Virus record (IMG/VR): IMGVR_UViG_3300040801_001493
Coordinates: 1-30,583 of that record
Length of the DNA: 30,583 nucleotides
Reading direction: 5' to 3' (one strand)
Source of the DNA: a virus
The translations under genes were made by a program, and so were the position numbers. Each line of letters starts with the position of its first letter. Position 1 is the stretch's first letter. The notes beneath the pieces are model-generated. The model did not search any database and was not told the DNA's origin. It saw nothing but the letters and a program-made list of their open reading frames with translations. Positions 1-30,583 of this stretch are shown here, piece by piece.

Positions 1-2
1 CA

Positions 3-320
3 ATCATTGGAGCCAACACATTCGGCTTTCTGCAGTTTACCAGTCCTTCCTCAGGCGCCGGATCTAGTGTGGTGATTGGACCATCGCCATCGCCTGCCCT
101 CTTTCCTGATCTATTTGCGTCGATCTTCTCGCCGGTCGACATTAGTGTTCCAGGTGCAATCGACGGCGTAGCTGCTGGATCACAGAACGATCCCCTAAAC
201 GCCGATCAAGAAGCAGCACGCCTACTAACGCATGTGATCTTCTCGCCAATCCAGAAGACAGCTGATCGCACACTTCAGATTACCTACACTCTGACAATCG
301 CCGTAGCACGCACGGCATAA
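3..320 (+). CDS. 3' end of an unidentified rightward gene, possibly structural
   Basis: The reading frame is open from the left edge of the window to a TAA at 318-320, so only the last 105 or so residues are present and the true start lies outside. A GTG at 69 is possible but nothing marks it as the start, and the frame is open before it. The visible part is rich in Ser, Pro, Ala and Ile, has no Cys, and ends in an alternating hydrophobic/Thr pattern (ITYTLTIAVARTA) that suggests beta strands, as in tail or baseplate proteins. I do not recognise the family. The gene is followed at once by a strong terminator. A structural role is inferred from composition only. Confidence 0.6.
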   Translation: MIGANTFGFLQFTSPSSGAGSSVVIGPSPSPALFPDLFASIFSPVDISVPGAIDGVAAGSQNDPLNADQEAARLLTHVIFSPIQKTADRTLQITYTLTIAVARTA

Positions 321-322
321 AA

Positions 323-346
323 AAAGGGGGGCCAAAGCCCCCCTTT
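323..346. terminator. Bidirectional intrinsic terminator
   Basis: A perfect 10-bp stem AAAGGGGGGC / GCCCCCCTTT (323-332 with 337-346) has a CAAA loop. A-rich sequence before the stem gives a T tract on the minus strand, and TTTCTT follows on the plus strand. It sits between the convergent genes ending at 320 (+) and 369 (-), so it probably serves both. Confidence 0.9.
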
Positions 347-368
347 CTTGTCCACTCCCCAGGCTAAC

Positions 369-800
369 TTAGCTAGCAGCTTCGTCCGAAGCAGGTGCTG
401 CTGGTGCTGCAGCGGCTGGTGCTTGACGCACTCCACGAGCAAGACCGATGCGACCTGCACGTGGGTCGGTGATGATGCCGTCTGGCGTGATTACCTTGAC
501 GAGCTGGTGGAAGTACGCAAGAGCGTTCATTCCATTGCCAAGGTTGTGGTTGCTCATCAAATCCCACAGCTCCATAGACGATGCGTGGCGATTTGTGATC
601 AGGCGGAATAGACGCTTACGATCGATCTGATCGAGCTTACCGACCTCAAAGTAGAACAGGTTACCGTACTGGTCCTGCTTCATGATCGCGCACTCTGTCA
701 TGCGGCCTGGTGAAAGTTCAACCCACTTGATGTGAGGAGCGAACTCCGCGCTCTCTTCGACGCGAACCTGATACGTTTCTTGCTGTTGTGTGTCTGACAT
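369..800 (-). CDS. Conserved phage protein of unknown function, late expressed
   Basis: The product is 143 residues. I do not recognise a named domain. The body (residues 10-115) is a mixed alpha/beta globular sequence, with segments GNLFYFEVGKLDQIDRKRLF and MELWDLMSNHNLGNGMNAL. The last 20 residues are a low-complexity Ala/Pro tail (APAAAAPAAPASDEAAS). The start is well fixed: AGGAGGACAAAAAC precedes the ATG at 800. The octamer TCTAAATA at 834-841 on the same strand is a T4-type late promoter that would give a leader of about 28 nt. It faces a rightward membrane protein gene that has its own late promoter. A virion or late role is inferred from this promoter only. Confidence 0.8.
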   Translation of the reverse strand: MSDTQQQETYQVRVEESAEFAPHIKWVELSPGRMTECAIMKQDQYGNLFYFEVGKLDQIDRKRLFRLITNRHASSMELWDLMSNHNLGNGMNALAYFHQLVKVITPDGIITDPRAGRIGLARGVRQAPAAAAPAAPASDEAAS

Positions 801-833
801 GTTTTTGTCCTCCTGGGAGTGGTTAGTCCCAAA

Positions 834-841
834 TATTTAGA
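834..841 (-). promoter_or_regulatory. T4-type late promoter (TCTAAATA)
   Basis: TCTAAATA matches the T4 late consensus TATAAATA at 7 of 8 positions. Initiation about 6 nt downstream would give a short leader to the ATG at 800 with a strong AGGAGG. A small hairpin TGGGA/TCCCA (814-818 with 827-831) lies just upstream of the Shine-Dalgarno. Confidence 0.6.
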
Positions 842-871
842 AAACAAAAATGAGGGGTAACCTCTAAGGGT

Positions 872-879
872 GATAAATA
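872..879 (+). promoter_or_regulatory. T4-type late promoter (GATAAATA)
   Basis: GATAAATA matches the late consensus at 7 of 8 positions and lies 29 nt before the ATG at 909. The predicted leader contains AAGGAGG. It is divergent from the minus-strand late promoter at 834-841. Confidence 0.7.
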
Positions 880-908
880 ACTGTGCGGGAAACAAGGAGG
901 GAACCCAA

Positions 909-1322
909 ATGGCTTGGAACGATATCGACATGTGGCGCAAAGGACACATGGCAGTAGCAGAGCTCGTAGACGCGTGGCGTGTTGTTCCACGCCTCATCGC
1001 GGCAGGATATGGATATATGTGCTGGAAGGTTGTGGTGTGGTATATGAAACTCGAACCACACATGATCGAAGGATGCGATCCAACGATTCTGGCAGAAAGG
1101 TGCTTGGCAACCGTGCCATCTACTCAGCACGCAGCGTTGGTAACTGCTGTCGTCGGCATTGCCGCTGCTGTATTTGGTCTGTACGCTAACTCAGGAAAGA
1201 AGTGGAACGGCTTTACTTACTGGAACAAGAAGACGAACGAAGACCAGGCATCTCCGGTGCCGTCCGCCACAGATTCTCAGTCAGCGTCTCGAAAAGCTGC
1301 TCCGAAGATTTCTGATCTATAA
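909..1322 (+). CDS. Membrane protein, holin-like candidate
   Basis: The product is 137 residues. The start is the ATG at 909, set by AAGGAGG at 894-900; an in-frame GTG at 870 has no ribosome site and overlaps the late promoter. The N-terminal half is rich in aromatic residues (GYGYMCWKVVVWYMKLEPHM). One clear transmembrane segment, AALVTAVVGIAAAVFGLYAN, lies near residues 79-98, followed by a polar Ser/Lys-rich tail. Small one-pass membrane proteins of this shape, expressed late, are common in T4-like phages and some are called holins, but no lysis motif proves this. Its last 110 nt overlap the convergent gene 1213-1530. Confidence 0.8.
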   Translation: MAWNDIDMWRKGHMAVAELVDAWRVVPRLIAAGYGYMCWKVVVWYMKLEPHMIEGCDPTILAERCLATVPSTQHAALVTAVVGIAAAVFGLYANSGKKWNGFTYWNKKTNEDQASPVPSATDSQSASRKAAPKISDL

Positions 1323-1530
1323 GAAGCCTGTCTAGTAGATCCTCGATCGGCCAACGGCACTTGAGAATGTGTTGTTCGTCGATGTCGACTACGACATCTG
1401 CGAGGGCCGTCAACTGAAAAGTATCGTTGATGGCTTTCAGAGGCGCTTGCTCCCACACATCATCGCGGATGTAGTACCGACGGTGGAGCCCGGTGTGTTT
1501 ATCGGTGGTATCAAGGACTTTATACGACAT
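1213..1530 (-). CDS. Hypothetical protein overlapping a convergent gene
   Basis: The product is 105 residues. The ATG at 1530 follows one base after the stop of the RNase H gene (TAACATG), so translation is probably coupled; there is only a weak purine-rich site. Residues 1-75 form a balanced sequence (YKVLDTTDKHTGLHRRYYIR, ALADVVVDIDEQHILKCRWP). The last 20 residues become Ser/Cys-rich where the gene overlaps the opposite-strand membrane protein gene by 110 nt. I do not recognise the family. The N-terminal part looks like a real protein. The C-terminal extension may simply be what the overlap permits. Confidence 0.7.
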   Translation of the reverse strand: MSYKVLDTTDKHTGLHRRYYIRDDVWEQAPLKAINDTFQLTALADVVVDIDEQHILKCRWPIEDLLDRLLIDQKSSEQLFETLTENLWRTAPEMPGLRSSSCSSK

Positions 1531-1531
1531 G

Positions 1532-2470
1532 TTATCTGCTCAGCATTGGTACGAAGTTATCGACGTTCTCCGTGATCTTCCTGAGTTCGTACTTGCCTAG
1601 GAATCGGAGGAAGTGGAAGTGGCTGTAGCGACCCGGATTCGCCATCGCTTCGCGAATCGTTTCTTCGATCAGCTCGCGGATCTCTTCCGGCTGCGCAGTA
1701 AGATCCATCAGTAGACGGTTCTCCTCGAACAGGTCCTTGACGCGGTATTCACGATATTCAGGCGTGTCCGGAACGCCGGCAGACCAAGTCTCCTGCATGA
1801 GATTGGCTCGCTCGTACGGATCTGTATACGCCTTCTTGATCCGTGTCTTGCGGATACGAGGGAGCGCACTCATCACGTTATCGCCAGCATCACCACGAAG
1901 GCACTTCTGGAACATGAAGAACTCTACGTCGCCATCATACTCGTCATCGAGAATCGGCCGCCGTGACTTACCCTTAGCAGGATCGATGAGGTCGATGTTC
2001 TCGTTGCGCAGGAGTTGGATGAAGTCTTGGTCGGCGCTGATGATCGTGATCCGGTTTTCGTCCCCATACATGTCAACGAAACCACCAACGAGATCGTCAG
2101 CCTCCAGATGTTTAGAAGCGAGGCACACAACAGCGGTCTCTTCGCGCATCAACTCCTCAAATTCGTTGAGGTGGTTGAGGAAGCGTTGATACTTCTCTGC
2201 CTGCGCTGGACTCATGTCCTTACGTCGGTTGCCCTTGTACGGACGTCCCGAGATGCAAAGTTCCTCGTCGAGTGTATATGCCTTCCGCCACGAGCTGCGG
2301 TCAAAGGTCATCACAACCTTTGACGGCTTGAATTCACGGAAATACTTGTTGAGGGTAGTAAGCGCAGAATGGTGAGCAAGTCCTGCGATAGTCTCTTCGT
2401 CTTCGGATTTGTTCGCGAAGAAAGTACGGTGCAGGAGGTTCGAGATGTCGAATATTAGGTAGTGGTCCAT
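1532..2470 (-). CDS. rnh: RNase H-type 5'-3' exonuclease (T4 rnh-like, FEN family)
   Basis: The 312-residue product, about the length of T4 RNase H, removes RNA primers and adjacent DNA from lagging-strand fragments. Acidic metal-binding motifs of the FEN/5'-nuclease family are visible in order: LIFDISNLLHR (Asp8), MTFDRSSWRK near residue 54, EADDL (123-127) and ISADQDFIQLL (144-154). A helix-hairpin-helix-like region follows (KCLRGDAGDNVMSALPRIRK). The start overlaps the end of the upstream membrane protein gene by 16 nt. The gene lies in one leftward block with clamp and polymerase, consistent with lagging-strand processing. Confidence 0.9.
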   Translation of the reverse strand: MDHYLIFDISNLLHRTFFANKSEDEETIAGLAHHSALTTLNKYFREFKPSKVVMTFDRSSWRKAYTLDEELCISGRPYKGNRRKDMSPAQAEKYQRFLNHLNEFEELMREETAVVCLASKHLEADDLVGGFVDMYGDENRITIISADQDFIQLLRNENIDLIDPAKGKSRRPILDDEYDGDVEFFMFQKCLRGDAGDNVMSALPRIRKTRIKKAYTDPYERANLMQETWSAGVPDTPEYREYRVKDLFEENRLLMDLTAQPEEIRELIEETIREAMANPGRYSHFHFLRFLGKYELRKITENVDNFVPMLSR

Positions 2471-2916
2471 TCGTCTGGGTCGTCCAAGTCAACTTCGGGT
2501 TCAGTTAGCATGTTGCCGAAAGACTGCTCATCCATGTCCTTTGCGACATTGAGGGCGGTCTGCGCCAACCACTTCTGAACCATCTGGTTATCGTCGATCC
2601 CATTATAGCCTGCTTCTTTGAGCGATTCAACAAAGGCCTTGTTCCAATCGAGGGAAATCTTGAACCCACCTTTCTGATCGGGAATAGCATCACCGATCAT
2701 CTTGACCCAAGGGGTTGGGCTGTCCTTGTACACTTCACTTTCGGGGTCGACAACACGATCAACGGCAATGTCGCTCTCCTCTTTGTCTGGTGGGTTGATA
2801 GCTATCTTTACCTGCTGCTTGAGCTTACTGATCATGACAGCAGAAACCACACCGCCTACTGTAACGATCAGTGTGAACAGCGCTACGATGATGAACAGAA
2901 GTGTTGTTGTATCCAT
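2455..2916 (-). CDS. Membrane-anchored protein of unknown function
   Basis: The product is 153 residues. It begins with a strong N-terminal transmembrane segment (residues 6-30, LLFIIVALFTLIVTVGGVVS) with positive residues just after it (SKLKQQVK), so the rest is probably cytoplasmic. The soluble part is acidic and ends in DLDDPDEWTTT. It fits exactly between clamp and RNase H: its ATG overlaps the clamp stop and its end overlaps the RNase H start. I do not recognise the family. The position suggests co-expression with replication genes rather than a known role. Confidence 0.8.
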   Translation of the reverse strand: MDTTTLLFIIVALFTLIVTVGGVVSAVMISKLKQQVKIAINPPDKEESDIAVDRVVDPESEVYKDSPTPWVKMIGDAIPDQKGGFKISLDWNKAFVESLKEAGYNGIDDNQMVQKWLAQTALNVAKDMDEQSFGNMLTEPEVDLDDPDEWTTT

Positions 2917-3620
2917 TAGCCTACCTGAGGGAGAACGTAGATGTTGATGCCATTCATCTGCAAATTTAGAACTCCCTTCTCTCCTACTGAAAATGATCCG
3001 CCAGCATTCTCCTTGAATAGAGGGAGAACGATCTTGATCGGATATGTGTGAACGAAGTCGGTGTCACCGCCGTTGAGAGATTCAACATCAGCTTCGTACG
3101 TATGAGTGAACTTGTCACTATTTACGTCGTACATTTCGAAGGAGACCCCATTCTCATTGCTGATAATCGTCACAGTATCTGCGCTCATCGCCTGTTGTCC
3201 CTTCTGTAGAAGAACAACAGCTTCGGCTTCGAGCGGCACGAGAGTCTTCATCGTGTCGCTAACTGATTTCGGTGCTCGGATAGCAGACGGATTGGCGCAC
3301 CGGAAGTCGACTTTAACACCTTTTGCTGCGATCAGCATAGTCTTAACGTACCCCTCGCCATCGCTTGTCGTAACATCTACAGTGAAGTTGTCTTGACCTT
3401 TGGCAAGGTCAAGACGCGAGAGTAGTACGTTGATGCGACTGAGCGCAACTGAATCGAACGGAAGATCCACGTCACTGAAAGCGTGATTGATCACAACGGT
3501 GCGATCTTCGTCGATAGCTCGAACGAGGTCCTTCTCAATAATCACTTCCTCAACGCCAACGCGCTGTGCGGTACGAACCACATTCTCGATGTATTGGATT
3601 ACTTTGTTGTCTACTTTCAT
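2916..3620 (-). CDS. 45: Sliding clamp, DNA polymerase processivity factor (gp45-like)
   Basis: The product is 234 residues; T4 gp45 has 228. It should form the trimeric ring that tethers the polymerase and, in T4, activates late transcription. I assign it from fold-like pattern and context. An N-terminal helix is followed by AFSDVDLPFDSVALSRINVL, equivalent to the T4 segment before FLGILS. FRCANPSAIRAPKSV resembles the T4 interdomain linker containing ADPSTVVAPNK. A second beta-rich repeat follows. The gene is two genes downstream of DNA polymerase. Clamp sequences are poorly conserved, so the call rests on these two patches, length and neighbourhood. A loader (gp44/62) is not in this window. 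Confidence 0.8.
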   Translation of the reverse strand: MKVDNKVIQYIENVVRTAQRVGVEEVIIEKDLVRAIDEDRTVVINHAFSDVDLPFDSVALSRINVLLSRLDLAKGQDNFTVDVTTSDGEGYVKTMLIAAKGVKVDFRCANPSAIRAPKSVSDTMKTLVPLEAEAVVLLQKGQQAMSADTVTIISNENGVSFEMYDVNSDKFTHTYEADVESLNGGDTDFVHTYPIKIVLPLFKENAGGSFSVGEKGVLNLQMNGINIYVLPQVG

Positions 3621-3823
3621 TTGACACTCCCATCGTCGTGTAGAGGAACCAGGCCGTCCTCTCCAAGTTCGACGAGATCCTTGTTTTGTTGGTTGTATAT
3701 TTCTTGGATCAGCGAGAGACGTTGATCTCTATTGAATGTGAAGATATTTGCCTTGTCAGCTACGACGGTACTGTCGCGAGCAATCTGCAACAACATCATC
3801 GCCTGTAGATTTGATAGTCTCAT
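3617..3823 (-). CDS. Small conserved protein between polymerase and clamp genes
   Basis: The product is 68 residues and mostly helical by appearance (LSNLQAMMLLQIARDSTVV, DQRLSLIQEIYNQQNKDL). It starts 13 nt after the polymerase gene ends and overlaps the clamp start by 4 nt (ATGA), so it is translated within the same operon. Short proteins of this pattern occur next to clamp or polymerase genes in other T4-like phages, as I recall, but I know no function. It has no cysteine motif or membrane segment. Confidence 0.8.
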   Translation of the reverse strand: MRLSNLQAMMLLQIARDSTVVADKANIFTFNRDQRLSLIQEIYNQQNKDLVELGEDGLVPLHDDGSVK

Positions 3824-3835
3824 GTTAGTATTGTC

Positions 3836-6469
3836 CTAGAATTCTAGTAGTGTGTCCACAAGCATGGATTGCTTAGAGGGCACTTCATAGCCGACAGCCT
3901 TAATGATGTTCCTTAGAGGGTTGTCAACAAGACGTTCGATGTGAGTGTCACGATCAATCGTGAAGTTTTCTAAGAACCACTCTGGCACGAAGTCGGCGTC
4001 TGTTGGAATAGCGATACTCTTAAACCTACCAACCTTTCGTGACAAGTAAAACACCTTGATCTTCATCCCTGAAGAAATAGGAAGACTAACCTTGTCCTCA
4101 AAGTCTTCGAGGCACTTGTTGTAGAAGATCGAAGCAGCCACGTGCCCTGGTAGACGTTGTCCATCGCCGTAGATTCTTAGTTGCTCTGTGTAGTGCTCAA
4201 GGCCTTTGATCCCCTTCGGCAGACCAATCGCCATTACGTCGTCGGTAGTACGAAGATAATCTTTGAACTCAACGATATCGGTAGCAATGCTGTCCCACGA
4301 CTCGCCCTTGAGCAAACGACCAACGAACTCATTGAGTCGCTTCGAGATTGCAACTGGGAGGGTAGTCTTCTTCGTGTCGAGGCCCATGACCTTGAGTTTG
4401 TCGACGTCCTTTCCTTCATCATCGATAACATGCAGAATGTATCGCTTCTTATCGACGAAGATCCCGCGGTCGGCTACAACTTCACGGCCAGCCTGGATGA
4501 TGTTATCGAACCCTTCGTTGCACAAGAACTTCTCGCGCATGAACTCCTGGAATGTTTGGTTGACATAATTACCGACAGCGTCTGCGATCTTGATCGCTTC
4601 CTCGCGATTCTGCGCACCAGTCTTGAAGTACGCAGAGTCTGTATCACCATAAGCGACCGAATGCTCGATACCATAGCCAAGACCGTCTTTCGTTTGATCC
4701 ATTGATGTTCGGTGAGACGGCAAAACGTACTCACCGTCAAGAGCCTCACACGCGGCTGCACACATATGTTGGAGAATCTTTCTGCCTGTTGCGGTAGTAC
4801 TCTCACCCATCCGCTTATCGTTGTAGCGGAAGAATGCATTCGTGAGTGCACCATAGTACGAGTTTAGCTTGATCTTATACACGTACTGTAGTCGATCGTA
4901 GTAGGCTTCTTTCTCACTGTCACCAGCATCTGAAGCCTGCTTCATGAGCTTCTTGTACTCTTTTCTCTTCGAGTACCATGTTGCCAGGATCGTTGGAATG
5001 ATGCCATCGACGTTCTGATCAAACACCGTACCGTAGCCGCTGATCGCCCATTTGCGTTCTCTCAGAGCTTGTCGCCACTCGTCAGCAGTCATCTCTTCTT
5101 GACTGAAGTCTTCGTATTGGAGTGTTAGTGTGACAAGTGAGCCCTTCGCAATCTCGTCATGAGCCCGAACAGCTTCTTGGAACTGACCGATGATTACTTC
5201 GGGGCTAATGTTGAGAGAACGGATTGCCGATGGATATAGAGAGTTGATGTCAATGGAACCAATCCACTCATGCATGCCGATGTGTGGGAGGAGCACACAA
5301 GCGCCTTCAATACCACCATCACTCTCTTCAACAACGTTATCAGGCACACGCTCATTTCGTTCGTGAATACAGAACGCGTTCGTTGCGAGCTCAGCGAGCT
5401 TGATTGTGCCGGTTACATGAGACATGAAGCCCGTTGAAATATGATACATGTCATTCGCGAGCGTTACATAGCTCAAGCGATCTTCGAAGCCGTTTAGTAC
5501 CTCTGTGTCTCGGATGTTGTATCGAGCGAAGTGAGAGAGGTCTTCGGCGTACAGTTGTTCAAGAGTGCCTTCGTACTCTAGCTTTCGGAGCTCCGGTAAT
5601 ACCTCCTCAGAGATCGATTCTAGCTTATATGAAGGACGCTCTGCGACTTCATACTTTTTGAACAGCTGCATATAGTCGACGCTGATTCGACCCTGCGGAT
5701 CGAGCAGTGTTTGTTCGACGTTGAAGATTTCAACCTCACGCCAACGAGGTGCGGGCGCTTCAGGGAACGACAACATCCTAAAGTACTTCTCACCAAGTAC
5801 CATTTGCAGTCGCTTACCGATGTACGGAATATCGAACAGGTCACTGTTCCAGCCACACATAACGTCCGTATCATCAAGCTCTGCAATCAGGTGTAGAAGA
5901 AGATCAACTTCGCTTTTGCACAGGATGATATCTTCGACGTCGAGGGATTCGGGTAGTGGCTCGACCTTGTCCATCGCCTCATAGAGTTCTTCAGGAGTGA
6001 TATCCTTGAACTTGGGAGATGGGGTCAGCAGTAGTACTGTACGGTTCTCCCAACGATGATGAAGAGCAATGGAGTTAATCTCAGCGTACGGATTCTTAAC
6101 AGAAGAGAACCCGAGCTGCGACTTATAGTCGACCTCGATATCGAGAAATGTAATGTTGAGTTTGGGTGCAGGTGCTTGATAGTAATGCTCACACAGAACC
6201 TTCAACTCAGGCGGAATATCAGACTCAAACATCGGAACGCGCTGAGCCTCAAACTGCCCGCGAGCAGCTTGCATTTCACTTGATGTCGTGAAATCGTGAC
6301 GTTCGAGATGATCGCCGAAGATGCTTCTGTACTCGGCGCGTTCGTGGTCCTCGTCAACCGGCGTGAAGAAGTAGTAGGGGGCGGGGTAGGTAACAACCTC
6401 TCTTCCCGCCTCCGTACGTTCCCACACTATCACCTCGTCGCGCATACGCTGCGCCGAGATGTATGACAT
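3836..6469 (-). CDS. 43: Family B DNA polymerase (gp43-like)
   Basis: The 877-residue product (T4 gp43 has 898) replicates the phage genome and proofreads. Exonuclease motifs: FLDIEVDY (Asp110, Glu112), MCGWNSDLFDIPYI, and YNIRDTEVL. Polymerase motifs: IDINSLYPSAI (motif A), KIKLNSYYGALTNAF (motif B) and YGDTDSAYF (motif C), so both active sites look intact. The start ATG overlaps the stop of the small upstream gene (TAATG), so the two are probably translationally coupled. Control may therefore lie in the hairpin over the upstream gene's ribosome site at 6747-6790. Confidence 0.98.
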   Translation of the reverse strand: MSYISAQRMRDEVIVWERTEAGREVVTYPAPYYFFTPVDEDHERAEYRSIFGDHLERHDFTTSSEMQAARGQFEAQRVPMFESDIPPELKVLCEHYYQAPAPKLNITFLDIEVDYKSQLGFSSVKNPYAEINSIALHHRWENRTVLLLTPSPKFKDITPEELYEAMDKVEPLPESLDVEDIILCKSEVDLLLHLIAELDDTDVMCGWNSDLFDIPYIGKRLQMVLGEKYFRMLSFPEAPAPRWREVEIFNVEQTLLDPQGRISVDYMQLFKKYEVAERPSYKLESISEEVLPELRKLEYEGTLEQLYAEDLSHFARYNIRDTEVLNGFEDRLSYVTLANDMYHISTGFMSHVTGTIKLAELATNAFCIHERNERVPDNVVEESDGGIEGACVLLPHIGMHEWIGSIDINSLYPSAIRSLNISPEVIIGQFQEAVRAHDEIAKGSLVTLTLQYEDFSQEEMTADEWRQALRERKWAISGYGTVFDQNVDGIIPTILATWYSKRKEYKKLMKQASDAGDSEKEAYYDRLQYVYKIKLNSYYGALTNAFFRYNDKRMGESTTATGRKILQHMCAAACEALDGEYVLPSHRTSMDQTKDGLGYGIEHSVAYGDTDSAYFKTGAQNREEAIKIADAVGNYVNQTFQEFMREKFLCNEGFDNIIQAGREVVADRGIFVDKKRYILHVIDDEGKDVDKLKVMGLDTKKTTLPVAISKRLNEFVGRLLKGESWDSIATDIVEFKDYLRTTDDVMAIGLPKGIKGLEHYTEQLRIYGDGQRLPGHVAASIFYNKCLEDFEDKVSLPISSGMKIKVFYLSRKVGRFKSIAIPTDADFVPEWFLENFTIDRDTHIERLVDNPLRNIIKAVGYEVPSKQSMLVDTLLEF

Positions 6470-6750
6470 TATGCTGCCTCCGGCTTCGACTTAACTCCAG
6501 TAACGCTTTCGTATAGCTGCTCGAACTCTTCATTCTCCTGCTGGAGAGTCGCAAAGTCATGCTTGTACATCGTACGTGCGAGCTTGTTGACGACCTTCTT
6601 CTGAAGACCGAACTGTTCGCTGGTCTCTTTCGCAATGTCCTTGAGGGCCTCGCGCTCCTGATCGATGCGTTGCATAGCATACGTCATCTCGACGATCATT
6701 GCCTTCAGCTGTTGCAGTTTCTGCGGATCGGATGGGACTTCAATAGCCAC
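6469..6750 (-). CDS. Small coiled-coil protein, DsbA-like candidate
   Basis: The product is 93 residues and starts at a GTG with AAGGAGG seven nt before it. It is almost all charged helix: heptad-like MIVEMTYAMQRIDQEREALK, then FGLQKKVVNKLARTMYKHDF, a basic stretch, and an acidic end. This order resembles the small dsDNA-binding DsbA protein of T4, which binds late promoters, and its relatives in other T4-like phages. That assignment is from memory of the pattern and is not certain. The gene directly precedes DNA polymerase and overlaps its start, and its own ribosome site lies in a strong hairpin. Confidence 0.75.
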   Translation of the reverse strand: MAIEVPSDPQKLQQLKAMIVEMTYAMQRIDQEREALKDIAKETSEQFGLQKKVVNKLARTMYKHDFATLQQENEEFEQLYESVTGVKSKPEAA

Positions 6751-6790
6751 TATAACCTCCTTCTTGTTGTTATGTAGGAGATTATAGTGG
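6747..6790 (-). promoter_or_regulatory. Hairpin sequestering Shine-Dalgarno and start codon
   Basis: Bases 6747-6761 pair with 6776-6790: 15 base pairs with one internal mismatch (6756/6781) and a 14-nt loop. In the minus-strand RNA the 3' arm holds both the AGGAGG ribosome site and the GTG start of gene 6469-6750. RNA reading through from the hydrolase gene would fold and hide both. There is no U tract after the stem, so it is not an ordinary terminator. Confidence 0.85.
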
Positions 6791-6810
6791 ATTGGTGTTT
6801 AGGTTTACAA
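6781..6810 (-). promoter_or_regulatory. Sigma70-like promoter inside the hairpin's 5' arm
   Basis: On the minus strand a perfect TATAAT (6781-6786) has TTGTAA (6805-6810) 18 nt upstream. Initiation about 7 nt downstream would fall in the hairpin loop, so this RNA lacks the 5' arm and leaves the ribosome site free. The -35 overlaps the stop codon of the hydrolase gene. Confidence 0.55.
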
Positions 6811-7413
6811 CGCGCTAGTGTAAAAGATGTGATTGTCGATCTGAGTCACACGAAGAAGCTTCGAAGCCCAGACAGGCGCTTCAATGTAATCAGCGTGGTA
6901 GTGGTCAGCACCATGCGTGAAGTCAACGATCGCGCTCTCAGGGTCGAGCAGAGCCGATGCGATCCGCTGCGCCTGCTGGAATGCTTTGGGTTCAATCGGA
7001 CGATCGGGCTTACCATCACAGTACCAAGAGAACTGACACATATGACGAACAGGAAACCCGTTAGCGTGTCGGTAGTGGGTATGTGTTACAACACCACACA
7101 CGTCGTTCGGAAAGCGGTCATCCACAACACGCTTGAGCGTTACGATACCGACAGCCATCTGACCTCTGAGGGATTGGTTCTTCGCCTCGAAGTAGATGTT
7201 GAGGGCAAGACACTGACGGTCTTGTTCCGTTGCATCAGTAATCGAAGGTACTAGATTCCCTTTATCGATGCCAGTTGAAACTTCGTCGAAAGCGGGTACA
7301 GGCGCTGGGACATACGTCGGAAGCGTAATAGTACGCTGAACGGTTTCAGGCTCAAGGCCAAGCTTGATCAGAATCAATCCCACTACGAGAAAGAAGGCAT
7401 GCCAATACCGCAT
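6805..7413 (-). CDS. Cell-wall hydrolase, SleB/CwlJ family, with N-terminal membrane anchor
   Basis: The product is 202 residues. A hydrophobic N-terminal segment (residues 6-20, AFFLVVGLILIKLGL) looks like a signal or signal-arrest-release anchor. A Pro-rich linker follows to about residue 60. The Hydrolase_2 domain then shows its core motifs: CLALNIYFEAKNQ with the probable catalytic Glu76, RGQMAVGIVTLKRV, and MCQFSWYCDGK (125-135). Enzymes of this family cut peptidoglycan, so this is the likely endolysin, although a late promoter is not seen. Its promoter is the sigma70-like site at 7453-7481. The gene is followed directly by the polymerase module. Confidence 0.88.
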   Translation of the reverse strand: MRYWHAFFLVVGLILIKLGLEPETVQRTITLPTYVPAPVPAFDEVSTGIDKGNLVPSITDATEQDRQCLALNIYFEAKNQSLRGQMAVGIVTLKRVVDDRFPNDVCGVVTHTHYRHANGFPVRHMCQFSWYCDGKPDRPIEPKAFQQAQRIASALLDPESAIVDFTHGADHYHADYIEAPVWASKLLRVTQIDNHIFYTSAL

Positions 7414-7443
7414 GACTCCATACTCCCTTCACATTAACCTAAC

Positions 7444-7481
7444 AGTCAGCCCATTATACAGCGCTGACTAGGCTAGATCAA
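7444..7481 (-). promoter_or_regulatory. Sigma70-like promoter with palindrome around the -10
   Basis: On the minus strand TTGATC (7476-7481) and TATAAT (7453-7458) are 17 nt apart. The -10 lies in the loop of a 7-bp inverted repeat AGTCAGC/GCTGACT (7444-7450 with 7463-7469). The leader then runs about 35 nt to the ATG at 7413 with GAAGGGAG as ribosome site. The palindrome could be an operator. Confidence 0.65.
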
Positions 7482-8101
7482 CTCATGAAGGGTTTAAGCC
7501 AGCTGCGGAAATCTCCAGGAAAATCGTCGGGTTGATAGAGGAACGGCTCCTTAGTCGCAATGTGGAGCCGAATCTGGAAAAGCTCCCCAGCCTTGACAGG
7601 CGCCGTCCGGTGAAGGAAGTGGGGATCAGCTGGAAATACAACCATCGTGCCACGTTCAGGGTTGAAACCAAATCCGTGTTGTGGGAATTCCAGCTTACCA
7701 CCACTAACCTCAAACTCTGGATCGAAAGGTGGCTTGTCTTGATGGTCTGTCAGGAAGATGACGGCAGTGAGGTCACGATCTCGAACACGCACCCATTTCT
7801 TACGGAGGTACTCGCTGTTACTACAACGCCACTCGTCTTCAGCACCTTCAACATACCACTCGAACGTTGGGACTTCAGTTCCCCTGTAACTAACGCCATA
7901 GTGTTCTTCAATACCTTCAATCAGAGGTTCTACGCGCTGAAATATACCCAGTTCGTGTTTCTGGCTGTGACGTGTAGATGGCAGAGGGTTACCTTCAGGA
8001 TCCATGTCAGGAATCGTTACGTCGAGTGCCGCAATGATCTCTTCACAGATCAGAGGTGAGAGGATGTTTTGGTAAATGAGAAACGGCGATTTTGGTGTCA
8101 T
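7478..8101 (-). CDS. 2-oxoglutarate/Fe(II) oxygenase-like protein (prolyl hydroxylase type)
   Basis: The product is 207 residues. The double-stranded beta-helix pattern of the 2OG-Fe(II) oxygenase superfamily is visible: RDLTAVIFLTD (109-119), GGKLEFPQHGFGFNPERGT (134-152), then VVFPADPHFLHRTAPV with the distal His164, and LFQIRLHI with the 2OG-binding Arg178. The first metal-binding pair (His-x-Asp) should lie about residues 90-100, but the sequence there is WRCSNSEY, with Cys93 and Asn95 in the likely positions. It may be a divergent or inactive member. It is separated by 3 nt from the protease gene upstream, in the same operon. The substrate is unknown. Confidence 0.8.
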   Translation of the reverse strand: MTPKSPFLIYQNILSPLICEEIIAALDVTIPDMDPEGNPLPSTRHSQKHELGIFQRVEPLIEGIEEHYGVSYRGTEVPTFEWYVEGAEDEWRCSNSEYLRKKWVRVRDRDLTAVIFLTDHQDKPPFDPEFEVSGGKLEFPQHGFGFNPERGTMVVFPADPHFLHRTAPVKAGELFQIRLHIATKEPFLYQPDDFPGDFRSWLKPFMS

Positions 8102-8104
8102 AGA

Positions 8105-9049
8105 TTAATAGTCGAGACCATCAAGACGTTCGATTGCCTCTGTTTGAAGAACACGGATCAGATCACGGAGTGTCATCTGAGAGTCTTCCAGCATATCGAA
8201 TAGCTGCGCGGCAGCTTCCTTGGTGATCAGTGGCTCCTCCTCCATAGTTTCGAGACGCAGCTCCTCGGCCAGCAGCGAAACGATTTCGTCGGTGTCTAGT
8301 TCTTCCTTTATGATATTTGGGTCGATGATAAAGTTACCTGCCTCAAGAGCATTCTGGCCAACGAGGAACGGATGATCCATGTGACCACGGTCGTTCAGGT
8401 TAATGCTAACGTCTTTCAGCATCTTATCAGCGATCTTGATGTTCATCTTCACAACAGGTCGGTACTCTGTCTTTTCTGACGAAGGAACGCGGACAGCTTG
8501 TTGATCCGCCAGAGGCATGGTGAAGCGATTCTCTGATAGCTCAGGGCACATGAAGCTTACCTTACCGTTGCCGCGGTCAATCTCAATGTCTTCAGCATGT
8601 AGGCTGCAGATCGAGGCACCAGTATCAACCTTACCGGTCAGCTCCGCGCCAGTTGGGAGATCGGTAATCATCACTTTGACAATATCGGGAATGATCCGAC
8701 TCTGATCGATCTCCTTGAATCCTTCTGTGACCTTCCTACCACCAAAGCGTGCAGGAGTATCGAAGCGAACTGTGGAAGGCACCATCTGAAGTTTGTTGTT
8801 GAAAGCCCATACAAAGACAATCCAGTCTTTCATTTCAGCTGCTTTAGCTTTCTCAACGTTCTCTTCGTTTTTGCGGACGCTATACACAACAAGAGCTTTG
8901 TACCCTTTGAGGATCATATCGAGCACGCTATGCTCGGTGCTCTTGATCTGGCGGTACTCAACATCATTCACTACGATGGTCTCGTCGAACTTGACTTGCC
9001 CACCGCCAAATGATTGCTTTAGCGCATCCAGATTAGCAAACTCGTTCAT
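8105..9049 (-). CDS. Retropepsin-like 'ATP-dependent zinc protease' family protein (RimK-associated type)
   Basis: The product is 314 residues. The central domain (about 125-245) carries the aspartic-protease signature KVDTGASICSLHA (DTGAS at 142-146), RPVV (197-200) and NDRGHMDHPFLVGQNAL (219-235). This order is typical of the family annotated as putative ATP-dependent zinc protease, which is built like a retropepsin. The N-terminal 120 residues are unassigned and the C-terminal 65 are acidic and helical. The ATG overlaps the stop of the nuclease gene (ATGA). A late promoter octamer at 9081-9088 and an AAGGGA site suggest its own late transcript. The target is unknown; head maturation is one possibility. 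Confidence 0.82.
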   Translation of the reverse strand: MNEFANLDALKQSFGGGQVKFDETIVVNDVEYRQIKSTEHSVLDMILKGYKALVVYSVRKNEENVEKAKAAEMKDWIVFVWAFNNKLQMVPSTVRFDTPARFGGRKVTEGFKEIDQSRIIPDIVKVMITDLPTGAELTGKVDTGASICSLHAEDIEIDRGNGKVSFMCPELSENRFTMPLADQQAVRVPSSEKTEYRPVVKMNIKIADKMLKDVSINLNDRGHMDHPFLVGQNALEAGNFIIDPNIIKEELDTDEIVSLLAEELRLETMEEEPLITKEAAAQLFDMLEDSQMTLRDLIRVLQTEAIERLDGLDY

Positions 9050-9729
9050 TGATTACGTCCCTTCATATCGTCGTAGAAGGTATTTATGCGCTGTAGCAGC
9101 GGTTCCACGTAGTCGTCGATCTTCCGACGATACACCATTGGTACCATCCCACGCTCAACAGCAATCAGAACTGCGATGTCATCGATCGGTTCACCAAACA
9201 GCTCAAAGAACATGATAGCGTATGCTGTGCACTGTAGGAAGTAGTCTTCCACCATGCCTTCGTCTTTGTTATTGTTCGAAGTCTTGAAGTCAATGACAGA
9301 TAGAACCCCATCGTACTCGCCAACACAGTCGACTGTACCAGCGAGACCAAGACGCTCGCTATACATGAACAGTTCCTGTGCTCGAATGTTGTTGATCTTA
9401 TTGAGACGAACCTTGAGCTGGTTGAACAGCTTAGCATGCTCGATCTTATATCCTTTGGTGGGGTTATTTTCGTTCATCAGGTACTTCTCAGCCATCTCGT
9501 GGACAGCTGTACCTCGTTCAGAACACCGTTTCTGTTCGCGATCAGCCTTTTTGTCACCGAGCATGTTGCGCCAGTCCTGAAGCCACGGCTTATCACCATG
9601 ACCGAGAACGGTCGTCACGGAAGGGTAAGATTGTCCGTTGGGGCAGCGGTACCAGCGTTGGCCTCCACGCATCTCTCGGCTGATATCACCGATCTCGTGG
9701 GGTACACCAATAGTGTTGAAAGTAGGCAT
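9046..9729 (-). CDS. RecB/Cas4-type PD-(D/E)XK exonuclease
   Basis: The product is 227 residues counted from the ATG at 9729; an in-frame ATG at 9744 overlaps the late promoter. Nuclease motifs in order: RGTAVHEMAEKYL, GLAGTVDCVGEYDG (metal Asp), SVIDFKTSNNN (D-x-K of the active site) and QCTAYAIMFFEL (motif QxxAY). These define the RecB-like family, whose members resect DNA ends. No Shine-Dalgarno precedes the ATG. Instead GATAAATA lies 5 nt upstream, predicting a leaderless late transcript. It overlaps the protease gene downstream by 4 nt. Confidence 0.88.
   Translation of the reverse strand: MPTFNTIGVPHEIGDISREMRGGQRWYRCPNGQSYPSVTTVLGHGDKPWLQDWRNMLGDKKADREQKRCSERGTAVHEMAEKYLMNENNPTKGYKIEHAKLFNQLKVRLNKINNIRAQELFMYSERLGLAGTVDCVGEYDGVLSVIDFKTSNNNKDEGMVEDYFLQCTAYAIMFFELFGEPIDDIAVLIAVERGMVPMVYRRKIDDYVEPLLQRINTFYDDMKGRNQ
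9081..9088 (-). promoter_or_regulatory. T4-type late promoter (CATAAATA) inside nuclease gene
   Basis: CATAAATA lies 31 nt before the ATG at 9049 and would give a leader of about 26 nt containing AAGGGA. This matches the geometry of the octamer before gene 909-1322. Confidence 0.6.
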
Positions 9730-9744
9730 GATAGTATTTATCAT
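9728..9744 (-). promoter_or_regulatory. Late promoter GATAAATA within a short hairpin at the start codon
   Basis: GATAAATA occupies 9735-9742, followed by CTATC and then the ATG at 9729. ATGATA (9728-9733) and TATCAT (9739-9744) form a 6-bp stem with a 5-nt loop that includes most of the start codon. The stem is AT-rich and weak, but the layout matches the stronger hairpin at 16716-16745. Confidence 0.6.
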
Positions 9745-9772
9745 ACCACAAATGCGGGGTCAGAGGGAACGT

Positions 9773-9934
9773 TTAGTTTTGAGCTCGGTAAGCGTCTTCG
9801 ACCTGCTCACGTCTTTTCTTCGACATCTGAGACCATGTTTCACCAGCAGCCTTTTTCTTAGCACGCTTTCGGTTCTTGCGGTCAGCGTACGCTTGGATGC
9901 GAGAGCTGACTTCAAACAGGTCTGCTACTTTCAC
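9773..9934 (-). CDS. Small basic protein with capsid-targeting-like N-terminus
   Basis: The product is 53 residues and starts at GTG 9934, overlapping the previous stop by 4 nt (GTGA). It begins MKVADLFEVSSRIQAY, which has the Leu-x-Glu site (LFE) that T4 prohead protease cuts after. The middle is very basic (DRKNRKRAKKKAAGETW). It is the last gene of the tight 12233-9773 series. The existence is supported by the overlap and by the shared N-terminal pattern. An internal head role is inferred. Confidence 0.65.
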   Translation of the reverse strand: MKVADLFEVSSRIQAYADRKNRKRAKKKAAGETWSQMSKKRREQVEDAYRAQN

Positions 9935-10071
9935 TGTTTGCTCCCAGGATCACGACTCATCTGCTTCTTGCACTTACGTTCGTGCTTAGGTAGGTTAGGT
10001 ACCGCCCTCCCGCACCAGCGGCATCTACCTTTACCCTCTTTTTTCTGTTCGAATAGGTCCAGTAGTTTCAT
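9931..10071 (-). CDS. Small zinc-finger-like protein with capsid-targeting-like N-terminus
   Basis: The product is 46 residues. The ATG overlaps the preceding stop (TAATG) and its own stop overlaps the next GTG. It begins MKLLDLFEQKKEG, again with LFE near residue 8. CRWCGRAVPNLPKHERKC (residues 17-34) supplies two Cys, a His and a Cys with zinc-finger spacing. Lys and Arg make up about a third of the protein, so nucleic acid binding is plausible. I know no named family. Confidence 0.7.
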   Translation of the reverse strand: MKLLDLFEQKKEGKGRCRWCGRAVPNLPKHERKCKKQMSRDPGSKQ

Positions 10072-10421
10072 TACTTCGACAGTCTCTTGTTGAGCTTCTG
10101 CACCAGTTTCGACTTAGCGCTACGCTTAGTGTTGTTGGCTTTGCGACGAATGATGCCACCCTTCGTACGTTGTACCTTCTTACCAACACGCTTCTTCTTA
10201 GGATCGGCTCGCGTAACGCACGTCTTGGGGTCGGACACCAGCTTGCCCGCTTTTGGACCTGTCGTGCAACGGTACATTTTCTTGATGTTCTTACCGGAGC
10301 GCTTGTAGGCGCGCTTCACGCCTTCGGAAAGAACTTCACCAGCTTCATCCACAAAGACGATTTCGCAATCAGTGCACTCTTGCTCCTGAATGATCTCATA
10401 CAGTTCTTTCAACAGGCTCAT
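10071..10421 (-). CDS. Highly basic internal-head-protein candidate, paralog of the 10421-10837 gene
   Basis: The product is 116 residues. N-terminus MSLLKELYEIIQE resembles T4 capsid-targeting sequences and ends in IQE, a fit to the (Leu/Ile)-x-Glu cleavage rule. A short acidic segment (EIVFVDEAGEVLSEG) follows, then a conserved core (RAYKRSGKNIKKMYRCTTG, KLVSDPKTCVTR) and a very Lys/Arg-rich C-terminus that is histone-like. The core and N-terminus are clearly shared with the next gene upstream, so the pair arose by tandem duplication. Probable function: a DNA-associated protein packaged in the head and perhaps injected. This is inference from sequence pattern. Confidence 0.8.
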   Translation of the reverse strand: MSLLKELYEIIQEQECTDCEIVFVDEAGEVLSEGVKRAYKRSGKNIKKMYRCTTGPKAGKLVSDPKTCVTRADPKKKRVGKKVQRTKGGIIRRKANNTKRSAKSKLVQKLNKRLSK

Positions 10422-10837
10422 TAGCTTATTCCTTTAGCTGTCTTTGGTTTACGCTGTGCACTCATGCGCTTCAGACGTTTGTTGGCTTTGCGCACCATCT
10501 TTGAAGTGTTTGTTTTCAGTGCGATCTTTGATTTGCGGATACGAATGTTCTTCTTCTCAGAAGCAATCTTTCTACCAGCAAGAACACGAGCGAGACTCTT
10601 GCGCTTCACGCACGTCTGTGGGTTAGCAACCAGACGACCCTTCTTTTCGCCTGACACGCAACGGAACTTGCGTGTAATCTTCTTGCCCTGACGACGAAAT
10701 GCAGTTGTCGCTTCCTCGCTGAGAACAGCGCCATCCTCGTTGACGTATACTACTTCAAGTTCATCGCCATCCTCGTCGAGATAAACATAGTCGTCACCTT
10801 CATGAATGATGTCCAATAGCTCTTTTAGAAGACTCAT
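10421..10837 (-). CDS. Highly basic internal-head-protein candidate, paralog of the 10071-10421 gene
   Basis: The product is 138 residues. N-terminus MSLLKELLDIIHE carries an IHE site at residues 11-13. Residues 14-40 are strongly acidic (DDYVYLDEDGDELEVVYVNE). The core (AFRRQGKKITRKFRCVSG, RLVANPQTCVKR) matches the paralog, and the last 65 residues are mostly Lys, Arg, Ser and Ala. Both genes keep the same two cysteines. Start and stop overlap neighbours by one base (TAATG). If the head protease cuts after Glu13, the mature protein would keep an acidic front and a basic DNA-binding tail. Confidence 0.8.
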   Translation of the reverse strand: MSLLKELLDIIHEGDDYVYLDEDGDELEVVYVNEDGAVLSEEATTAFRRQGKKITRKFRCVSGEKKGRLVANPQTCVKRKSLARVLAGRKIASEKKNIRIRKSKIALKTNTSKMVRKANKRLKRMSAQRKPKTAKGIS

Positions 10838-11181
10838 TAGTCAATCCCACGCGATCCGGCATTATAGCCAGTAGTTGTTGTGTTGTTACCCCCCGACGTT
10901 CCGGGCTGATCAGGCGAAATCCCCGTCACACTCGGATCTTGCTTTGACTGTCCGCGCGAAGCTTTTGCCTTAGCCCGATCCATCATCTTCTGCTTTTGTC
11001 GCTGCTCAGCATTGCGCATTACTTCACGCTTATACATAGCCTGAAAGCGCTTCTGTCCAGATGGCGAGCCGGATCCCTTTTGAGCTTGTTGTAGTTGAGG
11101 GTTATTGGCCACAAACTCAGGATCGATGACCATCGGCGACTCGTCTTCGAACTCAGCCAGAAATTCCTTGAACGTGAGCAT
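10837..11181 (-). CDS. Internal head or core protein candidate
   Basis: The product is 114 residues. It begins MLTFKEFLAEFEDES, strikingly like the T4 internal protein leader MKTYQEFIAE, with LAE at residues 8-10 where T4 leaders are cut. The middle is helical, rich in Gln, Lys and Arg (RFQAMYKREVMRNAEQRQKQ), and the tail is a flexible Gly/Asn/Thr stretch (GNNTTTTGYNAGSRGID). There is no recognisable enzyme motif. It overlaps both neighbours by one base. Packaging into the prohead is inferred from the leader. Confidence 0.78.
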   Translation of the reverse strand: MLTFKEFLAEFEDESPMVIDPEFVANNPQLQQAQKGSGSPSGQKRFQAMYKREVMRNAEQRQKQKMMDRAKAKASRGQSKQDPSVTGISPDQPGTSGGNNTTTTGYNAGSRGID

Positions 11182-12233
11182 TAGCGATCTCCTAGGTACT
11201 TGAACAGGTAGCGAAGGAAGTCTTGCGGATCCATTTTCGAATCACTATTCTTGTCAACCTTGTTGAAGACGTTGACTGTCCCCTTTTCTTCTTGTTCTAC
11301 CCCAACCGCCATATCAGCAGCTGCAACGGGATCTGCCGACGGACCGAGGTCATCTTCATCAGCAGCCATGTCGTGCTTCCATTTGGCTAGCTGAGCGAGG
11401 CGTTTGGCTTCTTTGTTCTCGTCTTTCTTGTTCTTGTAGTACGTTTCCATGTCTAGAATCTGTTCTTCTTGACGTACTTTAGCCATTGCCGCTTCTCGCT
11501 CAGCTTCCGCCTTTTTTGCTTCTGCCTCTGCTTCTTTCGCTCTTGATTCAGCTGCTTGAGCGTCCTGTTGAGATTTCAGGAGATCGATGACCTGCGAGAG
11601 CATAGTTGCTTGGTCAAATTCTTCGCCGCCCTCATCGTCTGCCTCCATATCAAGATCGTCTTCGCCTTCACCCTCTTCGTCGGCGTCGAGATCGTCTTCG
11701 CCTTCGGTGTCGTCTAGAGTTTCATCACTAGCTTCAGTTGCATCCTCTTCTTCATCTTCTTCGATCTCGGGCCAGATCACATCAACAATCGTGAAGCGAT
11801 CCTTGAGTTTGAAGAGAACCTCAGCGATCTCCATAGACGTTTTGTCGTCCGTGAGAGCTTCGTCGTCTTCGCCGTGAAGCATGTGAGCAAGGGCGGTTTC
11901 AAAATCGTCTGCTTCATCAGCGGCGACAAGAACACGAACGACTTGGCCGTTCTCATCTTCAAGACCAAACGTCTTCGTATCTTCCATGTTCTTTGCTTTC
12001 TTATCCGCAGCAGCCATCTTCGACACGACAGCGGCAGGGTCAAAAGACTGTTCTGCTTCCACCATGCGGAAAAGATAGCCAACGGGTGCTAGTCGGCTGC
12101 GAACCTTGTCTTCCTTCTTGCGTTGCTTCTTTCTCGTCTTTCCCCCGATGGGGCTGCGGAACCCGGCAATTGCGCCTGCAGAGGTCGCTCCGGCAGCAGC
12201 CATTTCAGAAATGACGTCCTTGAGTAGTGACAT
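11181..12233 (-). CDS. Large acidic coiled-coil protein, prohead core or internal protein candidate
   Basis: The product is 350 residues. The leader MSLLKDVISEMAAAGA has ISE at residues 8-10. A basic patch follows (KTRKKQRKKEDKVRSR), then a folded acidic region, a run dominated by Asp and Glu (about residues 155-215), and a long Ala/Glu/Lys helix (KEAEAEAKKAEAEREAAMAK) likely to form a coiled coil. The C-terminus has an EF-hand-like loop, NKVDKNSDSKMDPQDFLRYL. Acidic, coiled-coil composition is typical of T4-type prohead core (scaffold) proteins. It is the first gene after the late promoter at 12267-12274 and heads the six-gene series. Confidence 0.78.
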   Translation of the reverse strand: MSLLKDVISEMAAAGATSAGAIAGFRSPIGGKTRKKQRKKEDKVRSRLAPVGYLFRMVEAEQSFDPAAVVSKMAAADKKAKNMEDTKTFGLEDENGQVVRVLVAADEADDFETALAHMLHGEDDEALTDDKTSMEIAEVLFKLKDRFTIVDVIWPEIEEDEEEDATEASDETLDDTEGEDDLDADEEGEGEDDLDMEADDEGGEEFDQATMLSQVIDLLKSQQDAQAAESRAKEAEAEAKKAEAEREAAMAKVRQEEQILDMETYYKNKKDENKEAKRLAQLAKWKHDMAADEDDLGPSADPVAAADMAVGVEQEEKGTVNVFNKVDKNSDSKMDPQDFLRYLFKYLGDR

Positions 12234-12266
12234 GTGAAACCATCCCTATCTATAGTGATTCGTCAG

Positions 12267-12274
12267 TATTTATT
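12267..12274 (-). promoter_or_regulatory. T4-type late promoter (AATAAATA)
   Basis: AATAAATA matches the consensus at 7 of 8 positions and lies 33 nt before the ATG at 12233. It sits just after the terminator of the upstream operon, so it probably drives the whole 12233-9773 cassette. A weak AGGGATGG serves as ribosome site. Confidence 0.7.
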
Positions 12275-12294
12275 GAGACGGACTTCTGGGAAAC

Positions 12295-12324
12295 AAAAAA
12301 CCCGACACAGTGGCCGGGCTTTTT
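12295..12324 (-). terminator. Intrinsic terminator of the helicase operon
   Basis: On the minus strand CCCG (12315-12318) pairs with CGGG (12301-12304) around a 10-nt loop, followed by TTTTTT (12295-12300). A run of T at 12320-12324 lets it also work on the plus strand. It separates gene 12342-12653 from the late cassette. Confidence 0.85.
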
Positions 12325-12341
12325 GCGTGGTTAGATGGGTG

Positions 12342-12653
12342 TTACAGTATCTCTGTGTTGTCGGGTTTGAAAGTCCGCCACTTTGGTTCGATTGTGATCT
12401 GTTGTGAGTGCTGCAACCAGTCTTCGAAAGAGAAGGCTGTTCTCATATGCTGCTTGATGTAGTCAGCATATTCGCTGTAGCAGTCAGCGATCTTTGCACG
12501 AAGAGGTTCGGGCAGTCCCGAAACATCGAGGGCTTTGATGTTGGACGGAACGACAGTTGGGACCACATATCGTTCCGTTCCTTCGCCCTCTCCGTCCTTC
12601 GTGTATCGAATTTGAGCGAGCTTTCCTACCTTCAGCTCAGAGAGATCACTCAT
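12342..12653 (-). CDS. Conserved hypothetical protein downstream of helicase gene
   Basis: The product is 103 residues. The start is the ATG at 12653, which overlaps the upstream stop by 8 nt; an earlier in-frame start would lie inside the previous gene without a ribosome site. The N-terminal 45 residues look beta-rich (VGKLAQIRYTKDGEG, RYVVPTVVPSNIKALDVSGL), the rest helical with aromatic residues (AFSFEDWLQHSQQ). I do not recognise the family. The segment with YVVPTVVPSNIKALDV has a WYL-like look, but this is weak. A terminator follows directly. Confidence 0.75.
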   Translation of the reverse strand: MSDLSELKVGKLAQIRYTKDGEGEGTERYVVPTVVPSNIKALDVSGLPEPLRAKIADCYSEYADYIKQHMRTAFSFEDWLQHSQQITIEPKWRTFKPDNTEIL

Positions 12654-12957
12654 CGTCAGCTGGGATGTCCAGAGCAGCTGCAGGTGCATCGTCGGCTACA
12701 GGGCCGGATTCTTCAACAGCTGCGTCCGCGGCCGCCATTTCACGAATCTGTGCCTGGATCTGACCTGCCAGGTGACGGCATGCGCTGTCCATCTGAGCGA
12801 ACGTCTTCTGTGCTTCGGCGCGGTCGGCGACCCACACATCGTACGTTGCGATCAGGCGCTGAACCTGTTCTGGTAGTTCGTTTACGGCGTATGCTACGTC
12901 GTCGACTAGAACTTCGCGTGGGCGAACTTCTTCTGTTGCTTGTGTTTCTTCACTCAT
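12646..12957 (-). CDS. Small helical protein of unknown function
   Basis: The product is 103 residues, started at 12957 with TAGGAGA seven nt upstream. Residues 15-75 are helical (AYAVNELPEQVQRLIATYDVW, FAQMDSACRHLAGQIQAQI). The ends are acidic and Ala/Pro-rich. The pattern with LPEQVQRLI-x-Y-D-x-W recalls a small uncharacterised family I have seen in cyanophages and cyanobacteria, but I cannot name it with confidence. It lies between helicase and gene 12342-12653. Confidence 0.75.
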   Translation of the reverse strand: MSEETQATEEVRPREVLVDDVAYAVNELPEQVQRLIATYDVWVADRAEAQKTFAQMDSACRHLAGQIQAQIREMAAADAAVEESGPVADDAPAAALDIPADDE

Positions 12958-13017
12958 GTGATTCTCCTATAGGTTTTACATATGTGTTGAGATACTTATC
13001 TTCACCCTTAACGCGCG

Positions 13018-14370
13018 TTATTCAATGTCGAACAGATCGTCCAGAGCATTGGCGGGATCACGACCAGTCTTCTCGCCGACTATATATGCCGCCTCGCTGA
13101 TGCCCATTGTCAGGGTCCTGTTCTCGGGTGTAGGCAGTGCCACACTCTGTACGGATGGCGCGTCAGCATCCACCACTCTAATGTTCGGCAGCCACTTCAA
13201 TGTGACCATCTTACCGACACCATCGCTTGTTCGTGTCTTGACGAACTGGAATCGGCATTCGCCTTGAGCTTTCATTGTCTCATTTGCAATGATAGAAATC
13301 CACGTGTCTGATGTATTGATTTTACTGATACCACCAGCAACGTGACTTTGACGAATACGTTCTTCGTCCACAGCCCCTCGGTTTTGCTGCGAAGCAGTTG
13401 CAACCGCCATGTTGTAGTCGTTACCAATATCGCGGAGCTGCTCAGCAGCACGCTTGTCTTTCTCGAACACGTTATCAGCCGAGACCTTCTCGTTTGACCC
13501 CATGATGTCGAGGTAATCTATGACAAGAACGTCAGGAATGAAACCTTTCTTCAGCTCATACTCTTTCAAGTATGCGCGAATCTGTCTAGCGCTCGTACCC
13601 GAGTTCATCCTTTTGATCGTGATGTTTGCTGTACTTTGTGCTTTCTTCTCAACCGATTGGACGATCTTTTCTTTGTGGTATTTCCACACAGCCGTTGGCA
13701 CTTCCGAGATCATTGTATCGTAGCGTTGCGACACCAGTTCTTCGGACAGCTCGAGGGTTATGTATAGCACCCTGAGACCTCTTTCAGCCTGGTTCAGTGC
13801 GTAGTTTGCTAGAATGACCGACTTACCAACACCGGAGTTTGCTGAGAACACCAGTAGTTCTTTCCGAGCGTGACCACCAAACAACAGGTCGTCGACTTCG
13901 GACCAACCTGTTGGTAGACGACCACCAGCGCGCTCGAGGTTATCAAGACGCTCACGGACGTTCTCGAAGTAGTCAAGACCAATGTCACGGTTCAGTGATA
14001 CTGTAATCGCGTCACGAACCAGCGTTTCAATCTGACCATAATCCCCCTCTTCCATCAGCTTTGGTGACGAGAGGATTGCCGCTTCTAGTGCCGAGTATCG
14101 GCAGAACTTCTCAATCTCATCGGCGACGTATGCCTGTTGGTCGTGTGTAACTTCTTGAGTCTTGAGTTGGACAGAAGTCTCGGCGGCGATTTGATCCGTG
14201 GAAGGCAGGTTGTTGTATTCGTTGTAGTACCCCTGTACGAAACGTACTGTACGTCTGAACTCGGGGTCGAAGTATTCAGGCTCGATGATTGATGAGCATA
14301 GTGCAAAGGTGTCAGGTGAGCTGACGAGGTATTCAAGTAGTAGTTTTTGCTTTTCTGTTGTTACATCCAT
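13018..14370 (-). CDS. 41: Replicative DNA helicase, DnaB/gp41-like
   Basis: The 450-residue product (T4 gp41 has 475) is a hexameric helicase that moves on the lagging strand and pairs with the primase at 28852-29922. An N-terminal helical domain (about 1-130) precedes the RecA-type motor: Walker A SANSGVGKS (176-184), the glutamate motif YITLELSEE, Walker B VLVIDYLDIMG near residue 285, and TASQQNRGAVDEERIRQSHV with the arginine-rich H4-like loop. The start follows TAGGAGACACATCAAGA. Its stop codon lies in a perfect 12-bp palindrome TAACGCGCGTTA (13009-13020), perhaps regulatory for the next gene. Confidence 0.96.
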   Translation of the reverse strand: MDVTTEKQKLLLEYLVSSPDTFALCSSIIEPEYFDPEFRRTVRFVQGYYNEYNNLPSTDQIAAETSVQLKTQEVTHDQQAYVADEIEKFCRYSALEAAILSSPKLMEEGDYGQIETLVRDAITVSLNRDIGLDYFENVRERLDNLERAGGRLPTGWSEVDDLLFGGHARKELLVFSANSGVGKSVILANYALNQAERGLRVLYITLELSEELVSQRYDTMISEVPTAVWKYHKEKIVQSVEKKAQSTANITIKRMNSGTSARQIRAYLKEYELKKGFIPDVLVIDYLDIMGSNEKVSADNVFEKDKRAAEQLRDIGNDYNMAVATASQQNRGAVDEERIRQSHVAGGISKINTSDTWISIIANETMKAQGECRFQFVKTRTSDGVGKMVTLKWLPNIRVVDADAPSVQSVALPTPENRTLTMGISEAAYIVGEKTGRDPANALDDLFDIE

Positions 14371-14424
14371 TCTTGATGTGTCTCCTATCTGTAGTGCTCT
14401 ATGTACTAGAGGACCTTAGAAGGC

Positions 14425-15363
14425 CTACACTACAAAGACAGGAGGATACACTTCATCCAAAATGGTCTCAACTGCTGCAAGATTTCCACTCGACACTACG
14501 AAAGAGGTGATAGATTCCGCAGCGCCAATACCGTCAGGGAAGATTACGCGTCGGGTGACACGATCGGGGTTACCGAACGGGGATCTGGCAAGAGGTAGGA
14601 ACATGTCGTTGGTATCAACATCGACAGTCGAGGCAAAGTAAAAGGACGCACCTTCTGCAGCTCCAGGCGTGGTGGTAAGATCACCAAGGTCAATCGTACG
14701 CACTCGATACTCGCGACCCTGGAGGAATACTGTCTCAGCGCTACTCCATGGTGACTGGGGGTCGGGGCTCGGATCCGCTGCGTATGTCGTCGGAAATTCG
14801 ACCCCCAGTTCAACAAACATGATGTCGATGTTAACGGGTGCAGCAACGAGATTTGTCGTTGCAACAGTTAAGATACCGTCATTGGACAGCTGGAATATTG
14901 CTGGAGCTGTTGCCGCAGCAACGGCACCGCTTACGGGGTTAGTTGTGCGTGCAATAAATTGGGCTATACCCGACTCGGGACGCTCGAAGTTAATTCGGGT
15001 TGTGTTCGAGTCGACGATCTCCACGGAGAGAGGTTCAATTTCCAGACGTTGGTCTAGGTCAGGCCTATCAACAGCAACCTGAACGACGGGGTTGCTGTTG
15101 AGATTGTGGCGAACTGTCCATGATGAAGACACGATCGACTGTGTGTAATTGAACAGGACGTTTCGTGGTTGTCGGTTCGTCACACCAGGAATTCGCTTAG
15201 CCAACGTGTTGACGTTCCGATCCTGTAGACGGTTGACTTGTGACAGCTGACCTGTACAGCCTTCAGTAATCGTACAAAGCCCGATTGTCGTCAACCCGCG
15301 CTCATTCTCGCGAAGCTGGATTAGACGATTGCACCCTGAGCATTTGTAGACTACTGTTGCCAT
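14425..15363 (-). CDS. Zinc-ribbon protein, putative virion structural protein
   Basis: The product is 312 residues. The N-terminus has a zinc-ribbon pattern: KCSGCNRL (Cys8, Cys11) and LCTITEGC (Cys29, Cys36). The rest has no Cys and reads as a beta-sandwich protein rich in Thr, Val, Asn and Pro (SSSWTVRHNLNSNPVVQVAV; ATTNLVAAPVNIDIMFVEL), as in tail or baseplate proteins of T4-like phages. No late promoter is visible right upstream; it could be reached from the octamer at 15656-15663, one gene away. Structural role is inferred. It ends 55 nt before the helicase start, with a small bulged hairpin between (14410-14426). Confidence 0.78.
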   Translation of the reverse strand: MATVVYKCSGCNRLIQLRENERGLTTIGLCTITEGCTGQLSQVNRLQDRNVNTLAKRIPGVTNRQPRNVLFNYTQSIVSSSWTVRHNLNSNPVVQVAVDRPDLDQRLEIEPLSVEIVDSNTTRINFERPESGIAQFIARTTNPVSGAVAAATAPAIFQLSNDGILTVATTNLVAAPVNIDIMFVELGVEFPTTYAADPSPDPQSPWSSAETVFLQGREYRVRTIDLGDLTTTPGAAEGASFYFASTVDVDTNDMFLPLARSPFGNPDRVTRRVIFPDGIGAAESITSFVVSSGNLAAVETILDEVYPPVFVV

Positions 15364-15364
15364 C

Positions 15365-15640
15365 TTACACTAGTTGGATGTTGCTCGTTGCTCGTGTGTA
15401 TTCCTTGAGCATCTCGTCGTCAAGCTTCGACTCGGCGACAACAGCCGATTCTTTGAGCATGGCGACCGTCTGTTCACGAGCAGAGATCAGAAGAGGGGCG
15501 AATGCAACTGAAACGCCTTGTGGTCCAGGCTGAACCATCAGAATGCGTGGATCTTCGATCGTGAGAGTCCCACCGTCGAAGTTCTTCACTTTACCGATCA
15601 GCTCTTCGCCGGTTACGAGTTTGAATGCCTTTGTGTCCAT
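15365..15640 (-). CDS. Small beta-rich protein, Sm/LSm-like candidate
   Basis: The product is 91 residues. Residues 1-55 read as a small beta barrel: FKLVTGEELIGKVKNFDGG, LTIEDPRILMVQPGPQG, VSVAFAPLLISA. The order TGEELIGKV-x6-LTIEDPR resembles the Sm1 motif of LSm-type proteins. The last third is an amphipathic helix (DDEMLKEYTRATSNIQLV). If it is Sm-like it may bind RNA, but this is only pattern similarity. The start has AAGGAGACAAAC, and TGTAAATA at 15656-15663 would begin a transcript right at the GGAG. Confidence 0.75.
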   Translation of the reverse strand: MDTKAFKLVTGEELIGKVKNFDGGTLTIEDPRILMVQPGPQGVSVAFAPLLISAREQTVAMLKESAVVAESKLDDEMLKEYTRATSNIQLV

Positions 15641-15655
15641 GTTTGTCTCCTTATG

Positions 15656-15663
15656 TATTTACA
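15656..15663 (-). promoter_or_regulatory. Degenerate late promoter (TGTAAATA)
   Basis: TGTAAATA differs from the consensus at one position and lies 15 nt before the ATG at 15640. A start 6 nt downstream gives the leader GGAGACAAAC, just long enough for the ribosome site. The TAA inside the octamer is also the stop codon of gene 15659-15937. Confidence 0.5.
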
Positions 15664-15937
15664 GCCGCGTATAGATCCCATAGAGGTTTACCACAAAGTA
15701 GAACACTTGTAGGGACACCAACGCCCACTCCTTGATCAGAGTGCCGGCTATTAACCAAACAATAGTTCCAGTAGTGTACAGGAAGAACGGCCAAGCATCA
15801 AGAGCCCACTCAGGTGAGATTGCCACACAGGTTGCGGCTGTGATTAGCGCACTATTGCCAACCCACTTGAACACGTTAAACATCTTTGGGTGAATCGTCA
15901 ACCAATGAACCAGATATGCATACCAATGAAAGATCAT
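15659..15937 (-). CDS. Small integral membrane protein
   Basis: The product is 92 residues with three likely transmembrane segments, at about residues 25-42 (WVGNSALITAATCVAI), 48-68 (AWPFFLYTTGTIVWLIAGTL) and 70-90 (EWALVSLQVFYFVVNLYGIY). The ending SLQVFYFVVNLYGIYTRL recalls small PQ-loop or PnuC-like membrane proteins, but the length fits only a fragment of those, so function is unknown. The ATG overlaps the previous stop (ATGA), placing it in the operon with genes 15934-16719. Confidence 0.8.
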   Translation of the reverse strand: MIFHWYAYLVHWLTIHPKMFNVFKWVGNSALITAATCVAISPEWALDAWPFFLYTTGTIVWLIAGTLIKEWALVSLQVFYFVVNLYGIYTRL

Positions 15938-16140
15938 CGTTTTTGGTACTTCGGTAATATGGGGATTTTGACTGACTCCCCCGCACGGCGCACTGCTTCG
16001 CTGTTCTCAATGAGATAGTAGATACGAGCGAGTTGGTAATCTTCTTCCGTCATGTTGATGTTGTTGTAGTTCTTGATCACACCATAGATTGTCTCGCCGG
16101 CACGAAACTGGTGCTCAACTGTATCGTATTCGTATGCCAC
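15934..16140 (-). CDS. Small LysM-like protein
   Basis: The product is 68 residues. It starts at GTG 16140, with AGGAG six nt before it and one base after the upstream stop. The sequence HQFRAGETIYGVIKNYNNIN followed by YYLIENSEAVRRAGESVKIP has the LysM order: a GETI turn, a helix, and a second helix ending in a G-x-x-(V)K-I-P strand. T4 baseplate protein gp53 also carries a LysM-like region, so a baseplate or wall-binding role is possible. The match is from pattern alone. Confidence 0.7.
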   Translation of the reverse strand: MAYEYDTVEHQFRAGETIYGVIKNYNNINMTEEDYQLARIYYLIENSEAVRRAGESVKIPILPKYQKR

Positions 16141-16719
16141 TTATCTCTCCTGCATTAAGTCCAGTAGCTTATCATAATCCGGGAAAGCTGATTCTCTGAC
16201 CGCAAAATAGTACGGCGTATTGTATATGATAATCTCTGCTCCTGACAAGATGCCCTCGTGTAGATTGGTCGACCGGTACGTGAACTTCAGCAAATCACGG
16301 AAAGTTTCTTCTGCCGCATTCGGATCAAGGTTCTGAAAGATTGACTCGAATACGGTGCGATACTCGTCACTCGAGTTTGTTACCTCTGACGAATAGAGGA
16401 ACTTGAAGCCGTTAATAGGGAATACGTAGAAGGGCTCCTCGTCGCGCTGTGCCTCCGCTAGGGTCGACGCACCATTGGTGAATACAGCCCGTTGACGGAG
16501 CTCGACGAACTCGTCATCAAATGCTTCGTTGAACACTTCGACGAAACCGGAGCGTTGCTTGCGCTTGCGAACCTTAACCTTATGAACGTCATCATAAGCG
16601 TTAGGTAGATTTTTGAATAGAGGAGTGAGATGCGACTCACGCAGAAAATCAGAGCACGCTTCCCGCAGCCCTGCAAACGCTTCGTAGTGTTTATGTTCGA
16701 ATATCTGTCTCAGTTGCAT
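16141..16719 (-). CDS. Late protein of unknown function with capsid-targeting-like N-terminus
   Basis: The product is 192 residues. The N-terminus MQLRQIFEHKHYEAF resembles the leaders of the 9773-12233 cassette and contains IFE. The rest is mixed alpha/beta: a basic stretch (HKVKVRKRKQRSGFVEVFNE), then EPFYVFPINGFKFLYSSEV and an aromatic-rich C-terminus (EIIIYNTPYYFAVRESAFP). I do not recognise a domain, though FYVFPINGFKFLYS looks conserved in T4-like phages as I recall. There is no Shine-Dalgarno; GATAAATA lies 6 nt before the ATG, inside a perfect 12-bp hairpin. Confidence 0.8.
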   Translation of the reverse strand: MQLRQIFEHKHYEAFAGLREACSDFLRESHLTPLFKNLPNAYDDVHKVKVRKRKQRSGFVEVFNEAFDDEFVELRQRAVFTNGASTLAEAQRDEEPFYVFPINGFKFLYSSEVTNSSDEYRTVFESIFQNLDPNAAEETFRDLLKFTYRSTNLHEGILSGAEIIIYNTPYYFAVRESAFPDYDKLLDLMQER

Positions 16720-16745
16720 GAACCGTATTTATCTACGGTTCATGC
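16716..16745 (-). promoter_or_regulatory. Perfect 12-bp hairpin containing late promoter and start codon
   Basis: GCATGAACCGTA (16716-16727) pairs perfectly with TACGGTTCATGC (16734-16745) around a 6-nt loop. The late octamer GATAAATA spans 16726-16733, and the ATG of gene 16141-16719 is in the arm. Read-through RNA would hide the start codon; RNA begun at the octamer would lack the 5' arm. No U tract follows, so a terminator is unlikely. Confidence 0.85.
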
Positions 16746-16769
16746 GTCTGAGTGTTTGGGTACGATGCC

Positions 16770-17021
16770 TTAAGCCGCCCGTTGGCTTGCGGCATCCTCC
16801 TCCATGCGCTTGAGGAGATCGTTTGCTGCCTGGATAGCCTTCGGTTGCATGTAGTACGGACACCGCTCGATCTCATCGATGCAGTAAGCGAAGTCGCACT
16901 GATACTCATAGAGGGCAGTACCCTTAACAGCTTTGAACCGAGGGCCGAACGGTTCGGATGCTTTCTCGAAAGCACGGTGCAGGAACTCAAGAACCTGCGG
17001 GATATTGATTTCACGGGCCAT
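16770..17021 (-). CDS. Small early protein of unknown function
   Basis: The product is 83 residues from the ATG at 17021, preceded by AAGGTTAACCACC; a longer in-frame ORF to 17075 starts within the probable leader. The sequence is helical with three Cys/Tyr patches (EYQCDFAYCIDEIERCPYYM) and an Ala-rich end. I do not recognise a family. It lies behind the best sigma70-like promoter of the window (17085-17112), so early expression is likely. The 5' leader holds an inverted repeat GTGCAT/ATGCAC (17054-17059 with 17068-17073). Confidence 0.72.
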   Translation of the reverse strand: MAREINIPQVLEFLHRAFEKASEPFGPRFKAVKGTALYEYQCDFAYCIDEIERCPYYMQPKAIQAANDLLKRMEEDAASQRAA

Positions 17022-17084
17022 GGTGGTTAACCTTACATTACGGATTGAAGATTGTGCATACACCTGCATGCACACCCAGGACGT

Positions 17085-17112
17085 ACTATACGCAGTCTGA
17101 TACAGCTGTCAA
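17085..17112 (-). promoter_or_regulatory. Strong sigma70-like promoter
   Basis: On the minus strand TTGACA (17107-17112, perfect) and TATAGT (17085-17090) are separated by 16 nt. Transcription would start near 17078 and run about 57 nt to the ATG at 17021. This is likely a phage early promoter read by unmodified host polymerase. Confidence 0.75.
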
Positions 17113-17131
17113 CGAGTTGTATATGGTTATT

Positions 17132-17323
17132 TTACTCTGAACTAACCGCAGTAAGAGATCGGGACACACATATCTCCATCTCTATCTCTTCTGTGATGTT
17201 GTTAGCCAGTCGGTACATCCTCTGTATTACTTTTGGGTCGCACTGAGGTCGTACTTCCTCGATCATCGAGGACATCAACGTCTCTAGATATACAACCAGA
17301 GCTGCCTGTTCGTCTATCGTCAT
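17132..17323 (-). CDS. Small late helical protein
   Basis: The product is 63 residues and helical throughout (EQAALVVYLETLMSSMIEEV, VIQRMYRLANNITEEIEMEI). It has two Cys and no membrane segment. There is no Shine-Dalgarno. GGTAAATA ends exactly 5 nt before the ATG at 17323, the same layout as the other predicted leaderless late genes, which supports this start. It diverges from the LamG-protein gene. Function is unknown. Confidence 0.7.
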   Translation of the reverse strand: MTIDEQAALVVYLETLMSSMIEEVRPQCDPKVIQRMYRLANNITEEIEMEICVSRSLTAVSSE

Positions 17324-17328
17324 GCTGT

Positions 17329-17348
17329 TATTTACCTCAACATAAATA
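17329..17348. promoter_or_regulatory. Divergent pair of late promoters
   Basis: GGTAAATA on the minus strand (17329-17336) and CATAAATA on the plus strand (17341-17348) lie 4 nt apart. Each ends exactly 5 nt before an ATG (17323 minus, 17354 plus). Each octamer is one or two bases off the T4 consensus. Confidence 0.75.
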
Positions 17349-17353
17349 GTCGT

Positions 17354-18271
17354 ATGCCATTTTCATCCAGTCAAGGTTCCAGTTTCCGCAACAAGCCAGC
17401 GCCTGTTATCGGTGGTTGCACGCCCGAAAACGATTGGGATGCTCTTCTTGATAGCCTAGATCCAGAAGTCGATTATAGGTTCAACGAGACGATTGGTTCG
17501 ACCCCTGCTCTTGTAAACTGTGGAAACCTAGGTTCCACATTTGATATGCTCGATGGTACTAACTTCAGTGGTAACTCTCCCGAGTATGAGTTACAAGGTG
17601 GATACACCGGACTTGACTTCCCCGATAGCACCTTCGCTGTGGGTTTCAATAACCCTGGATTCAATGAGGTTCTGAGTACATCCGGTCCGTTTACAGGACT
17701 AAACACAGTTCTCACTGGCTCGATCATCGCAATATTCCGTAAGCCGATCGGCTTCGGCAACGAGATTATCTTTCGTGGGTCAGACGGCGACGTCGGCGGC
17801 GGCGAAACCCCCACAAACTCTTTCACCATTGGTGTCGATAACGGCAACGCATACGTTGCGGCGACCGACGATCTTGGAACGGAAGTTTTTCGATTACAAG
17901 ATGGAACAACGTTCGTAGACGACGAAGAATGGTACATGGTCGTGTTCACCAACGACGGCACACCAGCCGGCAACATCATATACATTAACGGTTCCCTGGC
18001 AGACAGCGGCTCTACAGGTGCTTCAGTCGCATGGGTTGGCACATATTCAAACCTTTGGACATACGCTACTGTTGGTGGATGGGTGTTTGATGATGGTAGC
18101 GAATCGGACACTGATTTCTTTAGCGGCGACATAGACTATCTAGTTTTCCTCGACGACGTCCTTACACCCGCAGAAGTAGAAAATCTGTGGCTTGTATACT
18201 CCGGTAGCCCACCAGGTGGTGGCGAAGGCGGAGAAGGTGGCGAAGGCGGAGAAGGCGGAGAACTCCCCTGA
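17354..18271 (+). CDS. LamG/lectin-like surface protein with Gly-Glu tail, putative tail fibre or head decoration
   Basis: The product is 305 residues. Residues about 35-280 form a concanavalin A/LamG-type jelly roll: VDYRFNETIGSTPALVNCG, a middle strand TGSIIAIFRKP, EWYMVVFTNDG, NIIYINGSLADSG, and SGDIDYLVFLDDVLTPAEV at the end, which is the typical LamG_3 closing pattern. The C-terminus is a run of Gly-Gly-Glu repeats (residues 290-303). Such domains bind sugars, so host recognition or particle decoration is likely. Expression is predicted late and leaderless from CATAAATA 5 nt before the ATG. Confidence 0.82.
   Translation: MPFSSSQGSSFRNKPAPVIGGCTPENDWDALLDSLDPEVDYRFNETIGSTPALVNCGNLGSTFDMLDGTNFSGNSPEYELQGGYTGLDFPDSTFAVGFNNPGFNEVLSTSGPFTGLNTVLTGSIIAIFRKPIGFGNEIIFRGSDGDVGGGETPTNSFTIGVDNGNAYVAATDDLGTEVFRLQDGTTFVDDEEWYMVVFTNDGTPAGNIIYINGSLADSGSTGASVAWVGTYSNLWTYATVGGWVFDDGSESDTDFFSGDIDYLVFLDDVLTPAEVENLWLVYSGSPPGGGEGGEGGEGGEGGELP
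18221..18262 (+). repeat. In-frame GGCGGAGAA minisatellite
   Basis: Tandem 9-nt units GGCGGAGAA, with variants GGTGGCGAA and a short first unit GGCGAA, encode Gly-Gly-Glu repeats at the end of the LamG-like protein. Copy number could vary by slippage. Confidence 0.85.
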
Positions 18272-18291
18272 TAACTAACCCTTGACTATAA

Positions 18292-18412
18292 ACTGCCGTA
18301 TATCGTACGGTTCTATGAGCGGTAACCGAAGGCAGTAAATACTCCTACATTTCACCACCCTGTGAAATCAACGACACTTCTGCGATTACCGGCTAGACGG
18401 CTGGTGGGTGGT
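18292..18412 (+). promoter_or_regulatory. Possible structured 5' leader of nrdA
   Basis: The 184 nt between the LamG-like gene and nrdA contain several pairing elements: hairpin CCGTA/TACGG (18296-18310), CGGTAA (18320-18325) with TTACCG (18386-18391), and hairpin ATTTCAC/GTGAAAT (18349-18368) whose loop CACCC (18356-18360) can pair with GGGTG (18406-18410). That would be a pseudoknot. A weak sigma70-like element TTGACT (18282-18287) with TACGGT (18306-18311) lies at the front. It matches no riboswitch I know. The pairings could arise by chance. Confidence 0.4.
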
Positions 18413-18455
18413 TTATGCGCTTTCGAAAATAAGAATAAGAATCAAGGAGAAACAC

Positions 18456-20723
18456 ATGACATCCGACTCCCCTATTTTCGTCACAAAACGTGACGGTAGT
18501 AAGGAACCACTAGACCTCGACAAACTACACCAAGTCCTATTCTGGGCTACAGAAGACATCACAGGAGTATCTGTCTCTGATATCGAAATGAACTCGAAGA
18601 TCCAGTTCTTCGACGGCATTAAAACACGAAGTATCCACGACACAATGGTTAAGGCAGCAGCCGATTTGATCTCGGAGGATACACCAAACTATCAGTACGT
18701 AGCGGCACGCCTTATGGTGTTCAATCTACGTAAGGAAGTGCTTGGGCAATTTGAGCCAATTCCTCTTCGTGAGTTCGCACAGCAGAACATTGAGCGTGGG
18801 CTTTACGACCCAGCGCTGCTTGAGCAATATACGGAAGAAGAGTTCGACCAGCTTGAGAAGATTGTTAAGCACGAACGCGACATGGATTTCACCTATGCTG
18901 CTATGAAGCAGTTCGAAGGTAAGTATCTTGTTCAGCATCGCGATACAGGAGAAATCTGCGAGACGCCGCAGTACGCCTACATCTTCATCGCAGCCACGAT
19001 GTTTGCTACGTATCCACAAGAAACGCGCATGCGTTACATCAAGGAGTTCTATGAGGCAGTCTCGACACATAAGATCAGCCTACCAACACCTATCATGGCT
19101 GGCGTTCGAACGCCAGATCGCCAGTACTCGTCGTGTGTTCTAATCGAGTGCGATGACAGTCTCGATAGTATTATTGCTACCGTTGGTGCTGTCATCAAGT
19201 ACATTTCCAACAAAGCTGGCATCGGTATTGGTGGTGGACGCATTCGCGCTGAAGGCTCTAAAGTACGTTCCGGTCAATCTGTTCACACCGGTGTGACGCC
19301 GTTCTACCGTCTATTCCAATCAGCCGTAAAAAGCTGTTCACAGGGTGGGGTTCGCGGTGGGGCGGCGACTCTTTACGTTCCGTTCTGGCACGCTGAGATC
19401 GAGAACATCCTCGTTCTCAAGAATAACAAGGGTACGGAGGACAATCGCGTTCGCCGTATCGACTACGGGATTCAGTTTAACAAGCTGATGTTCGAACGCT
19501 TCCTCAAAGATGGCGAAATCACATTGTTCTCGCCGCACAATGTGCAGGATATGTACGATGCGTTCTATGAGGATCAAGAAGAGTTTGAGCGCCTGTACCT
19601 CAAGTACGAGAACGATCGCAAGACGCCGAAGCAAAAGGTTCGAGCTCGTGAGCTGTTCTCCGCGTTCATGAATGAGCGAGCTGAGACGGGTCGCATCTAC
19701 TTCATGAACGTTGACCACGCCAATACACACAGTTCGTTCGATGTTCCAATTCGTATGTCGAACCTATGTTGTGAGATTGACCTACCAACGAAGCCTCTTG
19801 ATAGCTTGGATGACCCAAACGGCGAAATCTCGCTCTGCACGCTTTCCGCCATCAACCTAGGTACGATCAACCTATCGAACCTCGACGACATTGAAGAGCG
19901 ATGCCGTATTACGGTTCGTGCGCTAGACCAGCTTCTTAGCTACCAGAACTACCCGGTTCTTGCTGCGGAGAAATCCACGCTCGCACGTCGTCCTCTCGGC
20001 ATTGGTGTTATCAATCTTGCTTACTACCTCGCAAAGAACGGCACTTCGTATAGCGACCCTGCTGCACTTCGTCTCATTCACGAGACGTTCGAAGCTCTGT
20101 CATACTACTTGATCAAAGCGTCCATGGAGCTTGCGAAAGAACATGGTGCTTGCGAGTGGTTCCATGAGACGAAGTATGCGCGCGGTATCATGCCGATCGA
20201 TACGTACAAGAAGGACGTTGATGAGCTCTGCGACCCTACTCTTAACCTTGACTGGGACTGGCTCCGCGAACAGGTTAAGACGCATGGCATGCGCAACAGT
20301 ACGCTGATGGCTCTGATGCCAGCAGAAACGTCCGCACAGATTTCCAATGCAACCAATGGTATCGAGCCCCCTCGTGCTCTCGTCTCCATCAAAGAGAGCA
20401 AGAATGGTGTTATCCGACAGGTTGTACCAGAGATTCACAAACTCAAGAACAGATATGAGCTCGCTTGGGATATGCCTTCCAATGAAGGGTATATCAAGCT
20501 TCTCGGCATCATGCAGAAGTTTATGGACCAAGGCGCGTCAGGTAATGTATACTACAATCCTGCCGCCTATGAAGGGGGCAAGGTGCCTATGTCCGTCATG
20601 CTCAAGGACTTCCTGATGATGTACAAGTATGGCTGGAAACAGGGGTACTACCACAACACGTATGACGGTAAGAGTGACGACGATGTTGTGGGTGAAGCTG
20701 ATTGCGACGCTTGCACGATTTAA
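18456..20723 (+). CDS. nrdA: Ribonucleotide reductase class I, large subunit
   Basis: The product is 755 residues from the ATG at 18456 (AAGGAGAAACACATG); T4 NrdA has 754. It reduces ribonucleoside diphosphates to deoxy forms with NrdB. An N-terminal ATP-cone (about residues 6-95, VTKRDGSKEPLDLDKLHQVL) is followed by the barrel: YSSCVLIECDDS (first active-site Cys), NLCCEIDLPTK and EISLCTLSAINL (radical Cys, Glu, second Cys), MPAETSAQISNATNGIEP, and YKYGWKQGYYHNTY (radical-transfer tyrosines). The tail ends in EADCDACTI, the CxxC reduced by a redoxin. All key residues look present. nrdB follows after 10 nt. Confidence 0.97.
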   Translation: MTSDSPIFVTKRDGSKEPLDLDKLHQVLFWATEDITGVSVSDIEMNSKIQFFDGIKTRSIHDTMVKAAADLISEDTPNYQYVAARLMVFNLRKEVLGQFEPIPLREFAQQNIERGLYDPALLEQYTEEEFDQLEKIVKHERDMDFTYAAMKQFEGKYLVQHRDTGEICETPQYAYIFIAATMFATYPQETRMRYIKEFYEAVSTHKISLPTPIMAGVRTPDRQYSSCVLIECDDSLDSIIATVGAVIKYISNKAGIGIGGGRIRAEGSKVRSGQSVHTGVTPFYRLFQSAVKSCSQGGVRGGAATLYVPFWHAEIENILVLKNNKGTEDNRVRRIDYGIQFNKLMFERFLKDGEITLFSPHNVQDMYDAFYEDQEEFERLYLKYENDRKTPKQKVRARELFSAFMNERAETGRIYFMNVDHANTHSSFDVPIRMSNLCCEIDLPTKPLDSLDDPNGEISLCTLSAINLGTINLSNLDDIEERCRITVRALDQLLSYQNYPVLAAEKSTLARRPLGIGVINLAYYLAKNGTSYSDPAALRLIHETFEALSYYLIKASMELAKEHGACEWFHETKYARGIMPIDTYKKDVDELCDPTLNLDWDWLREQVKTHGMRNSTLMALMPAETSAQISNATNGIEPPRALVSIKESKNGVIRQVVPEIHKLKNRYELAWDMPSNEGYIKLLGIMQKFMDQGASGNVYYNPAAYEGGKVPMSVMLKDFLMMYKYGWKQGYYHNTYDGKSDDDVVGEADCDACTI

Positions 20724-20733
20724 GGAGAACTAG

Positions 20734-21864
20734 ATGGCAGATACTGTCTTTTCACATAAGAAAACAGACTTTACGAAAGAGGCGATGTTTTTCGGCGCTG
20801 AGCCGAACATCGCCCGGTACGATGTTCAGAAGTACGCAGTATTCGAGAAGCTAACGGACACACAGCATTCGCTGTTTTGGCGCCCTCAGGAAGTTGATTT
20901 GACGAAAGATGCTCGAGACTTCAAGCGTCTCGAATCGCACGAGAAGTTCATTTTCCTCGCGAACCTCAAATACCAGATCCTTCTCGATTCGGTTCAGGGG
21001 CGATCGCCAACGATCGCTCTCCTGCCGTATGTTTCGATTCCGGAACTAGAGGTGTGTATCCAGGCGTGGGCGTTCTTCGAAACGATCCACAGTCGTGCCT
21101 ATACCCACATCATCCGGAACATTGTAACAGATCCGTCAGAGATTTTTGACGTGATCCTTGACGACGAGAAGATTCTTGCGCGTGCGACGGCAGTAACGAA
21201 GTACTACGACGACTTCATCGAATACGCCAAGTGGTACGATCTTCTTGGGTTCGGCACACATCAAATCAATGGCGAGGAGATTGAGATCACCGAGTACGAT
21301 CTGATGAAGAAGCTGTACCTGTGTCTGATCTCCGTATACATCCTCGAAGGTCTTCGCTTCTATGTCTCGTTCGCTTGTTCATTTGCGTTCGCGGAACTCG
21401 ACAAGATGGAGGGTAACGCGAAGGAGATCTCATTGATCGCTCGCGACGAGGGTCAACATTTCTCGATCACTACAAACATCATTCGTGCTTACGTTCAGAA
21501 GGAAGGCAACGAAGTGATGCTTCAGGTGATGAAAGACTGCGAAGCAGAAGTGTATGAGATGTTTGATAACGCTGTTCAACAGGAGAAGGAGTGGGCAGAG
21601 TACCTGTTCAAGGACGGATCAATGATCGGCCTCAACGCCAAGCTGCTTGGTAACTACGTTGAGTGGATGGCAAACAAGCGCATGCGCGCACTTGGGTTCA
21701 AAGGACCGTACGATCAACCGTCTAATCCGCTTTCGTGGACACAAAGCTGGCTGTCTTCTCGTGAGAAGCAAGTTGCTCCTCAGGAAACGGAGATTGAGAG
21801 CTACCTGATTGGTGCGATTGAGAATGACGTGAAAGATGACACGTTTAGCGACTTCGCCTTATAA
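20734..21864 (+). CDS. nrdB: Ribonucleotide reductase class I, small subunit
   Basis: The product is 376 residues; T4 NrdB has 388. It carries the di-iron centre and tyrosyl radical. Seen: FWRPQEVDLTKDARDF, LLDSVQGRSP (metal Asp), FFETIHSRAYTHII (Glu and His ligands and the radical Tyr), EGLRFYVSFACSFAF and RDEGQHFSITTNII (second Glu, then Glu and His). The C-terminal DDTFSDFAL fits the tail that docks into NrdA. The start follows AAGGAGAACTAG. Its TAA stop is part of the late promoter TATAAATA at 21860-21867. Unlike T4 nrdB, no intron interrupts it. Confidence 0.97.
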   Translation: MADTVFSHKKTDFTKEAMFFGAEPNIARYDVQKYAVFEKLTDTQHSLFWRPQEVDLTKDARDFKRLESHEKFIFLANLKYQILLDSVQGRSPTIALLPYVSIPELEVCIQAWAFFETIHSRAYTHIIRNIVTDPSEIFDVILDDEKILARATAVTKYYDDFIEYAKWYDLLGFGTHQINGEEIEITEYDLMKKLYLCLISVYILEGLRFYVSFACSFAFAELDKMEGNAKEISLIARDEGQHFSITTNIIRAYVQKEGNEVMLQVMKDCEAEVYEMFDNAVQQEKEWAEYLFKDGSMIGLNAKLLGNYVEWMANKRMRALGFKGPYDQPSNPLSWTQSWLSSREKQVAPQETEIESYLIGAIENDVKDDTFSDFAL

Positions 21865-21867
21865 ATA
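21860..21867 (+). promoter_or_regulatory. Consensus T4 late promoter (TATAAATA)
   Basis: A perfect octamer overlaps the end of nrdB and ends 5 nt before the ATG at 21873. It predicts a leaderless late mRNA for the next gene. Confidence 0.85.
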
Positions 21868-21872
21868 GGTGT

Positions 21873-22319
21873 ATGCTTCTTAACGAACTCTTCAACTCAG
21901 CTCGCAATCGTGTACTCAAGTGGAGATACGATGAAGAACACTCGAACGAGGTTATCGCCTCGTTCGAGACGTCCGACGGTAAGCACGCTTACTCTGTAGC
22001 AATGGATGGCAACGCCGAAGGTCAATGGTGGGTGTCATTTGCGCACATGGATCCAGAAGACGGTGAGCACTCCACAGATATTGTACCTGTTGGTGATAAT
22101 GCTATTTCGGTCCTAGCAACAGTGTACGATATTATCAAGGACGTAATTCGCAAGAAGTCGGTGAAGATGTTAGTCTTTAGTGCCAAAGAACCTTCGAGAG
22201 TTAAGCTCTACAGCAGGATGGCTAAGCGATTTAATCCCAACTACGAGAAGAAAAAGATCGGGATGAATATGGTCTTCAAAGTTCCTGTGGACGGCAACAC
22301 CCCTGCAAAAAATCGTTGA
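21873..22319 (+). CDS. Conserved late phage protein with capsid-targeting-like N-terminus
   Basis: The product is 148 residues. N-terminus MLLNELFNSARNRV has LNE and is similar to the leaders of the 9773-12233 cassette. The body has a beta-rich half (IASFETSDGKHAYSVAMDG, GQWWVSFAHMDPEDG) and a C-terminal half with VKMLVFSAKEPSRVKLYSRM followed by AKRFNP. That last pattern is one I recall from many phages as an uncharacterised family with an acetyltransferase-like look. No Shine-Dalgarno is present; the perfect late octamer lies 5 nt upstream. It may be a packaged internal protein, which is inference. Confidence 0.82.
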   Translation: MLLNELFNSARNRVLKWRYDEEHSNEVIASFETSDGKHAYSVAMDGNAEGQWWVSFAHMDPEDGEHSTDIVPVGDNAISVLATVYDIIKDVIRKKSVKMLVFSAKEPSRVKLYSRMAKRFNPNYEKKKIGMNMVFKVPVDGNTPAKNR

Positions 22320-22344
22320 CCCCGTCTACGTTCCATAGTATCTT
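22316..22344 (+). promoter_or_regulatory. Sigma70-like promoter for the nucleotidase gene
   Basis: TTGACC (22316-22321) and TATCTT (22339-22344) are separated by exactly 17 nt. The -35 overlaps the stop codon of the upstream gene. Transcription would begin near 22351, leaving a leader of about 24 nt with AAGAGGAACGGAA before the ATG. Confidence 0.6.
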
Positions 22345-22374
22345 TGAAGCATAACCCCTCAAAGAGGAACGGAA

Positions 22375-22890
22375 ATGAGACTCAACGAAGTGAAACGCCC
22401 CGACTATGTCCTCTACGTCGACCTGGACGGTGTCCTCGCGGACCTGACTAGCTACGTCGAAGACCTACTGGGGATCACCATTCAGACGCAGTCTGATGGC
22501 AACTGGCATAACGACGAAGCAATCTGGGACGACATTCGTGCGTTCGGAGGCTCCGAACCGAACTTCCAGGATCTGAAGCCGATGCCTGATGCGATGGAGC
22601 TGTGGGATTTTCTCAAGCCGCATCGTCCGCACATCCTCACAGCAACCGGCTATCCGGTCGATGTGAACGCTCGCAAGAAGCGTAAGTGGGTGAGTAAGCA
22701 CCTTACGGGCTACGATCAGGTTTACACCGTGGAGAAAAGCAAACTGAAAGCTCAGTTCGCTGCTCCGAACCACATCCTAATCGATGATCGGACAAAGTCG
22801 ACTCGGCCGTGGAAGCAAGCAGGTGGCATCGCTATCCTCCACCGTAGCGCAGCGGAGACGATTCAGAAGCTGAAGGACCTAGGATTCTAA
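22375..22890 (+). CDS. HAD-superfamily 5'(3')-deoxyribonucleotidase-like phosphatase
   Basis: The product is 171 residues. HAD motifs are visible: YVDLDGVLADL (Asp16 nucleophile, Asp18), HILTATGYP (motif II Thr), Lys residues near 105-125, and HILIDDRTKSTRPWKQAGG (motif III acidic pair). The family removes phosphate from nucleotides, which would fit beside nrdAB in nucleotide metabolism. The first residues, MRLNEVKRPD, add a short leader before the domain and include LNE, like the capsid-targeting-like leaders nearby. It has its own sigma70-like promoter and overlaps the convergent gene by 12 nt. Confidence 0.85.
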   Translation: MRLNEVKRPDYVLYVDLDGVLADLTSYVEDLLGITIQTQSDGNWHNDEAIWDDIRAFGGSEPNFQDLKPMPDAMELWDFLKPHRPHILTATGYPVDVNARKKRKWVSKHLTGYDQVYTVEKSKLKAQFAAPNHILIDDRTKSTRPWKQAGGIAILHRSAAETIQKLKDLGF

Positions 22891-23427
22891 GTCTTCTTCA
22901 TCGTCATCATCGTCATGGTGGGCTTCTTCATAGATAATGGCATCGCCATTGAGAAGCTCACCATGCTTGACGAGATACTTCGCAAGCCCCTCAACATCTT
23001 CCACAGTTTCCATGATGTGGTGACGTTGTAACTCAGAGTACCATTCATCGAACACCAGCCTTCCTGTCCGTTGATCTAAAACAGTACAAGAGTAGTCCTG
23101 GGCGTTGGCGTGCCACTGATATGTATACAGGAATGTTCGCCCCTCACTAAGATCGAACGGATCGTCGTCTTCGTCCAGATACTCGAAATAAGTATCGAAG
23201 TTATCAGCATCCGGAATCTCTTCGAACTCAAGAGGGTTGACGTTCATAGAGACGGCAGCACAGATGATCATCTGTGTGGCGAAATCGAGTTCTCGATAGA
23301 GGTCGTTTTCGAGTAGAGCGTTATGAGGAGTTGAGTGTCCGTTGAACAGCAGCCCGTCGCTGCCAAAGGAAACCTGAATATCTGTTCCGAAGGTTCGGAA
23401 CAGTACAGAGAGTGCTTTATTCATCAT
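22879..23427 (-). CDS. Hypothetical acidic protein
   Basis: The product is 182 residues. The first of two adjacent ATGs overlaps the upstream stop (ATGA). The sequence is globular (LSVLFRTFGTDIQVSFGSDG; LYRELDFATQMIICAAVSMN; LYTYQWHANAQDYSCTVLD) and ends in a His/Asp run, EEAHHDDDDDEEDLES. I do not recognise the family. It is the last gene of the leftward series from 30582. Confidence 0.75.
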   Translation of the reverse strand: MMNKALSVLFRTFGTDIQVSFGSDGLLFNGHSTPHNALLENDLYRELDFATQMIICAAVSMNVNPLEFEEIPDADNFDTYFEYLDEDDDPFDLSEGRTFLYTYQWHANAQDYSCTVLDQRTGRLVFDEWYSELQRHHIMETVEDVEGLAKYLVKHGELLNGDAIIYEEAHHDDDDDEEDLES

Positions 23428-23705
23428 TTGATCTTTGCCAAACCAGCAATTGCCGGCAGTAACTCCACCATCTGATCGAATGCCTTTTCAACAAGGGCAT
23501 CGTCTTTGATCTTGCTGGCCAGTGCGGCAGCGCGCTTCGTGGCAATGACGTCCTCTGCGAGCTCAGTAAATTCATCTGCAGTCATTTCGCCTCGCTCAAC
23601 AGCACCAGAAGCTTGCAAGATCCGGTGCGCAGCCTGGGAGACGCTGTGGTGTGGGTCGACTAGATATGCACGTAGGTGGTCTCTTACGGTTTCAATACTT
23701 TCCAC
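23424..23705 (-). CDS. Small helical protein of unknown function
   Basis: The product is 93 residues and starts at GTG 23705 with GAGGAAG eight nt before it. It is Ala-rich and helical (SQAAHRILQASGAVERGEM, ATKRAAALASKIKDDALVEK). It lies one base after the lipoprotein gene and overlaps the next gene by 4 nt, so it is probably in one operon with them. No function is recognised. Confidence 0.75.
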   Translation of the reverse strand: MESIETVRDHLRAYLVDPHHSVSQAAHRILQASGAVERGEMTADEFTELAEDVIATKRAAALASKIKDDALVEKAFDQMVELLPAIAGLAKIK

Positions 23706-23706
23706 A

Positions 23707-24117
23707 TTACTTCCTCACTTTCTGCTGGACCGCCACAGCGGCGAGCGCAGCTTGATCGACAATAGCATCTATCTTCAGTTCGCAGTACATTGACGAAGGA
23801 GTTGTTTCACCACTCTTATAGCGCTCTCTGAGCTCCTCGGTGGTCTCGCGGATGATCGCGATCATCTCCAGAGTGTTAGTATTGTCGCGTTGGCGATACT
23901 TAGCGTAATTTTCCAGATGGTTGAGCTCCATCAGCAACCCATCAGCAACCATAATCATCTGATGGTTGCCAACATTGCCACACAGTGCCCGAGCAGCTTC
24001 CGTCATGGTAATGTAATCGGTGAACCCCTTATATTCCAGAGGATCGAACCTAGACGTCTGGACTAGACTACATCCAGAGAGAACCACGAAAAGAAGTGCT
24101 GTTGCTAGTGTCCTCAT
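23707..24117 (-). CDS. Lipoprotein, possible lysis (spanin-like) or cell-surface protein
   Basis: The product is 136 residues from the ATG at 24117. A signal peptide with lipobox is clear: MRTLATALLFVVLSGCS, with the lipidated Cys at residue 16. The mature part is helical (FTDYITMTEAARALCG, GLLMELNHLENYAKYRQRDN, AAVAVQQKVRK). An outer-membrane lipoprotein expressed late could be an outer spanin or an exclusion protein, but it is longer than most Rz1-type spanins and no partner is evident. TATAAATA lies exactly 5 nt before the ATG. Confidence 0.82.
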   Translation of the reverse strand: MRTLATALLFVVLSGCSLVQTSRFDPLEYKGFTDYITMTEAARALCGNVGNHQMIMVADGLLMELNHLENYAKYRQRDNTNTLEMIAIIRETTEELRERYKSGETTPSSMYCELKIDAIVDQAALAAVAVQQKVRK

Positions 24118-24122
24118 CACAG

Positions 24123-24130
24123 TATTTATA
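24123..24130 (-). promoter_or_regulatory. Consensus T4 late promoter (TATAAATA)
   Basis: A perfect octamer ends 5 nt before the lipoprotein ATG. It includes the TAA stop of gene 24126-24395. It predicts a leaderless late mRNA. Confidence 0.85.
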
Positions 24131-24395
24131 CCCCCGCCTTGTCGCGATAGAATTGACGCTCAGCAGCTTTCCATTCCTGGCATTGTCTCAGGTAATTCTT
24201 GAGCCCTTCTTCGCCGAATTCTTCCTCGAGCAAGAGGTGGATCATCTTGTCTCGAGCGAGACGGAAGAACGAACTACCACCACGAAGAACGCGACGTTGG
24301 TAGCGCGTACGAAGATGTGTGGTGTCCATAACCAGATATTGGAGCCATCGCGCCGAAATCTGGGCGTGAGGATGTTTACGAGGGTCTGTATCCAT
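24126..24395 (-). CDS. Small basic protein downstream of topoisomerase gp52 gene
   Basis: The product is 89 residues from the ATG at 24395, which has AAGAGG 10 nt upstream and overlaps the gp52 end by 20 nt. The sequence is rich in Arg and aromatic residues (WLQYLVMDTTHLRTRYQRRV, SFFRLARDKMIHLLLEEEFG, YLRQCQEWKAAERQFYRDKA). It is helical and no domain is recognised. A longer in-frame ORF to 24461 would lie inside gp52 and lacks a ribosome site. Confidence 0.72.
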   Translation of the reverse strand: MDTDPRKHPHAQISARWLQYLVMDTTHLRTRYQRRVLRGGSSFFRLARDKMIHLLLEEEFGEEGLKNYLRQCQEWKAAERQFYRDKAGV

Positions 24396-25716
24396 CTTTG
24401 TTGTACCTCTTGAGGATTTCACGAAGTTCATCGCTGTACACTTTACGGCGCTCACCCTCATCAGACAACAGAAGTTTGTACCGGGTCTCGCGCTCTAGGG
24501 CCTCCTTGAGCCTGGCTTCGGTCTTCTCCTTTTCCTCGATGGTGAACCTGTATACAGGAAACCCTGCAATATAGTCGGTGTTGACGATACCAATCTCTCT
24601 GAGGTAATCGATGAGCTCGGCGCGACTCTGAACCTTTACAGCTGTGGCACCTACCTTCTTCTGAATCGCTAGGAGGATGTCCCTGTACCGCTGGATCTCC
24701 TCTTGGACCTCGGCTAGGCGCTTCTCGTATCGCGTGTAGTACCACTGAAGGCGCCATTCTGTGAACTGTCTCACCACTTCAACGGCTGTAGCTGTTCCGA
24801 CAGTCTCACCATCAATATCGATGTAGGTCAAGTTCTCATTTTCTTTGGTGATGAGCTTGAGAAGTGTCATCAACTTACCGTCAGTCAGCTTACTCAACTC
24901 ACTGCGACGGAACTTGACAACGATGTCGATTACGTCTTTCGAGTTGTCCTCGTAGTCAACGATCTTGCCCTGCTCAACGAGTTTGTCAAGAAAGTCAGTG
25001 TACTTCTCGTGCGACGTGTTGAATGAAAGTGAGGTGATTTTGACGGTCGTCGTGTTGACACGTTCAACTGATCCCCTGAACACGAACACGCCAGGTTCTG
25101 CTTCCATTGCCTCGACGTTAAGAGGAGTGAACTTCGGAATGATCTCCTTTGGCAGTCGCTGCACACCACGAAGCACCTTGAGCTGAACATCGATAATGTC
25201 AGCGAGGTCTCGAGGAAGGATGTTCGTGGCAAATCCAACAGCGATACCGGATGTTGGATTTAGAACGATCGTCGGTACGAGAGGAAGGAAGTGTTTCGGT
25301 TCCATCTCTGTGCCATCGTAGTTCTCCTCCATCGGAACGAGATCGATATCACGGAACATCACATCTTTTGTGAACTCGGACAACTTGACAGACGTGTATC
25401 GAGCGGCACCATATGCAGACGGATTCAACAGTGTACCGAATGCGCCTTGTCCTTGAAACAAGGGAATGTTGTTGCCGTATGGTGCAGCGAGAGTGTTGAT
25501 TGCACCTTCGGGTGGCGCGTGTGGGTGAAGCGGAAGCGCACGTCCAGCGAGCGTTGCAGTCTTGAACTTGTCCCCGTTTCTCGCAACCCACAACACACGT
25601 CGAGCAGCAGCTTTAAGACCGTCTGCTAGAAGTGGAATGGCGCGCGATTGTAGAACGTAGAGGGAGTAGAACTTCCTCTGATCATTCACATATTGGGTTG
25701 ATTGATTCGTCGTCAA
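24376..25716 (-). CDS. 52: DNA topoisomerase II, medium subunit (gp52-like)
   Basis: The 446-residue product (T4 gp52 has about 440) is the GyrA/ParC-like DNA cleaving subunit. Seen: YVLQSRAIPLLADGLKAAAR (GyrA start pattern), HPHAPPEGAINTLAAPYGNN, and NPSAYGAARYTS with the probable catalytic Tyr107. Then FLPLVPTIVLNPTSGIAVGF and a C-terminal coiled coil (EKEKTEARLKEALERETRYK). I chose the TTG at 25716 because AAGGA lies six nt upstream; an in-frame TTG at 25758 lacks one. The start lies inside the end of the metallophosphoesterase gene. It pairs with the subunit at 26567-28471. Confidence 0.93.
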   Translation of the reverse strand: MTTNQSTQYVNDQRKFYSLYVLQSRAIPLLADGLKAAARRVLWVARNGDKFKTATLAGRALPLHPHAPPEGAINTLAAPYGNNIPLFQGQGAFGTLLNPSAYGAARYTSVKLSEFTKDVMFRDIDLVPMEENYDGTEMEPKHFLPLVPTIVLNPTSGIAVGFATNILPRDLADIIDVQLKVLRGVQRLPKEIIPKFTPLNVEAMEAEPGVFVFRGSVERVNTTTVKITSLSFNTSHEKYTDFLDKLVEQGKIVDYEDNSKDVIDIVVKFRRSELSKLTDGKLMTLLKLITKENENLTYIDIDGETVGTATAVEVVRQFTEWRLQWYYTRYEKRLAEVQEEIQRYRDILLAIQKKVGATAVKVQSRAELIDYLREIGIVNTDYIAGFPVYRFTIEEKEKTEARLKEALERETRYKLLLSDEGERRKVYSDELREILKRYNKDGYRPS

Positions 25717-26422
25717 GACTGATCCTTCGGCTTTCAGCCTGTGTGAGTAGTTCGGCAAATCTTACAGGACCAAACTCGTGCAGCTCAACGTTCACGTTGA
25801 TGTGCATAGGGTCTTGTGTGGCTAGTCTCGCTACGTGTTCATGGCCGTGTATATTGATCATCGTCGGCGGTAGATCGGGATACGGGTAGTGAGTGAATAG
25901 TAGTGGCAACAATCCACCATCGACAGCGGCAGACGTGTGTTCGTAGTAAGCCGTCGTGCAGATGTGGTCAAACTCCAACTGCTTAATACCGCCTCGACGT
26001 ATGTCGTGATTGCCGACGACTAGAATCTTGTGTCTACCATTCATCGAACTGATGATCTCGTTTGCTTGCTCATCAGGCATGAATGCAAAATCGCCAACAC
26101 AAATCCACGTATCGTCCGGACCAACGACAGCGTTGTGACGATCGATCATCTCTTGATGCATTTCGTCGTTGTCAGTAAACGGACGGTCGCTGTACTTGAT
26201 GATGTTCTTGTGGCCGAAGTGGTGGTCACTTGACACCCAGATTTCTGTTTCGAAATGGTTCAAACAGAGTTGTGGATACTGTTCAAACAACCTCACCCAG
26301 GTTTCGGGGTGACGCACACGGTGTCCACGACGCTGCTTGTACTCAAGGAATGTTTCTTGAGTCAGCCACTTGCTGTATTCTTCGTGCAACGTGTCGCCAA
26401 GAATGTTTATATTCAGAGTCAC
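25682..26422 (-). CDS. Calcineurin-like metallophosphoesterase
   Basis: The product is 246 residues and starts at GTG 26422, overlapping the small gene upstream. Metal-binding motifs in order: SSDHHFGHKNII (Asp66, His68), VGDFAF (Asp111), VVGNHD (Asn138, His139), FTHYPYP (His178) and NIHGHEHVARL (His192, His194). The set is complete, so it is likely active. The first 58 residues are an N-terminal extension of unknown role. The SDxHFGHxNII opening is typical of small phage and bacterial phosphoesterases with unknown substrates. It lies between the two topoisomerase genes. Confidence 0.9.
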   Translation of the reverse strand: MTLNINILGDTLHEEYSKWLTQETFLEYKQRRGHRVRHPETWVRLFEQYPQLCLNHFETEIWVSSDHHFGHKNIIKYSDRPFTDNDEMHQEMIDRHNAVVGPDDTWICVGDFAFMPDEQANEIISSMNGRHKILVVGNHDIRRGGIKQLEFDHICTTAYYEHTSAAVDGGLLPLLFTHYPYPDLPPTMINIHGHEHVARLATQDPMHINVNVELHEFGPVRFAELLTQAESRRISLDDESINPICE

Positions 26423-26577
26423 TTCTGAACTCTATACACCTGGCGCCCTGATGTCAAGTCAAACTTAGTCCACACCCTGTCGAACAGTACTAGGTAGTTA
26501 TCTTGTGTTCGCTTCCAGATAACAAATACTTCTGTCCACGTGGTGTCTACTTCTTTATCTTTTAGCTTAAACTTCAT
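26419..26577 (-). CDS. Small protein between gp39 and phosphoesterase genes
   Basis: The product is 52 residues. The ATG at 26577 has GAGGAG six nt upstream, overlaps the gp39 stop by 11 nt, and its TGA overlaps the next GTG. This coupling on both sides supports a real gene. The sequence is beta-like and basic (WTEVFVIWKRTQDNYLVLF, DRVWTKFDLTSGRQVYRVQK). I do not recognise it. Confidence 0.7.
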   Translation of the reverse strand: MKFKLKDKEVDTTWTEVFVIWKRTQDNYLVLFDRVWTKFDLTSGRQVYRVQK

Positions 26578-28471
26578 CTAGTTCTCCTCGCAGCCATTCA
26601 CGTCTCACCTCTGCGTTGTTGCCGAAGAGGATCTCAAGCGTGTCTGCCATTTTTCCATCATCTATGATTGGGATGAGAGTATCGGTTGATCCATCAAGGA
26701 TCATTTCCCAATCTTGTCGTTCCATACTACCAAGTCCTTTGTAGTACTGAACTTCCCATCCCTTATACTTATTCTTCTGTTTTTCGTAGGCATCTCGTGT
26801 AGAGAAGTGCACGCGTCGATTGCCTTTGACAAGGCAGACGTTTGGAGCAACAAGTCGATGAATCACAGGATGCTTCGGGTCAAGAAGCTCGGGCCAGAAC
26901 TGGAAGAACAGGTTAACGAGCAGCGTGAAGATGTCGTCACCGTCGTAGTCAGAGTCGGTGGCGATGATAACCTTACCATACCGCAATTGTGAGTGATGTG
27001 TCTTCTGCCCAGGGGTCAACCCGATAGCAGCCAGAAGGTTTGTCACCTTGCCCATCTGCAGTACCTGAGCGACAGTCGACCCGTATACGTTGTTGATCTT
27101 ACCCGTCAACGGAAACGTTGCTGTCGTTCGAGGTTCTCGTACCTCTGTGATCATACTCGCAGCAGACAGACCCTCTGTAATGAGGATCTGACACTTCGAA
27201 CGGTCCTTCCCTGTTGCGTCGATTAGTCCTGGGACTTTCTTCTTCGACTGCTTCTGGTGCTCCTTGATCGCCTTCTTGTTTGCCTTGGCGTGCACACGAT
27301 CTACAGCACGCTCGAGGACGTCATCGAGCCACTGTTTGTTCCGACGCGCAAACGACTTCCAATGATCGCCGACCATCTTGATCATCTGTGTACGGAGCGA
27401 CGGACCCGTCATCCGAGTCTTAGACTGCGCATCATACTCGGGGTTAGAAATCTTGATGTCACCGAACACAAGGACGTTCTGCCGAATGTCGTTCTTCGTT
27501 AGCTCAACCTTCTGCTTCTTCGCTTGAGGCTGAAGCTGCTGGATCACAGCGTCGTAGAATGCATTCATAAACTGTGTGTTACACGAGCCTCCGTCGAATA
27601 GAAGACTGCTGTTCACCCACGTGAAGACTTTCTCATCGAGGTCTTCGCGCACACCGAGAACGACATAGAAGCTCATTGTGAACGGTCCATCCTCGTACGA
27701 GAATTGGAAGTACGTTCCTTGGTCCTTCGTCATCTGTTTGATGACGTCCTCGAGTCCCTTGCGGTATTTGAACTTCTGATCGTTATACCAAACAGCGACG
27801 CCAGGGTTTGTAAACGCAATCTCCATCGCACGATTACGCATCAAGCGCGGATCGATGTGGATGTCGTCGAACACCTCAGTATCGAGCGTGAAAGTTACGG
27901 TCGTTCCTGTCTTAGTAGATCCTGTGCGGCGGATCGAAGGCTTACCTACCTTCTCAGCTCCATTCTCGAACTTCTGTAGGTATCGTTTCTTATCTCGTCG
28001 AATGTCGACGATGAACTCACTACTACAGAAGTTTGTACAAGCACTGCCTACACCGTTCTGACCAATAACACCAGCATCCTTATCGTCACCAAAGTTCCGA
28101 CCAGCACGGAGGCTACCAAGAGCAACTTCTGGTGTGTATCTACCACTCTCGTGCTTGTCGATCGGAATACCGCGACCGTTGTCAGAGATACTGTACCAGC
28201 CGTTGAACGGATCAGCTTCGATCTTGAGCTCTTTGCTCGCTCCATCTGTTTGGGCGAACTCGTCGATTGCATTGTCGATGATCTCGCCGACAGCCTTATA
28301 AACTGCTGGCGTCATCTGCATCGACTTCACCTCGAACCCTTCGTCGAACAGTGGAACTTCGTATTCTGTTAGATGGGTGTTACCGAGGTAAATTTGTGTG
28401 CGCAGGCGGACATGCTCGCGGTCTGTTAGTACCTCGATGTCCTTCCCTGTGTAGCTCTTGCTTCTAGTCAA
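26567..28471 (-). CDS. 39: DNA topoisomerase II, large subunit (gp39/60-like)
   Basis: The product is 634 residues. The GHKL ATPase comes first: EIIDNAID (63-70), SISDNGRGIPI (94-104) and IGQNGVGSACTN (137-148). The transducer follows, then the TOPRIM domain with ILITEGLSAAS (catalytic Glu) and IATDSDYDGDDIF (metal Asp triad). In T4 this protein is split into gp39 and gp60; here it is one uninterrupted chain. The ATG overlaps the SprT gene end by 8 nt. With gp52 it forms the phage type II topoisomerase used in replication. Confidence 0.96.
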   Translation of the reverse strand: MTRSKSYTGKDIEVLTDREHVRLRTQIYLGNTHLTEYEVPLFDEGFEVKSMQMTPAVYKAVGEIIDNAIDEFAQTDGASKELKIEADPFNGWYSISDNGRGIPIDKHESGRYTPEVALGSLRAGRNFGDDKDAGVIGQNGVGSACTNFCSSEFIVDIRRDKKRYLQKFENGAEKVGKPSIRRTGSTKTGTTVTFTLDTEVFDDIHIDPRLMRNRAMEIAFTNPGVAVWYNDQKFKYRKGLEDVIKQMTKDQGTYFQFSYEDGPFTMSFYVVLGVREDLDEKVFTWVNSSLLFDGGSCNTQFMNAFYDAVIQQLQPQAKKQKVELTKNDIRQNVLVFGDIKISNPEYDAQSKTRMTGPSLRTQMIKMVGDHWKSFARRNKQWLDDVLERAVDRVHAKANKKAIKEHQKQSKKKVPGLIDATGKDRSKCQILITEGLSAASMITEVREPRTTATFPLTGKINNVYGSTVAQVLQMGKVTNLLAAIGLTPGQKTHHSQLRYGKVIIATDSDYDGDDIFTLLVNLFFQFWPELLDPKHPVIHRLVAPNVCLVKGNRRVHFSTRDAYEKQKNKYKGWEVQYYKGLGSMERQDWEMILDGSTDTLIPIIDDGKMADTLEILFGNNAEVRREWLRGELDEV

Positions 28472-28874
28472 CGTGATAGGTCCTTGTTAGTTCTAACCCA
28501 GCATCTTCAAACAGCGGTGCGAAGCTGAAGAAGTACTTACCGTGCACAGCACAATCTTCCGGACGGTATACACCTTGATGCATGTGAACCATCTCATGTG
28601 CCAAGACGTTCAGGAACAGTTCGCGCCTGCTCTCAAGGGCAACAACGTTCAGGCCAATGATGTGCTTGTATTTTCTGCCCCAGAATGAGTTATCGTGATA
28701 CCAACCCAGTGTGTTAGAGTCTTTGCAATACTCTACTCTGTCGGGGACAGGCAGAGAACCACTGAACAGTGCATTGTTTAATACCCACCACCAACGATAC
28801 ACAAGGTCTGGGGTAATGTCAAGGTCTTCGTCACCGCGCTCCTGAATGTGGTTATAGATTTGGTCTCTTGTCAT
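28464..28874 (-). CDS. SprT-like zinc metalloprotease domain protein
   Basis: The product is 136 residues. It shows the SprT pattern: VYRWWWVLNNALFSGSLP, then VLAHEMVHMHQ with the HExxH zinc motif at residues 93-97, and HGKYF with the third His (111). SprT/Spartan proteins cut proteins crosslinked to DNA; this short form lacks the C-terminal zinc ribbon of cellular SprT. It overlaps the primase end by 23 nt and the gp39 start by 8 nt. The position between replication genes fits a role in clearing protein obstacles from DNA, which is inference. Confidence 0.9.
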   Translation of the reverse strand: MTRDQIYNHIQERGDEDLDITPDLVYRWWWVLNNALFSGSLPVPDRVEYCKDSNTLGWYHDNSFWGRKYKHIIGLNVVALESRRELFLNVLAHEMVHMHQGVYRPEDCAVHGKYFFSFAPLFEDAGLELTRTYHVD

Positions 28875-29922
28875 GGCAATATAGTCTTATTCTTGTTTTG
28901 GCTTCTAACCCTTTTGCTGTGTTCTGCGTTAGTGTTGCCAGCACATACAGCATGCCGTATTTGTCGACTGCTTCACCTACATCCTTACAGGAACCAGTGT
29001 CAGGAAACGCAACGCTCCATCCGTTTGCTACTGCTTGTTCTGCGCCAAGGTGCCCATCGCCATATTTGTCGGGGATGTAGACCTTCGTTCTGTTGCTGCG
29101 ATTTAGCCAATAGATCTGACCGTCAGTCAGCTTGTTACCAAGCACCGCCACTCCATCGATCAACATAGCATCGAACACACCCTCTACGATATAGAGAGGC
29201 TTATCCGTCTGTTCGAATATCTTGTCAAAACCAAAGAGAACGGACTCCCGTTCAGCGCTTGGACTTTCATACTTCTTGATCTTTGAGTCAGTCATATCAC
29301 GACCAATATAGAAGATCAGCTTCTCTTTCTTATAGATGGGGACAATGACACGCCCCTTCCACTTCTGAGCTTGTTTGATCAGAGCCTTGTGCGTCTCTTT
29401 TGGATGACCTTCGAGATCTGGTATACCCGTAGAAAGCATGAACGGGTAGTCGTTGATATTCAGTCCACGCTCTTCGAGATACAGTGTAGCAACTTCAACC
29501 CATTGTTGCTGTTCGAGAGTGTATGTGTCGTTGGGGGTAGCGGGGTAGAAGTGTGAGGGAAGAGGGAGCTCTTTCGGTTCGTGCGAAACTGTCTTCGTGG
29601 TTGGGGCTTCGGATGGCTTATTACCAAGAAGCGCGAAACGCGCTCTGTTGATATCTTCTTCAGGGACATCGAACGCCTGAAGGATATCAACTAGGTTCTG
29701 AGAGAATGACCGGTGCTTATCGGGATCAAAAGCACCCTTAGCATTGCAGTTGAAGCAATGATACCCAACACTGCCGTGGTCGAAACGGAACGCAGCTCGA
29801 GGTCCCTTCCTACCATGGTCATTACAAACCTTACATAGCACCGGAAACCAACCGGTGGAGTTAGGAGTGGTAGGTAAAGGTATATGCGAGCGGATTACGC
29901 TCTCAAGCGAAACATCATTCAT
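28852..29922 (-). CDS. 61: DNA primase, DnaG-type (gp61-like)
   Basis: The 356-residue product (T4 gp61 has 342) makes RNA primers for lagging-strand synthesis with the helicase. The N-terminal zinc-binding domain has CKVCNDHGRKG (Cys30, Cys33) and YHCFNCNAKG (Cys56, Cys59). A linker runs to about residue 145. The TOPRIM-type core follows, with YIVEGVFDAMLIDGVAVLGN (catalytic Glu) and VYIPDKYGDGHLGAEQAV (acidic metal site). The ATG at 29922 comes 13 nt after the ClpP gene stop, with no good ribosome site, so coupling is likely. Confidence 0.92.
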   Translation of the reverse strand: MNDVSLESVIRSHIPLPTTPNSTGWFPVLCKVCNDHGRKGPRAAFRFDHGSVGYHCFNCNAKGAFDPDKHRSFSQNLVDILQAFDVPEEDINRARFALLGNKPSEAPTTKTVSHEPKELPLPSHFYPATPNDTYTLEQQQWVEVATLYLEERGLNINDYPFMLSTGIPDLEGHPKETHKALIKQAQKWKGRVIVPIYKKEKLIFYIGRDMTDSKIKKYESPSAERESVLFGFDKIFEQTDKPLYIVEGVFDAMLIDGVAVLGNKLTDGQIYWLNRSNRTKVYIPDKYGDGHLGAEQAVANGWSVAFPDTGSCKDVGEAVDKYGMLYVLATLTQNTAKGLEAKTRIRLYCHDKRPNL

Positions 29923-29937
29923 CTACGAATGATACAG

Positions 29938-30582
29938 TTATAGTGCTTGGGTAGTCAACTCGACCGATTCTAGTTGTTCTTGTTCCGCAGCTTCTTTTTC
30001 GAACGCCTTTTGCATCTTGTCCAACCGCTTCTTGATATCATCATGCAACAGCCAAAGGTCTTGACCATCTTTGATGCGTTTCAACTCAGCTTTGGTTAGA
30101 AAAGGTGTGCATAGGGTATCTTGGATCGACGAATACCACTTTTCGGAAGCATCGAGCGCTGCTTTCTGCTCGTGTCCTTTGCCAGACACACCACCCGAAT
30201 AGTTGTGGAACATCAGCAAGCTGTACTGATAAGCAACCATCTGATGACCCGCCAAGAAGATCAGCGATCCCATGGAACACACTTCACCTTCAAGGTGTGT
30301 TACAACCAGCGCCTCGGAGTTATCGATGGCGTTGATAATCTGCACACCCGTAGCCACCATGCCACCAGGTGTATTGAGGTGAATGTGAACCACATCGTTT
30401 TGAGACGCTGAGCGAATCTGATGGATCATCTCTGTATAGTGTTCAGGTTCTTCAATCGGCCCTGAAATATAGAAGTGTAGCTGCCGGAGAGTGATCGCAT
30501 CCTCGTAAGCCGTATAAGGCTTTCGTTCAGGGATGAATACAGGAAGCGACTGATCCCCAGTAGGCTGATTCTGTTGTGGCAT
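29938..30582 (-). CDS. clpP: ClpP-like serine protease
   Basis: The product is 214 residues. ClpP motifs: LHFYISGPI, VHIHLNTPGGMVATG (oxyanion-region Pro-Gly-Gly), EVCSMGSLIFLAG with the likely catalytic Ser103, and LLMFHNYSGGVSGKG with His126. An acidic segment near DGQDLWLLHDD may hold the third residue. The last 45 residues form a charged helix. The ATG lies one base from the window edge, so the gene is complete but its promoter is not visible. It could act with a host Clp ATPase or as a head-maturation protease; the context of primase and SprT does not decide this. Confidence 0.92.
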   Translation of the reverse strand: MPQQNQPTGDQSLPVFIPERKPYTAYEDAITLRQLHFYISGPIEEPEHYTEMIHQIRSASQNDVVHIHLNTPGGMVATGVQIINAIDNSEALVVTHLEGEVCSMGSLIFLAGHQMVAYQYSLLMFHNYSGGVSGKGHEQKAALDASEKWYSSIQDTLCTPFLTKAELKRIKDGQDLWLLHDDIKKRLDKMQKAFEKEAAEQEQLESVELTTQAL

Positions 30583-30583
30583 A

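Follow-up and report, generated by a model that had tools for sequence, protein, structure and literature searches.

The cut motif of bacteriophage T4 is L/I-X-E, the leaders of its internal proteins (IPs) target these proteins into the core, and peptides of gp22 and gp67 remain in the mature head (PMC9026906). How core proteins of the T4 type enter the prohead and are attached to the shell is described as unresolved (PMC9958956). Leaders of this kind in T4 are those of the IPs (MKTYQEFIAE, then A), of IPI (MKTFKEF...ITE, then A) and of gp24 (MAKINELLRE, then S). Residues 66-91 of the T4 major capsid protein gp23 form the N-fist (PMC7136217), which lies in the prohead interior and moves outward at expansion (PMC9958956). 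In SPN3US and phiKZ several head proteins are trimmed after Glu and have propeptides of varied length (PMC10052503), but these are other proteins, with another consensus, than those described here.

The window analyzed here is a whole IMG/VR virus record of 30,583 bases, which is probably a fragment. Pfam and PHROGs identify T4-like replication genes for a family B polymerase, a DnaB-type helicase (gp41) and an exonuclease, and genes for ribonucleotide reductase and topoisomerase were recognised from the translations of the open reading frames only. Head genes are not present in these 30.6 kb; the gp21 protease is encoded by the relatives XacN1, RAS14 and SCTP-2. A cassette on the minus strand lies between gp41 (14370-13018), followed by two small genes, and the exonuclease (start at about 9720). 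A preliminary description from the sequence had reported six chained genes with capsid-targeting-like leaders, and the list of open reading frames with translations confirms all six on the minus strand at 12233-9773, overlapping by 1 nt among the first five genes and by 4 nt for the last, with the leaders MSLLKDVISE, MLTFKEFLAE, MSLLKELLDIIHE, MSLLKELYEIIQE, MKLLDLFE and MKVADLFE. The features are as follows.

12293 to 12326, minus strand: terminator hairpin of the upstream operon, preceding the late promoter (-19.8 kcal/mol, z -4.6).
12267 to 12274, minus strand: late promoter -10 element AATAAATA.
11181 to 12233, minus strand: P350, leader, gp23-arm-like basic linker and acidic coiled-coil core; predicted precursor core protein.
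12204 to 12233, minus strand: P350 leader MSLLKDVISE, predicted cut after E10 (site conservation in the family).
12129 to 12203, minus strand: gp23-arm-like segment of P350 (gp23-arm HMM; reverse search with a P350 HMM).
12057 to 12065, minus strand: second predicted P350 site, MVE59 before AEQSFD, preceding the conserved core (family site test).
11220 to 11255, minus strand: EF-hand-like loop DKNSDSKMDPQD near the P350 C-terminus (sequence; Pfam EF-hand_1 E 0.018, below the cut-off).
10837 to 11181, minus strand: P114, small protein with leader MLTFKEFLAE (leader site kept in the family).
10421 to 10837, minus strand: P138, basic, with a predicted acidic propeptide; leader MSLLKELLDIIHE and second site VLSE41.
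10715 to 10723, minus strand: conserved junction site of P138, LSE at residues 39-41 (family site test).
10071 to 10421, minus strand: P116, paralogue of P138; leader MSLLKELYEIIQE and second site VLSE33.
10323 to 10331, minus strand: conserved junction site of P116, LSE at residues 31-33 (family site test).
9931 to 10071, minus strand: P46, basic, C2HC zinc-knuckle-like (C17, C20, H30, C34), leader MKLLDLFE (sequence).
9773 to 9934, minus strand: P53, basic, 53 aa, GTG start, leader MKVADLFE (sequence only).

Adjoining the exonuclease, a gene at 8105-9049 (minus strand) matches Pfam Zn_protease (PF05618, E 4e-14) and, by eye, a Zn_protease-like gene follows the exonuclease in most loci with P350.

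Like the cassette products, T4 IPI, IPII, IPIII and Alt combine a short leader ending in (I/L)xE with small basic bodies. The P114 leader is close to the leaders of IPI and of IPII/IPIII and has TFKEF in common with IPI, whereas the cassette leaders with MSLLK and MK..LFE share only the general plan with T4 leaders. Beyond the leader no similarity to the T4 IPs or Alt was found, and the cassette bodies have no Pfam or PHROG match above the cut-off. Unlike the T4 IPs, P138 and P116 have acidic propeptides with a second site, and all the genes lie in a single operon between gp41 and the exonuclease. P350 is comparable to T4 gp22, gp67 and gp68 in being acidic and coiled-coil with more than one (I/L)xE site, but in contrast to these core proteins it contains a gp23-arm-like segment, and in relatives a separate gp22-like gene adjoins gp23 besides P350. 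Its layout also recalls T4 gp24, in which a 10-residue leader is followed by LRE-STTT; however, a capsid domain of the HK97 fold is not seen in P350, where the arm is followed by a basic linker and an acidic core. The cassette appears to function like the T4 set of internal and core proteins, but outside the leader it does not belong to the IP family by sequence.

Relatives of P350 were found in about 20 loci of IMG/VR, and three jumbo phages, XacN1, RAS14 and CM1, also have one; relatives of P138/P116 occur in the P350 loci, in SCTP-2 and in further contigs. A first-pass search for close relatives started from P116 returned none. Relatives of P114 lie directly 3' of P350 in ten other loci, and the order of P350, then P114 and/or P138, then the exonuclease is kept in eleven loci. 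The three families gave no match above the cut-off in Pfam and PHROGs, and P350 was not found when T4, S-PM2, Syn9 and ACG-2014f were searched by profile. In a site test, motifs [LIVMF]xE whose end falls in a narrow interval before a conserved anchor were compared with those before random anchors in the same protein. With site windows (10-14 residues) chosen after the alignments had been viewed and related sequences counted as independent, the site was found at the core boundary in 18 of 19 members of the P138/P116 family (expected 3.8, p 1e-12), at the leader of all 11 members of the P114 family (p 1e-11), before the AGxIA segment (the arm motif) as the first site in 15 of 16 P350 members (p 8e-10) and before the FD core as the second P350 site in 13 of 16 (expected 3.4, p 4e-7). 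The single miss at the first P350 site, L026, has LNE just beyond the test window, and E10 is invariant or nearly so in the P350 alignments A4 and A5. At the second site, P350 of the window has M at P3 (MVE) and so matches the consensus weakly. Leader length and leader sequence vary within these three unrelated families while (I/L/V)xE stays just before the conserved domain; in P138-type proteins the leader ranges from 5 residues (MYFIE before AKMVWARSGK) to 41 residues in P138 itself, with the site staying at the core, and two further copies show the same junction (ITE, then GATQIFSRQGGK; IHE, then AKMIYGRKGK). An (L/I)xE at the predicted maturation point, by which candidate gp21 substrates were recognised here, is kept in relatives of the P350, P114 and P138/P116 families. 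Tandem P138-type genes were observed in two loci (L036:9950-10542 and L038:9974-10610), with an (I/L)xE of their own before each basic core.

P138 and P116 are paralogues with 43% identity. The predicted propeptide of P138 has a net charge of -13 and the mature part one of +31 (pI 12.0), the corresponding values for P116 being -9 and +29 (pI 11.7). A structure model of P116 (pLDDT 79) contains a leader helix (3-13), a beta hairpin (35-52) and basic helices (74-115). Judged by the alignments, E41 of P138 and E33 of P116 constitute a second predicted site that is better conserved than E13 of the leader, and both proteins are probably matured there rather than at E13 alone; cutting at E41/E33 would strip an acidic propeptide from a protein of pI 12. 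E13 as the sole cut site is disfavored because the core-boundary site of the family is E41/E33.

In one locus (L034) P350 is fused to a P114-like end (FLDVMNE, then DVTANVNAIQ), so that a P114-type leader becomes an internal site, VMNE. P46 matches Pfam zf-BED below the cut-off (E 0.016). In the cassette slot of another locus (L023:8142-8585), a P46-like leader, MKLVDIFE followed by QK, stands on an unrelated body, which corresponds to the end of phrog_23027 (E 2e-8). A search for relatives of P53 found none, and none are known for P46. P46 and P53 are putative head proteins by leader resemblance alone.

The proposed single late promoter was also found, as a T4-type element, AATAAATA, 41 nt before P350 (12274-12267). 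In 19 of 20 loci NATAAATA occurs 22-49 nt before the start of P350 (expected 0.03 per locus), and late elements of this type number only eight in the whole window. By its TATAAATA-like -10 element, P350 is classed with late genes of the T4 type in 19 of 20 loci. The terminator that had been proposed with the promoter exists as a strong hairpin but is placed upstream of the promoter, at 12326-12293, where it would close the gp41 operon; a similar hairpin is present in L002, and none was seen when a terminator was looked for at the 3' end of the cassette.

Virion evidence is available for the corresponding gene slot of other phages. Phage CBB has CBB_292 to CBB_298 after gp41, and the products of CBB_292, CBB_294 and CBB_298 were detected in virions by mass spectrometry (PMC5259590). 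CBB_293, an arm mini-protein described below, is not listed (PMC5259590), though a cut form of it would need a semi-tryptic search. Several genes of 121Q between gp41 and the exonuclease are annotated as structural. As the slot proteins of CBB and 121Q are not recognisable homologues of P350, these data support the slot and not P350 itself. P350 of XacN1 (ORF347) is absent from the main text of the proteome paper on this phage, and so are the relevant open reading frames of RaK2 from that of the RaK2 proteome paper. Small processed proteins of such virions may escape tryptic proteomics if semi-tryptic peptides are left out of the search.

Sites at domain boundaries, a conserved promoter and virion proteins in the CBB slot support a late operon of head-targeted, processed proteins, and we consider with good confidence that the cassette is a late module through which a large T4-like phage makes proteins of the prohead core and of the head interior. 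Boundary-site conservation, the late promoter, the arm resemblance and the shared gene slot are read directly from the sequences, and from there we infer targeting, cleavage, virion presence, DNA binding and shell binding of the cassette products, as follows. With its short leader each product would probably enter the assembling core, where a gp21-type prohead protease would then cut after (I/L/V)xE. P138 and P116 would enter as precursors in which the acidic propeptide offsets the very basic domain, and cuts at E41 and E33 would release proteins of about pI 12 that may bind the packaged DNA and might be ejected with it. Cutting of P350 after E10 and near E59 would separate an acidic coiled-coil core fragment from a basic linker resembling the mature N-terminus of gp23, and this linker probably contacts the shell at the binding places of the gp23 arms and so ties the core to it. 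Injection of cassette products is presumptive, as is any role of P46 and P53.

Alternatively, the cassette could encode cargo, the leaders delivering DNA-binding and zinc-knuckle proteins for injection and action in the new host in the manner of T4 IPI or Alt, which provide a precedent (PMC9026906). That bodies differ behind similar leaders in the slot (MKLVDIFE-QK in L023, MRINDLFE-KT in SCTP-2) would agree with such a role, but P138 and P116 look like DNA-binding packers, no host target is suggested, and P350, being acidic, coiled-coil and multi-site, is nearer to core components. We regard the cargo explanation as possible though doubtful; for P46, P53, P138 and P116 it is compatible with the module of core and internal head proteins. 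The earlier proposal of an operon of head-packed and possibly injected proteins is partly supported: the late operon of putatively head-targeted, processed products is retained, whereas P350, with its two predicted sites, seems to be a core protein or a link to the shell rather than injected cargo.

P350 has a pI of 4.3 and a net charge of -46, and its parts are the leader, a linker of charge +9 (pI 11.4) and a core of charge -54. The structure model is poor overall (pLDDT 64, pTM 0.24); Foldseek searches of the PDB with the P350 and P116 models gave nothing better than E 1.8, and in BFVD the P350 model, poor as it is, had two nameless matches (E 1e-9 and 1e-6). EF-hand-like loops near the C-terminus are present in three members, namely in the window (DKNSDSKMDPQD) and in L002 and L028 (DGDGDGKMDPQD, DQDGDGYLNDEE), and most other members have only a terminal helix-like stretch there. 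A 648-aa relative (L003:6262-8208) has a long insertion after the arm, with MTAAGAVKFWRDQHGGGA present twice.

After the first site P350 reads MAAAGATSAGAIAGFRSPIGGKTRKK, and gp23 of XacN1 reads TASAGAIQANDIANFRKTLLPMVRR after its predicted cut; similar post-cut sequences occur in gp23 of RAS14, SCTP-2, G005, G012 and GAP32. An HMM built from six gp23 arms was searched against 3,114 proteins and ranked the six gp23 proteins at the top, then P350 of the window (E 4.7e-5), followed by L002 (5.5e-4), RAS14, GAP32_288, XacN1 and the RaK2 open reading frame, with the first unrelated protein at E 2.5. The match covers residues 8-35 of P350, aligned to the gp23 cut site and arm. In the reverse direction, a P350 profile searched against whole phage records found the gp23 N-termini of G005 (6.7e-4) and GAP32 (0.018), through model positions 4-36 only, and pairwise shuffling of the window segment against G005 gp23 gave a z of 8.7. 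P350 of the window thus carries a sequence match to the gp23 N-arm after its predicted cut site. The window, L002, XacN1, RAS14 and the mini-proteins show the resemblance strongly; several divergent P350 members show it weakly (E above 1), L028 lacks it, and T4 gp23 does not score against the arm profile (E 0.7). After the predicted cut, P350 of XacN1 would start at TAGGGATGAGG, that of RAS14 at TAGAGAIGTGS, and CBB_293 and 121Q_22 at NASSGATSAG.

With the P350 profile, GAP32 was also found to have a gene of 52 aa immediately 3' of gp41, and RaK2 an unannotated counterpart (JQ513383, about 120,706-120,860; L070), a 52-aa open reading frame with leader and gp23-arm-like segment. Such mini-proteins of 52-54 aa stand alone after gp41 in GAP32 (GAP32_288), CBB (CBB_293) and 121Q (121Q_22), where they are annotated, and in RaK2, and tblastn extends them to 35 records. 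The family is phrog_17311, annotated as hypothetical, which matches P350 of the window weakly (E 0.018). Its members have a leader and a GATSAGAIA-type arm like P350 but are without the acidic core; 121Q_22 consists of MKKKNIKE followed by NASSGATSAGAIASVSTGLHYPL and has GATSAGAIA in common with the window.

Given the initial position of the T4 N-fist within the prohead and its later outward movement, a core protein with a gp23-arm mimic would be well placed to touch the shell, and P350, the largest member of the cassette, may in this way tie core to shell. Tentatively, and with chances somewhat short of even, P350 and the mini-proteins of the RaK2 type can be read as a protease-freed mimic of the mature gp23 N-arm that would dock on the shell during maturation. 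If this is true, core and shell would be coupled by a new mechanism, with a core protein borrowing the arm of the shell, or the mimic might instead fill free arm sites, for example at vertices. In the literature searched, a part of the whole, no description of the arm-like segment was found. The segment could also be an extended docking site for the prohead protease in gp23 and P350, with no binding to the shell, and in both proteins the resemblance indeed begins right at the cut site; yet other likely substrates in these phages and families (gp21, gp22, P114, P138) have (I/L)xE sites without arm-like sequence downstream, and we judge this explanation unlikely. The mimic reading is directly testable, as the module offers predicted cut points in three protein families, and a peptide that may bind the shell is encoded on its own, by a gene of 52 aa, in the culturable phages GAP32, CBB, 121Q and RaK2.

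The leaders themselves had been the starting point of the preliminary description, and the six shared leaders are real, but a single one is uninformative. With patterns that were defined post hoc, the leaders being already known, [LIVMF]xE with E at residues 6-20 is matched by 12 of the 39 other genes of the window (31%) and by all six cassette genes (p=0.002), and the stricter form with E at residues 6-13 by 4 of 39 and all six (p=2.6e-5). As 12 of 39 other genes match the loose motif, one leader proves nothing, and the motif count alone was rejected as proof of leaders; the relatives are a much stronger support for the predicted leader sites than the motif, and for four of the genes (P350, P114, P138 and P116) they decide the question. 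At the first sites the P1' residues are M, F, G and Q, which are less typical there than A, T or S. The gp23 cut-site regions of relatives (LAE-TA, LLE-TA, LKE-SA, LSE-TA, LRE-SA) conform to the cassette consensus. That the leaders are coincidental amphipathic N-termini, and the proteins intracellular ones with a part in, say, late replication or transcription alongside gp41 and the exonuclease, would suit the frequency of the loose motif and the position among replication genes, but it is very improbable, since the site keeps its place at the core boundary across families (p 1e-12 to 4e-7), the late promoter is separate and the CBB slot encodes virion proteins.

Two other late-promoter genes of the window encode products with leader-like ends, one at 16719-16141 (minus strand; GATAAATA at 16733; MQLRQIFE) and one at 21873-22319 (plus strand; TATAAATA at 21860; MLLNELF), and it is possible that they are additional head-targeted proteins.
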